Shown here: positions 1 to 64,000 of the stretch, in pieces | Position numbering within the stretch: position 1 is the stretch's first letter | Layout: every line of letters starts with the position of its first letter | Source of the DNA: Haloarcula mannanilytica | Lineage (GTDB): Archaea; Halobacteriota; Halobacteria; Halobacteriales; Haloarculaceae | Direction: 5' to 3' | DNA: 64,000 bases | NCBI RefSeq assembly: GCF_005406125.1 | Contig: NZ_BIXZ01000001.1 | Location: 930,001 to 994,000, forward strand | Translations under genes and position numbers: made by a program | The notes under the pieces: generated by a model | Told to the model about the DNA's origin: nothing | The model's database searches: none | Seen by the model: only the letters and a program-made list of their open reading frames with translations

Positions 1-375
1 AACAAGAGCGTCTTCGTCACCGACGACGGCTCGACGTGGGACAAGATCGGCCTCGCTGACGCCAACGTCAACTTCTACGGCGTCGACTCCGACGGCCCGG
101 ACGACGTGTGGATCTCCGGCGGCGGCGGCATGATATTCCACTGGAACGGGTCCGAGTGGACGCCGACCGACACGGGCGACGCCGGCCTGCGCGACATCGA
201 GGTCACCGACGACGACAGCACCGGCTACACGGTCGGTGGCGGCGGCAAGGTGTACGCCCTCGGCGGCGGTGACTGGACCCAGGAGGAGACCCCCGCTGGC
301 GAGAACCTGAAGGCCGTCGTCCGCGGCGGTACCGACATCGCGGTCGGCTCGGGCGGGACCATCCTCGAAAAGTGA
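1..375 (+). CDS. C-terminal part of a beta-propeller (YCF48/BNR-like) protein, 5' truncated
   Basis: The reading frame is open from the first base of the window, so the start lies outside it. About 124 residues are visible before the TGA stop. They hold repeating blades with the pattern 'DDGSTW', 'GGGGMIFHWNGSEW', 'GGGGKVYALGGGDW' and 'GSGGTIL', that is Gly-rich turns followed by an aromatic/Trp. This is typical of BNR/YCF48-like propellers, which are usually exported or surface proteins. The substrate or partner cannot be judged from this fragment. An overlapping opposite-strand frame is a codon shadow. Confidence 0.7.
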   Translation, partial: NKSVFVTDDGSTWDKIGLADANVNFYGVDSDGPDDVWISGGGGMIFHWNGSEWTPTDTGDAGLRDIEVTDDDSTGYTVGGGGKVYALGGGDWTQEETPAGENLKAVVRGGTDIAVGSGGTILEK

Positions 376-455
376 CGACGCGGTAGCGCGTTCCGGTTCG
401 AGATAGCAGTTTTGCGTAGCCACTGACTTTTCACCGCCCCCCTCCAACAGCCGGC

Positions 456-1280
456 ATGGACGAGATTCAGGTCCAGGGAACGTCGGTCCCCGCACTCGGC
501 CTCGGAACGTGGCAGTTGACCGGCGAGACCTGCCGCGAAACGGTCGAATCGGCCCTGGAAATGGGCTATCGGCATGTCGATACAGCACAGGCCTACGGCA
601 ACGAGCGACAGGTCGGGCTGGGCATCGAAGCCGCCGCGGTCGACCGCGAAGACGTGTTCCTGACGACGAAGCTCGACGGGTCCAACCGCGACGAGCGCAG
701 CGTCCGCCGGTCGACGCGGGAGAGCCTGAACAAACTCGGGACGGACTATCTGGACCTCCTGCTCATCCACTGGCCGAACACACCGTGGATGGCCTCGCTG
801 TCGGAGACGCTCGGGGCGATGAACGACCTCGTCGACGAGGGCCTGGTCCGCCACATCGGCGTCAGCAACTTCTCGCCGTCGCTGCTGGACGAGGCCCGGG
901 ACATCTCTGCGGCCCCCATCCTCACCGACCAGGTGCAGTACCACCCCTACTGGGACCAGCGCAAACTGCTTGACTACTGTCGCATTCACGACGTACTCCT
1001 GACCGCCTACAGCCCGCTGGCTCGCGGCGGCGTCCTCGATGATCCGGCGCTCGTTCAGATTGGCAACCGATACGGGAAATCCCCGGCTCAGGTCGCTCTG
1101 CGGTGGCTCCTCCAGCAGGACGGCGTGGCCGCGATTCCGAAAGCGTCCAGCCGCGAGCATCTGGAAGCGAACATGGCCGTCTTCGACTTCGAACTCACCG
1201 ACGCGGAGATAGAGCGGATTCGGGACCCCTCGAAGGTCAGGACCGGCGTGCAGTTCGTCCGGTCGCAGTTGCCGTTCTGA
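456..1280 (+). CDS. Aldo/keto reductase
   Basis: A 274-residue (alpha/beta)8 NAD(P)H-dependent oxidoreductase of the aldo/keto reductase superfamily, about normal length for the prokaryotic 2,5-diketogluconate reductase-like group. The catalytic tetrad is visible: Asp42 and Tyr47 in 'HVDTAQAYGNE', Lys72 in 'LTTKLDG' and His105 in 'LLIHWPN'. The 'GVSNFSP' strand/loop near residue 140 and the C-terminal 'IPKASSREHLEAN' cofactor-binding segment are also present. The ATG at 456 fits the family N-terminus ('VPALGLGTWQL'). The gene stands alone, and the carbonyl substrate is not predictable from sequence. Confidence 0.93.
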   Translation: MDEIQVQGTSVPALGLGTWQLTGETCRETVESALEMGYRHVDTAQAYGNERQVGLGIEAAAVDREDVFLTTKLDGSNRDERSVRRSTRESLNKLGTDYLDLLLIHWPNTPWMASLSETLGAMNDLVDEGLVRHIGVSNFSPSLLDEARDISAAPILTDQVQYHPYWDQRKLLDYCRIHDVLLTAYSPLARGGVLDDPALVQIGNRYGKSPAQVALRWLLQQDGVAAIPKASSREHLEANMAVFDFELTDAEIERIRDPSKVRTGVQFVRSQLPF

Positions 1281-1515
1281 GACCCTAGCCTGTCTCGAAC
1301 TCGCTAACTTCCAAAAAACTTTTCGTAGTCTATTGGTCCAGATATACTACGTATAGACCGTAGTCATTCATATTATGCAATGTTCGTGGTATAGTTAGCC
1401 GCAAGTATTACCAATCACACAACTATCATAAGCGATCTGGCCCCATGTATCGTGTGGTGTGTTACCAACATCTTCCAGCATGAGAACACACCGCTGAATC
1501 CACAGCGAGGCCACT
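1281..1515. other. Intergenic region with small inverted repeat
   Basis: This 235-nt AT-richer gap lies between the aldo/keto reductase and gshA. It contains ACTACG at 1346-1351 and its inverse CGTAGT at 1359-1364, with another CGTAGT at 1324-1329. This is an operator-like or weak hairpin arrangement. The run of A then T near 1311-1323 could end the upstream transcript. No convincing ORF was seen; a five-codon ATG frame at 1480 stops immediately. Confidence 0.4.
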
Positions 1516-2628
1516 GTGTCAGTACACGAATCCGAACCGATACGACGGAGCATCGAAGTGGAGTACTGGGTCATCGATGACGCGGGCCGGCTGGTCGAAC
1601 CTGGGACACTCGTCGACGCAACCCCGGGGGCGGAGCGGGAGTTCGTCGAGCCCCTGCTGGAAGTCAAGACGACGCCGTGTGAGACAGCCACAGAACTGCG
1701 CGAGGAACTCCTAGAGCGTCTGGAGGCGGTCTTGCGGCGGGCCGACGACCGCGGAAAACACCTCGTTCCGCTTTCGACGCCGGTCAACGCTGACGAGATT
1801 CAGGAGATCCCGAGCGACCGGACGCGGATTCAAAACTGCGTCGTCGGCGACGATTTCGAGTACGTCCGCCACTGCGCCGGGACCCACATCCATGTCGAAC
1901 AACAGCCGGGGCGGGCAATCGACCAGTTGAACACGCTGATCGCAATCGATCCCGCGCTGGCGCTCGTCTCGTCATCGCCGTACTTCCGCGGCCGGCAGCT
2001 GGCCGACGGGGCACGCTCGAAACTCTACCGCTGGATGGCGTACAACTCGGTGCCACACCAGGGCTGGCTGTGGTCGTACGTCACCGACAGCGCCGAGTGG
2101 GACCGCCGGCTCGAACGGCGCTACGACGAGTTTGTGACCGCAGCTATCGACGCCGGTATCGACCGGCGGACCGTCGCGGCGAACTTCGAGCCAGAAAGCG
2201 CGATCTGGACGCCGGTCCAGCTCCGGGCCGAGTTTGGCACCGTCGAGTGGCGGTCGCCGGACGCCGCGCTCCCGAGTCAGGTCCTGCAACTGGCCGATAC
2301 CGTGGTGGCACTCATGGACCACCTCAGGGGAACCGAGGTGCGCATCGAGGGAGCGACGGGCCGCGTGACCGACGACGAGATCGTGCTCCCCGAATTCGAT
2401 GCTGTGCTCGAATACGCGAACGATGCTATCCGGGAGGGAGTTGCCGCCGACAGTGTTCAGTCGTATCTCGATCGGATGGGGTTCGACGTGGACGCCTACG
2501 AGCCGGTCGCGCTGACGTTCGACAGGCCGGAGCCGGTCACGCCTCGTGACGCTCGTGAGATCCGGCTCGAACATGCCGACCGCCTCCAAGACGACGTGCG
2601 ACAGGCCGCGCCGGTCGCACTCGATTGA
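1516..2628 (+). CDS. gshA: Glutamate-cysteine ligase (gamma-glutamylcysteine synthetase), haloarchaeal type
   Basis: This 370-residue GCS2-family enzyme joins L-glutamate to L-cysteine with ATP. Haloarchaea accumulate gamma-glutamylcysteine as their main low-molecular-weight thiol (established knowledge). The family signature is 'SIEVEYWVID' near residues 12-21, where the ExE glutamates bind metal/ATP, followed by 'CAGTHIHVEQQPG' (metal/substrate His) and 'EWRSPDAALPSQ' further on. The start is a GTG at 1516. No in-frame ATG fits upstream, and the family N-terminus begins just after this codon. A second GCS2-like protein lies at 18225-20174. No gshB-like partner is nearby. Confidence 0.88.
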   Translation: MSVHESEPIRRSIEVEYWVIDDAGRLVEPGTLVDATPGAEREFVEPLLEVKTTPCETATELREELLERLEAVLRRADDRGKHLVPLSTPVNADEIQEIPSDRTRIQNCVVGDDFEYVRHCAGTHIHVEQQPGRAIDQLNTLIAIDPALALVSSSPYFRGRQLADGARSKLYRWMAYNSVPHQGWLWSYVTDSAEWDRRLERRYDEFVTAAIDAGIDRRTVAANFEPESAIWTPVQLRAEFGTVEWRSPDAALPSQVLQLADTVVALMDHLRGTEVRIEGATGRVTDDEIVLPEFDAVLEYANDAIREGVAADSVQSYLDRMGFDVDAYEPVALTFDRPEPVTPRDAREIRLEHADRLQDDVRQAAPVALD

Positions 2629-2648
2629 CGCCGAGACGGGACAGTGAC

Positions 2649-2656
2649 AATTTAGG
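2649..2656 (+). promoter_or_regulatory. TATA-like box of the MBL hydrolase gene
   Basis: AATTTAGG is centred about 28 nt before the ATG at 2680. That is the spacing expected for a leaderless archaeal transcript, and it supports the chosen start. Confidence 0.5.
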
Positions 2657-2679
2657 AATCGCCGTTCCAACGCCGGACT

Positions 2680-3354
2680 ATGGTAACGGCGCTCGCCGAC
2701 GACAGCTGGTGGTACGACCTCGGGGGAGTCAACGCAGCGCTCGTTGACGACAGCGGAACGCTGACGCTCGTGGACACAGGGCTGCCCTGGCATGGCAACG
2801 AACTCATCGCCGGGCTGAGCGACGCCGGCTACGAGCTCCGTGACCTGGACCGAATCTTGCTCACGCACTTCGATCTCGACCACGTCGGCGGGCTGTCGGT
2901 CTTCGACGGCCTCGACGTGACCATCTACGTCGGTGAGCGGGACGCACCACTGGTCACCGGCGAACAGGCCCCGCCGCTGGGCAACCACAAGGGGGCGTTC
3001 CAGCGACTCGTCTCCCCGCTACTCGACGCACCGGACAACGATGTCGTCCCGCTCGCTGACGGCGACACCGTCGGCAGTTTCACCGCCTATCACACGCCCG
3101 GCCACACGCCGGGCCACGTCAGTTACGTCAGCGAGGACCTGTCACTGGGGCTGTTAGGCGATCTCGTTCGGGAAGACAGCGGCCGCTTCGAGCCCTCGCC
3201 GTGGCTGGTGAGTTACGAGACCGAGAGCGTCGCCGGGAGTATCCGTGACTTTGCCGAGCGTGCGCCCGGTTTCGAAATCGCCGTTCCGGGCCACGGCGTC
3301 CCCTTCGAGGAAGGGGGTTCAGCGAAACTCAGCAAACTGGCGGCGACGCTGTGA
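2680..3354 (+). CDS. MBL-fold metallo-hydrolase
   Basis: A 224-residue stand-alone metallo-beta-lactamase fold protein of the glyoxalase II-like (COG0491) group. The metal motif reads 'LLTHFDLDHVGG' (residues about 65-76), an HxDxDH variant of HxHxDH. The second metal ligand region 'YHTPGHTPGHVSYV' lies near residue 140, 'LLGDLV' supplies the bridging Asp, and 'VPGHGVPF' the last His. The hydrolysed substrate (thioester, lactone or phosphodiester) cannot be told from the sequence. It may be co-directed with gshA, which ends 51 nt upstream, but it has its own TATA-like box. Confidence 0.88.
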   Translation: MVTALADDSWWYDLGGVNAALVDDSGTLTLVDTGLPWHGNELIAGLSDAGYELRDLDRILLTHFDLDHVGGLSVFDGLDVTIYVGERDAPLVTGEQAPPLGNHKGAFQRLVSPLLDAPDNDVVPLADGDTVGSFTAYHTPGHTPGHVSYVSEDLSLGLLGDLVREDSGRFEPSPWLVSYETESVAGSIRDFAERAPGFEIAVPGHGVPFEEGGSAKLSKLAATL

Positions 3355-3364
3355 AACGGCCGGC

Positions 3365-4345
3365 TTAGTCGCTACTGAGCTGGTTGGCAACGAAGTCCTG
3401 ACCGCCCAGCCCGACCGCCAGCGAGAACCCGATACCGACGGGGAACACGACCGCGAGCAACAACACGGCGAGCAGCAGCGAGTCGACGCCCGCGAGGTTG
3501 AGCGCGATAACGGCGGTAAACAGGTAGACGAGCGCCTGCATCGTCCCTGAGAGGAGCGGCGTCGGGACCCACTCTTCGGCGGCGTCGACCGACGTGACCA
3601 CGTCACTGACGTGGTCAGCGACTAGTGCCCCCAGGACGAGGACGACGAGGGAACCGGCCAAGGTCGGCGCGTAGGTCAGCCCATCACGGAGCAGGACCAC
3701 GACGGGAGCGATAGTGAGCGTCGCCGCAGCGACGTAGACGGCCGCCGCGTAGACGTAGTACTCGACGATTAGCCCAGCCACGCTGCCGACGGTGCCGCTG
3801 TCAGCGTCGAGTAGCTGTCCGAGGTGTGTCTCCGGGAAATTCTCGGTGAGACCGGGTCGGGAGACGAGACCGGGGATGAGCGTGCCCAGCAGTCGGCCGA
3901 GACCGAATCCGACGACCAGGAACACCGCGGCGGCGACGATGTTCGGGACGTATCCGAACAGCGTCGCGGCGAGCGTCCGGAGCTCGCTGATGTTCAGCGT
4001 TCTGACCGCCGCAAGAACGGCGACCAGGTAGACGAGATATCGGGCGAGCAGTCCTGCGGCGGACGCGACCGGGTCCGACTCGGCTGTGACGGCCGACACC
4101 GGCGTTTCCTCGGCGCGGTCGTCGAGCCCGCGTTCGAGCGTCCAGTCGTACACCGCGTCGTCAAGGTACTCGCCGATCCCGTAGCCGATGGCGAGGATGG
4201 CTGCCGCAACCAGTATCGTCCCGACGGCCGATACGCCGTCGGCGACGAGAGTCGTCAAAACCGCGAGGATGTCCGCGACGATGCGGTCAGTGACGTTCGC
4301 TTGCAGCAACAGCGGTCGTTCCGTGACGGCTTGAATCGCTAACAT
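3365..4345 (-). CDS. MscS-like conserved TM-helix membrane protein lacking the beta domain
   Basis: A 326-residue integral membrane protein with about six hydrophobic segments. Several have the repeated 'Pxx(V/I)AAAxxxxxGxGxGxxLG' pattern of the conserved TM-helix (MscS-associated) family, for example 'VPNIVAAAVFLVVGFGLG' and 'APTLAGSLVVLVLGALVA'. The last helix ends 'AVGLGGQDFVANQLSSD', which resembles MscS TM3 at the point where the soluble beta domain would begin, but the protein stops there. It may be a channel relative, a subunit or a structural membrane protein. The ATG at 4345 has AT-rich sequence about 30-40 nt upstream. It converges with the MBL gene. Confidence 0.7.
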   Translation of the reverse strand: MLAIQAVTERPLLLQANVTDRIVADILAVLTTLVADGVSAVGTILVAAAILAIGYGIGEYLDDAVYDWTLERGLDDRAEETPVSAVTAESDPVASAAGLLARYLVYLVAVLAAVRTLNISELRTLAATLFGYVPNIVAAAVFLVVGFGLGRLLGTLIPGLVSRPGLTENFPETHLGQLLDADSGTVGSVAGLIVEYYVYAAAVYVAAATLTIAPVVVLLRDGLTYAPTLAGSLVVLVLGALVADHVSDVVTSVDAAEEWVPTPLLSGTMQALVYLFTAVIALNLAGVDSLLLAVLLLAVVFPVGIGFSLAVGLGGQDFVANQLSSD

Positions 4346-4496
4346 GGGTGTATCCGGTAGCTACTCTCTTAATCTCTCTATTAAATCCGTCGAAAAATGT
4401 ATTAAATTATGGCTTCTTCAGCAGCGAGAGTATGCGGCCGAACCGGCTGTTGGTACTGTCAGGCGGACGGCATAGACACGAAAAGACCGAGCGATC

Positions 4497-4808
4497 CTAC
4501 AGTTCCTCGGCGACGGCCTCGGCGTCGAGCAGGTCCGGGTCGACGACGAGGTCGGTCTGTCGGCTGGCGAAATCAGGCAGTGACCCCTCGGCGTAGACGA
4601 CGACCCGCAGGTCGGGATTGAGGTCCTTGGCGACGGCGATGGAGGTGGCCTGTGACATCTCTGTCAGCAGGTACACGCCGGCCTCGTGGATGCCGGCCTC
4701 CTCCAGCCCGGGTCGGTTGCCCACGTCTGCGACCGTCACGGTGTGTTCTTCGGCTTCGAGCGCGTCTCTGAGTCCGTTCGGGTCCGAGCCGACGAGAACG
4801 ACCTTCAT
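4497..4808 (-). CDS. Small Rossmann-like protein (DUF7126-type) downstream of guaAb
   Basis: A 103-residue protein starting '[18 protein letters not shown]', an N-terminal beta-strand with a GxDxxG-like turn and alternating strands and helices. It resembles a stripped-down nucleotide-binding/RCK N-domain and is, as far as I can recall, the haloarchaeal DUF7126 family, sometimes mis-annotated as CTP synthetase. Its ATG overlaps the guaAb stop by 4 nt (ATGA at 4805-4808), so it is the last gene of a translationally coupled pyrG-guaAb operon. A role in nucleotide metabolism is inferred from position only. Confidence 0.7.
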
Positions 4809-5722
4809 TCGTACTCGATGGTCGCCGGCGGTTTGTGGGTCACGTCGTAGACGACGCGGGCGACGTTCTCGTGAGCCCCGGTGATGCGCGACTGGATGCG
4901 CTGGAGCGTGTCCCAGTCGAGTTCCTGCGCGCGGGCGGTCATGCCGTCCCGGCTCTCGACCGAGCGGACGGCGACGACCCAGCCGTGGACGCGGTTGTCG
5001 CCCTTAACGCCGGTGGCCTTGCCGATGACGGCGGCCAGGGCCTGCCAGGGCTCGTACTCCTCCAGTTCCTCCTCGACGACGTGGTTGGCCTCGCGGGCCA
5101 CTTCCAGTTTCTCCTCGGTGACCTCGCCGATGATTCGGACGGCGAGTCCGGGTCCGGGGAACGGCATCCGCTCGGAGATGATCTCTTCGAGGTCGAGCGC
5201 GCGGGCGACCTCGCGGACCTCGTCCTTGTAGAGGTCCCGCATCGGCTCGACGATGCCCTCGAAGTCCACCACTTCGGGGAGGCCGCCGACGTTGTGGTGG
5301 GACTTGATGGTCCCCTCACTCTCAATGCGGTCGGGGTAGATGGTCCCCTGGACAAGGTAGTCAGCGTCAACGTCCTTCGCAACGGTCTCGAACTCCCGGA
5401 TGAACTGCTCGCCGATGATGTGCCGTTTCTCCTCGGGGTCGGTCTCGTCGCCGAGCGCGTCGAGGAACCGGTCCTGGGCGTCGACGATTCGCAGCGAGTC
5501 CATATAGCTGAACGTCTCGCGGATCTGGTCGGTCTCGCCTTTCCGCATCAGCCCGGTGTCGACGTAGACGGGGGTGAGCTGGTCGCCGATTGCCTCGTAG
5601 GCCAAGGCGGCGGCTGTCGAGGAGTCGACGCCGCCGGAAAGTGCGATGACGGCGTTTTTATCGCCGATCTCGTCGGCGATCTCGGCTTTGGCATCAGTGA
5701 TGAACTCGTCGACGTTCACCAT
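4805..5722 (-). CDS. guaAb: GMP synthase, ATP-pyrophosphatase subunit B
   Basis: This 305-residue protein adenylylates XMP and replaces the adenylate with ammonia to make GMP. Archaea split the enzyme into a glutaminase subunit (GuaAa) and this subunit, which matches the length of archaeal GuaAb. The PP-loop '[14 protein letters not shown]' is near residues 28-41. '[14 protein letters not shown]' and the C-terminal dimerisation region ending '[13 protein letters not shown]' are diagnostic. No glutaminase subunit is encoded in this window. The ATG overlaps the pyrG stop by one base (TGATG) and the stop overlaps the next gene by 4 nt, so translation is probably coupled. Confidence 0.95.
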
Positions 5723-7383
5723 CAGTGGCTCACCTCCTCGGTCGTCACAGTGTGGGGGTCGTCGCCGAGCACGGCCTCAAGCAGGCCGACGAACGGCGGG
5801 CTGGCACGGGTCGGTCGGGAGCGGAACTCCGGATGGAACTGCGTCCCGATGAAGTAGGGGTGGACCTCGGGCGCGAGTTCGAGTATCTCCATACGGTTCC
5901 CGGCGCGGCCGGAGAACTTCAGCCCGGCGGCTTCGAGGTCGTCGATGTACTCGGGGTTGACCTCGTAGCGGTGGCGATGTCGCTCCGTGCAGGACTCACC
6001 GCCGTACAGCGTCGCGGCGAGCGTGTTCGAGTCGATGTCCGTCTCGTGGGCGCCCAGCCGCATCGTCCCGCCCATGTCCTCGATCTCGTACTGCTCGGGG
6101 AGAATGTCGATGACGGGGTGGGGCGTGTCCTCGTCCAGTTCCGCCGAGTGAGCGTCGTCGAGATCCAACACGTTCCGGGCGTACTCGACGACGGCCATCT
6201 GGAAGCCGAGACACAGCCCGAGGAACGGCACGTCGTTCTCACGGGCGTACTGGATAGCGTCGATTTTCCCTTCCGTACCGCGAGCGCCGAACCCGCCCGG
6301 CACGACGATGGCGTCGGCCTCGCGCATCCGGTCGGCGTGGTGGTCGCTCATCTTCTCGGAGTTGACCCACCGGACGTTCACGTCGACGTTCTTCTCCAAG
6401 CCGGCGTGTTTCAGCGCCTCGTGGACGGACATGTAGGCGTCTTCGAGATCGTACTTGCCGACGAGGGCGACCTCGACCTCGCCTTCGGTCTGCTGGGTGA
6501 CGAGGTCGCGCCAGCGGTTCTCCCGCTCGTCCTCGGGCAGGGCCTCCGATGCGATGTCGAGTTCCTGCATCACGTACTCATCGAGGCCTTCTTCCTCGAC
6601 CATCAGCGGGACGTGGTAGATATCGTCAACGTCGGGGTTGGAGAAGACTGCCTCGGTCGGCACGTCACAGAACAGCGCGATCTTCTCTTTCGTGTCGATG
6701 TCGAGTTTATCCGAACAGCGGCCGACGAGAATGTCCGGCTGAAGGCCGATAGAGCGAAGTTCCTTCACGGAGTGTTGGGTCGGCTTGGTCTTCTGTTCGC
6801 CGTTTTTCGAGTAGGGAACGAGCGTGACGTGGGTAAAGAGAATATCGTCCTCGTCCTCCTCGTGGGCGAACTGTCGGAGCGCTTCGAGATACGGCATCCC
6901 CTCGATGTCACCGACGGTGCCGCCGACTTCGATGATACAGACATCGTTGCCCTCGGCAGCCTCGCGGATGCGGCGCTTGATGTCGTCGGTGATGTGCGGG
7001 ATAATCTGGACCGTGCGACCGAGGTAGTCGCCGGCGCGCTCCTTCTCGATGACGTGCTGGTAGGTCTTCCCCGTGGTGACGTTGTGGTCGAAGGTCATGT
7101 CGATGTCGAGGAACCGCTCGTAGTTCCCCAGATCGAGGTCGACCTCCCCGCCGTCTTTCAGCACGTACACCTCGCCGTGCTGGAAGGGGTTCATCGTGCC
7201 GGCGTCGACGTTCAGATACGGGTCGATTTTGACCGCTGTAACGTCGAACCCGGCGTTTTTGAGTAACCGTCCTGTGCTGGCGGCGGTGATGCCTTTCCCC
7301 AGGCCAGACATCACGCCACCGGTGACGAAGATGAACTTCCGACCCAGCTCCGGGTCGTAGTCCGTTTCGGGTTCGGTCGGCAT
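5722..7383 (-). CDS. pyrG: CTP synthase (glutamine-hydrolysing)
   Basis: This 553-residue full-length CTP synthase converts UTP, ATP and glutamine to CTP. The N-terminal synthetase domain begins '[20 protein letters not shown]' with the P-loop, followed by '[15 protein letters not shown]'. The C-terminal class I glutaminase domain shows the nucleophile Cys in '[18 protein letters not shown]' and the His/Glu pair in '[12 protein letters not shown]'. It is the first gene of the operon pyrG-guaAb-small ORF. The ATG at 7383 is followed by a short acidic N-terminal extension ('[13 protein letters not shown]') before the family start. Confidence 0.97.
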
Positions 7384-7460
7384 ACCGACGGTGAACCCCG
7401 CGTGGTCTAAACGGTTTCGGAGCGCGCACTGTTCGCCACCCTATCGCAGTGTCAACGCGG

Positions 7461-7652
7461 CTACAGTGACGGCTGCGTGAGTATTCGCCACCCTGTCACG
7501 AGAACGGCGAGTGACAGCGCCGAGAACAGCGCGTCATCGGGACCAGAGCCGATGGCGATAAACAGCAGATAGCCGGCAACGAAGCCACCCAGAAGCGAGA
7601 CCGCCCCCTGTCGTGTCGACTGTGACACCGCCTCACTGGTGCGCGTTGACAT
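7461..7652 (-). CDS. Small two-helix membrane protein
   Basis: A 63-residue protein with two hydrophobic stretches, 'GAVSLLGGFVAGYLLFIAIG' and 'ALFSALSLAVLVTGWRIL', after a polar Ser/Thr-rich N-terminus. I do not recognise the family. The ATG at 7652 is preceded by AT-rich sequence with TATA-like character (7655-7680). It reads toward pyrG and lies 77 nt upstream of it, so it could be transcribed into that operon. Confidence 0.55.
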   Translation of the reverse strand: MSTRTSEAVSQSTRQGAVSLLGGFVAGYLLFIAIGSGPDDALFSALSLAVLVTGWRILTQPSL

Positions 7653-7700
7653 ACTACAATATTTATCAGTATATATTATAAATGTACCTTCGACCGGAGG

Positions 7701-7874
7701 TTATGACTTGAGGACGCCAGATCTGATAGCGACGTATGTCCCCACTCCGCCCATCGTGGCGAGGACGACCGCTCGGGCTGGGCCACCCGCAACAAGGGCC
7801 GTCTGCATCAGCACTAACAGCGTTACCAGCGTGGCGGTAAACGAAACGGCAGCGAACGCGAGCGCGCGGTTCAT
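7701..7874 (-). CDS. Small two-helix membrane protein
   Basis: This 57-residue ORF (ATG at 7874) is buried at the end of a longer spurious frame. It has two hydrophobic helices: 'ALAFAAVSFTATLVTLLVLM' (preceded by MNR) and 'ARAVVLATMGGVGTYVAI', ending 'RSGVLKS'. The composition is that of a real haloarchaeal small membrane protein rather than an Arg-rich shadow frame. It sits 74 nt downstream of the larger membrane gene and before another small membrane gene, so the three may form a short membrane-protein operon. No function is known to me. Confidence 0.5.
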   Translation of the reverse strand: MNRALAFAAVSFTATLVTLLVLMQTALVAGGPARAVVLATMGGVGTYVAIRSGVLKS

Positions 7875-7948
7875 GGCCAGATGTCGGGTCGACAGCGCCT
7901 GTGTCTTTCGATACCGACGGAGCGGCAGCGGTAGTGACCGCGCCAGAA

Positions 7949-9364
7949 TCAGGCGACGACCGGCTGGGAGATGATCCACAGCGAGAGGACAGTGTAGCCG
8001 ACCATCACGACGACGAGCGGCAGGTGTGCCCGGCGGCCCCCACGGCGGCCGTAATGAGTGGTTGCGACGGCGTGGGCGGCAACGACCGCTGCGACGTGGC
8101 CGCCGACGATGAGCAGGATCTGCGAGCCCCAGAACCCGGCGACCGGGAGCCACGCGACGAGGTCGGGTGAAAGGAAGCCAGCGGTCCCGATCTCGATAAG
8201 TCCGCCCAGGTTCCGGAGCACGAACGGATAGGTGTGGGCCACTTCGTACGCGGCGGCGATTGGCAGCAGTGAGCCGGCAAAGGCCCGGGCCATCCCGCCG
8301 CGTCCAGCCCCAGTACCCAGGGTCGTAACGAGCTTGATCGCTCCCCAGTAGCTGACGACGAACAGCGCGAACCCGGCTCCATAGAGCGCGATTGCCGTCC
8401 CCGTCGGAGTCCCAAGTAGTGCAAAACCGCTCAGGAGGGTCTGGAACGGGCGCGTGTTCGTCAGCCCGTCGAAGCTCACCGTGTACACCGTGGCGATGGC
8501 GAAGACCACCAGTGACCGGTCGGCAACGGGCCGGGTACAAGCGCGCCACGGCGGGCGTAGCGAGAGCCGATACCCCCCGTTCGTCCGCTCGACAGCGACC
8601 GGGGCGACGCGACCGAACAGCCGGTAGAGAACCGACAGCGGATCTGCCCGCCGGAACCACTCCGGACCGACGGCCAGCGCACCGACGAGCATGACGAGCG
8701 CGTAGCCGGCGACGACTGCGGCCGTGAGTCGCGGCGAGCGCGGCAGCGTCGTGATGTTCTCCGTGATGCCGACGAGGCCGACAAAGCCCAGAAGCGCCGG
8801 CCAGTGAGCGAGTCGGCTCGGATACTCACCCAGGAGGGCAATGGGTTCGCCCTCCAGCCGAACGAGGCCGCGATACAGCGTCGCCCACGGCGAGACGACG
8901 CGCCACGGGCTGCCGACGAGCATGGCGACGAGGCCGAGCCCCTTCAGCCACACCGGCCAGAACAGCACCGTTGCGACGTTGTCGGACTGGACCTGTGGCC
9001 CGGCGAGCCCGTCGAGAAGGACGAGCGCCAGCGCGACCAGCCCGAGTGACTGACCCAGCGTTCGGAGCAGCCGGCTGGTCCCGAGCCCCACGGATAGCTG
9101 CCGATTCGTCGCCTCTCGGTCCGCGTGACTCTCGCCGGGTCCGCGCCCGGTATCTGATTGGCGCTCGCCGACGGCCAGCCAGCCGGCAGTCAGGGCCACC
9201 GTTGCCCCGGCCCCGGTGTACAGCAGCCAGAGCGGAATCGGGGCCTCGATGCCGCCGCCAACCGCGCCGTGTGCGCTCGCGGTCCCCGTCGCCGCGACGA
9301 GTCCAGTCAGTACTGACGCGGCGACAAGCAATGATCGTCGCGGCGGCTGTGACCGACATTCCAT
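7949..9364 (-). CDS. Polytopic membrane protein of unknown function
   Basis: A protein of about 471 residues with an N-terminal signal-like helix ('RRSLLVAASVLTGLVAATGTASAHG') and roughly ten further hydrophobic segments. I chose the ATG at 9364; the longer frame uses a TTG at 9391. After the signal the sequence 'AHGAVGGGIEAPIPLWLLY' resembles the start of actinobacterial membrane proteins annotated, probably loosely, as fenitrothion hydrolase. There are conserved-looking His residues ('YEVAHTYPFVLRN', 'VGGHVAAVVAAHAVA') near the C-terminus that could bind metal or haem. I cannot assign a reaction. Confidence 0.65.
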   Translation of the reverse strand: MECRSQPPRRSLLVAASVLTGLVAATGTASAHGAVGGGIEAPIPLWLLYTGAGATVALTAGWLAVGERQSDTGRGPGESHADREATNRQLSVGLGTSRLLRTLGQSLGLVALALVLLDGLAGPQVQSDNVATVLFWPVWLKGLGLVAMLVGSPWRVVSPWATLYRGLVRLEGEPIALLGEYPSRLAHWPALLGFVGLVGITENITTLPRSPRLTAAVVAGYALVMLVGALAVGPEWFRRADPLSVLYRLFGRVAPVAVERTNGGYRLSLRPPWRACTRPVADRSLVVFAIATVYTVSFDGLTNTRPFQTLLSGFALLGTPTGTAIALYGAGFALFVVSYWGAIKLVTTLGTGAGRGGMARAFAGSLLPIAAAYEVAHTYPFVLRNLGGLIEIGTAGFLSPDLVAWLPVAGFWGSQILLIVGGHVAAVVAAHAVATTHYGRRGGRRAHLPLVVVMVGYTVLSLWIISQPVVA

Positions 9365-9457
9365 ATCCGTCTCTGACAACGGACCGGGCAAGTACGTACC
9401 GTCTCGCAGTTCCCCGGATGGACGGTCTTATGCTGACTCCCCGCCGACGGCTAGGTA

Positions 9458-10711
9458 ATGCGGTTTCGGACCCTCATCGTCGCCGGACTGCTCATCGCGG
9501 GGCTGACCGGCGTCGTCGCTATCGGACTCACAGACGGCGGTGGACAGCTGTCACAGCAGTGGATAAGCGACACCGCCAGGGACAACGAGGTGAACCACCA
9601 CGCGGTCGGCGTCGGCCCCCGGAACGACATCGTCATCGCGCCGGTGGCGGCGGTGCCAAACGCCGAGGAGATCGGTCCCGACTCCTGTTCGCTTGTTCGA
9701 CTGCGCCCGAGCGACGGGGCGATCCGCTGGCGCTGGAGCGTGCCCGCAGAGAGCTGTTTCACGCACGCACTCACCCAGCCCGCGGTCGCCGACCTCGACG
9801 CTGACGGGTCGCTGGAGGTCGCCGCCAGCACGACGGAGAACGCGCTCGTGGTGCTCGATGGCGGGACGGGCACCGAGCAGTGGCGCGTCCCGCTGTCGGC
9901 CTACGGCTACGGGCAGCCGTCGGTCGGGGACGTGACCGGCGGCCCCGGGCCGGAGGTGGTGACCAGCGATATCGAGGGGACCCTCGTCGTCGTCCATGGT
10001 AACGGGACGGTCGCCTGGCGCGCCGACGCGAACACGACCGTCTGGACGCGCCCCGAACTCGTCGACGTGACCGGCGACGGGGCGACAGAGGTGGTCGTCG
10101 GCGGCGATAACACCGTTGCAGTGTATGGGCCGGACGGGTCACCGGTGTGGAACCGCTCGGTCGATGCGACGACGATGGCGCTGACCGACGGGCCAGAGCC
10201 GACCGTTGTCGCGGGAACGACCCAGCGGCTCCGCGGTCTCGACGGTGCGACCGGAGCGATCCGCTGGAACCGGACCGTCGCAGGGACGCCGCGCATCCAC
10301 GAAACGGGCGATGGCGATGGCGACGGCGACCGGGAGGTGTACGCCGGCGTTAGCGGTGACACGGTGCTTGCGCTCGACGCGACCACGGGTGACACCGAGT
10401 GGGAGACGCCAATCGGTGAGGACAGCCGCCGGTCGGCTCGTGCGCCGGTGTTGGGTGACGTAACCGGCGACAACGCCACCGAAGTGGTGGCCGTGACCAA
10501 CGCCGGGACCGTCGCCGTGCTGGACGGCGAGACGGGCGAGGAACTGGCGGCGTATCAGCGCAATGTCCGGATCTGGACGTTCCCGACGCTCGCGGACCTC
10601 GACAGCGACGGGGACGCGGAAATCCTGGTCCGCTACGGTGACGGGCGGGTCGTAACACTCGACTGGCAGCGCGGAGCCGGGAGTCCGCTGCAGGCTATCG
10701 GCGAGTCCTGA
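9458..10711 (+). CDS. Secreted PQQ-like/FG-GAP beta-propeller protein
   Basis: A 417-residue exported protein. An N-terminal hydrophobic segment 'TLIVAGLLIAGLTGVVAIGL' looks like a signal or anchor. The rest consists of propeller blades with the repeated pattern 'V(V/A)LDG.TG...W' (as in 'VLDGGTGTEQWRVPL', 'ALDATTGDTEWETPI') alternating with FG-GAP-like 'DLDxDGxxEV' motifs ('VADLDADGSLEVAAS', 'LADLDSDGDAEILV'). These Asp-rich loops usually bind calcium. It probably acts outside the membrane, perhaps as an assembly scaffold. The neighbouring polytopic membrane gene diverges from it, so they could be functionally linked but not co-transcribed. Confidence 0.8.
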   Translation: MRFRTLIVAGLLIAGLTGVVAIGLTDGGGQLSQQWISDTARDNEVNHHAVGVGPRNDIVIAPVAAVPNAEEIGPDSCSLVRLRPSDGAIRWRWSVPAESCFTHALTQPAVADLDADGSLEVAASTTENALVVLDGGTGTEQWRVPLSAYGYGQPSVGDVTGGPGPEVVTSDIEGTLVVVHGNGTVAWRADANTTVWTRPELVDVTGDGATEVVVGGDNTVAVYGPDGSPVWNRSVDATTMALTDGPEPTVVAGTTQRLRGLDGATGAIRWNRTVAGTPRIHETGDGDGDGDREVYAGVSGDTVLALDATTGDTEWETPIGEDSRRSARAPVLGDVTGDNATEVVAVTNAGTVAVLDGETGEELAAYQRNVRIWTFPTLADLDSDGDAEILVRYGDGRVVTLDWQRGAGSPLQAIGES

Positions 10712-10728
10712 GTCCGCGTTTCCGGCGG

Positions 10729-11325
10729 CTACAGGTGACTTCGGAGGAACGGACCGACGGTTTCGCCGACGCGTCCGCTCTGGCCGACGAAGTGGTGGTC
10801 GGCTGGCAGGCGCTCGACGGCGTGGCCCAGTTCGACGGCGCGGTCGGCGACCGGTTCCCAGTCGACGGTGTCGTCACGCTCACCGACCACGACCTGTACC
10901 GGGCAGTCGATGGCGTCAAGAGCAGCAGCGGCATCCAGATGCTCGGTCAGGGCCGCCAACGGCGCAAGCACTGACAGGACCGCCGGCTCAGCCGCGGCGT
11001 CGAGTTCGGCGGCTGCACAGAGCGCCACGGCCGCGCCGAAACTGTAGCCGAACAAGCCGACGGAATCGGCCCGTTCGCTCGCCCACGCCAGCGCGTTCTC
11101 GGCGTCGACCCGTTCGCCGCGACCCTCGTCCCACGGACCGTAATCGAAGCGGAGACAGCCGACCTCGGGCACGAGTGCGTCGCTGACCGCTCGCAGCCGC
11201 GTGTCTGACCGCGACCCCCCGTGCTGTGGATGGGGCGGGCACGCGACGACGACGGCATCCGACTCGGGGCGGTCGAGCGTCGCGGTGACGCGTCGGCCGC
11301 CCGGTATCCGAACGGTGTCACCCAT
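10729..11325 (-). CDS. Alpha/beta hydrolase (dienelactone-hydrolase-like)
   Basis: A 198-residue serine hydrolase. The nucleophile elbow is 'GLFGYSFGAAVALCAA' near residue 98. The catalytic Asp is probably in 'VVVGERDDTVDW' and the His in 'LPADHHFVGQSG'. 'CPPHPQHGGSRSD' near residue 32 forms the oxyanion-side loop seen in small alpha/beta hydrolases related to COG2945. The substrate is unknown. The gene converges with the propeller gene and its start at 11325 lies only about 60 nt from the divergent pspA gene. Confidence 0.82.
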   Translation of the reverse strand: MGDTVRIPGGRRVTATLDRPESDAVVVACPPHPQHGGSRSDTRLRAVSDALVPEVGCLRFDYGPWDEGRGERVDAENALAWASERADSVGLFGYSFGAAVALCAAAELDAAAEPAVLSVLAPLAALTEHLDAAAALDAIDCPVQVVVGERDDTVDWEPVADRAVELGHAVERLPADHHFVGQSGRVGETVGPFLRSHL

Positions 11326-11353
11326 GCGTGTTCACTCGTCATACCTCTGTAAG

Positions 11354-11363
11354 AAATTTAAGG
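11354..11363 (+). promoter_or_regulatory. TATA-like box of pspA
   Basis: AAATTTAAGG is centred about 27-28 nt before the ATG at 11386. It supports a leaderless pspA transcript and the chosen start. Confidence 0.55.
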
Positions 11364-11385
11364 TTGGAGAGACCAATGCGCATAC

Positions 11386-12228
11386 ATGGGAATCCTCTCG
11401 CGCGCGTCGTACGTCATCCGCTCCAAGCTCAACGCCGTCCTGAACCGAGCGGAGGACCCGACAGAGACCCTCGACTACAGCTACGAGCAGTTGCGTGACG
11501 AACTGCAGGATGTCAAGCAGGGGATCGCGGACCTGACGACACAGAAGAAGCGACTGGAGATACAGAAGCGCCGCCTCGAAGAGAACGTCGAGAAACACAA
11601 CGAACAGGCCCGCCAGGCCGTCGAACAGGACCGCGAGGACCTCGCCCGCCAGGCCCTAGAGAAGAAAAAGCAAAAGATGAGCCAGATCGAGGAGCTGGAA
11701 GGCCAGATACAGGACCTGCAGGCCCAGCAGGACCAGCTGGTCGAGCAGAAAGACGAGCTCCAGAAACAGATCGAGCAGTTCCGCACCAAAAAGGAGACGA
11801 TGAAGGCCCGCCACGAGGCCGCCAAGGCCTCCGCCCGTGTGAACGAGGCGATGACGGGTGCGGGCGACGAGATGCAGGACATCAACCAGGCCATCGAACG
11901 CGCCGAGGAGCGCACCGAGGACATGGAGGCCCGCTCGCAGGCGATGGACGAACTCCGCGAGGACGGGGTCCTCGAAGACCAGCTCTCCGATAAGAGTTCG
12001 CTGGAGCGCGAACTGGAAGAGGTCCAGCAGAAAGGGTCGGTCGACGCGGAACTCGACACGCTGAAAGCCGAGATGGGGAAAGCCGAGGACGGCGACAGCG
12101 GGTCAAGCGACGCTGATGTCTCCGAGGCCGAACTGGAACAGGAACTCGCCGATGAGTCCACGCAGGTCGACGTTGACGAGAGCGAGGTCGAGTCGGAACT
12201 GGACGAACTGAAAGACAACGAGAAGTAA
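11386..12228 (+). CDS. pspA: PspA/IM30 (Vipp1) family membrane-stress protein
   Basis: A 280-residue, almost entirely helical coiled-coil protein. The PspA family forms ESCRT-III-like oligomers that stabilise stressed membranes. The N-terminal amphipathic helix 'MGILSRASYVIRSKLNAVLNR' is followed by the family motif 'AEDPTETLDYSYEQLRDEL' and long heptad stretches rich in Gln/Glu/Lys to about residue 215. The C-terminal tail 'DGDSGSSDADVSEAELEQEL...' is an acidic extension common in halophiles. The strong opposite-strand Ser-rich frame is a shadow of its codon bias. It is transcribed from its own promoter. Confidence 0.92.
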   Translation: MGILSRASYVIRSKLNAVLNRAEDPTETLDYSYEQLRDELQDVKQGIADLTTQKKRLEIQKRRLEENVEKHNEQARQAVEQDREDLARQALEKKKQKMSQIEELEGQIQDLQAQQDQLVEQKDELQKQIEQFRTKKETMKARHEAAKASARVNEAMTGAGDEMQDINQAIERAEERTEDMEARSQAMDELREDGVLEDQLSDKSSLERELEEVQQKGSVDAELDTLKAEMGKAEDGDSGSSDADVSEAELEQELADESTQVDVDESEVESELDELKDNEK

Positions 12229-12280
12229 GACAACCGGCGGCCGGTCCCCGCTGGGTTTTCTGCGAGCGAGTCGCCGACGG

Positions 12281-13183
12281 TTAGTCCGGGTTCGGCTCGT
12301 ACCCCGGACCGACCCGCAGCGTCAGCGTGGTTTCACGCACCGACAGCGACAACGTTTCGTGCGTGCTGAGTTCGCCGTCACGGCTGAACGTGATGGGGTC
12401 GCCGTGGCCGTCAACGGTAATCTCATCGGCCCGGACGTGAGTCACCCCGTCGGTGTCCAGCGCCAGCAGTCGCTGCCCGATAGCCTCCGCGACGAGGTTG
12501 CCAGCGGGCATCTGCTCGACGATAGCAACGTCGAGCAGGCCATCTTCCATATCAGCCTGTCCGCCTTCGGCGATGAACTTGCGGGCGTTGCCCACCAGCA
12601 GACACGTCGCCTCGCCGGACCAGGTGAACGGGCCGTCTTCGCCGACGGCCTCGATAGTGAGGTCGAGCCCGTCGAAACGAAGCGCCTCCTGTGTCCCGGT
12701 GATGAGAAACGCCAGCGTGCCGAACCGTTCTTTGAGTTCGCCCGGAGTCGAGACGCTGGCGTCGGCAGGGAGTCCGGCGATACAGGAAACGAGAAACGGG
12801 TCCGCGTCGGCCACGCCAACGTCGACAGTTCGGGTGTCGCCGGTGTCGGCGATTTCGATGCCGTGTTCGATGTCCCTGATACCGATGTTCCCCGCGAGGA
12901 GATTCGCCGTTCCGGCCGGGATGACGCTCAGTGTCACCGAGTCGAGGTGCCCGGCGTCGTTGAGTCCGCGGACGACTTCATTTATCGTCCCGTCGCCGCC
13001 ACAAACGGCGACCTCCGAGGCCTCGGCGCGGCCGGCCTCGCGGCCGAGTTCGACCGCGTCGCCCTCCCCCTCAGTCTCGTACACGTCAAACCCGCGTGCT
13101 TCCATCAACCGCGGCACGTAGTCGGCATGCTCGCCGTCACCGCTGACGGGGTTGATGATACACCGGCGCGAACCAATCTGCAT
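12281..13183 (-). CDS. Diacylglycerol/sphingosine kinase-like lipid kinase (YegS/DagK family)
   Basis: A 300-residue lipid kinase of the DAGK catalytic-domain family. Visible motifs are the N-terminal 'IINPVSGDGEH', the nucleotide-binding 'VAVCGGDGTINEVVRGL' (Gly62-Gly65 region) and 'LSVIPAGTANLLAGNIGI' (about residues 85-102), where family members normally have GTxNDxA. The C-terminal beta-sandwich ends 'RVGPGYEPNPD'. The likely substrate is an isoprenoid ether-lipid alcohol such as archaeol-type diradylglycerol, which is inference. A TATA-like box 27 nt upstream supports the ATG at 13183. Confidence 0.88.
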   Translation of the reverse strand: MQIGSRRCIINPVSGDGEHADYVPRLMEARGFDVYETEGEGDAVELGREAGRAEASEVAVCGGDGTINEVVRGLNDAGHLDSVTLSVIPAGTANLLAGNIGIRDIEHGIEIADTGDTRTVDVGVADADPFLVSCIAGLPADASVSTPGELKERFGTLAFLITGTQEALRFDGLDLTIEAVGEDGPFTWSGEATCLLVGNARKFIAEGGQADMEDGLLDVAIVEQMPAGNLVAEAIGQRLLALDTDGVTHVRADEITVDGHGDPITFSRDGELSTHETLSLSVRETTLTLRVGPGYEPNPD

Positions 13184-13205
13184 AGTAGTATCGAGTCCAG
13201 TCCAG

Positions 13206-13215
13206 CACTTATACC
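13206..13215 (-). promoter_or_regulatory. TATA-like box of the lipid kinase gene
   Basis: On the minus strand this reads GGTATAAGTG, centred about 27 nt upstream of the ATG at 13183. It suggests a leaderless transcript. Confidence 0.55.
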
Positions 13216-13234
13216 GTGGTGATGTGCCGCGGCC

Positions 13235-14275
13235 TCACTCCCAGTCAACGTCGACGCTCCGGTCCGTCTCGCGGAGAATAAACGGACCAATAGCGAGCGT
13301 TCGTTTGGTTATCGTGACGATACGGAGGATATACGACAGCAAGATTGTGAACGGCAGCACCGCGAGTGTCGTCGTCGCCGCGAGCAGCCACAGCACGTCC
13401 GCCACGCCGAGCGTTGCGCCGGCGACATTACCCGGGTGGAAAAACAGCAACGATATCACAGCGACGGTAAGTGCCGGAATGGCCACGTACAGCAGCGTTC
13501 GAGAAAGTTCGGACAGTTCCCACTGGAAATACAGCGTCTTGAAGTGTTCCCGTGCTGGTCCGAACAGTTCGAGCGTCTCGACGAGTTCCGCCAGCGAGTC
13601 GTCGAGTTCGTCGGAGAGCTCGTCGGCGTAGGCTTCGCGGATACGCCGACCGACGTACAGCTTCCAGGAGTAGTTGTAGTTCAACGCGGCCTTGATGACA
13701 TCGAACTCTCCGAAGGTCCCCCCTTCGAGCTGGTCGGTCACCTCGTCGGCGTTGTCCGTCACGTCGTCCAGATACGTCGAGAGCAACGCGGTCAGGTCCT
13801 CATCGATCGTCGTCTCGTCAACAGCGCTCTGGACGGTCTCGGCCCGTTCGGCGGTCCCGCGGACCAGCGACCGGAGAAACGCCGACGGTTCCGCCGGACT
13901 GACCGGCGTATCCACGGCGTCAGCCACGTCGGCCCGGAACTGCATCGCGCCGTCCATCCGGTCGCGCTGGTCACCCACCGCGCCCAGTTCCTGGGAAAGG
14001 ACGAGTTGGCTCAGCGTCAGGACGAGCGTGACGCCCGTTATGGTCCCCGTAATCAGCGCCTGGAACATCGTTTCGACCGGGTCACCACTCGTCAGCACCG
14101 TCCGCGGCGGCTTCGGATGGAGGTGGCCGACCGCCAGAATCGAACAGAACAGAACAGCCGAGAGAAGGGCGGTGACGAGCCAGCGGTTCGCATCGAGGAG
14201 GAGCCAGAGGAGTCGGGTGTCACCGGCGGCGCGCTCCCGCATGGTGTCGCTGGACTCCCCATTTTCAGCGGTCAT
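13235..14275 (-). CDS. Haloarchaeal membrane protein with four helices and a central soluble domain
   Basis: A 346-residue protein of no family I can name. Two hydrophobic segments lie in the first third ('WLVTALLSAVLFCSILAVG', then 'ALITGTITGVTLVLTLSQLVL') and two near the end ('LLYVAIPALTVAVISLLFF', 'VLWLLAATTTLAVLPFTILLSYIL'). Between them is a soluble acidic helical domain of about 150 residues. The topology resembles small ion-channel or sensor proteins, but no catalytic or filter motif is visible. A TATAAAAG box 27 nt upstream supports the ATG at 14275. Confidence 0.7.
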   Translation of the reverse strand: MTAENGESSDTMRERAAGDTRLLWLLLDANRWLVTALLSAVLFCSILAVGHLHPKPPRTVLTSGDPVETMFQALITGTITGVTLVLTLSQLVLSQELGAVGDQRDRMDGAMQFRADVADAVDTPVSPAEPSAFLRSLVRGTAERAETVQSAVDETTIDEDLTALLSTYLDDVTDNADEVTDQLEGGTFGEFDVIKAALNYNYSWKLYVGRRIREAYADELSDELDDSLAELVETLELFGPAREHFKTLYFQWELSELSRTLLYVAIPALTVAVISLLFFHPGNVAGATLGVADVLWLLAATTTLAVLPFTILLSYILRIVTITKRTLAIGPFILRETDRSVDVDWE

Positions 14276-14297
14276 ACAGGTCGGCTCGCCCGCCGGG

Positions 14298-14305
14298 TAT
14301 AAAAG
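14298..14305 (-). promoter_or_regulatory. Strong TATA box of the membrane protein gene
   Basis: On the minus strand this reads CTTTTATA, centred about 27 nt upstream of the ATG at 14275. It is one of the best TATA matches in the window. Confidence 0.6.
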
Positions 14306-14370
14306 CGCGAGCCCGGCACGCGCTGGGCGATGTACGGTCAGCGAGAATCCGTATCAGTCGGGGACAGCGA

Positions 14371-16299
<1,929 letters not shown>

Positions 16300-16323
16300 A
16301 TCCGAGGATACGACGGCGGCCGG

Positions 16324-16331
16324 GGATAAGT
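16324..16331 (-). promoter_or_regulatory. TATA-like box of thrS
   Basis: On the minus strand this reads ACTTATCC, centred about 29 nt before the thrS ATG at 16299. Confidence 0.45.
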
Positions 16332-16355
16332 GTATTGAGACGCGGGCGGCGCTGG

Positions 16356-16925
16356 CTACTCGGGCAACAGCGGGTCCGAGTCCTCGTCGATGGAGTCGAC
16401 AGCCGGTGGGTCAGACTGCGTCGGCGGCGGTGCCGCGCTCGCACGCTCCAGCGGCGAGAACGCCGATTCCTCCTCCTCCTCTTCGAGCATTGTGAGCCGG
16501 TCTCTGACGGTGACCGTCTCCCCGTTGGCCGTATGCGGCGTCACGCACGTGAGCTCCGACCCCTCGTACTCCGCTAATAGTTGGGTCGGAAACACAAGCG
16601 CTCGGTACTGCTCCCCCGATATCTCGGAGTCCACCGACCGGACCTGGAACGCGGGTTCGAGTGAACAGTCGTTTCGTTTCGCCCATTCCTGAAAGACGCT
16701 GACACGGTTGAGTGCGAACAACCCGAGTTCGGTCCGAGCCTCCGCTGGTGTGGACGGAATCTGCCGACCGATGACCTGAACAGACATATCTGACAGAATA
16801 CCGGCGCTCAATAATCCGTCAAGCCGGTCGAGTACCGCAGCCTGTTGCTGCGTGTGCCCGTCGGGCAGGAGTGAACGAACGTACAATTCTGCCCGTGTGT
16901 CGTCTGACTGCGTGCTCCCCTGCAT
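16356..16925 (-). CDS. Haloarchaeal HTH-domain-like protein of unknown function
   Basis: A 189-residue protein. I prefer the ATG at 16925 over an upstream TTG at 16949. The N-terminal half '[42 protein letters not shown]' matches a haloarchaeal family usually labelled 'HTH domain protein', which continues '[19 protein letters not shown]' and '[22 protein letters not shown]'. The tail is Glu/Pro/Asp-rich and looks disordered. No experimental role is known to me; a regulatory role is a guess. It ends 57 nt from the thrS start and reads in the same direction. Confidence 0.7.
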
Positions 16926-17108
16926 CGTATAGATATTAATGGGTAGCAACCGGGAAAAACATTCCTGTTGACAATTAATGGTTAGAATGATTATACACTG
17001 AACGACGGAAGGTGAATCAAGTGTTTCTCACGCCCGGTGCGATAATTGCGGGGCAGTTCATCGTGATAGGGAGTACTATGTGGGCACAGTTCGCATGGGA
17101 AGCCGTAC

Positions 17109-17540
17109 ATGTACGACTCGGTGCTCGTAGCTACCGACGGCAGTTCGGGAACGACGGAGACACTCGCACACGCGACCTCGATTGCGCGCGACAACGACGC
17201 GACCCTCCACGGCCTGTACGTCGTGGACAAACGGCTCTACCTCGCGGCTGACAAGGCCAATCAGGACGAAGTGCGCCAGTCCCTGGAAGAGGAGGGCGAT
17301 GTCGCGCTCGACGACATCGCCGTCGGCGGCGAGGAAGCCGGTGTCGAGGTCGTCACGAACATGGAAGAGGGCATCCCTCACAAGACGATCACCGACTACG
17401 CCGAACAGGAGGGCATCGATCTGATCGTGATGGGCACCCACGGCCGAACCGGACGGGACAGGGTTGCCAACCTCGGGAGTGTCACCGAGCGCGTCGTCCA
17501 AAGCGCGCCCGTGCCCGTCCTCGTGGTCCATATCGAGTAG
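17109..17540 (+). CDS. Universal stress protein (UspA domain)
   Basis: A 143-residue single UspA domain, the family's usual length. It starts 'MYDSVLVATDGSSGTTETLAHA' and carries the nucleotide-binding loop 'IVMGTHGRTGRDRVANLGSVT' near the C-terminus, followed by 'ERVVQSAPVPVLVV'. The G-rich loop is one residue longer between its second conserved Gly and the GS than in the classic ATP-binding pattern. ATP binding is therefore likely but not certain. It stands alone, facing away from the HTH-like gene at 16356-16925. Confidence 0.92.
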   Translation: MYDSVLVATDGSSGTTETLAHATSIARDNDATLHGLYVVDKRLYLAADKANQDEVRQSLEEEGDVALDDIAVGGEEAGVEVVTNMEEGIPHKTITDYAEQEGIDLIVMGTHGRTGRDRVANLGSVTERVVQSAPVPVLVVHIE

Positions 17541-17643
17541 CGACGGTCCGGACTAGCGAACATGGGGTTGCGGAGTACCCGCGCGAACGGGACCCCCTGA
17601 TCTGACCGGTATCTTTTCGGACTGCCGACACGCGGTGGACAGT

Positions 17644-18156
17644 ATGGACAGCCGAGAGTACGAGTTCGAAGGAGCCACACCGGACATCCACGGGTACGCC
17701 CACGTCAGCCGCGAGGCGACGCTGGTAGGCGATGTCACCGTCGGCCCGAACGCGAACGTCTGGCCCGGCGTCGTGCTGCGCGGCGACGTGGCGCCCGTCG
17801 AAGTAGGCCGCGAATCGGCCATTGGCGACGGGGCCATCGTCCACGCCTCGACCGTCGGCGAGAAAGTGATGGTCGGTCACGGGGCCGTCCTCAACGACGC
17901 AACAGTCAACGACGGGGCGCTCGTGGGGTTCAATTCGACGGTCAGCGACGCCACCATCGGCGAGGGTTCCATTGTCGCGATGGGCACCGTCGTCCCACCT
18001 GGGTATGAGGTGCCCGCAGAGTCCTTTGTCCGCGGGAGTCCAGCCACGGTGACGCCGCTGTCCGAGACCACTATCGACCCCACCGAGGTGTTCGAGGCGT
18101 TCAGCTCCGGCGATTACGCCAACCTCGCGGCCCGTCACGAAGACCTGTTCGAATAA
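17644..18156 (+). CDS. Gamma-carbonic-anhydrase-like hexapeptide-repeat protein
   Basis: This protein of about 170 residues is a left-handed beta-helix. I chose the ATG at 17644 rather than a GTG three codons earlier. Hexapeptide repeats ('VSREATLVGDVTVGPNANVWPGVVLRGD', 'IGDGAIVHAS', 'VGHGAVLNDATV', 'IGEGSIVAMGTVVPPG') cover most of it. His residues at 'IVHAS' and 'VMVGHGAVLND' are candidates for the trimer-interface metal ligands of gamma carbonic anhydrases (Cam/YrdA group). The His spacing differs from the classic set, so it could be an anhydrase or a related protein without that activity. The gshA-like gene follows 69 nt later on the same strand. Confidence 0.85.
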   Translation: MDSREYEFEGATPDIHGYAHVSREATLVGDVTVGPNANVWPGVVLRGDVAPVEVGRESAIGDGAIVHASTVGEKVMVGHGAVLNDATVNDGALVGFNSTVSDATIGEGSIVAMGTVVPPGYEVPAESFVRGSPATVTPLSETTIDPTEVFEAFSSGDYANLAARHEDLFE

Positions 18157-18192
18157 CGCTCGGTATCGGTTCTGCAAACGCACGACGGGTCA

Positions 18193-18199
18193 CTTATAG
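18193..18199 (+). promoter_or_regulatory. TATA-like box of the GCS2-like gene
   Basis: CTTATAG is centred about 29 nt before the ATG at 18225. It separates this gene transcriptionally from the upstream hexapeptide gene. Confidence 0.5.
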
Positions 18200-18224
18200 T
18201 GGAAGAGCCCACACAGTACCGAGC

Positions 18225-20174
18225 ATGGACGATATCGTCGACCTGGTGACCCGGTCGCTCGCCGACGAGACTGCCGCGGCGTTCACTGAACGGGTCGACG
18301 AACAGGCGATGCAGCTCCGAAGAGCCATCGAGGCCGGAGAGTTCGACAACGAGGCGTTCTCCGTCGGACTTGAGATCGAACTGTACGCAATCAACGCCGA
18401 ACCGGACCCGCCCGAACCCGACGAGGACGAAGACGGCGAGGCAGTCGCCGAAGAAGACCTCGACGACGACCTGAGTGGCTCGGGGGACGCGGCCTGGAGC
18501 GGGTCGCTCGAAGCGCCGGCCGAACCGGAGGACGGTGGCGGGGCGTCGCTCGAACCCGGCGGTGGGAACGAGGCGTCGCTGGAACCGGACGGGGACGACT
18601 CGCTGGAGCCCGCAGGAGACGAGCTGTCGGGCCAGAGTGACGGCGATGCCGACGACGACGGCGACGACTCTTTCGGCCCCGGTGAAGGGCCGTCGCTCGA
18701 CATCGACCCGGACAGTCCGCTGGCCGAGGACGAACCGGAAACGCCTGAGGAAGAGACCGAACCAGCCGTCGAGTCGACCGTCGAGGACGGGGAGGTCGAC
18801 GAGCCGTACATGGACCCCGAGGACTGGGCGGGGCGGCTGACCCGCCTGCCCGACGTGGTGTTCGAGGGCGAGGCCAACAAGGAACTGGGCCTGCACAACG
18901 CGGAGGTCAACACCGAACCGAACAGTTTCGACCAGACCGGGATGGAGGTCCAGACGACGGCAGTGGAGATGCAGACGAAGCAGGCCCGCCAGCAGGCGAG
19001 CAAGCACAACTGCGAACTCGTCTTGGACGCGATGTGGACCATCCCGCCCGAAGAGGGCAGCGAGGCGTACCTCTCGGCCCACGAGACCCGCGACGGGGTC
19101 GTCCTCGCCGAGAACATGCGGCAAGCGCCCAGGTACGTCGCGCTGGACAACGAGGCGCTGGACCGCGCCGGCGGCAGTATCGACTTCGACGTGCCGGGCT
19201 ACAGCGGGTCGTTCCCGACGATTCTGTTCGAGTCGCTGGCCACCTCGATACAGCCACACCTCCAGATTCCGGACGCTGCGGCGTTCCCCGAGTACTACAA
19301 CGCCGCGATACGGACGCTCGGGCCGCTGCTCGCCTTGTCAGTCAATTCGCCGTTCCTCCCCGCCGATATGTACGACGACACCGACGGCGAGTGGCTCTGT
19401 GCGAACACCCATCACGAACTCCGCATCGCGGCCTTCGAGCAGTCGGTCAACACCAGCGAAAACCCGAAAGTGCGGGTCCCGCGGGACCTCGACGATACGA
19501 CGGACGTGGTCGGTCGCGTCGTCGACGACGACCTGTTCGCGCCGTTCCTCCGGGAATTCCTGCACGACGACGAGCGAACGGCGTTCGCCGAGGAGTTCTG
19601 GGAGTTCGACCACAAGCGCGGGACCTACTGGCGGTGGCTCCGGTGTGTCATCGGTGGGACGGCGGTCGACGGGGCCAGCACTGAGAAGTCGCTGCGCATC
19701 GAGTACCGCCCGCTGCCGACACAACCCCACGTCAAGGACATGATCGGGCTGCAGGCGCTCACGGTCGGTCTCATTCGCGGGCTGGTCGTCGCGGACCACC
19801 CCGCCGTAGAACTGCCCTGGCAGGAGGCCAAGCGGAGCTTCTACAACGCCGCACGGGACGGCTCCGACGCTGACCTCTCGTGGGTGACAGCCGACGGCGA
19901 GCGGACGGCTGACCACGACGAAATCTACGACGAAATCTTCCAGTACGCCCGTCTGGGCCTCGCGGAACAGGATGTTCCGGAGGCCCGCATCGACGAGTAC
20001 CTGGAGCCGATTAAAGCCAGATACGAGGCCGGCGTGACCCCGAGCGACTGGAAAATCGGTCGCGTCCGTGAGTATCTCGACGACGGCGACGACCTTTCGA
20101 CCGCTATCCAGTCGATGCAACTGGACTACATCGAAAACAGCCGCGAACACCACTCCTTCGACGAGTGGGTGTGA
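18225..20174 (+). CDS. GCS2-family (glutamate-cysteine ligase-like) protein with acidic insertion
   Basis: A 649-residue ATP-grasp-like carboxylate-amine ligase of the GCS2 group. The active-site strand 'AFSVGLEIELYAINAE' (residues 44-59) carries the ExE pair, and 'NAEVNTEPNSFDQTGMEVQ', 'CANTHHELRIAAFEQ' and 'SLRIEYRPLPTQPHVKDMIG' continue the fold. Between residues about 60 and 195 is a low-complexity acidic insertion (Asp, Glu, Gly, Ser, Pro) that splits the first active-site strand from the rest. Without it the protein would be near 515 residues. Its product is unknown; a peptide-like gamma-glutamyl conjugate is possible. Confidence 0.78.
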   Translation: MDDIVDLVTRSLADETAAAFTERVDEQAMQLRRAIEAGEFDNEAFSVGLEIELYAINAEPDPPEPDEDEDGEAVAEEDLDDDLSGSGDAAWSGSLEAPAEPEDGGGASLEPGGGNEASLEPDGDDSLEPAGDELSGQSDGDADDDGDDSFGPGEGPSLDIDPDSPLAEDEPETPEEETEPAVESTVEDGEVDEPYMDPEDWAGRLTRLPDVVFEGEANKELGLHNAEVNTEPNSFDQTGMEVQTTAVEMQTKQARQQASKHNCELVLDAMWTIPPEEGSEAYLSAHETRDGVVLAENMRQAPRYVALDNEALDRAGGSIDFDVPGYSGSFPTILFESLATSIQPHLQIPDAAAFPEYYNAAIRTLGPLLALSVNSPFLPADMYDDTDGEWLCANTHHELRIAAFEQSVNTSENPKVRVPRDLDDTTDVVGRVVDDDLFAPFLREFLHDDERTAFAEEFWEFDHKRGTYWRWLRCVIGGTAVDGASTEKSLRIEYRPLPTQPHVKDMIGLQALTVGLIRGLVVADHPAVELPWQEAKRSFYNAARDGSDADLSWVTADGERTADHDEIYDEIFQYARLGLAEQDVPEARIDEYLEPIKARYEAGVTPSDWKIGRVREYLDDGDDLSTAIQSMQLDYIENSREHHSFDEWV

Positions 20175-20251
20175 GCGGGCTGGCTTCGGCGACCCTGGCA
20201 TCGCTGCCGGATGGTGAGCCTTTATTCGGATGACGCCGTTAGCATCGCGTG

Positions 20252-20725
20252 ATGGTATCTACTGGAGACACTGCGCCGGACATCTCGGCGACAATCGCGA
20301 ACGGTGAGGTAGAGGCCTTCGAACTGAGCGACCACCTGGGCGACGGGCCGGTCGTGCTCGCCTTCTTCCCGGGCGCGTTCACGCCACCGTGCTCCAACGA
20401 GATGGTGGCCCTGCAGGAACACCTCGGGGACTTCCACGACGCCGGGGCAACGATCCTCGGGCTCAGCGCTGACTCGGCGTTCTCGCTGAACTCCTTCCGC
20501 GAGGAACACGGCCTGGAGTTCGACCTGGTCAGCGACATGGGTCGGGACGCCATCGACGACTACGGCGTCCGAATCGACATCGAGGACCTCGGGCTGCTGG
20601 GCGTCGCGAACCGGTCGGTGTTCGTCCTCGACGACGACGGCGAAGTCACCTACAGCTGGGTCGCCGACGACCCGACGAACGAGCCGGACTACGAGGCACT
20701 GCTGGACGCCGTCGCGTCGGCGTAA
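20252..20725 (+). CDS. Peroxiredoxin (AhpC/TSA, 1-Cys type)
   Basis: A 157-residue thiol peroxidase with the peroxidatic site 'PGAFTPPCSNEM' (Cys47). This is the only cysteine in the protein, so it must be regenerated by an external thiol; gamma-glutamylcysteine is the obvious candidate in haloarchaea (inference). The thioredoxin fold continues 'ILGLSADSAFSLNSFREEHG' and 'RSVFVLDDDGEVTYSWVADDP'. The ATG at 20252 was preferred over the overlapping GTG. A TATA-like CTTTATTC lies about 30 nt upstream. Confidence 0.92.
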   Translation: MVSTGDTAPDISATIANGEVEAFELSDHLGDGPVVLAFFPGAFTPPCSNEMVALQEHLGDFHDAGATILGLSADSAFSLNSFREEHGLEFDLVSDMGRDAIDDYGVRIDIEDLGLLGVANRSVFVLDDDGEVTYSWVADDPTNEPDYEALLDAVASA

Positions 20726-20785
20726 GCGTCTAAAACCGCCGCGTTCTCACATTTCTTTCGGCGCGAGAAGCGCAAGTCGCGGCCG

Positions 20786-21436
20786 CTATATTGACACGTC
20801 GACCGCTCTCTCGCCGTCAGCGTCGGAGATGGTGAGCGTCGCTTCACCGGGGCCGGTCGCCTCGACAGCGACGTGAGACTTGAACGACGTTTTCAGGCCG
20901 GTTACTGTGCTGTCCATGTTCGCACCGATATCGGCGCTCGTGTCGAGAGCGCAGACGCCGATGCCGTCACTCCGCCTGATTTCGGTCAGGAACGTGGAGT
21001 TGAGAAAGCGGTACAGGGACCGGGTGTCATCGAGTTCACCGGCAATCGTCGAACAGAGGAAGATACCGGTCCGGAACCGGTCGGTTTCCTGCTGTGAGTC
21101 GGCGGCGAGCGCCGCGAACTCCATCCCCATCCCGGTGAGGTCCGAGAGGTCGTCGACCGTCTTGATGTCGTCACCGCTCGGGCTTCCCGCGGCGGTGAGT
21201 ACCGACGACCGGTCCCCGGCACCGCGTTTCGCGCCGTTCAGAGACCGTTTGACCGCGCGGCCACGGCTGTCGGTCGCAAGGACGACGCTCCGCTCGCCGT
21301 CAGCAGGGGCCACGACCCTGGCGAACACCGATTCCAGCGCATCCGTATCGTCGCCCGTCAGCAGGACGCTCGTGCCGCTCTCCAGCGGCCCGATACCGTC
21401 AGACACCTCGAACCCGTCCGCGGAGAGGGAACTCAT
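20786..21436 (-). CDS. DUF7504-type RecA/KaiC-like degenerate ATPase-fold protein
   Basis: A 216-residue protein that looks like a shrunken RecA/KaiC fold: 'ESGTSVLLTGDDTDALESVF' occupies the Walker A position but lacks the GKT/S, then 'RSVVLATDSRGRAVKRSLNGA', a 'GIFLCSTIAG' strand and a C-terminal 'ATLTISDADGERAVDVSI'. I place it in the haloarchaeal DUF7504 family, whose genes often sit beside signal-transduction genes. Its ATG overlaps the stop of the receiver-like/GAF gene by 4 nt, so the two are translationally coupled and probably work together. ATP hydrolysis is unlikely given the missing Lys. Confidence 0.72.
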   Translation of the reverse strand: MSSLSADGFEVSDGIGPLESGTSVLLTGDDTDALESVFARVVAPADGERSVVLATDSRGRAVKRSLNGAKRGAGDRSSVLTAAGSPSGDDIKTVDDLSDLTGMGMEFAALAADSQQETDRFRTGIFLCSTIAGELDDTRSLYRFLNSTFLTEIRRSDGIGVCALDTSADIGANMDSTVTGLKTSFKSHVAVEATGPGEATLTISDADGERAVDVSI

Positions 21437-22326
21437 TGTGCGACCTCCGTCCGCTCGGCGTCACGAACGGTCTGTCGAAGCTCCAGAATTTCCATCGCGG
21501 TGTCGGCGAAGTCCTCCAGTTCGGCTTGCTCCTCGGCGTCGTAGCCTCGCGGCTCGTGGTCGAGCAGGCATACCTGCCCAATGACCTGGCCGTTGCTCGC
21601 GGTCATGTTCGCGCCGGCGTAGGAGCGGATGCCGAGGTTCTGCAGCTGCTCGTTCTCGGCGAAGCGAGCGTCCTGCAGGATGTCCTCGACGACCATCACG
21701 TCCTCTTGAAGCATACTGTGCGTACAGATTGTGTCCTCACGAGTCAACGTATCCAGGTCCCCGCCGTGACAGGCCAGGAAGTTCTCCTCGTCTTCCTCGA
21801 TGAGCCCGATGAACGACACTGCCGCGTCGAAGTGGCTGGCGATGAGGTCGGTCAGGCGCTCGAAGCTCTCCTCGATGGGGAGGGCGTCAACGTCGTACTG
21901 TGCGAGTGTCTCCAGGCGCTCGTCCTCGTCGTCCGGACGGATGAAGCTCGCCTGGGCACTGTAGTCTATCACGTCGTTGGCGATAAACCCGAGCCGGTCG
22001 TGTGCGTCGGGGAGATCACGGTTGAGGTACTCGACGATGCTTTCCTCGAACGACGCCGTGTCTATCTCAGCGGGCGGAACGTCGGTGAACAAGACACAGG
22101 GCGTCTGGGGCGCAGTCTCACGGATTGCGCCGACGACTTCGAGACCGGTCCCGTCAGGAAGGTCGTATCCCGTGACGACACAGACGATAGGCTCTGCTTC
22201 GAGCGTCTCACGCGCCGCCTCGACCGATGTGGCCGTCCGGGCCGTCAGCGACTCGTCGTCCTCGACTGCCGTCGCCACGTCGTCTATTCGATCTGCAGTA
22301 TCAACACAGAGAACTGAGCGTGCCAT
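21433..22326 (-). CDS. Receiver-like plus GAF domain signalling protein
   Basis: A 297-residue protein with an N-terminal response-regulator-like domain (about 1-120: 'SVLCVDTADRIDDVATAVED', 'CVVTGYDLPDGTGLEVVG', 'PCVLFTD') and a GAF domain (about 140-285: 'FERLTDLIASHFDAAVSFIGL', 'TICTHSMLQEDVMVVEDI', 'IRSYAGANMTASNGQVIGQVCLLDHEP'). In the receiver the usual phospho-acceptor Asp before 'YDLPDG' is Gly, so it may not be phosphorylated. The GAF resembles light or redox sensors but no chromophore Cys is obvious. It is coupled to the DUF7504 gene. Confidence 0.82.
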   Translation of the reverse strand: MARSVLCVDTADRIDDVATAVEDDESLTARTATSVEAARETLEAEPIVCVVTGYDLPDGTGLEVVGAIRETAPQTPCVLFTDVPPAEIDTASFEESIVEYLNRDLPDAHDRLGFIANDVIDYSAQASFIRPDDEDERLETLAQYDVDALPIEESFERLTDLIASHFDAAVSFIGLIEEDEENFLACHGGDLDTLTREDTICTHSMLQEDVMVVEDILQDARFAENEQLQNLGIRSYAGANMTASNGQVIGQVCLLDHEPRGYDAEEQAELEDFADTAMEILELRQTVRDAERTEVAQ

Positions 22327-22411
22327 AACTATGACTCAGAGGACCAATACAAAACTATTCTCCACATATTATCATCGATGATTTCCGAGTAGCGGGAACC
22401 ACCGCGACGAT

Positions 22412-23461
22412 TCACACCGATTCGGCGAAGGCGGGATTCCGCGTCGCGCCCGTGCCGACCGACACCGAAGTGAGGTCGAATACGTCGCCATCGAGCGGCA
22501 TGCCGGTGTAAGGGTCCGATTCCAGTAGGAGTGCCCCGTCGAGGTCGAGGTAGTCCACCAGCGGCGCGAGATGGACCGCGGCAGCGATACTGGCGTTCGA
22601 CTCGACCATGCACCCGAGCATCAGGTCGAGGCCGTGCGCCTCGGCGGTGTGGAGCAGCCGCGTCGCGGGGCGGAGCCCGCCACATTTGACCAGCTTGGCG
22701 TTGACGATGTCACAGGCGTCGGCGACCCGCGGCACGTCCGACGCGGTCACGCAGGACTCGTCGGCTGCAACGGGAATCTCGGTCGCCGCAGTCACGCGCC
22801 GGAGGCCGTCGATGTCGTCGGCTTCGACCGGCTGTTCGAGCATCGTGACGCCGGCGTCGGCGAGCCACGCGGTCTTGTCGATAGCCTCCTCGGCGGTCCA
22901 GGCGGCGTTGGCGTCAACGCGTAGCTCGGCGTCGGGGGCCGCTTCCCGAACCGCGTCCAGTCGCGCCCGGTCGTCGTCGGTCCCGAGTTTGACCTTCAGG
23001 CGGCCGAAGCCGCTGGCAGCCGCCTCGCTGGCTTTCTCGGCCATTCGCTCGGGCGTGTCGATGCCGACCGTGTAGGTCGTTGGCGGGATGGCCGCGGGGT
23101 CGAGCCCCCACTGGCGGTACAGCGGCAGGTCCAGACACCGAGCGGCAAGGTCGTGGACGGCGATAGAGACGGCCATCCGGGCGGCGGGCTGGTCCGGTGC
23201 ATGGTCGTCGAGTTCCCGCTCGATGCGCTGCTGAGCGTGTGGATCGCCGATTCGGTCGACAGTCTGACAGAGCGAGGGCAGCGTCTCGGCCACCGACGCC
23301 GCGCTCTCGCCGTAGTACGCAGACGGCGTGACGGCTCCAATGCCGGTGGTTCCCTCGTGGGTGAGTTCCACGACGACCGTCTCGCTGGTCTCGCTTGTCT
23401 CCCGGGCGATACCGAACGGATTCGACAGCGGCAGGTCATAGCGGTCGACAGTCCAGTTCAT
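22412..23461 (-). CDS. dgcA: Enolase-superfamily dipeptide epimerase-like, N-acetyl-D-glutamate racemase (DgcA)
   Basis: This 349-residue member of the muconate-lactonising/enolase superfamily shows the KxK motif 'GRLKVKLG', metal ligands in 'RVDANAAWT', 'MLEQPV' and 'VAADESC', and the second base Lys in 'NAKLVKCGG'. These match L-Ala-D/L-Glu epimerases. Its immediate partner is a DUF1611 (DgcN) gene. In the D-glutamate pathway described for marine Proteobacteria and haloarchaea, DgcN acetylates D-Glu and DgcA racemises the N-acetyl-D-Glu. The ATG overlaps the dgcN stop by 4 nt, so they are one operon. Confidence 0.82.
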   Translation of the reverse strand: MNWTVDRYDLPLSNPFGIARETSETSETVVVELTHEGTTGIGAVTPSAYYGESAASVAETLPSLCQTVDRIGDPHAQQRIERELDDHAPDQPAARMAVSIAVHDLAARCLDLPLYRQWGLDPAAIPPTTYTVGIDTPERMAEKASEAAASGFGRLKVKLGTDDDRARLDAVREAAPDAELRVDANAAWTAEEAIDKTAWLADAGVTMLEQPVEADDIDGLRRVTAATEIPVAADESCVTASDVPRVADACDIVNAKLVKCGGLRPATRLLHTAEAHGLDLMLGCMVESNASIAAAVHLAPLVDYLDLDGALLLESDPYTGMPLDGDVFDLTSVSVGTGATRNPAFAESV

Positions 23462-24468
23462 ACGATAGCGTCCAGTACCTCGTCGGGGACGCCGTGACGG
23501 ACCGGGTCCGTCGCCGGCGTGCCGAGGGCGTCGCCGTACTCCGTCACGGCATCCGCGGCCGCGTCGTCGTCGAGGTGGCGCGTGTTCAGCATGCCCGCGA
23601 CGACAGATGCATCTGAGATAGGCGCGGCGAGGCGTTCATAGATGTCGACGTACTCGGAGAGCGGCGGAATGGCGAACGACTCGTAGCCGTGAATGGCCTC
23701 GCGGCCGGCTTCGTGACACATGACGAGCGCGTCGGGAGCCGACCCGTGGAGGATGCTCGTCGTCACGCCCGAGTAGGCCGGATGGGCGAGCGCGCCCTGG
23801 CCTTCGACCACGAGGAGGTCCGCCGCCTGTGCGTCTTCGACCAGCCGCTCCACCGCGCCGGCGGCGTAGTCGGCGATGACCCGGTCGATGACGATGCCCC
23901 AGCCGGTGATGGCGATGCCGGTCTGCCCGGTCGGGACGACGGCGGCGTCGAGACCGCGTTCCCGCGCCGCGTCGCGGATTTCGAACGACGCGGTCATCTT
24001 CCCCGTCGAACAGTCGGTGCCGACAGTGGTGACGACTGTCGCGTCGATGTCGCCGGCAGTCCCCGCTGCCACGCTCAGATCTTCGGGCGGCTTGCGGAGG
24101 TCGTGCAGTTCAGCGCCGTGTTCCTCGGCGAGGCGGGTGAGTTCCGCGTCGTCGGCCAGGAAGTCGTGCAGTCCGGAATACACGTCACAGCCGCGTTCGA
24201 GCGCCGTGCGTACGTCTTCGCGCCAGGACTCGTCGAACTCCCCGCCGATGGGCGAGATGCCGACAACGAGCGCGTCGACCTCGGGTGCGTCGGCCATCGA
24301 CGCGACGATTGGGGCGTCCTGTACGTCCGGGAGCGTGTCGTGGACGCGCTGCCCGACCCGCTCGCGGTCGATGAGCGCCCGGACCTCCCGGTCGCCGTAG
24401 CGCAACAGGCCGACGGCCGTCTTGGCTCGGTCGGGGAAGGCGTCGTGGGTGAGAATCGCAACAGCCAT
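23458..24468 (-). CDS. dgcN: DUF1611 protein, D-glutamate N-acetyltransferase (DgcN)
   Basis: This 336-residue protein has an N-terminal Rossmann-like domain (about 1-110, 'ILTHDAFPDRAKTAVGLLRYG') and a C-terminal P-loop-like domain with 'TVGTDCSTGKMTASFEI' near residue 150, 'VVPTGQTGIAITGWGI' and 'LLVVEGQGALAHPAYSGVT'. This is the DUF1611 signature. Such proteins were identified as D-glutamate N-acetyltransferases (DgcN), acting with DgcA. The start at 24468 is followed directly by the family N-terminus 'MAVAILTHDAFP'. The gene lies 75 nt downstream of the Vms1-like gene on the same strand. Confidence 0.82.
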   Translation of the reverse strand: MAVAILTHDAFPDRAKTAVGLLRYGDREVRALIDRERVGQRVHDTLPDVQDAPIVASMADAPEVDALVVGISPIGGEFDESWREDVRTALERGCDVYSGLHDFLADDAELTRLAEEHGAELHDLRKPPEDLSVAAGTAGDIDATVVTTVGTDCSTGKMTASFEIRDAARERGLDAAVVPTGQTGIAITGWGIVIDRVIADYAAGAVERLVEDAQAADLLVVEGQGALAHPAYSGVTTSILHGSAPDALVMCHEAGREAIHGYESFAIPPLSEYVDIYERLAAPISDASVVAGMLNTRHLDDDAAADAVTEYGDALGTPATDPVRHGVPDEVLDAIV

Positions 24469-24542
24469 ACCGGAACTGAGTCACCCGTCCGCGAAAAACC
24501 TATCCACCTGCACGGACGGCGCTGCGGCGGTCGGGACCCGAC

Positions 24543-25436
24543 CTACGGCACGCGCAGCCGAACGGTCCAGAGCGACCGGACGGCGTCGTCGAGCGCCTCG
24601 TCCGGCTCCCCGGTCGCGTCGACCGGCTTCGTCGCCGTCGCGAGGTCCTCGAACTCGTGGATGACCGACCCCTCGCCGACGACATACAGTCGGTCGGGCG
24701 ACACCTCCTCGATAGCGGCCCGGCAGCGGTCGAGATGGGAGTCGATCTGCTGGTCCCGAAGCCGTTCGAACCGGCCCTGCGAGAAGCCGCCCTTCGAGTG
24801 CTGGCTTTTCAGGTCCGAGTCGAACCCGTGGAAAGCGGTCCGCTCGCGGCCGTCGTACTCGCCCAGGGCGAACAGGTCCGAGCGGACCAGCGCGACGACG
24901 TGTTCGCCGGTCGGTTCGAACCACGACCGCTCCAGCCGAACGGCGTCGGCCCACTCGGTAAACGGCGACGGCGGCGCGGGGACGGACAGACACGCCGACA
25001 GAACGCCGGCGTCATCGGTGACTGCGAGACACGGCGCGGCGCTGGCGACCAGCGACGCACGGTCGCCGAAGGCCTCTCTGACTGGACCGGGCAGGGAGCG
25101 CTCCGCGTCGACGTAGGCCGTGAACACGCCCTCCGGCTCCGTCTCGAAGGACTCCAGTCGGTCGAGCACAGCGCCGAGCCGCGCCCGACTGAGCGTCTCC
25201 TCGGCCCGAAACGTCGATTCGCCCTCCTCGTCTTGCAGCCGTTCGACGCGGTCCTGTAGTTCGGCGACGCGGTCCTCCAGCCGGTTGACCTCGGCCTCGG
25301 CCCGCTGGCGCTCGGTCGCTGCGTCGGCGCGGCGCTCCTTCTCGGCGTCGAGCTGTCGTTCGAGATGGTGGGTCTCCTCTTCGAGTTCAGCCACCCGCTC
25401 TTTCAGCGACGCGCGTCCCAGCAACCGGTCAAGCAT
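24543..25436 (-). CDS. Vms1/ANKZF1-type (VLRF1) peptidyl-tRNA hydrolase with N-terminal coiled coil
   Basis: A protein of about 297 residues. I chose the ATG at 25436 ('MLDRLLGRASLKERVAEL'), supported by a TATA-like box 29 nt upstream. A longer GTG frame from 25511 would overlap the upstream regulator. Residues about 10-75 form a Glu/Arg-rich coiled coil. The remainder is an eRF1-like VLRF1 domain carrying the conserved 'SKGGFSQGRFERLRDQQID', whose Gln is catalytic in Vms1. Family members release stalled nascent chains from tRNA on split ribosomes. It is an archaeal ribosome-quality-control candidate. Confidence 0.8.
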   Translation of the reverse strand: MLDRLLGRASLKERVAELEEETHHLERQLDAEKERRADAATERQRAEAEVNRLEDRVAELQDRVERLQDEEGESTFRAEETLSRARLGAVLDRLESFETEPEGVFTAYVDAERSLPGPVREAFGDRASLVASAAPCLAVTDDAGVLSACLSVPAPPSPFTEWADAVRLERSWFEPTGEHVVALVRSDLFALGEYDGRERTAFHGFDSDLKSQHSKGGFSQGRFERLRDQQIDSHLDRCRAAIEEVSPDRLYVVGEGSVIHEFEDLATATKPVDATGEPDEALDDAVRSLWTVRLRVP

Positions 25437-25460
25437 CGACTGGATGGCAGACGGGGATAT

Positions 25461-25470
25461 GCTTAAAAGT
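25461..25470 (-). promoter_or_regulatory. TATA-like box deciding the VLRF1 start
   Basis: On the minus strand this reads ACTTTTAAGC, centred about 29 nt upstream of the ATG at 25436. It argues against the longer GTG-initiated frame at 25511. Confidence 0.5.
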
Positions 25471-25507
25471 GACTTCCCGGACTGCCACTGCATCGAGGAG
25501 CGGCCGG

Positions 25508-26173
25508 TCACTCCGGCGGTTCGGTGTCATCCCGCAGCGACGATATGATGAGTCGCTTGATCCCACGTCGGAGGAGACCGCTGGCAGCAGGCTGTGAGAT
25601 GTCCAGATCGGCGGCGACCTCGCTGAGCGTTGCGTTCCGTGGTTCTTCGAAATACCCTGTTTCTAATGCAACGAGGAGCGCCTCTCGCTGGCTGTCGGTC
25701 AATCCAGCGTCCGTGTTCCCTAAACTGGCGTATTCGTTCACGCGCAGTAAATCGATGTCAATGTCGTTCTGTTGTGCGTAATCCCAGAGGTGAACCAGAT
25801 CCGTTCGCTCGGGCATCCAAACTGTGAGAACCCAGGCGCTCCCGTCGTTCTCCATGTCGAGGATGACACCGTTCGCCGCTGAAATTACAGGTGAGAGGAT
25901 CTTCGCTTCGTCCGTATACTCGAAGCTGTAGATGGCCTCGTCGTCTCTGGTTTCGATGACGCGCTCGAACTCGCCGATGGTCCTGTCGGTCCGTAACCCG
26001 TCTTCGAACTGCTGGAAGTCAGACGACTCGATGTGATAGAAGAACTTACCCGATGTCGGATCTGTGCCCGCCTCCGACACCGACCTGACTTTCGAACTCC
26101 GGTCGTGAGTAACGGTCTCCGTGAGCACTATGTCAGGGTGCTCGGTCCGGACGACCGCTTTGATATCGGTCAT
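25508..26173 (-). CDS. HTH-10 (Bat-type) transcriptional regulator
   Basis: A 221-residue haloarchaeal regulator. Residues about 1-150 form a sensor-like alpha/beta domain ('MTDIKAVVRTEHPDIVLTETVTHD', 'EAIYSFEYTDEAKILSPVIS'). The C-terminal bacterio-opsin-activator HTH ('GLTDSQREALLVALETGYFEEP', 'TLSEVAADLDISQPAASGLLRRG') is classic HTH-10. Homologues respond to light, oxygen or metabolites; the ligand here is unknown. The gene is followed by the VLRF1 gene on the same strand. About 200 nt separate it from the 45-residue ORF upstream, so it could control either. Confidence 0.88.
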   Translation of the reverse strand: MTDIKAVVRTEHPDIVLTETVTHDRSSKVRSVSEAGTDPTSGKFFYHIESSDFQQFEDGLRTDRTIGEFERVIETRDDEAIYSFEYTDEAKILSPVISAANGVILDMENDGSAWVLTVWMPERTDLVHLWDYAQQNDIDIDLLRVNEYASLGNTDAGLTDSQREALLVALETGYFEEPRNATLSEVAADLDISQPAASGLLRRGIKRLIISSLRDDTEPPE

Positions 26174-26667
26174 TTTCTGTAAGGTAGTGGTTTGGGTGTG
26201 GTATGACGTGCGGGTAAGAGCTTGTTTGAGATGCCCGGTGAAAATCTATAAGACGATTCTCGGTATCGTGGATATAACGGTGGCCGTGTGGTAGCTTAAC
26301 TGAGTCGGTTGGTCGCGGTTTCTGCACACGTGGATACGGTCCGATTCTACTCGCTCATCCCGCGAATCGCTATCGCTGGCTCAGACGCGATGATTGAAAA
26401 CCATGGCCCAGAGACGCCCGAACCAGCCGGCTTCGGACGACGGGGTAACCCCGGCGGGGAGGTAGAATTTGGAGTCGGTAGCGCTGTCCCAATCGTCGGT
26501 GTGGATTCGCTGTGACATACAGGTGGATAGACGCTCCCGACCCGGATTGGTCTGTAGCTTAAGCGTATAACCTACTTATAAACGGATTCGTAGATACCAT
26601 GGGTTCTCGCCACTCAAATGCCGGTTGGTGGCGGTGGTGAACGTCACCAGAACGGCGATACTACTCG
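26174..26667. other. Long intergenic stretch with a putative small gene
   Basis: This 494-nt gap is long for the window. On the minus strand it holds the 45-residue ORF listed separately (26381-26518) and TATA-like CTTATAG near 26250 that could serve the HTH-10 gene. On the plus strand a TATA-like ACTTATAAAC (26574-26583) precedes a 13-codon ORF at 26599-26640 with three Trp codons near its end. A longer plus-strand frame at 26309-26515 is in a different register from these and looks spurious. No hairpin terminator was recognised. Confidence 0.4.
26381..26518 (-). CDS. Putative uncharacterised 45-residue acidic protein
   Basis: This minus-strand ORF begins with ATG at 26518 and ends at TGA 26381-26383. 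The product begins 'MSQRIHTDDWDSATDSKFYL' and continues with a Pro/Gly-containing middle and a Trp-rich end ('AGWFGRLWAMVFNHRV'). Aromatic- and Asp-rich composition is typical of haloarchaeal coding sequence. The C-terminal segment could be amphipathic or membrane-associated. AT-rich TATA-like sequences lie 35-65 nt upstream (around 26553-26583). No homologue comes to mind. It may be a genuine small protein linked to the HTH-10 regulator gene or a decayed fragment. Confidence 0.45.
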   Translation of the reverse strand: MSQRIHTDDWDSATDSKFYLPAGVTPSSEAGWFGRLWAMVFNHRV

Positions 26668-27033
26668 TCAGACCGCTGTATCGGGTAGTGTCGGCGTCCC
26701 CTCGGAGATAGAGAGGAGTTGAGCGGCGTGGTCCGCCTTCGCCAGAAATACTTCTTCGAGGCTAGGCGGGTTCCGCACGTTGATCTCTTCGAGCATCGTT
26801 TCTGGGACGACGAGCGTATCCGCGGGGACCTGTTCGTCACCGTGGACTGTGAAGTGCCGCGAGCCGAGTTTCATTACGAGCGGATAGTCTGTGCGCTCGA
26901 TTCCCTCACCGGAGGCGTACAACTGCTCGTTCACTCGTTTGTGCTGCTCGCGACACATCGCGGCCGCCGTGTCATCTCTCGGTTCGACGTAGAGGCGGCC
27001 GAGGTAGTATCCGCGCGAAAACTGTTCGAACAT
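26668..27033 (-). CDS. Conserved haloarchaeal protein (DUF5802-type)
   Basis: A 121-residue soluble protein. I place the start at the ATG 27033 ('MFEQFSRGYYLGRLYVEP'), where the family begins, rather than at the ATG 27066. A TATA-like AT-rich stretch lies about 32 nt upstream of 27033. Conserved-looking segments are 'QHKRVNEQLYASGEGIERTDYPLVMKLGSRHFTVHGD', 'VPADTLVVPE' and 'NPPSLEEVFLAKADHAAQLL'. To my knowledge this is the haloarchaeal DUF5802 family, function unknown. It diverges from the DUF1405 gene at 27183. Confidence 0.75.
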   Translation of the reverse strand: MFEQFSRGYYLGRLYVEPRDDTAAAMCREQHKRVNEQLYASGEGIERTDYPLVMKLGSRHFTVHGDEQVPADTLVVPETMLEEINVRNPPSLEEVFLAKADHAAQLLSISEGTPTLPDTAV

Positions 27034-27182
27034 CGGTGCATCCGAATGTGTGTCATTGACATACATAAGTGTTCGCCGGCAGCCTTTTGCCGTCGTGCAA
27101 ACAGCGCGGATTCGACGGCTGGACGAGAGGGATCCGGGTCCCGTCCGACAGGGCTTTGCCGCGAGCGGTCCCGAGTCGATTT

Positions 27183-27827
27183 ATGAGCGAGCAGCGGGGG
27201 CCGTTGCCACGTCGCTACGCGCGGTACTATCTGGAGCAGACGCCGAGCCTCGTGTGGCTACTGGTCATCAACGCCGTCGCGATGCTCGTCGGCGTCCGGT
27301 ACTACGTCGAGACGCTGCCCGAGGTGTCGACGTTTCTCTGGCCGCTGTACGCCGACTCGCCGGCCGCGCTGTTTCTGATGACGCTGTCGGTGGCGACCCT
27401 GTTGCCGTTTCTCGGGAAGTCACTGGACGAGGTCCCGCTGACGGTGCCACTCGCGTATCTCCACACCATCGCGCTGGTCTGGCTAGTCAAGATGGGGCTG
27501 TGGACCGTCGTGGCGTTAAACATCGGCTTCGACGCCTACTTCCCCGCCCCGTGGGCGTACTTCGGGATCATCGTCACCCATCTCGGATTCGTCGCCGAGG
27601 GGCTGTTAGTCCCTCACTACGCCCGGACGACGAAGGGCGCGCTCGTGACCGCGCTGGTACTGGCACTCGGCAACGACGTGCTCGACTACGGCTTCGGCTA
27701 CCATCCGCCGCTGCGGTACGATCCCGGCCTCCTGTTACCGGCCGCCACTGTCGTGCTCTCGGTGCTGTCGGTGGGCATCGCCTGGTACCTGCTCCCAACG
27801 GAAAAGTCGGCTCAAAAGACAGCTTAA
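27183..27827 (+). CDS. DUF1405 membrane protein
   Basis: A 214-residue integral membrane protein of the DUF1405 family, with about six hydrophobic helices after a short basic/polar N-terminus ('MSEQRGPLPRRYARYYLEQTP'). Characteristic segments are 'WPLYADSPAALFLMTLSV', 'YLHTIALVWLVKMGLWTVVAL' and 'NDVLDYGFGYHPPL'. The ATG at 27183 is preferred; the upstream frame from 27069 is Arg/Cys-rich and unlike the family. The family's role is not known. The gene diverges from the DUF5802 gene. Confidence 0.87.
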   Translation: MSEQRGPLPRRYARYYLEQTPSLVWLLVINAVAMLVGVRYYVETLPEVSTFLWPLYADSPAALFLMTLSVATLLPFLGKSLDEVPLTVPLAYLHTIALVWLVKMGLWTVVALNIGFDAYFPAPWAYFGIIVTHLGFVAEGLLVPHYARTTKGALVTALVLALGNDVLDYGFGYHPPLRYDPGLLLPAATVVLSVLSVGIAWYLLPTEKSAQKTA

Positions 27828-27923
27828 ACGCTATTGGACGGTCTGTGTTTGTTTCAAGAGTCCGTAAACGACACGAACGAAGGCGTTTCTTTTTGATGTG
27901 GGAGGGCAGAAGTAGTGATACGA

Positions 27924-29267
27924 ATGAGCCCACGCCAGGCCACGCTCCTCACGTTGCTGGTCATCGTCGGGGCTGTCGTTGTCGGCCTTCCGGCCGTGAC
28001 AGCGCAGGAGACCACAACGGAGACAGTGGCCACGCAGAACGAGTCTGCCAGCGGTATGGGAACGCAGCTCACGGCGTTCCTCCAGTCGAACTCGGCCGCC
28101 ACAAACGACACGGTCGAAAACGGCATGTGGAAGTCGGCATACAACCAATCGAACCAGACTAAGCGAACCCAGTTAGTCACGAAACGGGCTGGCTCGCTCG
28201 AACAGCAACTCGAACGGCTGCAGGAACGCAACGCCACGCTCGAGGAAAAGTACGAGAACGGGACTCTCACTGAGCAGGCCTACGTGGCACAGCGAAGTCG
28301 ACTCACTGCGGAGATTGCGGGACTGCAGACCGCGATTAACGACACCGACGCGGCCGCCGAGCAGGCCGGTGTGGACGACACTGGGCTGGAGCGTCTGAAG
28401 CAAAACGCCAGCGAGTTCTCCGGTCAGCAGGTCGCCTCAATCGCCCGCGGTATCGCCGGACCGCCCGGCAACGTCGGGCCAGCCGGGAACGGGCAGGGAC
28501 CGCCGGCGGATGCCGGAGCCAACCGGAGTGAACAGGGACCACCCGGGAACGCCGGAGCTAACGAAAGCGAGCGGGGGCCACCCGACGACGCCGGAGCCAA
28601 CCAAAGCGAACGGGGACCGCCGGACACTGCGACTACACAGGGCACGAACGAAAGCCAGCAGGGGCCATCTGACGACGCGCCCGGACAACAGGGAAACAAC
28701 AGCGACCGGGGGCCGCCGGATGACGTGGGTGCTGACAGCGAAAACGAGACCGCCGGGGGCAACGGAAACGGACGTGACAGGGGTTCAGATCAGGGTGCCG
28801 ACGGCGATTCCGGGGCTGAAACCGGTGACAGCAACGGAAATAGCGGTGTGAGCGACGGCAGTGACGATTCCGCTGGAGAGAGCGCCGATTCTGACGATGC
28901 TTCCGACTCCGAAGACACCGACGACTCTGACGATAGCACCGACGGGAGCGATGGCGGGGACACCCAGGGAAATGACGACGACGGGAGTGCTGGTGGAGAC
29001 GCCCAGGGAAATGAGAACAGCGGCCAGGGTAGCGATACCGGAAGCAGCCAGGAAAACGGGAACAGCGACCAGGGTAGCGATACCGGAAACAGCCAAGAGA
29101 ACGGGGACAGCGGTCAAGGTAGCGATAGTGGAAGCAGCCAAGAGAACGAGAACAGCGGTCAAGGCAACGATAGCGGAAGCAGCCAAGAGAACGGGGACAG
29201 TGGTCAAGGCAGCGATAGCGGAAACAACCAGGGGAACGGGAACAGCGGGCCACAGAACGGGCGGTAG
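27924..29267 (+). CDS. Secreted low-complexity protein with Gly-Pro-Pro and 15-residue repeats
   Basis: A 447-residue exported protein starting at the ATG 27924 (a GTG lies three codons earlier). The signal peptide is 'ATLLTLLVIVGAVVVGLPAVTAQE'. Residues about 60-165 form an Asn-rich helical region with several N-glycosylation sequons (NQS, NAT, NGT, NDT). From about 178 to 272 it has collagen-like 'GPPxDAGAN(Q/R)SE(R/Q)' units of about 13 residues. An Asp/Ser-rich stretch follows, then five tandem 15-residue units of type 'NGDSGQGSDSGSSQE' (DNA 29010-29234). No C-terminal membrane anchor is seen. It may be a surface or matrix protein. Confidence 0.75.
   Translation: MSPRQATLLTLLVIVGAVVVGLPAVTAQETTTETVATQNESASGMGTQLTAFLQSNSAATNDTVENGMWKSAYNQSNQTKRTQLVTKRAGSLEQQLERLQERNATLEEKYENGTLTEQAYVAQRSRLTAEIAGLQTAINDTDAAAEQAGVDDTGLERLKQNASEFSGQQVASIARGIAGPPGNVGPAGNGQGPPADAGANRSEQGPPGNAGANESERGPPDDAGANQSERGPPDTATTQGTNESQQGPSDDAPGQQGNNSDRGPPDDVGADSENETAGGNGNGRDRGSDQGADGDSGAETGDSNGNSGVSDGSDDSAGESADSDDASDSEDTDDSDDSTDGSDGGDTQGNDDDGSAGGDAQGNENSGQGSDTGSSQENGNSDQGSDTGNSQENGDSGQGSDSGSSQENENSGQGNDSGSSQENGDSGQGSDSGNNQGNGNSGPQNGR
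29010..29234 (+). repeat. Five tandem 45-bp coding repeats
   Basis: Five in-frame 45-bp units encode variants of 'NxNSGQGSDxGSSQE'. They are followed by a partial unit 'NGNSGP'. Unit-to-unit differences are mostly single substitutions, suggesting recent slippage or unequal exchange. Confidence 0.75.
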
Positions 29268-29347
29268 CTCACTTGCTAACACAGCTCACTACCAAACCGC
29301 CCGACGAGAGTCATGCTTTTGAACCGTGACCCGCTACTCACGTATCG

Positions 29348-29995
29348 ATGGACTCCGCCGAGTTACTCAATCTCCTTGGGAACGCCAACCGCCGGCGGAT
29401 TCTCAAACTACTCGCACACAAACCCTGCTACGTCACGGAAATCAGCGAATACATCGGCGTCAGTCCGAAAGCGGTCATCGATCACCTCCAGAAGCTCGAA
29501 GACGCCGGGCTCATCGAGTCTCGGACCGACGACCAGCGTCGGAAGTACTTCTCTATCACCCGAAACCTTCGCCTGGAGGTCCGTGTCTCTCCCTACGAGT
29601 TCGGCACCAAGAGCGCTTATCCGGCCAACCCCGAGTTCGAAATGCCCTCCTGTCGCCACCTCTCGATAGACATGGGGGCCGCGGCCGACGGGGACTTTCA
29701 CGACCTGGCGCGGGAACTGGAGCGTCTTCAGCAGCTAGAGAACGAACTGTCGCTGGCCCAGCGGTGGGTCCAGGCCCGCATAACTGACGTGCGGGACCGC
29801 ATCGACTCCGGCTTCGAGAACGGCGACGGGCGACTGTACGCGGAACTGGTCAGCGGCCTCGCAAACGGCATCGACACCGTCCCCGCGCTGGCCCGAGAAA
29901 TCGAGGCCCCGCCGGAGATCGTCGAAGAGGCGTTGCACCGCCTTGCGGACGACGACGTGGTCGAACAGACCGACGACGGCTGGGAAATCGTCTGA
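29348..29995 (+). CDS. ArsR-type winged-helix transcriptional regulator
   Basis: A 215-residue DNA-binding protein. The N-terminal winged helix (about 1-75) is 'LLGNANRRRILKLLAHKPCYVTEISEYIGVSPKAVIDHLQKLEDAGLIES' in outline, with the wing 'RRKYFSIT'. The middle 'RLEVRVSPYEFGTKSA' is a short beta segment, then a long helix ('DLARELERLQQLENELSLAQRWVQ'). A second helical module 'TVPALAREIEAPPEIVEEALHRLADDDVVEQ' near the C-terminus looks like another small HTH. The family regulates gene expression in haloarchaea; the signal is unknown. It follows the secreted repeat protein and converges with the membrane gene at 30005. Confidence 0.87.
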   Translation: MDSAELLNLLGNANRRRILKLLAHKPCYVTEISEYIGVSPKAVIDHLQKLEDAGLIESRTDDQRRKYFSITRNLRLEVRVSPYEFGTKSAYPANPEFEMPSCRHLSIDMGAAADGDFHDLARELERLQQLENELSLAQRWVQARITDVRDRIDSGFENGDGRLYAELVSGLANGIDTVPALAREIEAPPEIVEEALHRLADDDVVEQTDDGWEIV

Positions 29996-30004
29996 GCAGG
30001 AAAG

Positions 30005-30514
30005 TCAGCCCAGGTCTTTCGTGAGGCCGTCCCGGAGGTCACGGCCGAAGTAGTGCCCGACGAGCGCGAGCACGAGGCCCACGCCGCCGGCGATGGCGAA
30101 CAGCCGCGTCCCGTTCAACCCCGCAGCAAGCTGTGGGAGAAAGGACAGAACGGCCGTTACACCCCCGCTGATACCGCCTGCAAGTCCCACTTCGAGATAG
30201 CGGCGCTCGCTAGCGAGCAGTCCGTAGATGAACCCGCCCAGCAGAACGCCGAGCAGTTCGGTGAAGGGGACGAGCGGGATCAGCCCGCCGAGTACCATTC
30301 CGCCGCCGACCGCGCCGAAGGCGAACAGCAGCGCCCGGAGGGAAAAGTAGCTGCCGTCTTCTTTTGTATCGGCGTCTTCGACAGCGGATTCTGTCGTGTG
30401 CGATTCCCCGACAGCGACCTCTGACTCCGCCGACTCCGACTCACCGATATCGACACCGAGGTCACTGCCCGACGCGTCTGCGTCGCGGGTCCGTTCCTCG
30501 GTTCGTTCGGCCAT
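30005..30514 (-). CDS. Small membrane protein with acidic N-terminal tail
   Basis: This 169-residue protein begins with an Asp/Glu/Ser-rich tail of about 55 residues ('ERTRDADASGSDLGVDIGES...'). Three or four Gly-rich hydrophobic helices follow ('LLFAFGAVGGGMVLGGLIPLVP', 'LLGVLLGGFIYGLLA', 'VGLAGGISGGVTAVLSFL', 'LFAIAGGVGLVLALVGHYFG'), of the glycine-zipper type. I do not recognise a named family with certainty. It starts close to the leader of gatD, on the opposite strand. Confidence 0.65.
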   Translation of the reverse strand: MAERTEERTRDADASGSDLGVDIGESESAESEVAVGESHTTESAVEDADTKEDGSYFSLRALLFAFGAVGGGMVLGGLIPLVPFTELLGVLLGGFIYGLLASERRYLEVGLAGGISGGVTAVLSFLPQLAAGLNGTRLFAIAGGVGLVLALVGHYFGRDLRDGLTKDLG

Positions 30515-30523
30515 ACCGGCTGT

Positions 30524-30598
30524 GGGACCGCGAGGGGTATGGTCCTTGTGGAGGGTGGCGGCTCGCCGAAACGAGTGGGTTCAAGTCCCACCGGCGGA
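30524..30598 (+). other. tRNA-like 75-nt sequence in the gatD 5' flank
   Basis: The T-arm is perfect: GTGGG (30575-30579), TTCAAGT loop, CCCAC (30587-30591), followed by seven nucleotides and an A as in a tRNA 3' end. A D-arm-like AGGG/CCTT pair with loop GTATGGT lies at 30533-30547. The 5' end GGGACCG pairs with the 3' CGGCGGA at only three of seven positions, and no convincing anticodon arm forms. It is therefore not an intact tRNA gene. It may be a decayed tRNA, an attachment-site relic, or a structured mRNA leader. Confidence 0.35.
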
Positions 30599-30609
30599 AA
30601 GTGCCGCGC

Positions 30610-31857
30610 ATGAACGCAGGCGACCGGGTCCGCGTCGAGCGCGCGGCCCAGACCTACGAGGGCGTGTTGCTACCCTCCAGCACCCCAGAGCACCTCGTCG
30701 TCAAACTCGACGGCGGGTACAACGTCGGCATCGACCGCGAGGACGCGTCCGTCGACGTGCTGGAATCGGACGTGTACGATGTCGAAAGCGCACAGGACGA
30801 ACAGGGCCAGTCAGCGATAGAGTTCGACGACGACCTCCCGACGGTCTCGCTCATTTCCACCGGCGGCACCATCGCCTCGACGGTCGACTACCGCACCGGC
30901 GCGGTGACAGCCCAGTTCGACGCCGAGGACGTGCTGCGGGCGGTCCCAGATCTGGCGGGGATGGCGAACTACCGCGGCCGCGTCGTCGCCAACATCCTCT
31001 CGGAGAACATGACGCCCGCGGTCTGGCAGGAACTCGCGCAAGCGGTCCACGAGGAAATCGAGGCCGGCGCGGACGGGATCGTCGTGATGCACGGCACCGA
31101 CACGATGCAGTACTCCGCGTCGGCGCTAGCGTTCATGCTCGATACGCCGGTCCCCATCGTCTTTACCGGCAGCCAGCGCTCGGCGGACCGTCCCTCCTCG
31201 GACAACGTGATGAACGCCGTCTCCGCGGTCGAGGCCGCTACGAGCGACTGCGCGGAGGTGCTGGTCTGTATGCACGCCGACGAGTCCGACGACCGCTGTG
31301 CGCTGCATCGCGGGACTCGGGTCCGCAAGAACCACACCTCGCGCCGGGACGCCTTCGAGACGGTCGGCGCGAAGCCGCTGGGCGAAGTCGATTACGACAT
31401 CGACGGCGAGAGCACGGTCACCTTCCGCCGGGCGTACACCGAACGAGACAGCGTCGACCTCGCGCTGCACGACGACATCGAGACGGACGTGGAACTGCTG
31501 AAGTTCTCGCCGGGGATGGACACCGCGCTGCTGGAAACCGCCGCCGAGAGTAGTGACGGAATCGTCATCGAAGGGACGGGGCTGGGTCACGTCAACACCG
31601 ACTGGATCGGAACCATCGAGGACCTGGACATCCCGGTCGTCATGACCAGCCAGTGTCTCGAAGGGCGGGTCTGTGACCGGGTGTACGACACCGGGCGGGA
31701 CCTGCTCGACGCCGGCGTCATCGAGGGCGAGGACATGCTCCCCGGCACGGCGAAGGTCAAACTCATGTGGGCGCTGGCAAACAGCGACGACGTGGCCGAC
31801 ACCATGCAGGAGCCCCAGGCCGGCGAGATTCAGCAGCGCTCGACGCCCTGGCTGTAA
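30610..31857 (+). CDS. gatD: Glu-tRNA(Gln) amidotransferase subunit D
   Basis: This 415-residue L-asparaginase-like subunit of the archaeal GatDE amidotransferase releases ammonia from an amide donor. GatE then uses it to convert Glu-tRNA(Gln) to Gln-tRNA(Gln). The N-terminal AnsA-like extension (1-75) is typical of GatD. The asparaginase motifs are 'LISTGGTIASTVDYRTG' (Thr near 87) and 'IVVMHGTDTMQYSASALAFML', with Lys later in 'VRKNHTSRRDAF'. The ATG at 30610 gives the family start. No gatE is in the window. The tRNA-like leader immediately upstream is notable for a tRNA-recognising enzyme. Confidence 0.95.
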   Translation: MNAGDRVRVERAAQTYEGVLLPSSTPEHLVVKLDGGYNVGIDREDASVDVLESDVYDVESAQDEQGQSAIEFDDDLPTVSLISTGGTIASTVDYRTGAVTAQFDAEDVLRAVPDLAGMANYRGRVVANILSENMTPAVWQELAQAVHEEIEAGADGIVVMHGTDTMQYSASALAFMLDTPVPIVFTGSQRSADRPSSDNVMNAVSAVEAATSDCAEVLVCMHADESDDRCALHRGTRVRKNHTSRRDAFETVGAKPLGEVDYDIDGESTVTFRRAYTERDSVDLALHDDIETDVELLKFSPGMDTALLETAAESSDGIVIEGTGLGHVNTDWIGTIEDLDIPVVMTSQCLEGRVCDRVYDTGRDLLDAGVIEGEDMLPGTAKVKLMWALANSDDVADTMQEPQAGEIQQRSTPWL

Positions 31858-31902
31858 ATATCGAAGCGACCATTTTTCACCGCTGCAGACGAGGCTGCCC
31901 GC

Positions 31903-32793
31903 ATGTCGCCGACTGTTCGGACGGCCTGCCACGACGACTACGACGACGTTGTCGACCTGACCAGCGACGTGTGGCCCGACCGCGCGATGGCCGACTACAT
32001 CCCCGACGTGTTCCGGGACTGGGTCGAGGCCGATGGCCCGGACCGGAAAACGCTCGTTGTCGACGTGGACGGGCGGGCCGTCGGCCTCTGCCAGGCCGTC
32101 ATGCTCACCGACACCGAAGCGTGGTTTCAGGGCATGCGCGTCGACTCAGACTACCGCGGGAGGGGGTTCGGGTCGTTGCTGACAGAACGGCTCATCGACT
32201 GGGCGGCCGACGCCGGGGCGTCCGTCGGCCGAAACATGGTGTTTTCCTGGAACGAAGCAGGGCTCGGGCAATCGCTGGCCGCCGGCTTCGAACCGGCCAC
32301 GTCGTTCCGTTGGGCGTACCCCGAACCCCGAGACAAAGCGCCCGAAATGAGCGTCGAAAACGACCCCGCGACAGCGTGGCGCTACTGGCGGGAAAGCGAC
32401 GGTCGGGCAGCGCTGGCGGGCCTCGCGCTCGACAGCAACGAGAGTTGGGCGCTTTCGACGCTGACGCGGGAGAGGCTCGACCGGCTAGCGACCGACCAGA
32501 CAGTCCTGACAATCGGTGGCGACGAGCCACAGGGGATGGCCTGTCGCGTTCGGACGACCGAGAGCGACGGGGAACGGCTCGCAGAGTACGCGGTCGGCGT
32601 CTGGAGCGATGTCGACGCCGCGCGGGCATTGTTTTCGGCGATAGCCGCGGATGCAGCGGCTCTCGGCGTCGACTCGACGCGAGTGCTCATTCCCGAGACG
32701 CCCCGTCACGTGGCTCAAGCGGCGTACGCCGGCGGAACTATCGGCGAGTGCCCGGACTTCGTGTTCGAGATCGGTGGCCTCGGTTCTCGGTGA
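31903..32793 (+). CDS. GNAT-family N-acetyltransferase
   Basis: A 296-residue protein with an N-terminal GNAT domain. The acetyl-CoA loop is 'VDSDYRGRGFGSLLTERLIDWA' in pattern (R-G-x-G-x-G/S) near residues 83-105, preceded by 'CQAVMLTDTEAWFQGM'. The C-terminal half ('SVENDPATAWRYWRESDGRAAL...') looks like a second, degenerate acetyltransferase-like domain ending 'TIGECPDFVFEIGG'. The acceptor substrate is unknown. It follows gatD by 45 nt on the same strand and may be co-transcribed. Confidence 0.85.
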   Translation: MSPTVRTACHDDYDDVVDLTSDVWPDRAMADYIPDVFRDWVEADGPDRKTLVVDVDGRAVGLCQAVMLTDTEAWFQGMRVDSDYRGRGFGSLLTERLIDWAADAGASVGRNMVFSWNEAGLGQSLAAGFEPATSFRWAYPEPRDKAPEMSVENDPATAWRYWRESDGRAALAGLALDSNESWALSTLTRERLDRLATDQTVLTIGGDEPQGMACRVRTTESDGERLAEYAVGVWSDVDAARALFSAIAADAAALGVDSTRVLIPETPRHVAQAAYAGGTIGECPDFVFEIGGLGSR

Positions 32794-32854
32794 GTTATCA
32801 CAGCCGATAACGCGGGCGGAACACTCATTCAAAGACCGGCCCCACTATCCATGG

Positions 32855-34510
32855 ATGGCTTTGATTGGGAGTTCGCCTGCGTTTCTTGCATACGTTGGGG
32901 TATATGCCCTCGCTGCAGTCGGATGCGGCGTCGGGCTCTACAGGGCGACTCGTATCGAGGACCCCGACACCCGGCGTGGGATGGTCGGGCTGCTCCTCTG
33001 TAGTGGCGGCTGGGCGGCGCTGGAACTCGGGTTCCTGCTTGCACCGGGAACGCTGGGGTACGCCTTCTATCTTGGCAGCCTCGTCATCGGCCTCGCGACG
33101 GTCGGCGCGTGGCTGTACTTCTGTTCTGCGTACACGGGGCGGTCCTTCCACCGGAACCGGCCGTACCGTCTGGTCGCCGTGAGCGTGTACCTCGCTATCG
33201 TCACGGTGAAGCTCACCAATCCGCTCCACGGGCTCTACTTCGCTACGGAGTTCGTCGCCGACCCGTTCCCACACCTGACGATCATGCACGGCGTGTTTCA
33301 CTGGGTCGTAACGGGGCTCTCCTATGCGCTCGTTACCGTCGGCTTCTTCATGCTGTTTGAACTGTTTCTCGAAGCCGACTACGACACCCGCCCGCTCGGC
33401 GTCCTCGTCGGCATCACAGCGCTTCCGGCGGTGCTCGATATCGTCGGCTACGCCAGCAACGCCCTGCTCGATATCAACCACGAGCCGCTGGGGGTCGCAC
33501 TGTTCGCACTCGGCGTCCTCTACGTGTTCGACGAGGCGTTTCTCGCCGTGCAGTTGACCGACGGCGTCGACGACGCGGTCGTGTACCTTGACGACAACGA
33601 CCACATCAAGGAGTTCAACGGTGAGGCACAGCGGCTCTTCCCGACGTTGTCCGGGAGCCGCGGGCAGCGGCTCGACGCCGTCCTTCCGGCCATCACAGAA
33701 ATTCTGGCAACGGACGACCAGATTCTCGAACGGACTCGAAACGGGGAGACGGAGTACTTTCTCATCAGCGACACCTCGTTCTCGCTGGGCCAGGTCGACA
33801 TCGGCCGCATGCTCGTGTTCACCGACGTGACCGACAGCGAGCGGCAACGCCGGGAACTGGACCGCCAGAACGAGCAACTGGAGGGGTTCGCCACCGCGAT
33901 CAGACACGAGCTTCTGAACACGCTCCAGATAATCACTGGTCGCGTCGATGTCGCCGGTGACGCCCTGAACCGCGGGGACGTGGGACTCGCAAAGGAGTCT
34001 CTCCAATCAACAGCCGAGACAGCCGACCGGATGTCAGAAATCGTCGATGGACTCGCAACGCTGGCTCGACACGGGCAAACAATCGACGAGACGACGCCGG
34101 TCGACCTTCAGCCCATTGTGGACGGAGCCTGGGAACGCGCCGACACCAACGGCCTCACCATGGCGGCCGACGTGGACGGGCAGGTCATCGCAGATCCGAC
34201 CCGACTGCGCGACCTCTTCGAGAGCGGCTTCACGTTCGCGGCGCACAACGGCGCGTCGACAGTCACGGTGAGGCGCAACGACGACCAGATCGTCATCACC
34301 GATGACGGAACCCCCGCAGGCGAGACTGCGCCGGAGGCGTTTTTCGAGTACGGCGGCGCAATCCCGGACGCTGCGGCCGGGATGACGCTCCCGAACCTGC
34401 GCATGCTCGCACGGACCCACGGCTGGGACGTATCGCTCGATACCGACTACCAGGACGGCGTTCGTATCGTCATCTCGAACGTGACGGTTGCGGAATCGCT
34501 GGAAAACTAA
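32855..34510 (+). CDS. Membrane histidine kinase with 7TM N-terminal domain
   Basis: A 551-residue sensor kinase. Seven hydrophobic segments (residues about 5-225) match the histidine-kinase N-terminal 7TM region. A PAS-like domain (about 230-330, 'GVDDAVVYLDDNDHIKEFNGEAQRLFP') follows. The dimerisation helix carries the phospho-accepting His351 in 'FATAIRHELLNTLQIITG'. The ATPase domain has degenerate G-boxes ('VITDDGTPAGETAPEAFFEYG', 'GMTLPNLRMLARTHGWD'). The ATG at 32855 is in frame and directly before the first helix; the ATG at 32851 is out of frame. No response regulator is adjacent. Confidence 0.88.
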   Translation: MALIGSSPAFLAYVGVYALAAVGCGVGLYRATRIEDPDTRRGMVGLLLCSGGWAALELGFLLAPGTLGYAFYLGSLVIGLATVGAWLYFCSAYTGRSFHRNRPYRLVAVSVYLAIVTVKLTNPLHGLYFATEFVADPFPHLTIMHGVFHWVVTGLSYALVTVGFFMLFELFLEADYDTRPLGVLVGITALPAVLDIVGYASNALLDINHEPLGVALFALGVLYVFDEAFLAVQLTDGVDDAVVYLDDNDHIKEFNGEAQRLFPTLSGSRGQRLDAVLPAITEILATDDQILERTRNGETEYFLISDTSFSLGQVDIGRMLVFTDVTDSERQRRELDRQNEQLEGFATAIRHELLNTLQIITGRVDVAGDALNRGDVGLAKESLQSTAETADRMSEIVDGLATLARHGQTIDETTPVDLQPIVDGAWERADTNGLTMAADVDGQVIADPTRLRDLFESGFTFAAHNGASTVTVRRNDDQIVITDDGTPAGETAPEAFFEYGGAIPDAAAGMTLPNLRMLARTHGWDVSLDTDYQDGVRIVISNVTVAESLEN

Positions 34511-34528
34511 CTCGGACTGGAATCCGAA

Positions 34529-34807
34529 TCAGCCGCCGCTGACCGGCGGGAACAACGCGAGTTCCGTCTCCTCGTCGACCGGCGTCGCAAGTCCCTCGCC
34601 AGCCGCGAACGGGTCCTCACCGTCAACGAGGACCCGGATGTGGTCGGCCAACTCCTCGTTCTCGTCGAGCACCTCCTCTGTGAGCGCCGGTCGCGCCGCA
34701 AGCAGCGCATCGAGCGCCGTCCCGACCGTGGCGTCGCCCTCGATATCGACGCTAACCGACTGGCCGTCGGCCGCGTCCCGGAGGTGTGCGAACAGTTTCC
34801 ACTCCAT
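34529..34807 (-). CDS. samp1: Ubiquitin-like small archaeal modifier protein (SAMP1-like, MoaD fold)
   Basis: A 92-residue beta-grasp protein starting at ATG 34807 ('MEWKLFAHLRDAADGQ'). It ends in the diglycine 'ELALFPPVSGG', as in Haloferax SAMP1. SAMPs are adenylated by an E1-like enzyme (UbaA) and attached through the C-terminal Gly to protein lysines, and also serve in molybdopterin or tRNA sulphur transfer (established for Haloferax). 'DATVGTALDALLAARPAL' is the conserved helix region. A TATA-like sequence about 26 nt upstream supports this start over the ATG at 34831. It converges with the kinase gene. Confidence 0.9.
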   Translation of the reverse strand: MEWKLFAHLRDAADGQSVSVDIEGDATVGTALDALLAARPALTEEVLDENEELADHIRVLVDGEDPFAAGEGLATPVDEETELALFPPVSGG

Positions 34808-34939
34808 ATCCGTACTCCGGGCGTCCGGCAAAAGAGGGTTCCGGACCGCGGCGTCTCCGGTGCTTTCCGGCCGACAAGCGACTCGCCGCGCCGTGTCAGC
34901 CGTTCGATGACGCTCCGCTGGAAACAGCGAGCACCGCCG

Positions 34940-36676
34940 TCAGTTCGGTTTCTCCGATTCGTCGCCAGCGGTCGGTTCGTCGTCGCCACCACCTTCGGCG
35001 TCTGCGGAATCACTGTCACTGGTCCCGTCTTCAGCAGTTTCGCCGTCCGCCTCGCTGATTCGCTCTTCCGGGTCCCACACCTCGACAGTGTCGTCACCCG
35101 GCAGGTCCTCGAACGTCTCGTCCGCAGTTAGCTCCTCGGCGGTGTCGTCCAGATCGGCGTCCCGAAGTGCCGCCAGCGGGTCGTCGTCCGGGGACTCGTC
35201 GCTGTCGGCGGCCTCCGCCATCGTATCGGCCCCGGAGTCCGTCGCTTCGTCATTCCTCGTCGTTCCATCAGCGGGGGTGGTGTCAGCCGGCGAATCGACA
35301 GCGTCGGTGTCAGCCGTGCCGTCGGTCTCGGCTGCGTCGCCATCTTCAGCACTGTCACCAGTCTTAGCGTCGGTCGAGTCAGTCGCTGACTCTGCCGTCT
35401 CGTTGATCTGCTCGTCACCGTCAGCGGGGTCAGACGCACCTGGCGGTTCGTCATCGTCGTCCGTATCGTCGTCCAACTGGTCCGTCGTGGCCGCTTCACC
35501 GCTCCCCTCCGTCGCTTGCTCCAGCCGCCGGAGCGCGTCCGGCGTCGCAATCGCGTAGATGGTGTCACCGGCCGCGAGTACCCGGTTCCGGGACGGAATC
35601 GTCTCCGGAGCGGTGTCCTCACGAGTAATCGCGACCACGGCGACCGCCAGGCTGCCGACCGCTGCGCCGTCAAGCACGCTTCCCGGTTCGACAGTCGCAG
35701 TTCCCATCGTCTCGTCGGCCGCCCGGAGCAGCGATGCGAACTCGCGGTCCGAGCGGTCCTGCACCGGGAGCGTGACGAGCTTGTACTGCGTTTGTGGGTC
35801 GAGTTTCGGCGTGTCAGCGGCGTCGATGGCGACCGTCACAACGTCGTCGGCGACGCCCCGGAGTTCGCCGGTAAGCACGCGCTTTGCCGGCGCTTGCTCC
35901 CAGACCTGCACGAGGTCGCCGGCGCTTGCGGCGTGGGCCGGGTCGGCCTGGATGGCGACGGCGTTCGTCGAGGGCGGCAGCGTCGGGCCGATGCCGGCCG
36001 CCCGCGAGCCAATCGCGAGGTAGTCGACGTTACCGTCGTCAGCCAGTTCGAGGTCCACGTGCCCGACGCCGTAGTCAGTCTTGAGCCGGGCGACCAGCCG
36101 GTCCCGGAGTTCGTCTTTCGTCAGCCGCCGCGGGAAGAGAAAGCGGCGGTTCGCGAGCGTCTTTTTGGTTTCCTCGGGCATCGGGTCGTAGCCGATGATA
36201 TCGTCGATGTCCTCGGGGAGACGGACTGAGGTGACCCGACCGACCGTCTGGACGATTTCGCTCACGTCGGCGTCGATGTTCCGGCCACCGGTCGCGGCGA
36301 AGAGATCGACGCCCAGTCGGTCTCCGATTCGCAGTCCGCCGTAGGCCCCGATGCCGCCGGCGAGGAACGCGGCGAGGTTCAACAGGACCGCACCGGCCTC
36401 CAAGACATCCTCGTCACCGAGGATGACTTCACTGAGTGCAGTCGTTGCGCCGATAACGAGGACGACCGCGGTCAGTCCGAACAGAAGCGCCAGCCCAGTC
36501 TGAATCCGTTCGCGGACGTACCAGCGGTAGAGAAGAGCGATAGCGCCCGCCGGCGTCGCGGCGAGGACCGCGATGGCGAGGAGCCACACCACGCCCTGAA
36601 CCAATGCCTGTGATATCGACCCCAGTTGCAGGTTCGTCCCGATCTGTGCGAGCAGTATCGGACTGAACGGCGTCAT
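34940..36676 (-). CDS. TrkA-C-domain membrane protein with long acidic tail
   Basis: A 578-residue protein with three or four N-terminal helices ('VVWLLAIAVLAATPAGAIALLYRW', 'GLALLFGLTAVVLVIGATTAL', 'GAVLLNLAAFLAGGIGAYGGL') and two TrkA-C/RCK-C-like domains (about 110-390, 'PEETKKTLANRRFLFPRRLTKDELRDRL', 'VAVVAITREDTAPETIPSRNRVLAAGDTIYAIATPDALRRLE'). The last roughly 190 residues are an Asp/Thr/Ala/Glu-rich tail. Its ATG overlaps the stop of the next gene by 4 nt. The two proteins share architecture, so they probably form a heteromeric complex, perhaps potassium-linked (inference). Confidence 0.8.
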   Translation of the reverse strand: MTPFSPILLAQIGTNLQLGSISQALVQGVVWLLAIAVLAATPAGAIALLYRWYVRERIQTGLALLFGLTAVVLVIGATTALSEVILGDEDVLEAGAVLLNLAAFLAGGIGAYGGLRIGDRLGVDLFAATGGRNIDADVSEIVQTVGRVTSVRLPEDIDDIIGYDPMPEETKKTLANRRFLFPRRLTKDELRDRLVARLKTDYGVGHVDLELADDGNVDYLAIGSRAAGIGPTLPPSTNAVAIQADPAHAASAGDLVQVWEQAPAKRVLTGELRGVADDVVTVAIDAADTPKLDPQTQYKLVTLPVQDRSDREFASLLRAADETMGTATVEPGSVLDGAAVGSLAVAVVAITREDTAPETIPSRNRVLAAGDTIYAIATPDALRRLEQATEGSGEAATTDQLDDDTDDDDEPPGASDPADGDEQINETAESATDSTDAKTGDSAEDGDAAETDGTADTDAVDSPADTTPADGTTRNDEATDSGADTMAEAADSDESPDDDPLAALRDADLDDTAEELTADETFEDLPGDDTVEVWDPEERISEADGETAEDGTSDSDSADAEGGGDDEPTAGDESEKPN

Positions 36677-37899
36677 GCGACCGCCTCCACGAAGGCGTCG
36701 AGGGCGTCTCGGGACCCAATCGCGTACAGTTCGTCGCCGGCCGCGACGGCCGCATCGCCGCGCGGCGCGACCTGCCAGCCGTCCGGCGTCCGGACGGCGA
36801 CGATGGCAACGTCGTAGGCCTCCCGGACGTGGGCGTCCCTGAGCGTCGTCCCGTCGAGCGGGCCAGCGGCGCGGACTGTGAGCCGGCGGAACCGGCTGCC
36901 GGCTCGACGGAGCAGCGAGACGAGTTCGTACTCTCGATGTGTCCCGCGGGGTTCGACCACGACTTTCGGCTGGGCCGAGCGCAGGAGCGGCTGGACATCC
37001 GTTCGAGTGACGGCAACCGTGAGCCGACCCTCGCCGCCGTCAGTCGTCGGTGCCTGGACCGGTGTCGGCGGCGTCTCGGCGTCGGCGACCTCCGGTTCCG
37101 CTGGCGTCTCGGCGGGTTTCTCATCGGCCGACGATGCCGACCGGGCGCTGACGACGGTCCCCCGGACCTGTGCGTCCTCGGTCAGCACCGTCACCTCGTC
37201 GTTGCGAGCGAGGCCGGTCGGCAACAGCGCGTCAGCGGAGACGGCGTGGCGGTTGTTCCCCACGCGCTTCGACAGTCCGGAAAACGGCGGCGCAGCGACC
37301 ACCGTCGCCCGCCCTTGCTCGTCAATCGAAACGGAGGCGTCCCCGAGGTCGAACTCCGATTTCAGCCGCTCTTCCATCCGGCGTTCGAGTTCGCCGATGC
37401 GGAGGTCCGCCGGGAACCGCCACTCCTCGCTGCGGATTTCGGCTCGAAGCGGCTCCAACAGCGGTGGATACCCCTCCATATCGGCCACGTCGCCGATAAC
37501 GCGGATACGGACCTCGTCGCGGCCGCCGACGAATTCGACCATATCGGCGGAGAGTTTCTTTTCGCGCAGCCCCTTCAGCGAGAGACGCTTCGGGAAGTTC
37601 GCCCCGAGCTGGTCCCCCTTGCTGTGGGCGTACATCGACACCATGCCAACGAGGATAATAGCGGTGATGACCCGCTCGGCGTTGGGCGCCTGCGTAATCG
37701 ACCGGTCGGCGAGCGCCATGAGCCCCCCGCTGACGCCGGCCAGCGCGATTGCCAGAACGGCAACGGCAAAGCCCGGGAGCGTCACGCCGGTGAAATACTT
37801 GAAACTGAACCCCAGCGCCCAGGACGCGAGCGCGGGAATCACTCCCACCAGTAGCCCCAGATAGATCCCCATCAACACCTCAATCGGGAGTGAAGCCAT
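36673..37899 (-). CDS. TrkA-C-domain membrane protein
   Basis: A 408-residue protein starting at ATG 37899, supported by a TATA-like box 27 nt upstream. The alternative ATG at 37953 would add 18 residues. Four hydrophobic segments in the first 110 residues ('VLMGIYLGLLVGVIPALASWALG', 'LPGFAVAVLAIALAGVSGGLM', 'ERVITAIILVGMVSMYAH') precede a soluble RCK-C region with 'AGPLDGTTLRDAHVREAYDVAIVAVRTPDGWQVAPRGDAAVAAGDELYAIG' in outline. It is the first gene of the coupled pair and diverges from the potassium channel gene at 37983. Confidence 0.82.
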   Translation of the reverse strand: MASLPIEVLMGIYLGLLVGVIPALASWALGFSFKYFTGVTLPGFAVAVLAIALAGVSGGLMALADRSITQAPNAERVITAIILVGMVSMYAHSKGDQLGANFPKRLSLKGLREKKLSADMVEFVGGRDEVRIRVIGDVADMEGYPPLLEPLRAEIRSEEWRFPADLRIGELERRMEERLKSEFDLGDASVSIDEQGRATVVAAPPFSGLSKRVGNNRHAVSADALLPTGLARNDEVTVLTEDAQVRGTVVSARSASSADEKPAETPAEPEVADAETPPTPVQAPTTDGGEGRLTVAVTRTDVQPLLRSAQPKVVVEPRGTHREYELVSLLRRAGSRFRRLTVRAAGPLDGTTLRDAHVREAYDVAIVAVRTPDGWQVAPRGDAAVAAGDELYAIGSRDALDAFVEAVA

Positions 37900-37920
37900 G
37901 TCCCCATCCTGCGTGTCCGT

Positions 37921-37930
37921 GAGTAAATCG
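37921..37930 (-). promoter_or_regulatory. TATA-like box of the TrkA-C pair
   Basis: On the minus strand this reads CGATTTACTC, centred about 27 nt before the ATG at 37899. It makes that start more likely than the ATG at 37953. Confidence 0.45.
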
Positions 37931-37982
37931 CTTCCGGCCCGCGGACAGTACATTTACACCGGACGCTGTAATCTGGATGGGT

Positions 37983-39152
37983 ATGGACAGACCGCGGGAC
38001 TGGTTCGGGGCACGCGCGACTATCGTGTTGCCGATGCTAGTGGCGGTGCTGTCGTTCGTCACCGGCGTCGTCAACATCAGTGCCGTGACCATCGGCGGTC
38101 CACTGGGCGAGGTGATTCCCCCGAGTATCCAGCGTACTGCCGGTTTCACCGGTGCGCTCACCGGGTTTACGCTGCTCGTCAGCGTGGTCGGCCTCCGCCG
38201 CCGGCTGCGGGTCGCGTGGGTCGTGACCGTCGTCTTATTACCTGTCTCGGCGGTACAGGGTCTCGTCCAGAGTTCGGCGGTGTCGTTGCCCCTCGTAGTG
38301 CTCTCGCTGATTTCACTCCCGACGATGCTGTTGAACCGTCGCCGGTTCGACCGGCCGATTGACCTCTCGACGGCACAGCTTGCTGCGGGCGCGGCACTGA
38401 TTGGTTCACTTACCTACGGGACCGCCGGCTCGTACGCGCTGCGCGATGAGTTCACCAACCTCTCGACGGCGACCGACGCGTTCTATTACACCTTGGTCAC
38501 GGCGAGTACGGTCGGCTACGGCGACATGACCCCGACGACCCAGCAGGCGAAACTGTTCGGCATGTCGGTGGTCGTCCTCGGGACGGCCAGTTTCGCCATC
38601 GCGCTGGGGTCACTGCTCGGTCCGGCTATCGAAAAACGACTCTCGGAGGCGCTCGGAAACATGACTGACGCACAACTGGAACTATTCGAGAACCACGTTC
38701 TGGTGCTCGGCTACGGCGACCTGACGGAACCGATTATCGAAGAACTGACCGGCGCGATAGAGTTCGTGGTCATCACGCCGGACACGGAGACGGCAACGCG
38801 CCTCCAGCAACAGGATATCGCTGTCCTGACCGCGGACCCAAGCGACGAGGAGCCGATGCAGCGGGCGGGCATCGATGACGCCACCGCCGTCGTCGCGGCG
38901 ACGAACGACGACGCCCAGGACGCGCTGGCGATACTGACAGCGCAGACGCTCAACCCCGAAGTCAATATCGTCGCCGCGGCGACCGACCGTGAGAACATCG
39001 AGAAACTCCGCCGGGCGGGCGCAGACACGGTTATCAGTCCGTCAGTGCTTGGCGGCCATCTCATCGTCCAGTCCGCGCTGGGTCGGGAGGGGATGGAGAA
39101 CATCGCCGACCACCTGCTTGACGTGAACGACGAGGACGACGCAGATATCTAA
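37983..39152 (+). CDS. Potassium channel with RCK (TrkA-N-like) domain
   Basis: A 389-residue channel of the MthK/Kch type. About five hydrophobic segments precede the pore region 'YYTLVTASTVGYGDMTPTT', with the TVGYGD selectivity filter at residues 176-181. After the last helix ('LFGMSVVVLGTASFAIALGSLLG') an RCK domain (about 220-385) begins 'HVLVLGYGDLTEPIIEELTG' and ends 'PSVLGGHLIVQSALGREGMENIADHLL'. An alternative ATG two codons earlier (37977) is equally possible. It diverges from two TrkA-C membrane genes and overlaps the 3' end of the HPP-UspA gene by 4 nt. Confidence 0.93.
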   Translation: MDRPRDWFGARATIVLPMLVAVLSFVTGVVNISAVTIGGPLGEVIPPSIQRTAGFTGALTGFTLLVSVVGLRRRLRVAWVVTVVLLPVSAVQGLVQSSAVSLPLVVLSLISLPTMLLNRRRFDRPIDLSTAQLAAGAALIGSLTYGTAGSYALRDEFTNLSTATDAFYYTLVTASTVGYGDMTPTTQQAKLFGMSVVVLGTASFAIALGSLLGPAIEKRLSEALGNMTDAQLELFENHVLVLGYGDLTEPIIEELTGAIEFVVITPDTETATRLQQQDIAVLTADPSDEEPMQRAGIDDATAVVAATNDDAQDALAILTAQTLNPEVNIVAAATDRENIEKLRRAGADTVISPSVLGGHLIVQSALGREGMENIADHLLDVNDEDDADI

Positions 39153-40663
39153 GCCCGGCCGCGGTCGACGATAGCAACGTCCGTTTCTACGTCCTCCAGC
39201 CGTTCGAACGTCGGCGGCGAGATGAACCGCGAGGCCTTACTTCGGTCCCGGCTCGCACCGATCATCACCAGGTCGTACTGCGGGCCGGTGTCGGCCAGAA
39301 ACGTCTGGATGTCCGTCCGCGGGACCCGTGTCTCGAAGGCACCCTCGTAGGGTTCGATGAGATCCGCGAGCATCTCCTCGGCCCGGCGTCGGTCCCCGCC
39401 GGAGCCGATACAGGTCGCGACGGCGACTCGACCGCTCCGGCCCGCCAGCCGCGTGGCGAAATCGACCATGTTGTGGGCCACGTCGCTGACGGACCGCACG
39501 GGGACGAGGACCTGCTTCCAGCGGGTCCGGTCACCGCGCGAGCGGTGGACCACGATGTCGTTCTCGCTGCGGAACAGCCGCTGTAGATACGGCGTCAGCG
39601 CCCCGTGTCGGCTCTCGTAGGGCGCGACGATGAGGTCGCAGTTGGTCTCCCGAGCGGTTCGCAACGTTGTCGCCGCCGGCGACCCGTCGTCGCTCGCAAC
39701 GACGACCTGACAGGAGACGCCCGTCCGTGTCTCGATCCGGGCGGCGTGGGTCTCCAGCCAGTCGACCTGCGCTTCGAGGTTGTGCTGTCCGGCTGTCTCG
39801 GTCGCATCTGTCGGTTCGCCGCCGTCGGCAGCGATACGGGTCCGGGCCGGCGGCGCATCTGACCCGTTCTCCGACCGGATATCTAGTTGTATCGTCTCCC
39901 GCATGAGAGACTGCTCGGTCGCGGCAGTTTCGGTATCTGAAACCATATCGAGCAGAACGACCTTCCCCGCCTCGTGGGCGGCCGCGAGCCGCGCGCCCAG
40001 CATTGCGGTCTGGCCCGCCGACTCGCCGCGCATCGGGACGAGGACGTGGTCGTCGCCGGACATCGACTCGTAGAGGTACGTCGCCCGCTGCTCGTAGAAC
40101 TCCTCGCGCCAGACGACAAAGATGACCGCCACGAGCGAACTGGCGAGGAAGATACTCACGACGAACGCCGCTCGCTGGTTCGGTTCGACCAGCAGCGCCA
40201 GCAAGGCAGTGGAGTACGACGACGGCTCCTCGATGTCCAGCGGCCAGGTGACCACGCCAGTGGCAAAGACGGCGAGACCAGCGCCGAGCGCGTTGACGGC
40301 GAACTGGCCGCCCGGGGGTGTGAGATAGCTGTTCGAGACGGCGAGTGCGCCCAGTCCGCAGACCGCGCCGATAGTGAGGCCCGCGACGAACCGCTTCGGG
40401 TCGGAGTACTTGCTCGTCGGGTCGACGAACAGCGTGTACGACCCCGCCGCAAGCGGCGGAAACAGCAGGAAGCTCAGCTGCGGAACGGCGTTTGCCAGCG
40501 TCGTCACCAGCACGATAGCCAGCGGCACGAACACCAGCATGGAGAGATGGACGAGGTTCTCGGTCACCTCGGCCCAGCGTCTGAAATCCTGCAGTTCGCG
40601 GCGCTCGACCCGCCGGAGCCGTCTGGCCGCCGCACGGAGCCGCGCCCGGAGCTGGTCGAGCAT
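39149..40663 (-). CDS. HPP-family membrane protein fused to UspA domains
   Basis: A 504-residue protein starting at ATG 40663 (the longer frame has a Pro/Gly-rich false start). The N-terminal 170 residues hold an HPP-type transmembrane region ('LSMLVFVPLAIVLVTTLANAVPQLSFLLFPPLAAGSYTLFVDP', 'FVAGLTIGAVCGLGALAVS', 'GLAVFATGVVTWP'). Two UspA-like domains follow (about 205-370 'VLVPMRGESAGQTAMLGARLAAAHEAGKVVLLDMV' and 385-500 'QVLVPVRSVSDVAHNMVDFATRLA'). Some HPP proteins transport nitrite, but this fusion's substrate is unknown. A TATA-like GGCTTAACAG lies 31 nt upstream. It converges on the channel gene. Confidence 0.85.
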   Translation of the reverse strand: MLDQLRARLRAAARRLRRVERRELQDFRRWAEVTENLVHLSMLVFVPLAIVLVTTLANAVPQLSFLLFPPLAAGSYTLFVDPTSKYSDPKRFVAGLTIGAVCGLGALAVSNSYLTPPGGQFAVNALGAGLAVFATGVVTWPLDIEEPSSYSTALLALLVEPNQRAAFVVSIFLASSLVAVIFVVWREEFYEQRATYLYESMSGDDHVLVPMRGESAGQTAMLGARLAAAHEAGKVVLLDMVSDTETAATEQSLMRETIQLDIRSENGSDAPPARTRIAADGGEPTDATETAGQHNLEAQVDWLETHAARIETRTGVSCQVVVASDDGSPAATTLRTARETNCDLIVAPYESRHGALTPYLQRLFRSENDIVVHRSRGDRTRWKQVLVPVRSVSDVAHNMVDFATRLAGRSGRVAVATCIGSGGDRRRAEEMLADLIEPYEGAFETRVPRTDIQTFLADTGPQYDLVMIGASRDRSKASRFISPPTFERLEDVETDVAIVDRGRA

Positions 40664-40740
40664 ACAGGTTTGCACGGGAGAGGGTCTGTTAAGCCCTCCG
40701 CCGGAAACGGCGCGACAGGCCATTCAGACGGGTCCGACAC

Positions 40741-41466
40741 CTACAGCGACGTGGTCGCCGTCAGACTGATTTCGATGGCGCGTTCGACGTTGTTCTTGGC
40801 TTTCTCGGGGAGTTCGTCGGCCTCGGTTTCGCCCTTCTGGGTCCCCTCGACGAGGTTCCCGTCGACGGTACAGATAGCGCCCGAACGCAGGCCCTTCCGG
40901 CGACACAGCGAGAACAGCGCGGCGGCCTCCATCTCGACGGCGAGCAGGCCGGCGGCCTCCCAGTCGTTGATGTACTCGTCCGTCTCCGCGTAGAAGGCGT
41001 CGTCCGTGGCGATGGGGCCGACGTGGACATCTTCGTCGTTCGCTTCGGCGGCGTCGACCAGCGACGAGAGCACGTCGTAGTCGGGCACAGCCGGCACGGT
41101 GTCCGACTCGTAGCGCCCGGTCGTCCCTTCGTCCTTGGCCGCGCCGTTGGCGACGACCATGTCGCCGATTTCGATACCCTCTTGAAGCGCCCCAGTCGTC
41201 CCGACGCGGATGAGCGTCTCGACGCCGACCGCCTCCAGTTCCTCGACGGCGATGGCCGTCGACGGCGAACCGATACCGGTCGAACAGATCGTCAGTTCGC
41301 GGCCCTCGTAGGTCGCGTTGACGAGCTTGTACTCGCGGTTCTGTGCGACGACCTCGTGGTCGTCACAGAGGCCCGCGATGCGGTCGACGCGGCCGGGGTC
41401 GCCCGGCACGAGCGCGATGTCTGTCAGGTCACCCGGTTCGACGAGGAGGTGCGGCTGTTTCGCCAT
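40741..41466 (-). CDS. udp: Uridine phosphorylase (nucleoside phosphorylase PNP/UDP family)
   Basis: This 241-residue phosphorylase cleaves uridine (or a related nucleoside) with phosphate. The family N-terminus 'MAKQPHLLVEPGDLTDIALVPGDPGRVDRI' contains the phosphate-binding GDPGR. 'CSTGIGSPSTAIAVEEL', 'LIRVGTTGALQ' and 'LLAVEMEAAALFSLCR' (ribose/base site) match the uridine phosphorylase branch. The ATG at 41466 has a TATA-like TACTAAACGG about 27 nt upstream. The deoxyribose-phosphate aldolase at 43784 would be a downstream salvage step if deoxynucleosides are also used. Confidence 0.9.
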   Translation of the reverse strand: MAKQPHLLVEPGDLTDIALVPGDPGRVDRIAGLCDDHEVVAQNREYKLVNATYEGRELTICSTGIGSPSTAIAVEELEAVGVETLIRVGTTGALQEGIEIGDMVVANGAAKDEGTTGRYESDTVPAVPDYDVLSSLVDAAEANDEDVHVGPIATDDAFYAETDEYINDWEAAGLLAVEMEAAALFSLCRRKGLRSGAICTVDGNLVEGTQKGETEADELPEKAKNNVERAIEISLTATTSL

Positions 41467-41551
41467 ACAGGCCCGTCGGACGGAACCGTTTAGTAGCCAG
41501 TGGATTCGCCGTGGCCCCAACAGTGAGGGAGGACCCGAACAGAGAGCAGGT

Positions 41552-41773
41552 ATGGCAGACGACCTCTCGCTGTTCGATAAGCGGATGCGGGGACCGGCGG
41601 GTGTCGCCGTCGCCGCCGGCGTCATCCTCGGGCTGCTGACCGGCTACACTGTCGGTGCGGGGACGCCGGACGGCCCCTCGTGGGCGCTCGTCGCCCCGTT
41701 CGCGCTGCTTGCGACCGTGTTCCTGTATCTCGGGGCCTATCGAAACCTCTCGAAGCGAGTCAAGAACCAGTAG
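41552..41773 (+). CDS. Small two-helix membrane protein
   Basis: This 73-residue ORF (ATG at 41552) lies inside a longer spurious frame. It has a polar start 'MADDLSLFDKRMRGPAG', two hydrophobic helices ('VAVAAGVILGLLTGYTVGAG', 'WALVAPFALLATVFLYLGAY') and a basic tail 'RNLSKRVKNQ'. Its composition is that of a real protein. The stop abuts the stop of the convergent gene at 41774 with no gap. I recognise no family. Confidence 0.6.
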   Translation: MADDLSLFDKRMRGPAGVAVAAGVILGLLTGYTVGAGTPDGPSWALVAPFALLATVFLYLGAYRNLSKRVKNQ

Positions 41774-42250
41774 TCAGATCTGTGTGACGAGCACCGGCAC
41801 GAACAGGGCGAGCGCCGTCCCGAAAATGAACGCCGTCAGCGCCCACTGCCGGACGATTTCGTCAGCCCGGTCCTGCAGACTCCCACCGAAGCGGGGCATT
41901 GCAATGCGGGCGAAGAAGAAGTAGACGAACGCGGTGACGCCCGCAGCACCGATGACGTGTGGAAGCAACGGGACGCCGTTGAGCGAGATCGCCGTCGGCA
42001 ATACGAACGAGAGGACAGCGACGACCGCACCGTACAGCAGCGCCGCGACGACAGCAGTCACGTGATGAACGAGGACGGCGAGGGGTCGACTTACCGATGT
42101 CGGATCAGCGCGGGTGAGTCCGGCCGCAGCGACGTACGCCGGCAGGTACCCCTCGTCCTGTGTCACCATCGGGATATTCACCAAGAGTCCAACAAAAGCG
42201 CCAGCGACAGCGCAGACAAAGGCCCACTGTGAGAGGGGGAATTCAAGCAC
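41774..42250 (-). CDS. Haloarchaeal membrane protein, unknown function
   Basis: A 158-residue protein with four or five hydrophobic segments: 'WAFVCAVAGAFVGLLVNIP', 'AVVAALLYGAVVAVLSFVLP', 'HVIGAAGVTAFVYFFFARIAM' and 'ALTAFIFGTALALFVPVLVTQI'. A loop 'SRPLAVLVHHVTAV' carries adjacent His residues. I know no family name. The gene is convergent with the two-helix protein and lies 175 nt from the divergent HTH gene at 42426. That gap contains AT-rich TATA-like sequence near 42381-42410. Confidence 0.65.
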   Translation of the reverse strand: MLEFPLSQWAFVCAVAGAFVGLLVNIPMVTQDEGYLPAYVAAAGLTRADPTSVSRPLAVLVHHVTAVVAALLYGAVVAVLSFVLPTAISLNGVPLLPHVIGAAGVTAFVYFFFARIAMPRFGGSLQDRADEIVRQWALTAFIFGTALALFVPVLVTQI

Positions 42251-42425
42251 GTCTACTCCCTTGCTGGCAGTGCAAATGAGCGTTGTGTCGCGCGGTCAGA
42301 TAGTCATAGACCGGTGGGTTCCGAATGGAACCACACGGTAAACCGGCCCAGAACGGCGTTCACCCAATATACTACACCCTGATAATATATATGCCGCCAC
42401 CGCAATATACTTGCTAAGTTATACC

Positions 42426-42839
42426 ATGACACAATCTCGTCACCGAAACGGAAAGCGAGTGACAGAACGCTGGGACGAGGTTTTCAAAGCCGTTACGTCC
42501 GAGCCGCGGCGGCAACTCATCATCGCACTGCTTGACGCGCCACCGGACGAGACAGTCCCGTTACCGAAAAGCGCCGTAAACCCCAACGTTCCGCGCAATC
42601 CGACGGTTCTCCACCAGGAACTGCACCACTGTCACTTGCCAATGCTGGCGGACCATGGATTCATTACGTGGGACACCGAGCCACTGGTCGCCGGTCGCGG
42701 ACCGCGGTTCGAGGAAGTGGCCGTCGTGTTCGAATCGCTCCAGTCGAACGCTACGGACATCCCGGAGCCGCTCGTGTTCGGCTGCCAGCGTCTCGAACAG
42801 GAACAAGCGGAGCGGCTTGGCGATTCTCCGTCAGAATAA
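42426..42839 (+). CDS. ArsR-like/DUF7344-type HTH protein
   Basis: A 137-residue protein starting at ATG 42426 (TTG five codons earlier rejected). The HTH core is 'RWDEVFKAVTSEPRRQLIIALLD', then 'NPTVLHQELHHCHLPMLADHGFITWD', a pattern of haloarchaeal regulator-like proteins in which the recognition helix is His-rich. AT-rich boxes near 42381-42410 may provide the promoter. It converges with the DUF63 gene. A DNA-binding role is likely, target unknown. Confidence 0.75.
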   Translation: MTQSRHRNGKRVTERWDEVFKAVTSEPRRQLIIALLDAPPDETVPLPKSAVNPNVPRNPTVLHQELHHCHLPMLADHGFITWDTEPLVAGRGPRFEEVAVVFESLQSNATDIPEPLVFGCQRLEQEQAERLGDSPSE

Positions 42840-42846
42840 CGCTCTC

Positions 42847-43683
42847 TCAAACGGGACTGAACAGGAACAGGACGATGTTGTTGGTGGCCGGACCGATACC
42901 AACGGCGGTCACAAACGCGAGCAGGAGGCTGGCCTCGACGGGGTCCTCTTCGAGGTAGTCATCGAGCAGGAAGACGACCGCAAGCGCCACGAGCAGTTTG
43001 ACGAACACGAACAGCCAGCCTTTGCCGAGATACGGGGCCGTCGGGAGGGTGCTCGCGAACTCCATGATGCGGGCCGGGATGGGCGTCCGTTCCGTGATGC
43101 CGATAACGTCAGCGCCGACTGCCGTCGAGACGCCGTCGAGCATGTGTGCAAACACGACCGTCGGGGCCGCGTAGCGCATCCGAACGATGATCGGCGTCCG
43201 CCACAGCGCGACCGCGAGCACCGTCACCGCGGTGACGACTGCCGCCACGACGACGGCGATGGTCGGCCAGATGAGGCCCAGTAGCTCCGACCGCAGTGCC
43301 ATCACGACACCGATGACGAGCAACACCGTCAGGAGGCCGATCCCGATGAGCCCGAGGTTACGCGAGATGGTCTCGCTGTGACCCCGGCGGACACTGAACA
43401 GCGTCAGCGTGATCCAGACCACACCCAGCGTGACGAACGTCGTGAGATACACCGCCGGCGCGCCGAACAGCGGCGCGACCACCGGTCTATACGCCTCAAT
43501 CGGCGGCTGGTGGAAGGCATGAAGCGCGCCGCCGAGTGCCATCCACGGCGTCAGCGCCACGACGGTCCGCTGGTCGATCGGTGGTTCGAGGGCGTACAAC
43601 AGCGCTGTCACCACGAGCGTGCCCGCAAGCAGCGCCACCGTGTACTCAAGCGGCGGGAGCGCTAACCCCGAAGGCAGTACCAT
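42847..43683 (-). CDS. DUF63 membrane protein
   Basis: A 278-residue archaeal DUF63-family integral membrane protein with about eight helices. The start is ATG 43683 ('MVLPSGLALPPLEYTVALLAG'). Signature segments are 'TPWMALGGALHAFHQPP', 'APTVVFAHMLDGVSTAVGAD' and 'LLLAFVTAVGIGPATNNIVLFLFSPV'. Longer frames upstream overlap the deoC gene and are shadows. The function of the family is unknown to me. It is divergent from deoC, with about 100 nt of shared promoter region. Confidence 0.88.
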   Translation of the reverse strand: MVLPSGLALPPLEYTVALLAGTLVVTALLYALEPPIDQRTVVALTPWMALGGALHAFHQPPIEAYRPVVAPLFGAPAVYLTTFVTLGVVWITLTLFSVRRGHSETISRNLGLIGIGLLTVLLVIGVVMALRSELLGLIWPTIAVVVAAVVTAVTVLAVALWRTPIIVRMRYAAPTVVFAHMLDGVSTAVGADVIGITERTPIPARIMEFASTLPTAPYLGKGWLFVFVKLLVALAVVFLLDDYLEEDPVEASLLLAFVTAVGIGPATNNIVLFLFSPV

Positions 43684-43751
43684 GTCCCCCACGCCGCCCC
43701 CTGTAACTGAAAACCTTCCGAACGCGACCGAGAGCGGGAATCGCCCGTCGT

Positions 43752-43758
43752 CTTTACG
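43752..43758 (+). promoter_or_regulatory. TATA-like box of deoC
   Basis: CTTTACG is centred about 29 nt before the ATG at 43784. It supports that start over the upstream in-frame extension. Confidence 0.45.
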
Positions 43759-43783
43759 TACACACCACGCCTCACCCCGCTGT

Positions 43784-44509
43784 ATGGACGACGTACCAGA
43801 CCGCATCGAGCACACGGTCCTCGGACCGACGACGACGCCGGACGACGTACGGGCCTGCCTCGACGAGGCGCTGCAGTACGGGATGCGGGCGTGCATTCCA
43901 CCGTGGGCGCTCCCGCTGGCGATGGAGTACGCGAACGTCCCGCTCACGGCCGTCATCGACTTCCCACACGGCCAGGGCCAGACCGACAGCGTCTGCCAGG
44001 CGGCCAAACTCGCCTGGGAGACCGGAGCCGAGGAACTGGACATGGTGTGTAACGTCGGCCTTCTCAAGGCCGGCGAGGACGATGCCGTCCGTGACCACAT
44101 CACCGAAGTCGTCGCCAGCGTCCCGATACCCGTGAAGGTCATCGTCGAAGCGCCGCTGCTTTCCGACGACGAACTCGAACGGGTCGGGCAACTCGCCGCC
44201 GACGCCGACGCTGCGTACCTCAAGACCGCGACGGGGTTCAGCGAGGGCGGCGCGACGGTCCACGACGTGGAGATTCTCAGCAAGTACCTCCCGGTGAAAG
44301 CCAGCGGCGGCGTCGGATCGTGGGAGAAGGCGAAGGCGATGTTCGACGCCGGCGCGGAGCGCATCGGGGCCTCCAGCGGCGACACCATCGTTCGGGAGTG
44401 GCAAGCCGCGACGGAGGGCGAAACCCCGACCGAGACGGAACCAGACCCGGACGACGCGGACACGGCCGACACGGATACGCACGACTCGAACGCGGACGAC
44501 GGTTACTGA
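43784..44509 (+). CDS. deoC: Deoxyribose-phosphate aldolase
   Basis: This 241-residue class I aldolase cleaves 2-deoxyribose-5-phosphate to acetaldehyde and glyceraldehyde-3-phosphate. The Schiff-base Lys is in 'AYLKTATGFSEGGAT', the proton-relay Lys in 'PVKASGGVGS', and the Asp in 'ELDMVCNVGLLKAG'. The TIM barrel ends near residue 215, followed by a disordered Asp/Thr tail typical of halophiles. The start is the ATG at 43784. The mtaB gene follows 50 nt downstream on the same strand. Confidence 0.93.
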   Translation: MDDVPDRIEHTVLGPTTTPDDVRACLDEALQYGMRACIPPWALPLAMEYANVPLTAVIDFPHGQGQTDSVCQAAKLAWETGAEELDMVCNVGLLKAGEDDAVRDHITEVVASVPIPVKVIVEAPLLSDDELERVGQLAADADAAYLKTATGFSEGGATVHDVEILSKYLPVKASGGVGSWEKAKAMFDAGAERIGASSGDTIVREWQAATEGETPTETEPDPDDADTADTDTHDSNADDGY

Positions 44510-44559
44510 CCGGACCAATCCGTCGCCCTTTTGCCGTCCTGGCGATAGTGTTCGGATGA

Positions 44560-45843
44560 ATGGCCCGGTATCACATCGAGACGTACGGGTGCACCTCGAA
44601 CAGAGGTGAGACCCAGCAGATCGAGCAGGCGCTCCGGGAGGGCGGGCACCACCCCGCCGATGGGCCGGAGGCCGCCGACGTGGCGATCCTCAACACCTGC
44701 ACGGTACTTGAGAAAACCGAGCGCAACATGCTCGCACGGGCCAAAGAACTCGATGCGGAAACGCCAGCGGACCTCGTCGTCACGGGCTGTATGGCACTCG
44801 CGCAGGGCGAGGAGTTCCAGGACGCCGACATCGACGCCGAGGTACTCCACTGGGACGACGTGCCGCAGTACGTCCTCAACGGCGAGTGTCCGACGATCAC
44901 ACCGGACACTGAGACGGTGCTCAACGGCGTTGTCGGCATCCTCCCCATCGCCCGGGGCTGTATGTCGGACTGTTCCTATTGCATCACCAAGCAGGCAACC
45001 GGGAAGATCGAATCACCCTCCGTCGAGGAGAACGTCGAGAAAGCCCGCGCGCTGGTCCACGCCGGCGCGAAGGAAATCCGCATCACCGGCCAGGACACCG
45101 GCGTCTACGGCTGGGACACGAACAAGGGAACGAGCCTGCTGCCGGAGCTACTGGACCGCATCTGCACGGACATCGACGGCGATTTCCGGGTGCGGGTTGG
45201 CATGGCGAACCCGAAGGGCCTCCACGGCGTCCGCGAGGAATTGGCGCGGGTGTTCGCCGAACACGACGAACTGTACAACTTCATCCACGCGCCAGTCCAG
45301 TCCGGCAGCGACGACGTGTTGGCCGATATGCGCCGCCAGCACGCCGTCTCGGAGTACCTGGAGGTCGTCGAGACGCTGGACGACCACCTGGACTACTGGA
45401 CGCTGTCGACGGACTTCATCGTCGGCTTCCCGACGGAGGAACCGGCCGACCACGAGGAGTCGATGGCGCTGCTGCGCGAGACCCGTCCCGAGAAAATCAA
45501 CGTCACGCGCTTCTCCAAGCGGCCCGGCACCGACGCCGCCGATATGAAGGGCCTGGGCGGCCAGACGAAGAAGGACCGCTCGAAGGAGATGAGCGAGGCG
45601 AAGATGGAACTCATGGCCGAGGCCTACGAGGAGATGGTCGGCCGCACGTCCTCGGTGTTGCTCGTCGAGGACGGCACCGACGAGTCGCTGGTGGGCTACG
45701 ACGAGGCCTACCGGCAGGTCGTCATCGCCGACGCACAGGAGCGCGGGCTGGAAATCGGTGACACGGTCGACGTGGAGATCACGAGCCACAACACCGTCTA
45801 CGCCTTCGGCGAGCCGGTCGAGCGGGCGCAGTTGGCGGATTAA
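44560..45843 (+). CDS. tRNA methylthiotransferase, archaeal MtaB/CDKAL1 type
   Basis: This 427-residue radical-SAM enzyme probably thiomethylates t6A37 of tRNA to ms2t6A. The N-terminal UPF0004 domain ('YHIETYGCTSNRGETQQIEQAL', 'ILNTCTVLEKTERNMLARA') holds the first cluster cysteines. The radical-SAM CxxxCxxC is 'ARGCMSDCSYCITKQATG' near residues 133-143, and a C-terminal TRAM domain ends 'TVDVEITSHNTVYAFGEPV'. The strong second frames are shadows. The start is ATG 44560, 50 nt after deoC. Confidence 0.93.
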   Translation: MARYHIETYGCTSNRGETQQIEQALREGGHHPADGPEAADVAILNTCTVLEKTERNMLARAKELDAETPADLVVTGCMALAQGEEFQDADIDAEVLHWDDVPQYVLNGECPTITPDTETVLNGVVGILPIARGCMSDCSYCITKQATGKIESPSVEENVEKARALVHAGAKEIRITGQDTGVYGWDTNKGTSLLPELLDRICTDIDGDFRVRVGMANPKGLHGVREELARVFAEHDELYNFIHAPVQSGSDDVLADMRRQHAVSEYLEVVETLDDHLDYWTLSTDFIVGFPTEEPADHEESMALLRETRPEKINVTRFSKRPGTDAADMKGLGGQTKKDRSKEMSEAKMELMAEAYEEMVGRTSSVLLVEDGTDESLVGYDEAYRQVVIADAQERGLEIGDTVDVEITSHNTVYAFGEPVERAQLAD

Positions 45844-45881
45844 ACGGGTTGTGGCGCAAATTTTCAGTCGGAACCGAGTCG

Positions 45882-46268
45882 TTAGTCGCCGCCGTAGGCC
45901 TCACGGAGGAACGTCACCGCTGCGCCGAACATCGCGAGGTTCCCGAAGAACGCGAGGCGCTCGCCGCTCCGGTCGTCCGAGTCGGCGTTCCAGAAGTCGT
46001 GCATCGTCGGGGTCACGACGGCAAGGAACGTGGCGACGGCACCGGTCGAAACGCGGGGGAGTCGCCAGAATGCCGTCCCCAGCCCGCCGACCAGCATCAT
46101 CCCTGAGGCCAGCGGGGCCAGCAGATTCGGTGCGGGGACGCCCGCCGACTCGGCGTACTCGATAGCGTCCTCCATGTCGCGGAAGTCCTCGGCGGCCTGA
46201 AGGGCGACACCGAGACCGAACAACAGTCGTCCGAGCGCTACCCAGCTACGTGATGAGTCGTCACGCAT
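45882..46268 (-). CDS. DoxX-like membrane protein
   Basis: A 128-residue four-helix membrane protein of the DoxX/DoxD-related family: 'ALGRLLFGLGVALQAAEDFRD', 'LAPLASGMMLVGGLGTAFWRLP', 'VSTGAVATFLAVVTPTMHDFWN' and 'LAFFGNLAMFGAAVTFLREA'. The 'HDFWN' motif in the third helix is characteristic. Relatives are linked to redox chemistry at the membrane. A TATA-like TTTTATTAG lies 28 nt before the ATG at 46268, just beyond the stop of the CDF gene. Confidence 0.85.
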   Translation of the reverse strand: MRDDSSRSWVALGRLLFGLGVALQAAEDFRDMEDAIEYAESAGVPAPNLLAPLASGMMLVGGLGTAFWRLPRVSTGAVATFLAVVTPTMHDFWNADSDDRSGERLAFFGNLAMFGAAVTFLREAYGGD

Positions 46269-46290
46269 ATGGTATCTGATGGCACGGCAG

Positions 46291-46300
46291 CTAATAAAAC
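46291..46300 (-). promoter_or_regulatory. TATA-like box of the DoxX-like gene
   Basis: On the minus strand this reads GTTTTATTAG, centred about 28 nt upstream of the ATG at 46268. It sits in the 33-nt gap to the CDF stop. Confidence 0.5.
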
Positions 46301-46301
46301 G

Positions 46302-47216
46302 TCATTCCAGGTCAGCGAGCCGCTCGACCTCTTCGTCGTCTTTCCACTCACCGAGTTCCTTCGGGTCGACGTGGATGAACGCGTCGTCGACCTCCGGGAG
46401 TTCCTCGATAGACTTGATAACCGCCGTCTCGATGTCGTGGGCCTCGAACAGCGTCAGATCGCCCTCCACCTCGATGTGGAGACTCACGTCGATCTCGGGG
46501 CCGACGTAGTGGGCGATAACGTCGTGTGCCCCCTGGACCCGTGGATGGTCGAGCGCACGCTGGAGGATTTCACGGCGGAGGTCCTCCGGCGGCGCGCCGC
46601 CGACGAGATAGGTGACGTTGTCCTGGACGACCTCGATACCGGTGTAGATGATCCCGACAGCGACGACGAGTGCGGCCAGCGGGTCGGCGATGGGATAGCC
46701 GACCATCGCGCCACCGACGCCGACCAGCGCCGCCCCCGCTGTGAGGATATCGTTGCGGTTGTCCTTCGCCGTCGCCACGAGCGCCGGAGAGTTCCGGTCC
46801 GTGCCCGCACGCAGACAGTACCGGTAGAGGGCGTACTTCGCGACGGCCGAGAACGCGAGCACGAGCACGGCGGCTGGCCCCTGTGTCACCGAGATGTTGC
46901 CGGTCAGCAGGGCCGACCCGGCGTTCCAGAGGACGAAGCCACCGGCGGCGAAGATACCGGCGGCGACGAACAGCGAGACGAACGGCTCGATGCGCTCGTG
47001 GCCGTGGGGGTGTTCGAAGTCAGGCGGGCGCGTCGTCAGGTAGAGGCCGGCGACGATGACCAGCGAGTAGGCGGTGTCGGCGGCGCTGTTGACCGCTTCG
47101 GACTGGACGGCGAAGCTCCCCGTGGTGACCCAGACGCCGGCTTTCAACAGCACGAGGAGGAGATTGACGCCGAGAACGAGCAGGCCGACTCGCCTGAGCG
47201 TCGCGCGGCGTGACAT
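46302..47216 (-). CDS. Cation diffusion facilitator (CDF) transporter
   Basis: A 304-residue CDF-family divalent-metal/proton antiporter with six transmembrane helices followed by a cytoplasmic domain. 'SEAVNSAADTAYSLVIVAGL' (helix 2 region) and 'TAKDNRNDILTAGAALVGVGGA' (helix 5) carry the paired acidic/polar metal-site residues, though Asn appears where the usual His/Asp would be. The C-terminal domain includes 'HIEVEGDLTLFEAHDIETAVIKSIEELPEVDDAFIHVDP'. Zn, Mn and Fe specificity cannot be told apart. It starts 93 nt from the palindromic element at 47310-47392. Confidence 0.9.
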   Translation of the reverse strand: MSRRATLRRVGLLVLGVNLLLVLLKAGVWVTTGSFAVQSEAVNSAADTAYSLVIVAGLYLTTRPPDFEHPHGHERIEPFVSLFVAAGIFAAGGFVLWNAGSALLTGNISVTQGPAAVLVLAFSAVAKYALYRYCLRAGTDRNSPALVATAKDNRNDILTAGAALVGVGGAMVGYPIADPLAALVVAVGIIYTGIEVVQDNVTYLVGGAPPEDLRREILQRALDHPRVQGAHDVIAHYVGPEIDVSLHIEVEGDLTLFEAHDIETAVIKSIEELPEVDDAFIHVDPKELGEWKDDEEVERLADLE

Positions 47217-47309
47217 TGCTCCTTCGTTAACTGTCCGCCGTCAAAGCCGCTTCGACACCGGGTGGGCCGCCACGGAACCTGTCCAGCGACCACACTGGGC
47301 CGCCGTCTC

Positions 47310-47392
47310 ATAGTGATTATTGTAGATTATTTCCGGATAGCGCCGCCCCCGGGGGACGGCGCGTCCCGGTAAATCGCTCCAAGAATCACTAT
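47310..47392. repeat. 83-bp concentric imperfect palindrome downstream of the HIT gene
   Basis: The left arm ATAGTGATTATTG (47310-47322) and right arm CAAGAATCACTAT (47380-47392) are inverted repeats matching at 12 of 13 positions. Centred on the same point (47351) is a GC-rich palindrome, GCGCCG-CCCCC-GGGGG-A-CGGCGC (47340-47362). The right arm touches the HIT stop codon (47392-47394). It could be a mini inverted-repeat element, a terminator hairpin, or an RNA element between HIT and the CDF gene. Confidence 0.65.
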
Positions 47393-47934
47393 CAGTCGAT
47401 GCGGACAGCTTTGTCTTTGCTTTCGGGGGCGGTCGTTCCGTCCTGTGACGCGAACGCGGCGTACAGGCGGTCATAGGTGTCTTCGACAGCCTCGACAATG
47501 ACCTTCGTGTCACTGATGACCGGCATGAAGTTAGTGTCGCCGTTCCACCGCGGAACGATATGTGTGTGGAGGTGGTCGTCGATGGACCCCCCAGCGGCGG
47601 AGCCACCGAGGTTCAGCCCGGCGTTGAACGCATCCGGGGACAGCGCGGTTTCGAGGGCGTCGAAGGTCCGCTGTTTCAGTCGGGCGTGGTCAAGCAGCGT
47701 CTCATCGTCGAGGTCACCGTACTCGCCGGTGTGGGTGTGGGGAATGACCATCACGTGACCGGGGTTGTACGGGTAGTTGTTCAGGAGGACGAAGGCGTGG
47801 TCGCTTCGCGCCACGAGGTTGTTTTCCCGGTCGGCGTCCTCGCTCTGGAACGCACAGAACACGCAGTCGACATCCGGGTTCGTCTCCTCGCGTTCGACCC
47901 ACTCGATGCGCCACGGTGCGAACACCTTGTCCAT
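47392..47934 (-). CDS. HIT-family (histidine triad) hydrolase
   Basis: This 180-residue HIT protein probably hydrolyses nucleotide phosphoramidates or diadenosine-type nucleotides. The histidine triad is 'DDHLHTHIVPRWNGD' near residue 115. A likely zinc site comprises Cys residues of 'NPDVDCVFCAF' near residue 24 with His of 'HVMVIPHTHTGEY'. The N-terminus 'MDKVFAPWRIEWVEREET' is characteristic of the AP4A-phosphorylase-like archaeal/bacterial branch. The start is the ATG at 47934, with a T-rich CGTTTTTGC about 27 nt upstream. Its stop lies at the edge of the palindromic element. Confidence 0.92.
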   Translation of the reverse strand: MDKVFAPWRIEWVEREETNPDVDCVFCAFQSEDADRENNLVARSDHAFVLLNNYPYNPGHVMVIPHTHTGEYGDLDDETLLDHARLKQRTFDALETALSPDAFNAGLNLGGSAAGGSIDDHLHTHIVPRWNGDTNFMPVISDTKVIVEAVEDTYDRLYAAFASQDGTTAPESKDKAVRID

Positions 47935-48142
47935 ACCACCGCTTGTCGAGCCACCAGCAAAAACGACGTGACTGGGGCTGTGAAATACGTATATAAAATT
48001 GTTGGCCGTTCACGAAGATAGATTGCGTTCTACGGCTGTAGAGAGACGATTAAACGTTTTCGCCGACTCTGTACCCGTATTCCACAAAAATCAGCTTCCG
48101 TCTGGCGATAAACAGTGCTGAACGGACCAGAACGGAGGGTGG

Positions 48143-48151
48143 TTTTTATAC
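48143..48151 (+). promoter_or_regulatory. TATA box of the zinc-ribbon gene
   Basis: TTTTTATAC is centred about 30 nt before the ATG at 48178. It places the transcription start at that codon and argues against the longer frame beginning at 48115. Confidence 0.6.
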
Positions 48152-48177
48152 TGTCTTCCCGGTTTGTCCCAGGTGGG

Positions 48178-48375
48178 ATGGCAGCGATAAACGACGGCGT
48201 TGACATGGCTGAACACTGCTCGGCGTGTGACCGTGAGACACCTCACGCTGTGCGTGTCCAGATACAGACAGAATCAGATAAACGCGAGAACGCGGCGTTT
48301 TCCCGAGAGCCGTACCGGCTCAGCGAGTGTCAAGTCTGTGGCACAACCACGTCGACGCGGATGAACAACGCCTGA
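48178..48375 (+). CDS. Small zinc-ribbon protein (DUF7835-like)
   Basis: A 65-residue protein with two CxxC pairs, 'HCSACDRETPHAV' near the start and 'LSECQVCGTTTSTRMNN' near the end, forming a zinc beta-ribbon. The region between is 'VRVQIQTESDKRENAAFSREPYR'. I chose the ATG at 48178 from the TATA box spacing; an internal ATG (MAEHC) would give about 56 residues. Such small ribbons are common in haloarchaea and mostly uncharacterised. The 56-bp tandem repeats begin 22 nt after its stop. Confidence 0.72.
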   Translation: MAAINDGVDMAEHCSACDRETPHAVRVQIQTESDKRENAAFSREPYRLSECQVCGTTTSTRMNNA

Positions 48376-48396
48376 CCATCCCCACACCCCCACCCC

Positions 48397-48564
48397 ACCG
48401 TTTCCGTACGCCACGCGGTCTCTGACTGCGTGGCCCACACACCCCCCACCCCACCGTTTCCGTACGCCACGTGGTTGCTGACTGCGTGGCCCACACACCC
48501 CCCACCCCACCGTTTCCGTACGCCACGTGGTTGCTGACTGCGTGGCCCACACACCCCATTCCAT
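48397..48564. repeat. Three tandem 56-bp repeats with a hairpin
   Basis: Three head-to-tail copies begin at 48397, 48453 and 48509. Each starts ACCGTTTCCGTACGCCACG and contains the inverted pair GCCACG(C/T)...GCGTGGC around an 11-nt loop ending in TGACT. Copies 2 and 3 are nearly identical; copy 1 differs in the loop, and copy 3 diverges in its last bases. C-rich runs link them. The 101-nt stretch from 48565 to 48665 shows nothing further. Confidence 0.85.
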
Positions 48565-48665
48565 CACACCCTTTCAACCGAAACACGGAGCGATGCCACT
48601 CACAGCAGTCGATAGCAGTGCAATAGTTGTCGACCCGGTGGAGCACCGGGTTCGGATGCGAGCCG

Positions 48666-49562
48666 CTACCGCGAACGAGTCGTCACTTCACAGCCGTCCT
48701 CGGTGATGATGACAGTGTGTTCCTTCTGGCTGACGTAGGCCCCGTCCTGCTCCTTGAGAACTGGGTACCCGTGGACGATGTCCTGTTGCTTCAGGCGACG
48801 GAGCGCCATCTCCGCCCGGGGCGAGTCCAGCCAACGGGCGGCGAAGGGGAGCGTACGGTACTCTTCAGTGATCTGTTCGAGAACCTGTCGAGCCTGGCGG
48901 TTCCGGACTGAACCCTCGCGTTCGAGCGCGAAAATCTCCTCGTCGGCCCCTTCCTGAACCTTGCCGCGGCCGTCGGTGGCGAAGGGCTCGATTGCGACCA
49001 CGTCACCTACGTCGAGTGTCGCGCCCTGTGCAACCTCGCGGTTCGGGATGTTCGGCGACGTGTGCTGTTCCCAGTGGCCCAGGCCGTGACCGGTGAGGTT
49101 CACGACAGGGTTGTAGCCGTACCCTTCGATGACCTCCTCGACGGCCGCACCGATCTGGCCCACGTCGACGCCGGGACCAGCAACGTCCAGTGCGGCGTCG
49201 AGCGCTTCGGCGGGTGCCTCGGCGAGTTCGTCCTGCCCGGAGAGGTCGACCGTCACGGCGGTGTCAGCGAGCCACCCATCGACGTGGACGCCGATATCGA
49301 GGTTAATCATCTCCTCGCCGAAGGTGGCGTCATCGTCGCGCTCGGGCGTGGCGTGGGCCGCCTCCTCGTCGATGGAGATGTTCACCGGGAACGCCGGCTT
49401 GCCGCCCAGTTCCCGGATCTTGTCCTCGGCCCACTGGGCGACTTCGAGATGGGAGACGCCGACTTCGACGCGCTCGGCCGCCTCGTCGCGCACCTGTGCC
49501 AGAATCTCGCCCGCTTCGCGGCATTTCTCGTACTGCTCGCTGTCGAGGTCCACGTCGGTCAT
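48666..49562 (-). CDS. map: Methionine aminopeptidase, type II
   Basis: This 298-residue enzyme removes the initiator methionine. Metal ligands are visible: the Asp pair in 'INLDIGVHVDGWLADTAVTVDL' (near residues 85-96), His in 'NLTGHGLGHWEQHTSPNIP' (near 150-160), and Glu in 'VAIEPFAT' and 'HTVIITEDG'. The insertion between the last ligands is typical of type II (archaeal/eukaryotic) enzymes. I chose the ATG 49562 ('MTDVDLDSEQYEKCREAG'); the longer frame adds a non-conserved 9 residues. It is near the asparaginase gene on the same strand, with 43 nt between. Confidence 0.94.
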   Translation of the reverse strand: MTDVDLDSEQYEKCREAGEILAQVRDEAAERVEVGVSHLEVAQWAEDKIRELGGKPAFPVNISIDEEAAHATPERDDDATFGEEMINLDIGVHVDGWLADTAVTVDLSGQDELAEAPAEALDAALDVAGPGVDVGQIGAAVEEVIEGYGYNPVVNLTGHGLGHWEQHTSPNIPNREVAQGATLDVGDVVAIEPFATDGRGKVQEGADEEIFALEREGSVRNRQARQVLEQITEEYRTLPFAARWLDSPRAEMALRRLKQQDIVHGYPVLKEQDGAYVSQKEHTVIITEDGCEVTTRSR

Positions 49563-49605
49563 GCACGCCGGTTGGTCGGTGGCGGGCAAAGGGGTTTCCC
49601 TCTGG

Positions 49606-50457
49606 CTATCTCGTCGCAGTCTGCATCGCGGCGGTGTTGTGTTCGGTCCCGGTGTGGCCGGCGTGGTCGAGGACTATCACGCCGGCGCGGCCGCCAGTGG
49701 TGTCCTCGAACGCTGCGATTGCTTCTTCGGCGGCCTGCCGTGGCCCGTACGTCTCTAGAAGGTCGACGGCACGGCGGGCGAGCCCGAACCGGGCGATAGC
49801 TTCCCCCTCGCCGGTCGCGCTCGCACCGCCGCGGTCGTCCGCGTAGAACCCTGCACCGATCTGGGGCACGTCACCGACCCGACCCGCCAGCGCGAACCAG
49901 CGCCCGGCGGTGGAGGTTGCCGCTGCGAGGCGGTCGCCGTCGGTCGCAACCGCGCCGACGGTGTCGGTACCGCTGAAATGTGTACGGACCCATTCGAGAT
50001 GGTTGGCGGGGCCGCCGTCGGGTGAGTCAGCGTCCGCGTATCGCTGTCGCGTCTCGGGGGTCGTGAGGTCTTGCCCGGTTTCGATGCCCATGCCCGCCGC
50101 AAAGTCGACAGCCTCATCGCCGGCCAGGAGAACGTGTGGTGTCTCAGTTCCTACGGTACGGGCAACATCCGCGGCGTGTACAACGCCAGACATTGCACAC
50201 ACCGCTCCGGCCTGGCCGTCGTCGGTCATCAGTCCAGCGTCGGTCCGCACCTCGCCGTCGCTCTGGATGGCCCCACCGACGCCGGCGTTGAACGCCGGGT
50301 TGGATTCGAGCGGCCGAAGGGCGGTCAGCACCGCATTCATCGGTCGGTCCGTCCCCGTTGCCCGTTCAGCGGCATCGGAGAGCGTTTCCTGCCGGGCAGC
50401 CGGCGAATCGGACGGACTGCCCGCGCCGCCGTGAACGATGACATGCATGCGGGACAT
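49606..50457 (-). CDS. Isoaspartyl peptidase/L-asparaginase (Ntn hydrolase)
   Basis: A 283-residue plant-type asparaginase/isoaspartyl peptidase. The proenzyme cleaves itself before a catalytic Thr, apparently in 'SGTDTVGAVATDGDRLAAATSTAG' near residue 168. The N-terminal half has 'VHGGAG' and 'VNAVLTALRPLESNPAFNAGVGG'-like motifs, and the second half 'GRVGDVPQIGAGFYADDRGGASATGEGEAIAR'. The start is ATG 50457 (ATG 50448 is an alternative). It diverges from icd; the AT-rich stretch 50498-50512 (ATATATACTATC on the minus strand) is probably its promoter. Confidence 0.88.
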   Translation of the reverse strand: MSRMHVIVHGGAGSPSDSPAARQETLSDAAERATGTDRPMNAVLTALRPLESNPAFNAGVGGAIQSDGEVRTDAGLMTDDGQAGAVCAMSGVVHAADVARTVGTETPHVLLAGDEAVDFAAGMGIETGQDLTTPETRQRYADADSPDGGPANHLEWVRTHFSGTDTVGAVATDGDRLAAATSTAGRWFALAGRVGDVPQIGAGFYADDRGGASATGEGEAIARFGLARRAVDLLETYGPRQAAEEAIAAFEDTTGGRAGVIVLDHAGHTGTEHNTAAMQTATR

Positions 50458-50577
50458 GTTGACACACGAAAGCCATATCACCTCCGGCTATAGCGAGAGG
50501 ATAGTATATATGGACATGTGGCCATGGCAACCCTTTCTTTACGCACTGTGTTACCACGTCTGACGCAAAACGGCACG

Positions 50578-50587
50578 CCTTTAGGGG
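50578..50587 (+). promoter_or_regulatory. TATA-like box deciding the icd start
   Basis: CCTTTAGGGG is centred about 26 nt before the ATG at 50608. It supports 'MGYDYDKVEVPDEG' as the true N-terminus rather than the longer frame from 50518. Confidence 0.5.
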
Positions 50588-50607
50588 CGACTATCAATTG
50601 GCGGAAT

Positions 50608-51870
<1,263 letters not shown>

Positions 51871-52008
51871 GCGAGTCGTCGCTGACTACCGGAATCTCCG
51901 TTTTTATTGCGCGTTGCAGCCCGAGACTGGTGAGACAAGCGCGCACATGGTCAGGCGGACGAAACCGTAGCTAATCAGTGAACGCTTCGACTGGAAGTGT
52001 CCGGACCG

Positions 52009-52236
52009 TCACTCCGTCAGCGGGAGGATCACACCGAACACGAGCGGCGAGAAGAGCCCGATGAGGATACCGAGCATTTCCATGTCGACCAGCAGTGTGT
52101 TGCTCCAAGCGGGGAGCGTTCCGAGGACGGCGTGGCCGCCGACTTCCCCCGCAATGCCGAGCAGGAACAGCCCGACACCGAGCAGGAACCCCCGCTTTGC
52201 GAGGACGGCGTAGTCTGCGTTCCAGCTTTGACTCAT
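52009..52236 (-). CDS. Small two-helix membrane protein
   Basis: A 75-residue protein starting at ATG 52236 ('MSQSWNADYAVLAKRGF'). Two hydrophobic stretches, 'FLLGVGLFLLGIAGEVGGHAVLG' and 'MEMLGILIGLFSPLVFGVILPL', flank a short loop. A conserved-looking 'GEVGGH' may face the membrane. It resembles a haloarchaeal family I cannot name with certainty. A TATA-like GCTTAGTAGG is about 25 nt upstream. It diverges from the gene at 52318. Confidence 0.65.
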   Translation of the reverse strand: MSQSWNADYAVLAKRGFLLGVGLFLLGIAGEVGGHAVLGTLPAWSNTLLVDMEMLGILIGLFSPLVFGVILPLTE

Positions 52237-52317
52237 ACTGGTCCGTTCTCGTGGGCCTACTAAGCTCTCTCGGATCGAAAAAGCTACAAGCCGGTTTACA
52301 CTGATATTTGCGCACAC

Positions 52318-52545
52318 ATGGTTGGCTCAGAATCGGTTCCGGAACTACTCGAACTACTGCTCTCGACGCTTCTTGCGGCCGGGTTAACCGTCTCGGGGGC
52401 CGTCATCGAACAGGCCGCGTTCGCCGATCTATCCGGCGGGTTTTCTATGTTTGCCATCTGGGAGGTGTACATGGGACTGGTCCTGCTGTACGCCGGCTAC
52501 ACGCTCGGCACCCGACGAGTCCTCCCTGCCTTCGGTAGCGCCTGA
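52318..52545 (+). CDS. Small two-helix membrane protein
   Basis: A 75-residue protein starting at ATG 52318. Hydrophobic segments 'LLELLLSTLLAAGLTVSGAVI' and 'FAIWEVYMGLVLLYAGYTLG' are separated by a polar 'EQAAFADLSGG' loop, with a short C-tail 'TRRVLPAFGSA'. A TATA-like GGTTTACAC is centred about 24 nt upstream. It is convergent with the lipoprotein gene at 52578. No family name is known to me. Confidence 0.65.
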   Translation: MVGSESVPELLELLLSTLLAAGLTVSGAVIEQAAFADLSGGFSMFAIWEVYMGLVLLYAGYTLGTRRVLPAFGSA

Positions 52546-52577
52546 ACCAATCTGCTGTGGTGTGTCGCGGTCAGTAG

Positions 52578-53375
52578 TTATTGCTGGTCCGAGCGCTGGG
52601 TGGTGTTTGCGACCCAGTCCGGTTTGACCACTGTCGTAGACCCAATATTCGTCACCCTGATGTCCTGTGTGACACGGACCCACTGATCGCTCCACTCAGC
52701 GTCGAAAGCCAGCCGAAGTGCCGTGACGGTCCCGTCGTGACTGACCCGAAGCCGGACGGAGACGTTGCGGGGGTCACTGACGAACAGCGGCGTCACGAGC
52801 CTATCGGGGTTCGTGAGGCGAGTCCCGGCGAGGATGACACCGTCGTCGTTCCGACTGGCGACGGAGAGGTCGACGGCCTCACCGATACCGAGGATGGTCC
52901 GGCGCTCCGAGAGGTCCGAGATCGGGCCGTCGTCGCGGACGGTCCACGTGACACGGTGGGGCCGGTCCGCTCGCTCGTCGTACTGGGCCGCGACGATGGA
53001 GCCGTTGGTCCAGTAGTCGATGCGAGTGGTGAACACGTTCAGTTCCGTACCGTTCTGGCGGAACTGTCCGGCGTAGGTCGTTTTGTTCACCGCGACGTAG
53101 CGCGTGTGGTTGGACCGCCGGAGGACCGTCCCGTTGCGGTCAGTGACCCGCTGGCGCGTGACCAGCGTGTAGTTGGTCGTCGCAAGCGTTCGCGCGTGGG
53201 CGTTTGCGAGGGCCTGCGGAACGACCGCATCATCGCTCACGCCCGGCGGATAGCCGGCCCCATCGGTCGGGACCGGTGCCGGCGTGACCGTCTCCGGACT
53301 GTCCTGCTGGACGAATCCCGAACAACCGGCGAGGACGACCGCAAGCGTCACGACGGCAGCCACTGCCCGCGTCAT
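52578..53375 (-). CDS. Lipoprotein of the DUF7537 type
   Basis: A 265-residue exported lipoprotein. The N-terminal signal 'MTRAVAAVVTLAVVLAGCSGF' ends in a lipobox (LAGC), with Cys18 as the lipidated residue. The mature region includes repeated beta strands with 'NHTRYVAVNKTTYAGQFRQ' and 'YWTNGSIVAAQYDE' and several N-glycosylation sequons. As I recall this is the haloarchaeal DUF7537 lipoprotein family; function unknown. The start ATG 53375 has AT-richer sequence about 30 nt upstream. A longer Ser/Arg-rich upstream frame is an artefact. Confidence 0.82.
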   Translation of the reverse strand: MTRAVAAVVTLAVVLAGCSGFVQQDSPETVTPAPVPTDGAGYPPGVSDDAVVPQALANAHARTLATTNYTLVTRQRVTDRNGTVLRRSNHTRYVAVNKTTYAGQFRQNGTELNVFTTRIDYWTNGSIVAAQYDERADRPHRVTWTVRDDGPISDLSERRTILGIGEAVDLSVASRNDDGVILAGTRLTNPDRLVTPLFVSDPRNVSVRLRVSHDGTVTALRLAFDAEWSDQWVRVTQDIRVTNIGSTTVVKPDWVANTTQRSDQQ

Positions 53376-53412
53376 TAGTTGCCATACGGTCGCAGGCCTC
53401 AAACAGTTATGG

Positions 53413-53751
53413 TTAGTCTTGCCAGTCCGGGTCCGTTCTGGGCGGGCTGAACACGTCGATGCCGCTGACCGGCTCCTCGCCGTCGTTGCGCGCCTCGTGT
53501 GGTTCCTCGCTCGGAATGACGTAGGAGTCGCCGGGGCCGATGACGTACTCCTCGCCGTTGACGTGGAAGGTAAAGGTCCCCTTTGCGACGTACCCGACCT
53601 GCTCGTGGTGGTGGCTGTGCTCCGGGACGGCCGCGCCGGGCTCGATGTGGAACTGCTGGACACTCATCTCCTCGCCGACCGCCAACTGTGTCAGATGGAC
53701 GCCGTCAACCGCTTCGACCGTCTCACAGGCCGCCTGTGGTACTTCCTCCAT
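53413..53751 (-). CDS. Cupin-domain protein
   Basis: A 112-residue single cupin. Metal-binding motif 1 is 'PEHSHHHEQVGYVAKGTFTF' near residues 43-62, and motif 2 is 'GPGDSYVIPSEEPHEARN' near 72-89. The start at ATG 53751 ('MEEVPQAACETVEAVDGVHL') fits the family; the longer frame extends into the divergent gene. The metal centre may serve a dioxygenase, an isomerase or small-molecule sensing. It ends 38 nt before the lipoprotein start on the same strand. Confidence 0.88.
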   Translation of the reverse strand: MEEVPQAACETVEAVDGVHLTQLAVGEEMSVQQFHIEPGAAVPEHSHHHEQVGYVAKGTFTFHVNGEEYVIGPGDSYVIPSEEPHEARNDGEEPVSGIDVFSPPRTDPDWQD

Positions 53752-53854
53752 GCGCCGTGGTGTCGCCCCCGTCGCACCTAAGCGTTTGTTCCAGTAGTCG
53801 TCTGCCGCGTCGGCTGTCGGTGGATTCAGTACCGTCCGGCCCCGACAGAGAGGC

Positions 53855-54379
53855 ATGTACGCGGTAGTGGGGTGTAGTGACTGCAGCGCGCTGTGGGTCA
53901 CCGAGGGGCAGCCGGAGACGACCCAGTGCCCGCGGTGTGGCACGCGCCGGAAACACGCAAAGCGCCGGAAGTTCGTCGAGACAGACGACGAGGCCCACGC
54001 ACGCGAGGTCCGGGCGTCGATGCTGGCCAACCGGCAGGGAGAGGGCGACGCATTCGCAGAACTGGACTCCTACGCCGAAATGGAGCGGCAGGTCGACAAC
54101 GCGGGCGTGAACGACGAGACGTATCTCGAAGATTCGGGGGTGGACACGGAGGCCGTGTCGGCGGCCGCCGACCGCGCCGAACAGGGGGCGACGAGCGGGG
54201 CGAGCCGCAAGGAGACGGTCACGAACGCGCTACGGGAATTGGACGAGCCGACCGAGGACACCGTCGTCGCTTACGCCGAGGAACGCGGTGTCCCACCATC
54301 GTACACCCGGAAAGCACTGGAGAAGTTGGTTCGTGCCGGCAAAGCATCGGAAAGCCGGGGCCAGTACCGCCTGCTATGA
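53855..54379 (+). CDS. Zinc-ribbon/winged-helix protein (DUF5817-type)
   Basis: A 174-residue protein. The N-terminus has a zinc ribbon ('VVGCSDCSALWV' and 'TTQCPRCGTRRKHAKRRKFVET'). An acidic helical linker follows, then a C-terminal winged helix ('SRKETVTNALRELDEPTEDTVVAYAEERGVPPSYTRKALEKLVRAGKASE' in outline), ending 'RGQYRLL'. I think it is the haloarchaeal DUF5817 family. The combination suggests a nucleic-acid-binding protein. Its TGA stop overlaps the next ATG by 4 nt. Confidence 0.8.
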   Translation: MYAVVGCSDCSALWVTEGQPETTQCPRCGTRRKHAKRRKFVETDDEAHAREVRASMLANRQGEGDAFAELDSYAEMERQVDNAGVNDETYLEDSGVDTEAVSAAADRAEQGATSGASRKETVTNALRELDEPTEDTVVAYAEERGVPPSYTRKALEKLVRAGKASESRGQYRLL

Positions 54380-54726
54380 GTGCGACGCTGGACCTGGAGC
54401 CCGGTCCGGTCGCGGTCGGCTCGCTGGTCGGTCTCTCGGGGCTGCTGTTTCTGCTCACACCGGTGGTCGACCTGGTTGCCGTGGGGTCGCTGCAAGTGAG
54501 CACGGTCGCGCTCTCGGCGGTCGTCCTCGCGTTCGGGTTCGCACTGGGGACGGTCGTGTTCGCCCGACGGGGCCGGCGACTGTTCGCTATCGCCCACGGC
54601 GTCTTCGCCGTCGCGTGGGCACTGCTGGTGCTTGGGCCGCTACTCGGCCAGGAGTGGCTGCTACTCGCCGGCGTCGTCGTGCTCGTCGCAGGAGCCGGTT
54701 TTCTAGTGAGCCAGCGTCGGCAGTGA
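54376..54726 (+). CDS. Four-helix small membrane protein
   Basis: A 116-residue membrane protein with four hydrophobic segments ('VGSLVGLSGLLFLLTPVVDLV', 'VSTVALSAVVLAFGFALGTVVF', 'FAIAHGVFAVAWALLVLGPLLG', 'WLLLAGVVVLVAGAGFLV'). The ATG at 54376 overlaps the upstream stop (ATGA), so translation is coupled to the DUF5817-type gene. I recognise no family. It converges with hmgA. Confidence 0.7.
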   Translation: MSATLDLEPGPVAVGSLVGLSGLLFLLTPVVDLVAVGSLQVSTVALSAVVLAFGFALGTVVFARRGRRLFAIAHGVFAVAWALLVLGPLLGQEWLLLAGVVVLVAGAGFLVSQRRQ

Positions 54727-54750
54727 CGGCGTGTTGCTTCGAAGGCAGCG

Positions 54751-55968
54751 TTACCGACCGAGGTCGGCGTGCGCCGAAGAGAGGTGTCGAGACGAGAGCG
54801 CCGCGAGCAGGGAGAGTTCCCCGGCCAGCGCGCCGGCGGCGATGACCTCCGCGAGCGCGTCGGCGTTGCTCCCGGCGGGGTCGCCGCCACCGGCGTAGCC
54901 CAGCACGTCTAACGCCTCGGACTGGGTCGGAAGCCCCGTCCCGCCGCCGACGGTGCCGACCTCCAGCGACGCGATGGTGACCGAGGCGTAGAGGCCGTCC
55001 TCGCGGGCGTCGACGGTTGTGATGGCGTTGCTCCCCTCGACGACCTGGGCGATGTCCTGGCCGAGCGCGAGGAAGGCGGCGGCGACGACGTTGGCGGCGT
55101 GGGCGTTGAACCCCAGCGCGCCGGCCTTCGCCGAGCCGACGAGGTTCTTGCGTGTATTCGCTTCGACGATGGCTTCGGAGGTCGTATCCAGTCGCTCCTC
55201 GACCTGCTCGTGAGGAATGAGTACGTCCGCGGCGACGGTCCGACCGCGCCCCTCAACGGCGTTGATGGCGGCCGGTTTCTTATCCGAACAGAGGTTGCCC
55301 GACAGCGCGACGAGGTCGGCCGGCGTCTCGGACTCGATAACGTCGCAGGCCGCCTCCGTTGCGATGGTCGCCATGTTCATCCCCATCGCGTCCTTGGTGT
55401 CGTAGGAGAACCGCAGGAAGACGCTGTCGCCGACGACGTAGGGCGTCACGTCCTGCAGTTCACCGTGGCTCGTCGTCGACTCGGCGGCGTCAGCCAGGGC
55501 GTCGACGTGTTCGCGGACCCAGGCCGACACCTCGCCCGCTTCGGCCACGTCTTCGACGCGGAACACCGGTGCGCGGGTCATCCCGGATTTGAGCACGCGA
55601 GCGGTCGCACCGCCGGCGGTCCGGATCGTCGAGACGCCGCGGTTGACCGAGGCCAGCAGCGCACCCTCGCTGGTCGCCAGCGGGAGGTGGTGGTCGCCCT
55701 CGGCGGCCCCGCCGTCGACGGGCAGCGGACCGACGACGCCCATTGGGACCTGTGCCGCGCCGATCATGTTCTCGATGTTGCTCTCGGCGTCGGCAGCGTC
55801 GAAGGTGTAGTCGCCGACCGCAGAGAGGTCCGTGCCAGTCTCCGCGGCCAGCAGGTGTCTGCGGGCCGCCGCCGCGGTGTCGGGGTCGGCGTGGTCTTCC
55901 AGTTCGTAGAGGCGTAGCTCACCCTCGCGGACACGCGCCGCGAGGTCTTCGGCGTCGGAGTCAGTCAT
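54751..55968 (-). CDS. hmgA: 3-Hydroxy-3-methylglutaryl-CoA reductase (NADPH)
   Basis: This 405-residue class I enzyme makes mevalonate, the precursor of archaeal isoprenoid lipids. Motifs are 'ENMIGAAQVPMGVVGPLPVDG' (near residues 65-85), 'FSYDTKDAMGMNMATIATEA', 'GNLCSDKKPAAIN' (catalytic Lys region) and 'GTVGGGTGLPTQSEALDVLG' (NADPH side). The catalytic His is likely in 'LSSRHLSSAHADLGR' at the C-terminus. A TATA-like TGTTAGGG about 28 nt upstream supports ATG 55968. It is the target of statins in halophiles (established). Confidence 0.95.
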   Translation of the reverse strand: MTDSDAEDLAARVREGELRLYELEDHADPDTAAAARRHLLAAETGTDLSAVGDYTFDAADAESNIENMIGAAQVPMGVVGPLPVDGGAAEGDHHLPLATSEGALLASVNRGVSTIRTAGGATARVLKSGMTRAPVFRVEDVAEAGEVSAWVREHVDALADAAESTTSHGELQDVTPYVVGDSVFLRFSYDTKDAMGMNMATIATEAACDVIESETPADLVALSGNLCSDKKPAAINAVEGRGRTVAADVLIPHEQVEERLDTTSEAIVEANTRKNLVGSAKAGALGFNAHAANVVAAAFLALGQDIAQVVEGSNAITTVDAREDGLYASVTIASLEVGTVGGGTGLPTQSEALDVLGYAGGGDPAGSNADALAEVIAAGALAGELSLLAALSSRHLSSAHADLGR

Positions 55969-55993
55969 ACTGCCCGGTGTGCGTTCGGGACCC

Positions 55994-56001
55994 CTAACAG
56001 T
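55994..56001 (-). promoter_or_regulatory. TATA-like box of hmgA
   Basis: On the minus strand this reads ACTGTTAG, continuing GGG just downstream, centred about 28-29 nt before the ATG at 55968. Confidence 0.45.
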
Positions 56002-56202
56002 TGCTCTTGGCGGGCGAACCGTTTTGCGGCCGCCGGTCGGGAACGTCGTATGGTCGACCTGCTCTCCACCTCCCCGTGGGACGTGCCAGACAGCGAGGTC
56101 TCGGACATAACTGTCACGCTGACCGTCAGTGACGGCAACGGAGTGTTCGACGCTAGACGTTGAATCCGACGGCCAGCGGTTTCGAAGGAGTTAGCTTTTG
56201 TC

Positions 56203-56322
56203 ACACGGTAACAAATAACAATATTCGTCAATACACGGTATAGAATCTGATAGCCCACCAAAGACAGTAATAAAATCTGCAAAGCCACCAATATAGATGT
56301 TCAGTATCTAGTCTGCCACCAA
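56203..56322 (+). repeat. Array of direct repeats spaced 30-31 bp upstream of nadA
   Basis: Three aligned 18-mers share the ending CCACCAA: AATCTGATAGCCCACCAA (56244-56261), AATCTGCAAAGCCACCAA (56274-56291) and TATCTAGTCTGCCACCAA (56305-56322). Their starts are 30 and 31 bp apart. Upstream, ACACGGTA occurs twice 30 bp apart (56203-56210 and 56233-56240). A spacing near three helical turns suggests protein binding on one face of the DNA. Confidence 0.6.
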
Positions 56323-56334
56323 CAACTGTCTTTG

Positions 56335-56347
56335 AAGATAAAATCTT
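56335..56347 (+). promoter_or_regulatory. TATA/inverted repeat near the nadA promoter
   Basis: AAGAT-AAA-ATCTT is a 13-bp inverted repeat that contains a TATA-like GATAAAATC, about 25 nt before the GTG at 56367 and 60 nt before the ATG at 56403. Transcription probably starts near 56366, giving either a leaderless GTG start or a 37-nt leader to the ATG. Confidence 0.45.
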
Positions 56348-56402
56348 TTCATGTAGTAGTTCCGAAGTGAGAGTACCGACAGGTGGATACATCGTGCCCG
56401 AA

Positions 56403-57530
56403 ATGGAAACTGCCGCGTTCGAGACGGACCTCAGCCTCTTCAAGTACGACAACCTCGAGCAGCTCCCGCCGGAGTACCGGGACCTCGAAGCAGCCGAACG
56501 GACCGAGCGCATCGAGAGCGCGCTCGACGAACTCGGTGACGACGTGGTCATTCTGGGCCACAACTACCAGCGCCAGGAGATTGTCGAACACGCCGACTTC
56601 ATCGGTGACTCCTACCAGCTCTCGAAGGAGGCCGCCCAGTCCGACGCCGACTACGTTGTCTTCGGCGGCGTGACGTTCATGGCCGAATCCGCGGACATCA
56701 TCACGGACGACGACCAGTCCGTGATTCTCCCGTCGATGGAGGCGTCCTGCCCGATGGCCGGGATGGCCGAGGCGCTACAGGTCGACGCCGCGTGGGCGGA
56801 ACTGACCGCGGCGCTCGACAACGACGAAGAGATAATCCCCATCACGTACATGAACAGCTACGCCGACCTGAAGGCCTTCTGCGCCGAGCAGGGCGGGCTC
56901 GTCTGCACCTCGTCGAACGCTCACAAGGCCTTCGAGTACGCCTTCGAGAAGGGCGACAAGGTGCTGTTCCTGCCCGACAAACACCTCGGTGAGAACACGG
57001 CCCACCGGCTCGGCATGGCCGACGAGACGGTGGAGTGGGACCCCTGGGACGCCGAGGGGACCGACGCCGCCGACGCCGTGGAAAACGACATCATCCTCTG
57101 GGAGGGGTACTGCCAGGTCCACGAGCGGTTCCGCGAGCACCACATCGAGTCCATCCGCGAGGACTACCCCGACGCGAACGTCATCGTCCACCCCGAATGT
57201 CGCCGCGAGGTCGTTGAAGCCGCCGATGTGGCCGGCTCCACCTCGACCATCTGTGAGTCCGTCGCCGAGGCCGACCCCGGCGAGACGTGGGCTATTGGCA
57301 CCGAGATTCACCTCACCCACCACCTCCAGCGGTGGCACCCCGACGTGAACGTCGTGCCGCTGTGTGGCGAGGCCTGCATGGACTGCAACGCCATGCGCCA
57401 GATCGACCCGAACTACCTCGCGTGGGTGCTGGAGGAACTGGTCGCGGGCCGCGAGCGCAACGTCATCGAGGTCGCGCCCGAAGAGAAGGGCCTGGCACAG
57501 GTCGCGATGGACCGGATGCTGGAGATATAA
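56403..57530 (+). CDS. nadA: Quinolinate synthase
   Basis: This 375-residue [4Fe-4S] enzyme condenses iminoaspartate with dihydroxyacetone phosphate to quinolinate. The three cluster cysteines are in 'MEASCPMAGMAEAL' (near residue 118), 'WEGYCQVHERF' (near 235) and 'CGEACMDCNAMRQID' (near 325). 'VILGHNYQRQEIVEHADFIGDSYQLSKEA' is the first domain's substrate site. I prefer the ATG at 56403 ('METAAFETDLSLFKYDN') because the family begins there; an in-frame GTG at 56367 is 36 nt upstream. It heads nadA-nadB-nadC. Confidence 0.93.
   Translation: METAAFETDLSLFKYDNLEQLPPEYRDLEAAERTERIESALDELGDDVVILGHNYQRQEIVEHADFIGDSYQLSKEAAQSDADYVVFGGVTFMAESADIITDDDQSVILPSMEASCPMAGMAEALQVDAAWAELTAALDNDEEIIPITYMNSYADLKAFCAEQGGLVCTSSNAHKAFEYAFEKGDKVLFLPDKHLGENTAHRLGMADETVEWDPWDAEGTDAADAVENDIILWEGYCQVHERFREHHIESIREDYPDANVIVHPECRREVVEAADVAGSTSTICESVAEADPGETWAIGTEIHLTHHLQRWHPDVNVVPLCGEACMDCNAMRQIDPNYLAWVLEELVAGRERNVIEVAPEEKGLAQVAMDRMLEI
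57521..57524 (+). promoter_or_regulatory. Shine-Dalgarno-like GGAG before nadB
   Basis: GGAG lies 8 nt before the nadB ATG at 57533, inside the end of nadA. Internal operon genes here appear to use ribosome-binding sites rather than leaderless starts. Confidence 0.5.
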
Positions 57531-57532
57531 CC

Positions 57533-59047
57533 ATGCCGGACGACGCCACAACGACGGACGTACTGGTCATCGGCTCCGGTATCGCCGGGCTGGCGGCCGC
57601 GCTCGCTGCGGCCCGAGAGGACGACGACGTGACGCTCGCCACCAAGGCGACCCGCCCGGAGGGGGCCTCCTCCTGGTGGGCACAGGGCGGTATCGCCGTC
57701 TCACGGGACACCCCAGAAGAGTTCAAGGCGGACATCATGGCCGCCTCGGACGGTACGGCTGACCCCGACGCCGTCGATGTGCTGGTCGAAAATGCAAACG
57801 AGGCCGTCGAAGACGTGCTGCTGGAGACGCTCGATGTGGAATTTGACCAGAACGGGTCTGGCCACGACTTCACCCGCGAGGCCGCCCACAGCGAGGACCG
57901 CATCCTCCACGTCGACGCCGCCACGGGCAAGCACATCCACGTCCCGTTCCTGAACTACGTCGACGACCACGACGGCGTGGAGATTCTAGACGACACCGCC
58001 GCGCTCGAACTCGTCCGCCACGAGGGGCGGGTCCACGGCGCGATGCTCGAATCCGACGGTGAAGTCGAGCCGTACTTCGCCGGCAGCGTCGTGCTGGCGA
58101 CCGGCGGTATCGGCGACCTCTACCCGCGGACGACCAACCCTGACAATACGACCGGCGACGGCATCGGGATGGCCGCGCTGGCCGGGGCCGAAATCGAGGA
58201 CATGGAGTACGTCCAGTTCCACCCGACAGCATGTGTCTTAGAAGACAATGAGGTCGCCTTCCTCGTCAGCGAGGCCGTCCGCGGCGAAGGCGGCCTGCTG
58301 CGCAACGGCGACGGCGAACGGTTCATGCCCGGCTACCACGCCGACGCCGAACTCGCGCCCCGCGACGTGGTCGCCCGGGCAGTCAAAGCTGAGCGCGAGG
58401 CCACCGGCGAAGTCACGCTGGATGTCTCGCCACTCGATTTCGCCGCCGAGTTCCCAGGCCTCGTTGAGCGCTGTGAGGAACACGGCATCGACTGGACCGA
58501 AGGCATCCCGGTCGCGCCCGCCGAACACTTCCTCTGTGGCGGTATCAGCGTCGACGACCGCGGCCGGACGACACTGGACCAACTGTATGCCGTCGGTGAG
58601 TGTTCCCGGACCGGCGTCCACGGCGCGAACCGCCTCGCCAGCACGTCCCTGCTGGAGGGACTGGTCTGGGGCCTGCGCGCCGGCGAAGACGCCGCCGGGG
58701 CCGAGCCGGAGCCAATCGAAACGCCGGAGCTGCTGGAACGGGACCCAGACCTGCCCGAGCGGTTCGCCCGCGACAAGTTCCAGCGGTTGACCCGCGTGAT
58801 GGACGAGAACGTCGGCGTCGAGCGCGACCCCGCTGAACTCCAGCGCGCGATGGCTGTACTCCGGCGACTCAAAGGCGAAGTCGACGCCTACGTGCGGACC
58901 CGGACCAGCCGGTCGCTGTACGAACTGCGCCACGCCAGCGTCACTGCGCTGCTGGTCGCGCGCCACGCCGCGGAGAACGAGGAGAGTGTTGGCACGCACA
59001 ACCTCGTGGACGCGAGCGAGGACCCGCCGGAGCCCACGGCCGACTGA
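57533..59047 (+). CDS. nadB: L-aspartate oxidase
   Basis: This 504-residue FAD enzyme oxidises L-aspartate to iminoaspartate for NadA. The FAD-binding fold is 'DVLVIGSGIAGLAAALAAAR' near residues 9-28. 'GASSWWAQGGIAVS', 'HSEDRILHVDAATGKHIHVPFL' and 'SEAVRGEGGLLRN' are typical of the fumarate-reductase/NadB family, and 'YAVGECSRTGVHGANRLASTSLLEGLVWG' closes the flavin site. The C-terminal helical domain ends 'NEESVGTHNLVDASEDPPEPTAD'. The ATG follows the nadA stop by 2 nt, and its stop overlaps nadC by one base (TGATG). Confidence 0.95.
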   Translation: MPDDATTTDVLVIGSGIAGLAAALAAAREDDDVTLATKATRPEGASSWWAQGGIAVSRDTPEEFKADIMAASDGTADPDAVDVLVENANEAVEDVLLETLDVEFDQNGSGHDFTREAAHSEDRILHVDAATGKHIHVPFLNYVDDHDGVEILDDTAALELVRHEGRVHGAMLESDGEVEPYFAGSVVLATGGIGDLYPRTTNPDNTTGDGIGMAALAGAEIEDMEYVQFHPTACVLEDNEVAFLVSEAVRGEGGLLRNGDGERFMPGYHADAELAPRDVVARAVKAEREATGEVTLDVSPLDFAAEFPGLVERCEEHGIDWTEGIPVAPAEHFLCGGISVDDRGRTTLDQLYAVGECSRTGVHGANRLASTSLLEGLVWGLRAGEDAAGAEPEPIETPELLERDPDLPERFARDKFQRLTRVMDENVGVERDPAELQRAMAVLRRLKGEVDAYVRTRTSRSLYELRHASVTALLVARHAAENEESVGTHNLVDASEDPPEPTAD

Positions 59048-59868
59048 TGCTCACCGACAGCGACATCGAGCGGTGGCTCCGTGAGGACGTGGGCCACCAC
59101 GATGTGACCAACGACGTGCCCGGAACGACCGAGGGTCGGCTGGTCGCGAAAGAGTCCGGCGTTATTTCCGGGCTCCACGCGGCCACCGCGGTGTTCGAGT
59201 ATCTGGACTGTGATGTCAAGACACCCGTCGCCGCCGGTGAGAGAATCGACGCCGGTGATGTCGTGCTTCGCGTCGACGGCCCCGCACAGTCCGTGCTCCG
59301 CGGCGAACGCGTTGCCGTGAACATCACCGGCCACGCGTCGGGCGTGGCGACGAAGACCCGAGCCGCCGTCGACGCAACGGAAGCGGCCACGGTGGAATCC
59401 CCACCCCGCATCGCCGGCACGCGGAAGACGACGCCCGGCTTGCGCGGCATCGAGAAGCGAGCGGTGGCGGCCGGCGGCGGCGACACCCACCGACTGGACC
59501 TCTCGCACATGGTGATGGTCAAGGACAACCACATCGCCGAGATGGGACTGGTCGACGCCATTGACCACTTCCGCGAGCGGGCCTCATTCACCACGAAAGT
59601 CGACGTGGAGGTGGAAACGCCTGAGGACGCCCCGCGAGCGGCCGAGGCCGGCGCGGACATCCTCCTGCTGGACAACATGTCCCCCGCCGAGACCGAGCGG
59701 GCCGTCGACATCGTGGCTGAGTCCGATGCCGACGCGCTCACGGAGGCCAGCGGCGGTATTACGGTCGAGAACGTGCCGGCCTACGCCGAAACGGGCGTGG
59801 ATATCATCTCGATGGGGGCGCTGACCCACTCCGCACCGACGCTGGATTTCTCCTTTAGAACTGGTTAG
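59047..59868 (+). CDS. nadC: Nicotinate-nucleotide pyrophosphorylase (carboxylating)
   Basis: This 273-residue enzyme converts quinolinate and PRPP to nicotinate mononucleotide. It starts 'MLTDSDIERWLREDVGHHDVT'. The PRPP/quinolinate site is 'RIAGTRKTTPGLRGIEKRAV' near residues 120-140, followed by 'HRLDLSHMVMVKDNHIAEMG' and 'VDVEVETPEDAPRA'. The end 'ETGVDIISMGALTHSAPTLDFSFRTG' is the diagnostic C-terminus. It is the third gene of the nad operon. Confidence 0.95.
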   Translation: MLTDSDIERWLREDVGHHDVTNDVPGTTEGRLVAKESGVISGLHAATAVFEYLDCDVKTPVAAGERIDAGDVVLRVDGPAQSVLRGERVAVNITGHASGVATKTRAAVDATEAATVESPPRIAGTRKTTPGLRGIEKRAVAAGGGDTHRLDLSHMVMVKDNHIAEMGLVDAIDHFRERASFTTKVDVEVETPEDAPRAAEAGADILLLDNMSPAETERAVDIVAESDADALTEASGGITVENVPAYAETGVDIISMGALTHSAPTLDFSFRTG

Positions 59869-59892
59869 GTGCCCCTAACCCCCGTCGCTCGG

Positions 59893-60639
59893 TCACTCTC
59901 GACTGTCGTCGAACCGTCGCGCCAGCATGACCTCGTCGACCAGTTCGCCCCGAATTTCGTAGTGGTCATCCCGGACAGCCTCAACTGTCCAGCCGGCCGC
60001 CTTCAGGAAGTCGATGGCCCGCTCGTTTGTGGCCGGCAGGCTGTTGTACACCTTCCGGCAGCCCCGGCTCGCGGCCCACTCGACCCCGCGGTGCAGCAGG
60101 TGGCTGCCGATCCCGTGGCGGCGGTACGTCTCCATCACCCCAAGCGTTAGTTCGGCCGTCGACGAGAGCTCCGCCACCTCGGACATGGAAACGTGGGCCC
60201 AGCCGACGACATCGTCGTCGACGGTGGCGACGAACACGATCCGACAGCGGTTGGGACCCCAGCGGACGAGTGTGTTCTCGTAGGCCAGTTGCTCCGCGAC
60301 GCCGGCTGCGGCGAGATACGGCTCCTCGCTGGTGACCTCCCGTATCGTACCGACGACGCCGGAGAGGTCCGACGGTCGGGAGGGCCGGATCTCGTAGCTG
60401 ACGCCGGCCTCGTAGTGTTCGGCGGTCTCGCCCTGATGGAGGGCGACGGTGAGCTTCCCGTCCTCGGTGGTCTCGATGAGGTCGTCGCGTTTGAGGATGG
60501 AGAGGTGGTGCTGGAAGCGCTCGGGGTCGACGCTGATGGCTTCGGCCACCTCGGCGGGCGCGACGGGGCCGTTTCGCTCCACGAACCGATACACGTCAGA
60601 CCGGTCGCCGCCGAGTTCGAGGTCTGTTGGGGACGGCAT
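59893..60639 (-). CDS. HTH-GNAT fusion protein (N-acetyltransferase)
   Basis: A 248-residue protein whose start I place at ATG 60639 ('MPSPTDLELGGDRSDVYRFV'), with a TATA-like TTTTCAAG about 32 nt upstream; a longer frame from 60705 is possible. The first 70 residues form a winged helix ('ERNGPVAPAEVAEAISVDPERFQHHLSILKRDDLIE'). The remainder is a GNAT domain with the acetyl-CoA loop 'VMETYRRHGIGSHLLHRGVEWA' and 'NERAIDFLKAAGWTVE'. It may regulate transcription, acetylate a small molecule or do both. It converges with nadC and diverges from kptA. Confidence 0.85.
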   Translation of the reverse strand: MPSPTDLELGGDRSDVYRFVERNGPVAPAEVAEAISVDPERFQHHLSILKRDDLIETTEDGKLTVALHQGETAEHYEAGVSYEIRPSRPSDLSGVVGTIREVTSEEPYLAAAGVAEQLAYENTLVRWGPNRCRIVFVATVDDDVVGWAHVSMSEVAELSSTAELTLGVMETYRRHGIGSHLLHRGVEWAASRGCRKVYNSLPATNERAIDFLKAAGWTVEAVRDDHYEIRGELVDEVMLARRFDDSRE

Positions 60640-60768
60640 CTCGCTACGGGCCAATGGTGACTGTATCCACTTGAAAACACCCGGCACATGTGCTTGTTTG
60701 TTCATGGTTATCCCGACGCGATATCCGTTCACGTGACGCTTTTGTACGGCCGTGGCCCATCCCCGACC

Positions 60769-61437
60769 ATGCCAGATGCGGTCCGTCGCTGTCCCGAGGA
60801 CGGGTTCTTCGAGGGCGACACGTGCCCGGTTTGTGACGGAGAAGGGACCCGCGTTCTCGACGGCGCACGACGGCGACAGCTCTCGAAGTACGTCTCGGGG
60901 GCGCTCAGACACTTCCCCGACGACGCGGGCATCGAGTTAGACGAGGCCGGCTGGACGGCGTTCGATTCCCTCCGCGCTGCAGTCGAGCGAAAGTACGACT
61001 GGGCCGACGGCGAGGCGCTGGCAGGCGTCATCGCCACGGACCCAAAGGGGCGCTTCGAGCGAACTGGAGTCAGCGACGAGTCGGGCGAAGTAGCCGCTGA
61101 CGGTTGCGTTCGAGCGGCCTACGGGCACTCTGTCGACGTGACCCTCAATGGGACCGACGACCCTGTCCCGGCGACGCTGTATCACGGGACCGCCCCGCGG
61201 AACGTCGCGTCGATACGCGAAGCGGGACTGCAGCCGATGAACCGCCAGAGGGTTCACCTCTCGGACTCCGTCGCGGCGGCCCGCGAAGTGGGACATCGTC
61301 ACGCCGACGCCCCCGTCGTGTTCATCGTCGACGCTGGGGCGATGCAGGCCGACGGCCGACGCATCGTCAAACGAGGGACCGAGACGTACACGACCGACCG
61401 CGTCCCGCCGCAGTACCTCTCGCTGCTGGACGAATAG
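60769..61437 (+). CDS. kptA: RNA 2'-phosphotransferase (Tpt1/KptA) with N-terminal zinc ribbon
   Basis: This 222-residue enzyme transfers an RNA 2'-phosphate to NAD+, forming ADP-ribose 1''-2''-cyclic phosphate and nicotinamide. An N-terminal ribbon (CPEDG...CPVC, residues 8-22) precedes the Tpt1 lobe 'RRRQLSKYVSGALRHFPDDAGIELDEAGW'. The NAD lobe has 'TLYHGTAPRNVASIREAGLQPMNRQRVHLSDSVAAA' and 'VVFIVDAGAM'. These carry the catalytic R-H-R-R type residues. The start ATG 60769 fits TATA-like CTTTTGTACG at about -26. It uses the NAD+ made by the neighbouring nad operon product pathway. Confidence 0.9.
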   Translation: MPDAVRRCPEDGFFEGDTCPVCDGEGTRVLDGARRRQLSKYVSGALRHFPDDAGIELDEAGWTAFDSLRAAVERKYDWADGEALAGVIATDPKGRFERTGVSDESGEVAADGCVRAAYGHSVDVTLNGTDDPVPATLYHGTAPRNVASIREAGLQPMNRQRVHLSDSVAAAREVGHRHADAPVVFIVDAGAMQADGRRIVKRGTETYTTDRVPPQYLSLLDE

Positions 61438-61454
61438 CGTTGGTGCGTCGCCCG

Positions 61455-63014
61455 TTACTCGACAAGCGGCGTGCCGGTCATTGCGGCCGGTTGGGCGATA
61501 CCCATGAGCATGAGCATCGTCGGCGCGAGGTCAGCCAGCGTCCCGCCGTCGCGGGCGGTCCGCCCGCCGGCGGTCCCGTCAGGGGAGAGGTAGATGAACG
61601 GAACGGGGTTAGTCGTGTGTGCGGTGTGTGGGTCCTCGATGGTCCCCATGTCGTCGGCGTTCCCGTGGTCGGCACAGATGAGCACGTGGCCGCCGGCGGT
61701 CTGAATCGCCTCGACCAGCCGGCCCAGTTGCTCGTCGACGGCCTCGACAGCGGTCACCGCCGCGTCGAAGTCGCCGGTGTGGCCGACCATATCGGGGTTG
61801 GCGAAGTTCAGGACCAGCGCGTCGGGATCATCAGTTCCGATGAAATCGATGGCGGTGTCGGCCAGTTCCGGCGCGCTCATCTCCGGTTGCAGGTCGTAGG
61901 TCGCCACGTCGGGGCTGTCGACGATTTCGCGGCTCTCGCCGTCGAAGGCCACCTCCCGCCCGCCGTTGAGGAAGTAGGTGACGTGGGGGTATTTCTCCGT
62001 CTCGGCCAGCCGAATCTGAGTCTTTCCGGCTTCGGAAAGTACCTCGCCGAGCACGTCCTCGGGCTGGTTCGGCGGGAAGGCGACCGGCAGGTCGAACGTC
62101 TCGTCGTACTCGGTCATAGTCACCAGTCGGGTGTCCGGCGGCTCGGTGTCGGCTCCCCAGTCCTCGGGCCGAATGTCGCCGAGCATGCGGGTGAGTTGCC
62201 GGGCGCGGTCCGACCGGAAGTTGAAAAAGATGACCGCATCGCCGTCTTCGAGGCCGGCGTGGTCGCCGACGGTCGTCGGTTCGATGAACTCGTCGGTGGT
62301 GTCGCGGGCGTAGGATTCGGTGGCTGCCGTGACGGCATCCTCTGCGTGGTTGTCGTCCTCGCGGTGAACGATAGCGTCGTAGGCCCGGCGCGTCCGTTCC
62401 CAGTTCTGGTCGCGGTCCATCGCGTAGTAGCGGCCACAGACGGTAGCGACGTGGCCCGTGCCGTGCTCTTCGGCGTGAGCTTCGAGGTCCGTGAGGTAGC
62501 TCTCTCCGCCAGTCGGCGACGTGTCGCGGCCGTCGGTGAAGGCGTGCGAGACGGCATCTGTCCCGCGCTCGCCGGCGAGTTCGATGAGCGCGTGGAGATG
62601 GTCCTGATAGGAGTGAACACCGCCGTCAGAAACGAGGCCCATGAAGTGCACGCGGCCGCCGTGGTCCTCGGCGTAGTCGAAGGCCGATAGAATCGTCTCG
62701 TTCTCGAAGAAGGGCGGGTCCTGTGCGGCGTCGTCGGGCGGCGACTGTCCCCGTGAGCGAGCGATGCTGTCGCTGACGCGGGCGGAGTCCTGCTTGACGA
62801 CGCGGCCGGCCCCGATGTTGAGGTGGCCGACCTCGGAGTTGCCCATCTGGCCCTCCGGGAGGCCGACCCGGCGGCCGTGAGTGGCAAGCGTCGACGCTGC
62901 ACCTGCGTCTCGGTAGCGGTCGAAGTTCGGCGTGTCGGCGGCGGCGACGGCATCCTGGACATCGTTGTCCGGGTTCAGGCCCCAACCGTCCAAGATAATG
63001 AGTCCGACATCCAT
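61455..63014 (-). CDS. gpmI: Phosphoglycerate mutase, cofactor-independent (iPGM)
   Basis: This 519-residue Mn-dependent phosphoglycerate mutase interconverts 3- and 2-phosphoglycerate. The N-terminal phosphatase domain has 'MDVGLIILDGWGLNPD' (metal Asp9) and the phospho-Ser motif 'LPEGQMGNSEVGHLNIGAGR' (Ser near 60). The inserted transferase domain and later 'LVLNFANPDMVGHTGDFDAAVTAVE' plus 'LICADHGNADDM' hold the remaining metal ligands. It uses the bacterial-type iPGM architecture. A TATA-like GTATTAGG is centred 27 nt upstream. It converges with kptA. Confidence 0.95.
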   Translation of the reverse strand: MDVGLIILDGWGLNPDNDVQDAVAAADTPNFDRYRDAGAASTLATHGRRVGLPEGQMGNSEVGHLNIGAGRVVKQDSARVSDSIARSRGQSPPDDAAQDPPFFENETILSAFDYAEDHGGRVHFMGLVSDGGVHSYQDHLHALIELAGERGTDAVSHAFTDGRDTSPTGGESYLTDLEAHAEEHGTGHVATVCGRYYAMDRDQNWERTRRAYDAIVHREDDNHAEDAVTAATESYARDTTDEFIEPTTVGDHAGLEDGDAVIFFNFRSDRARQLTRMLGDIRPEDWGADTEPPDTRLVTMTEYDETFDLPVAFPPNQPEDVLGEVLSEAGKTQIRLAETEKYPHVTYFLNGGREVAFDGESREIVDSPDVATYDLQPEMSAPELADTAIDFIGTDDPDALVLNFANPDMVGHTGDFDAAVTAVEAVDEQLGRLVEAIQTAGGHVLICADHGNADDMGTIEDPHTAHTTNPVPFIYLSPDGTAGGRTARDGGTLADLAPTMLMLMGIAQPAAMTGTPLVE

Positions 63015-63036
63015 ACTCGGAGGGTTGCGCGACCGG

Positions 63037-63044
63037 CCTAATAC
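63037..63044 (-). promoter_or_regulatory. TATA-like box of gpmI
   Basis: On the minus strand this reads GTATTAGG, centred about 27 nt upstream of the ATG at 63014. Confidence 0.5.
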
Positions 63045-63143
63045 ACTGTCGGTCAGTATCGAACGTGACGGTCGATAATGCGGGACCCGCGGCCGTATGG
63101 CCGTCCGGCACTCTGAAGGGTGGGGGGGGTTGCTGGAACCATG

Positions 63144-63153
63144 TTGTTAAGAG
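63144..63153 (+). promoter_or_regulatory. TATA-like box of the DUF7522-type gene
   Basis: TTGTTAAGAG is centred about 28 nt before the ATG at 63176. It makes that start more likely than the frame beginning at 63065. Confidence 0.45.
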
Positions 63154-63175
63154 GCTGGCCCGTCTCCTCTCCGGT

Positions 63176-63568
63176 ATGACTCGGAACATTCTCTCGGACG
63201 ATCTGGCCGACGCAATCGTCACGACAGCCCGGACGGCGACGGGCGACTCGCTCCGGTCAGTGACCTATTTCACACGTGCGAACTTCGAGCAGCTCTACCT
63301 GCGGGACGACCTCGAACAGGACGCCGACCTCAACGACTTCGTCGGCCACGAGTGGCAGGGGTACAAGCAGACGAAAAACGCCTATCAGGAGTCCGAACTG
63401 GGCGATTACCGCTTTACCGTCCGCGCCTTCTCGAACGGCTACCTGCTCCGAGCGACGACCGAGCGCCAGGGCGTGCTCATCACCACGGACGGCCTGACGA
63501 TGCAGTCCTACGAGGAGATTGCCGAGGCCATCGAACGACTGCTCCGCGAGGAGTCCGGCAAGGAGTGA
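63176..63568 (+). CDS. Haloarchaeal DUF7522-type protein
   Basis: A 130-residue soluble protein beginning 'MTRNILSDDLADAIVTTARTATG'. Strongly patterned segments are 'SLRSVTYFTRANFEQLYLRDDLEQDADLNDFVGHEW', 'YRFTVRAFSNGYLLRATTERQGVLITTDGL' and a C-terminal helix 'YEEIAEAIERLLREE'. As I recall this is the DUF7522 family, widespread in haloarchaea, function unknown. It stands 57 nt upstream of nurA on the same strand. Confidence 0.75.
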   Translation: MTRNILSDDLADAIVTTARTATGDSLRSVTYFTRANFEQLYLRDDLEQDADLNDFVGHEWQGYKQTKNAYQESELGDYRFTVRAFSNGYLLRATTERQGVLITTDGLTMQSYEEIAEAIERLLREESGKE

Positions 63569-63624
63569 GCGCCGAATCGGCGGGTTGACCAAAGGGTTAT
63601 GGCCGTTCCCGCGAACGCACGGGC

Positions 63625-64000
63625 ATGACACTGGACCCGGTCCACGTCGACGGGATCGCCAAGCTCGCCGGGCAGGTGCGCGAGACCGTCGAGACAAGCG
63701 ACCAGGAGGCAGCTGCCGAGGACGTGTGGGACAGCTTTCTCGACCCGTTGTGGCAGGACGGGACGAAGATTCTGGAGCCACTGGACGAGCAGCGCCGCCG
63801 GAAAGTGCCGGTCGAGGACATCGCTCTGGCGGACCCGCCGTTTCCGACCCAGCACGGCCTTGATTCGGGCACGATCAATCCCACGACGTTCAAGAACGGG
63901 CTGGTACTGGACGTGGCACAGGCGGCGATGGGCAGCGTGCCCTCGGACATCGAACTGCATCGCGGCCGGACAATTATCATGGCCGTCCATTCGAACGACG
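63625..64000 (+). CDS. nurA: NurA-type DNA end-processing nuclease, 3' truncated
   Basis: The first 125 residues of a gene that runs off the window. The start 'MTLDPVHVDGIAKLAGQVRETVE' and 'EEQRRRKVPVEDIALADPPFPTQHGLDSGTINPTTFKNGLVLDVAQAAM' (approximate) match haloarchaeal NurA, a 5'-3' nuclease that works with HerA in double-strand-break resection. The Asp in 'HGLDSGTI' is a candidate metal ligand. The ATG at 63625 has GGGTTATGG about 29 nt upstream. HerA, usually adjacent, is not visible here. Confidence 0.82.
   Translation, partial: MTLDPVHVDGIAKLAGQVRETVETSDQEAAAEDVWDSFLDPLWQDGTKILEPLDEQRRRKVPVEDIALADPPFPTQHGLDSGTINPTTFKNGLVLDVAQAAMGSVPSDIELHRGRTIIMAVHSND

Follow-up and report, generated by a model that had tools for sequence, protein, structure and literature searches.

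The upstream activating sequence (UAS) of GvpE/Bat in haloarchaea is a single short site adjacent to the BRE, and we know of no long phased array for these regulators. In Methanococcus maripaludis, activation of the fla promoter requires several short EarA sites placed directly upstream of its BRE (PMC5512572), a placement resembling that of the sites described below. The archaeal Lrp-type regulators Ss-LrpB and BarR likewise bind several regular sites on one face of the helix, some of them three turns apart (PMC2995911, PMC10201364). Control of the nad pathway, which concerns us here, is described for the bacterial regulators NiaR, NrtR and NadR. A sequence-only reading of the present locus, which noticed direct repeats phased at about 30 bp in front of nadABC, knew of no described haloarchaeal NAD-operon operator of this form. 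We found none either in the open literature searched, which likewise yielded no regulator known to act on the transcription of NAD-synthesis genes in archaea. According to our reading of the aligned leaders, to which we give a probability of about two in three, the repeats form a cis-regulatory array of nadABC, with phased sites for a predicted cooperative activator helping TFB/TBP.

The repeats of the nadA leader

The features considered in this work are listed below. The window is the whole stretch of 64,000 nucleotides of Haloarcula mannanilytica DNA that was analysed, and negative positions are counted from the TTGAAG of the core element.

56209..56215, plus strand: cap half-site TAACAAA, part of GGTAACAAATAAC, marking the 5' end of the array; aligns with the TAYARAA half of the units and is conserved in 13/13 Haloarcula leaders
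56226..56245, plus strand: unit 1, CGTCAAT ... TATAGAA, including the second ACACGGTA; lines up with the relatives' first unit, PWM 15.2 bits
56255..56275, plus strand: unit 2, CCACCAA ... AATAAAA; PWM 16.2 bits at -76
56285..56305, plus strand: unit 3, CCACCAA (at -46) and a degenerate second half with no recognisable TAYARAA
56316..56322, plus strand: promoter-proximal CCACCAA (-15 site); common to many haloarchaea, columns nearly invariant in Haloarcula
56332..56351, plus strand: core element TTGAAGATAAAATCTTTTCA, putative BRE/TATA core promoter with the partial dyad TGAA...TTCA; conserved in almost all 99 leaders
56381..56386, plus strand: AGGTGG, probable Shine-Dalgarno (SD) sequence of nadA; conserved among Haloarcula leaders
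56394..57530, plus strand: nadA, quinolinate synthase, GTG start; orthologues in Haloarcula and across haloarchaea
57533..59047, plus strand: nadB, L-aspartate oxidase; Pfam FAD_binding_2 and C-terminal domain, conserved nadA-nadB-nadC order
59047..59868, plus strand: nadC, quinolinate phosphoribosyltransferase; Pfam QRPTase_N and QRPTase_C

Three 18-bp elements ending in CCACCAA (AATCTGATAGCCCACCAA at 56244, AATCTGCAAAGCCACCAA at 56274 and TATCTAGTCTGCCACCAA at 56305) and two copies of ACACGGTA (at 56203 and 56233) were found exactly where the sequence-only reading had placed them. The plus strand of the window holds four copies of CCACCAA, three of which are inside the array stretch, while ACACGGTA occurs three times in the window and twice inside the 120-bp stretch. 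The phased repeats of the window are far from chance: when the leader was shuffled with its dinucleotides preserved, 0/4000 shuffles gave any 7-mer three times at steps of 28-33 bp. The array has a GC content of 38%, against 65% for the whole window, in agreement with the description of this stretch as AT-rich. Its position had to be corrected, as it lies not 60-170 nt upstream of the promoter but 10-129 bp upstream of the core element at 56332.

The product of 56394..57530, which we take to be NadA from the gene order, has orthologues in 29/32 Haloarcula genomes. Two well assembled Haloarcula genomes, at least 90% complete (G005 and G017), are without a nadA match, and these organisms may depend on the salvage of NAD precursors. 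In eight Natrialbales (leaders L065, L068, L074, L075, L081, L082, L086 and L100), nadC begins about 1.3-2 kb farther from nadB than is usual, which suggests that a gene was inserted into the operon. The relatives carry a complete Amidohydro_3 gene of about 619 aa between hmgA and nadA, of which the window holds a short remnant at 56051-56163 (C-terminus ...LSTSPWDVPDSEVSDITVTLTVSDGNGVFDARR, then stop). Hence, this gene was lost in the lineage of the window.

The 30-bp unit, its conservation and its copy number

We stacked 13 closely related Haloarcula leaders (L002-L014) in steps of 30 bases starting from the conserved TTGAAGATAAAA. A single unit with the consensus CCACCAA-N2-CCGGA-TAYARAA (i.e. 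CCACCAA-N7-TAYARAA) fills the stretch from the TAACAAA cap to the core promoter of nadA in tandem copies, and the motif is present in 13/13 of these leaders. The CCACCAA and ACACGGTA elements, initially taken for two separate families, are the halves of this one repeating unit: the ACACGGTA pair consists of CGGTAACAAA (the cap) and CGGTATAGAA (the end of unit 1), and hence represents the second half. As the outermost half-site, the cap, is of the TAYARAA type and the innermost is a CCACCAA, the array is made of an integer number of TAYARAA-N9-CCACCAA sites, each covering 23 bp of a 30-bp repeat. Some 10 bp separate the end of the last site from the BRE-like TTGAAG.

In twelve relatives CACCAA is found at -15, -45, -75, -105 and -135 from TTGAAG, and in four also at about -165. 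Upstream of -15, the PWM gave 13-30 bits at the CACCAA sites of the relatives, nearly all of them above 15. In the eight species which have five sites, the 152-bp array could be aligned without gaps, there being no indels. Between these species, identity amounted to 87% in the CCACCAA columns, 90% in the TAYARAA columns and 62% in the other columns of the array, compared with 80% at the fourfold sites of nadA and 76% in the 40 nt upstream of the cap. The spacers of the array thus outpace silent sites in divergence but keep a constant length, and the motif mask placed in register outscored all 29 slid versions. These are repeated sites at a constant helical spacing, conserved over orthologous promoters, as in a phased operator or UAS array. 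We must note that a 30-bp period is kept by tandem duplication itself, so that the phase alone is no proof of selection on the helix; the stronger evidence lies in the indel-free, diverged spacers together with the conserved half-sites.

A neutral relic of tandem repeats, generated by slippage and functionless, would fit the copy number differing among species and the partial decay of the window copy. We give it scarcely any credence, since the units are too diverged for easy slippage, since the half-motifs and their spacing are conserved above fourfold sites while the spacers are not, and since the -15 site is conserved far beyond the genus. We also discarded intrinsic curvature, because the conserved A-rich and CAA blocks, as judged from the stacked units, alternate at 14 and 16 bp and not at about 10.5, as well as a CRISPR or iteron array, because the units have diverged from one another, are not divided by separate spacers and occur with nadA only.

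The number of units varies. In the window the cap GGTAACAAAYAAC is at -125, which makes four CACC sites including that at -15. It is at -154 in eight species (five sites), at -184/-185 in four (six sites), at -64/-65 in Haloarcula of the Halomicroarcula type and in Halomicrobium (two sites), and at -94 to -96 in Halosimplex and a relative (three sites). A scan of outgroup leaders gave 16 cap matches for 1.4 expected, 13 of which deviate from the 30-bp phase by -2 to +1; as these leaders are partly non-independent, the telling part is the set of distinct lengths, N = 2, 3, 4, 5 and 6. The nadA tree pairs the window, as sister, with a six-site species and shows six-site arrays in three places, which means that units were gained or lost several times. 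The motif was expected to be kept in orthologous nadA leaders, which it is, and the repeat number to be constant, which it is not. Since this number changes by whole 30-bp steps, its variation argues for function and not against it.

In the window, the sites are spaced by 29, 30 and 31 bp, deviations which nearly cancel out. No PWM hit above 5 bits was obtained for its unit 3 (at -46), so that we consider this unit as decayed. Compared with the rest of the 13-leader set, the window copy is shortened, partly decayed and the most degenerate, and this species may rely less strictly on its array. A perfect inverted repeat of 10 nt in the window, CAAAGACAGT/ACTGTCTTTG, was set aside, as it is not seen in the leaders of the relatives.

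We then consider where else the array occurs. With a two-unit sequence model, the nadA leader was the only locus at E 0.1 or better in Haloarcula, among the best 19-150 candidates scored per genome. Over 293 genomes of the order, the only matches among the best candidates scored were the Haloarcula nadA leaders and four weak partial ones elsewhere (L147-L150, E 0.001-0.003), which we took as chance. Judged by the best candidates scored, the long array thus appears once per Haloarcula genome, at nadA only; isolated single sites elsewhere may escape such a search. This bears on the possibility that the 30-bp period reflects positioned archaeal histone dimers, each of which wraps 30 bp (PMC10516927), rather than a regulator. 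With an array that each genome has at a single locus and that contains specific conserved 7-mers, and with histones scarce in haloarchaea and no nucleosome-like ladder in Haloferax (PMC10626798), we attach very little weight to this chromatin explanation.

Core promoter and age of the array

With at most one mismatch, the core element has one match per genome, always at nadA, in 28/32 Haloarcula genomes, and we therefore rejected it as an operator shared by several genes. The core TTGAAG..AAAAT.TTTTCA is conserved across haloarchaea beyond the needs of a plain TATA box, and it could double as a repressor operator.

A PWM built from Haloarcula only was run on 74 outgroup haloarchaeal leaders. 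The best of 245 offsets was -15 (z 7.9), and -45 was the next best outside the neighbourhood of the core. The column profiles of 99 leaders show CNNCC conserved at the -15 site, just upstream of TATTGAAGGCAAAATCTTTTCAATA. Hence we take the proximal site as ancestral: the initial state was one site at -15, sometimes two, which multiplied in Haloarcula. Among the Natrialbales leaders (L055-L103), 15/21 of those listed carry GTGGTATT, with reversed orientation and always at -25 from the core, and this may be an inverted form of the -15 site.

The repeats lie on the side of the operon's coding strand and near the start codon, as would be expected if they acted in RNA, binding a protein or a ligand within a long 5' untranslated region. 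We regard this as highly improbable. The BRE/TATA-like core and the downstream SD stand between the array and the start, and a spacing exact to 1 bp is unexpected in flexible RNA. The leader matches no Rfam family and its predicted fold is no better than that of shuffles (z 0.49), so that it was not classed as a riboswitch or structured leader.

Archaeal activators typically bind upstream of the BRE, while repressors usually overlap the promoter or sit downstream of it (PMC5512572); TK0271 (PMC6737238) was also taken into account. With only about 10 bp between the end of the array and the BRE/TATA-like core downstream of it, we preferred an activator to a repressor. Of the proposal that a repressor or activator assembles along the helix to control nadABC, the phased direct-repeat regulatory array proved real, with activation as the more probable sign of its action. 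A repressor array would consist of an oligomer spreading, or wrapping DNA, as far as the core, and blocking TFB/TBP when NAD or niacin is plentiful. The bacterial NAD regulators NiaR and NrtR are indeed repressors (PMC5343564, PMC7713382, PMC6800001), and the core, a 20-mer occurring once per genome, is partly palindromic and conserved in haloarchaea, so that it could be an operator. However, every repeat is upstream of the BRE, the usual position of an activator (PMC5512572), and neither of these two repressors was found: NiaR (HTH and 3H domain) was detected in 0/32 Haloarcula genomes, by a search that did detect the Bacillus subtilis and Thermotoga maritima controls, and the NrtR winged helix had no match in the genome of the window, by a search that did detect it in four control genomes. 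We consider repression unlikely, while keeping it as a serious competitor.

The putative regulator and the known systems

The array is probably the landing strip of a putative control protein. A sequence-specific protein would dock at every site from one side of the helix, with about three turns between sites, and neighboring protomers would touch, so that assembly would proceed cooperatively towards the promoter, from the proximal site outwards. The upstream copies, added by duplication of whole units, would raise occupancy and tune strength or cooperativity. The protein would assist TFB/TBP and in this way activate nadABC, probably under a shortage of NAD or a precursor. A more daring version, which we put forward tentatively and hold to be possible rather than probable, is that the regulator polymerises in 30-bp steps from the cap to the BRE, the gain or loss of whole sites (N = 2 to 6) setting the strength of the NAD-synthesis promoter. 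If true, this would mean an undescribed family of archaeal regulators and a modular archaeal promoter tuned by its length.

Which protein might bind? A gene for a protein with HTH_20-like and GNAT domains lies at 59893-60912 of the window, on the minus strand and convergent to nadC. Its linkage with nad genes is shared by Halorientalis, Halosimplex and Halostella, and a stop codon is present in the matching frame of several Haloarcula genomes. We rejected it as the binder, because a close orthologue is missing in two genomes with clean six-site arrays (G019 and G030) and is present in two without the long array (G020 and G011). Among the upstream neighbors of nadA scanned in outgroups, no HTH protein was found.

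An Lrp/AsnC-type regulator, as an octamer or as chained dimers, could wrap the array in the manner of BarR or Ss-LrpB. This proposal concerns which protein binds, and therefore overlaps both activation and repression. The genome of the window encodes seven AsnC/Lrp ligand domains, and the centre-to-centre distance of 30 bp agrees with Lrp/AsnC sites, which are spaced by two or three helical turns with the DNA wrapped round the complex (PMC2995911) and for which spacings of 27-29 bp are described (PMC10201364). On the other hand, BarR sites are semi-palindromic 15-mers, whereas the unit is here a directional direct repeat whose dyad symmetry is not above that of permuted columns (p 0.52), and hence we did not file the array as an Lrp array. 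Moreover, a closed octamer has four dimers, fewer than the six sites that some arrays contain, and no Lrp gene was seen adjoining the operon. We judge such a protein an improbable candidate.

Whichever protein binds, the array offers a precise DNA bait with which to fish for an archaeal regulator of NAD synthesis, and Haloarcula can be cultured in the laboratory. Promoters with 2, 3, 4, 5 and 6 sites, all in phase, already exist in nature and lend themselves to a test of the effects of site number and helical phase, and also of the growth of an array from a single ancestral site.

Finally, we compare the array with the systems mentioned at the outset. The GvpE/Bat UAS is adjacent to the BRE, as the nad array is, but it is single, short and of a different sequence. 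EarA has four 6-bp sites beside the BRE, whereas the nad array has bipartite sites of 23 bp in 30-bp repeats, extending up to about 180 bp. BarR binds semi-palindromic sites, whereas the nad unit is asymmetric, with a strict 30-bp spacing and N from 2 to 6. Arrays of activator sites are thus known in archaea, and what is new here is an asymmetric 30-bp unit, present in 2 to 6 copies and in strict phase.
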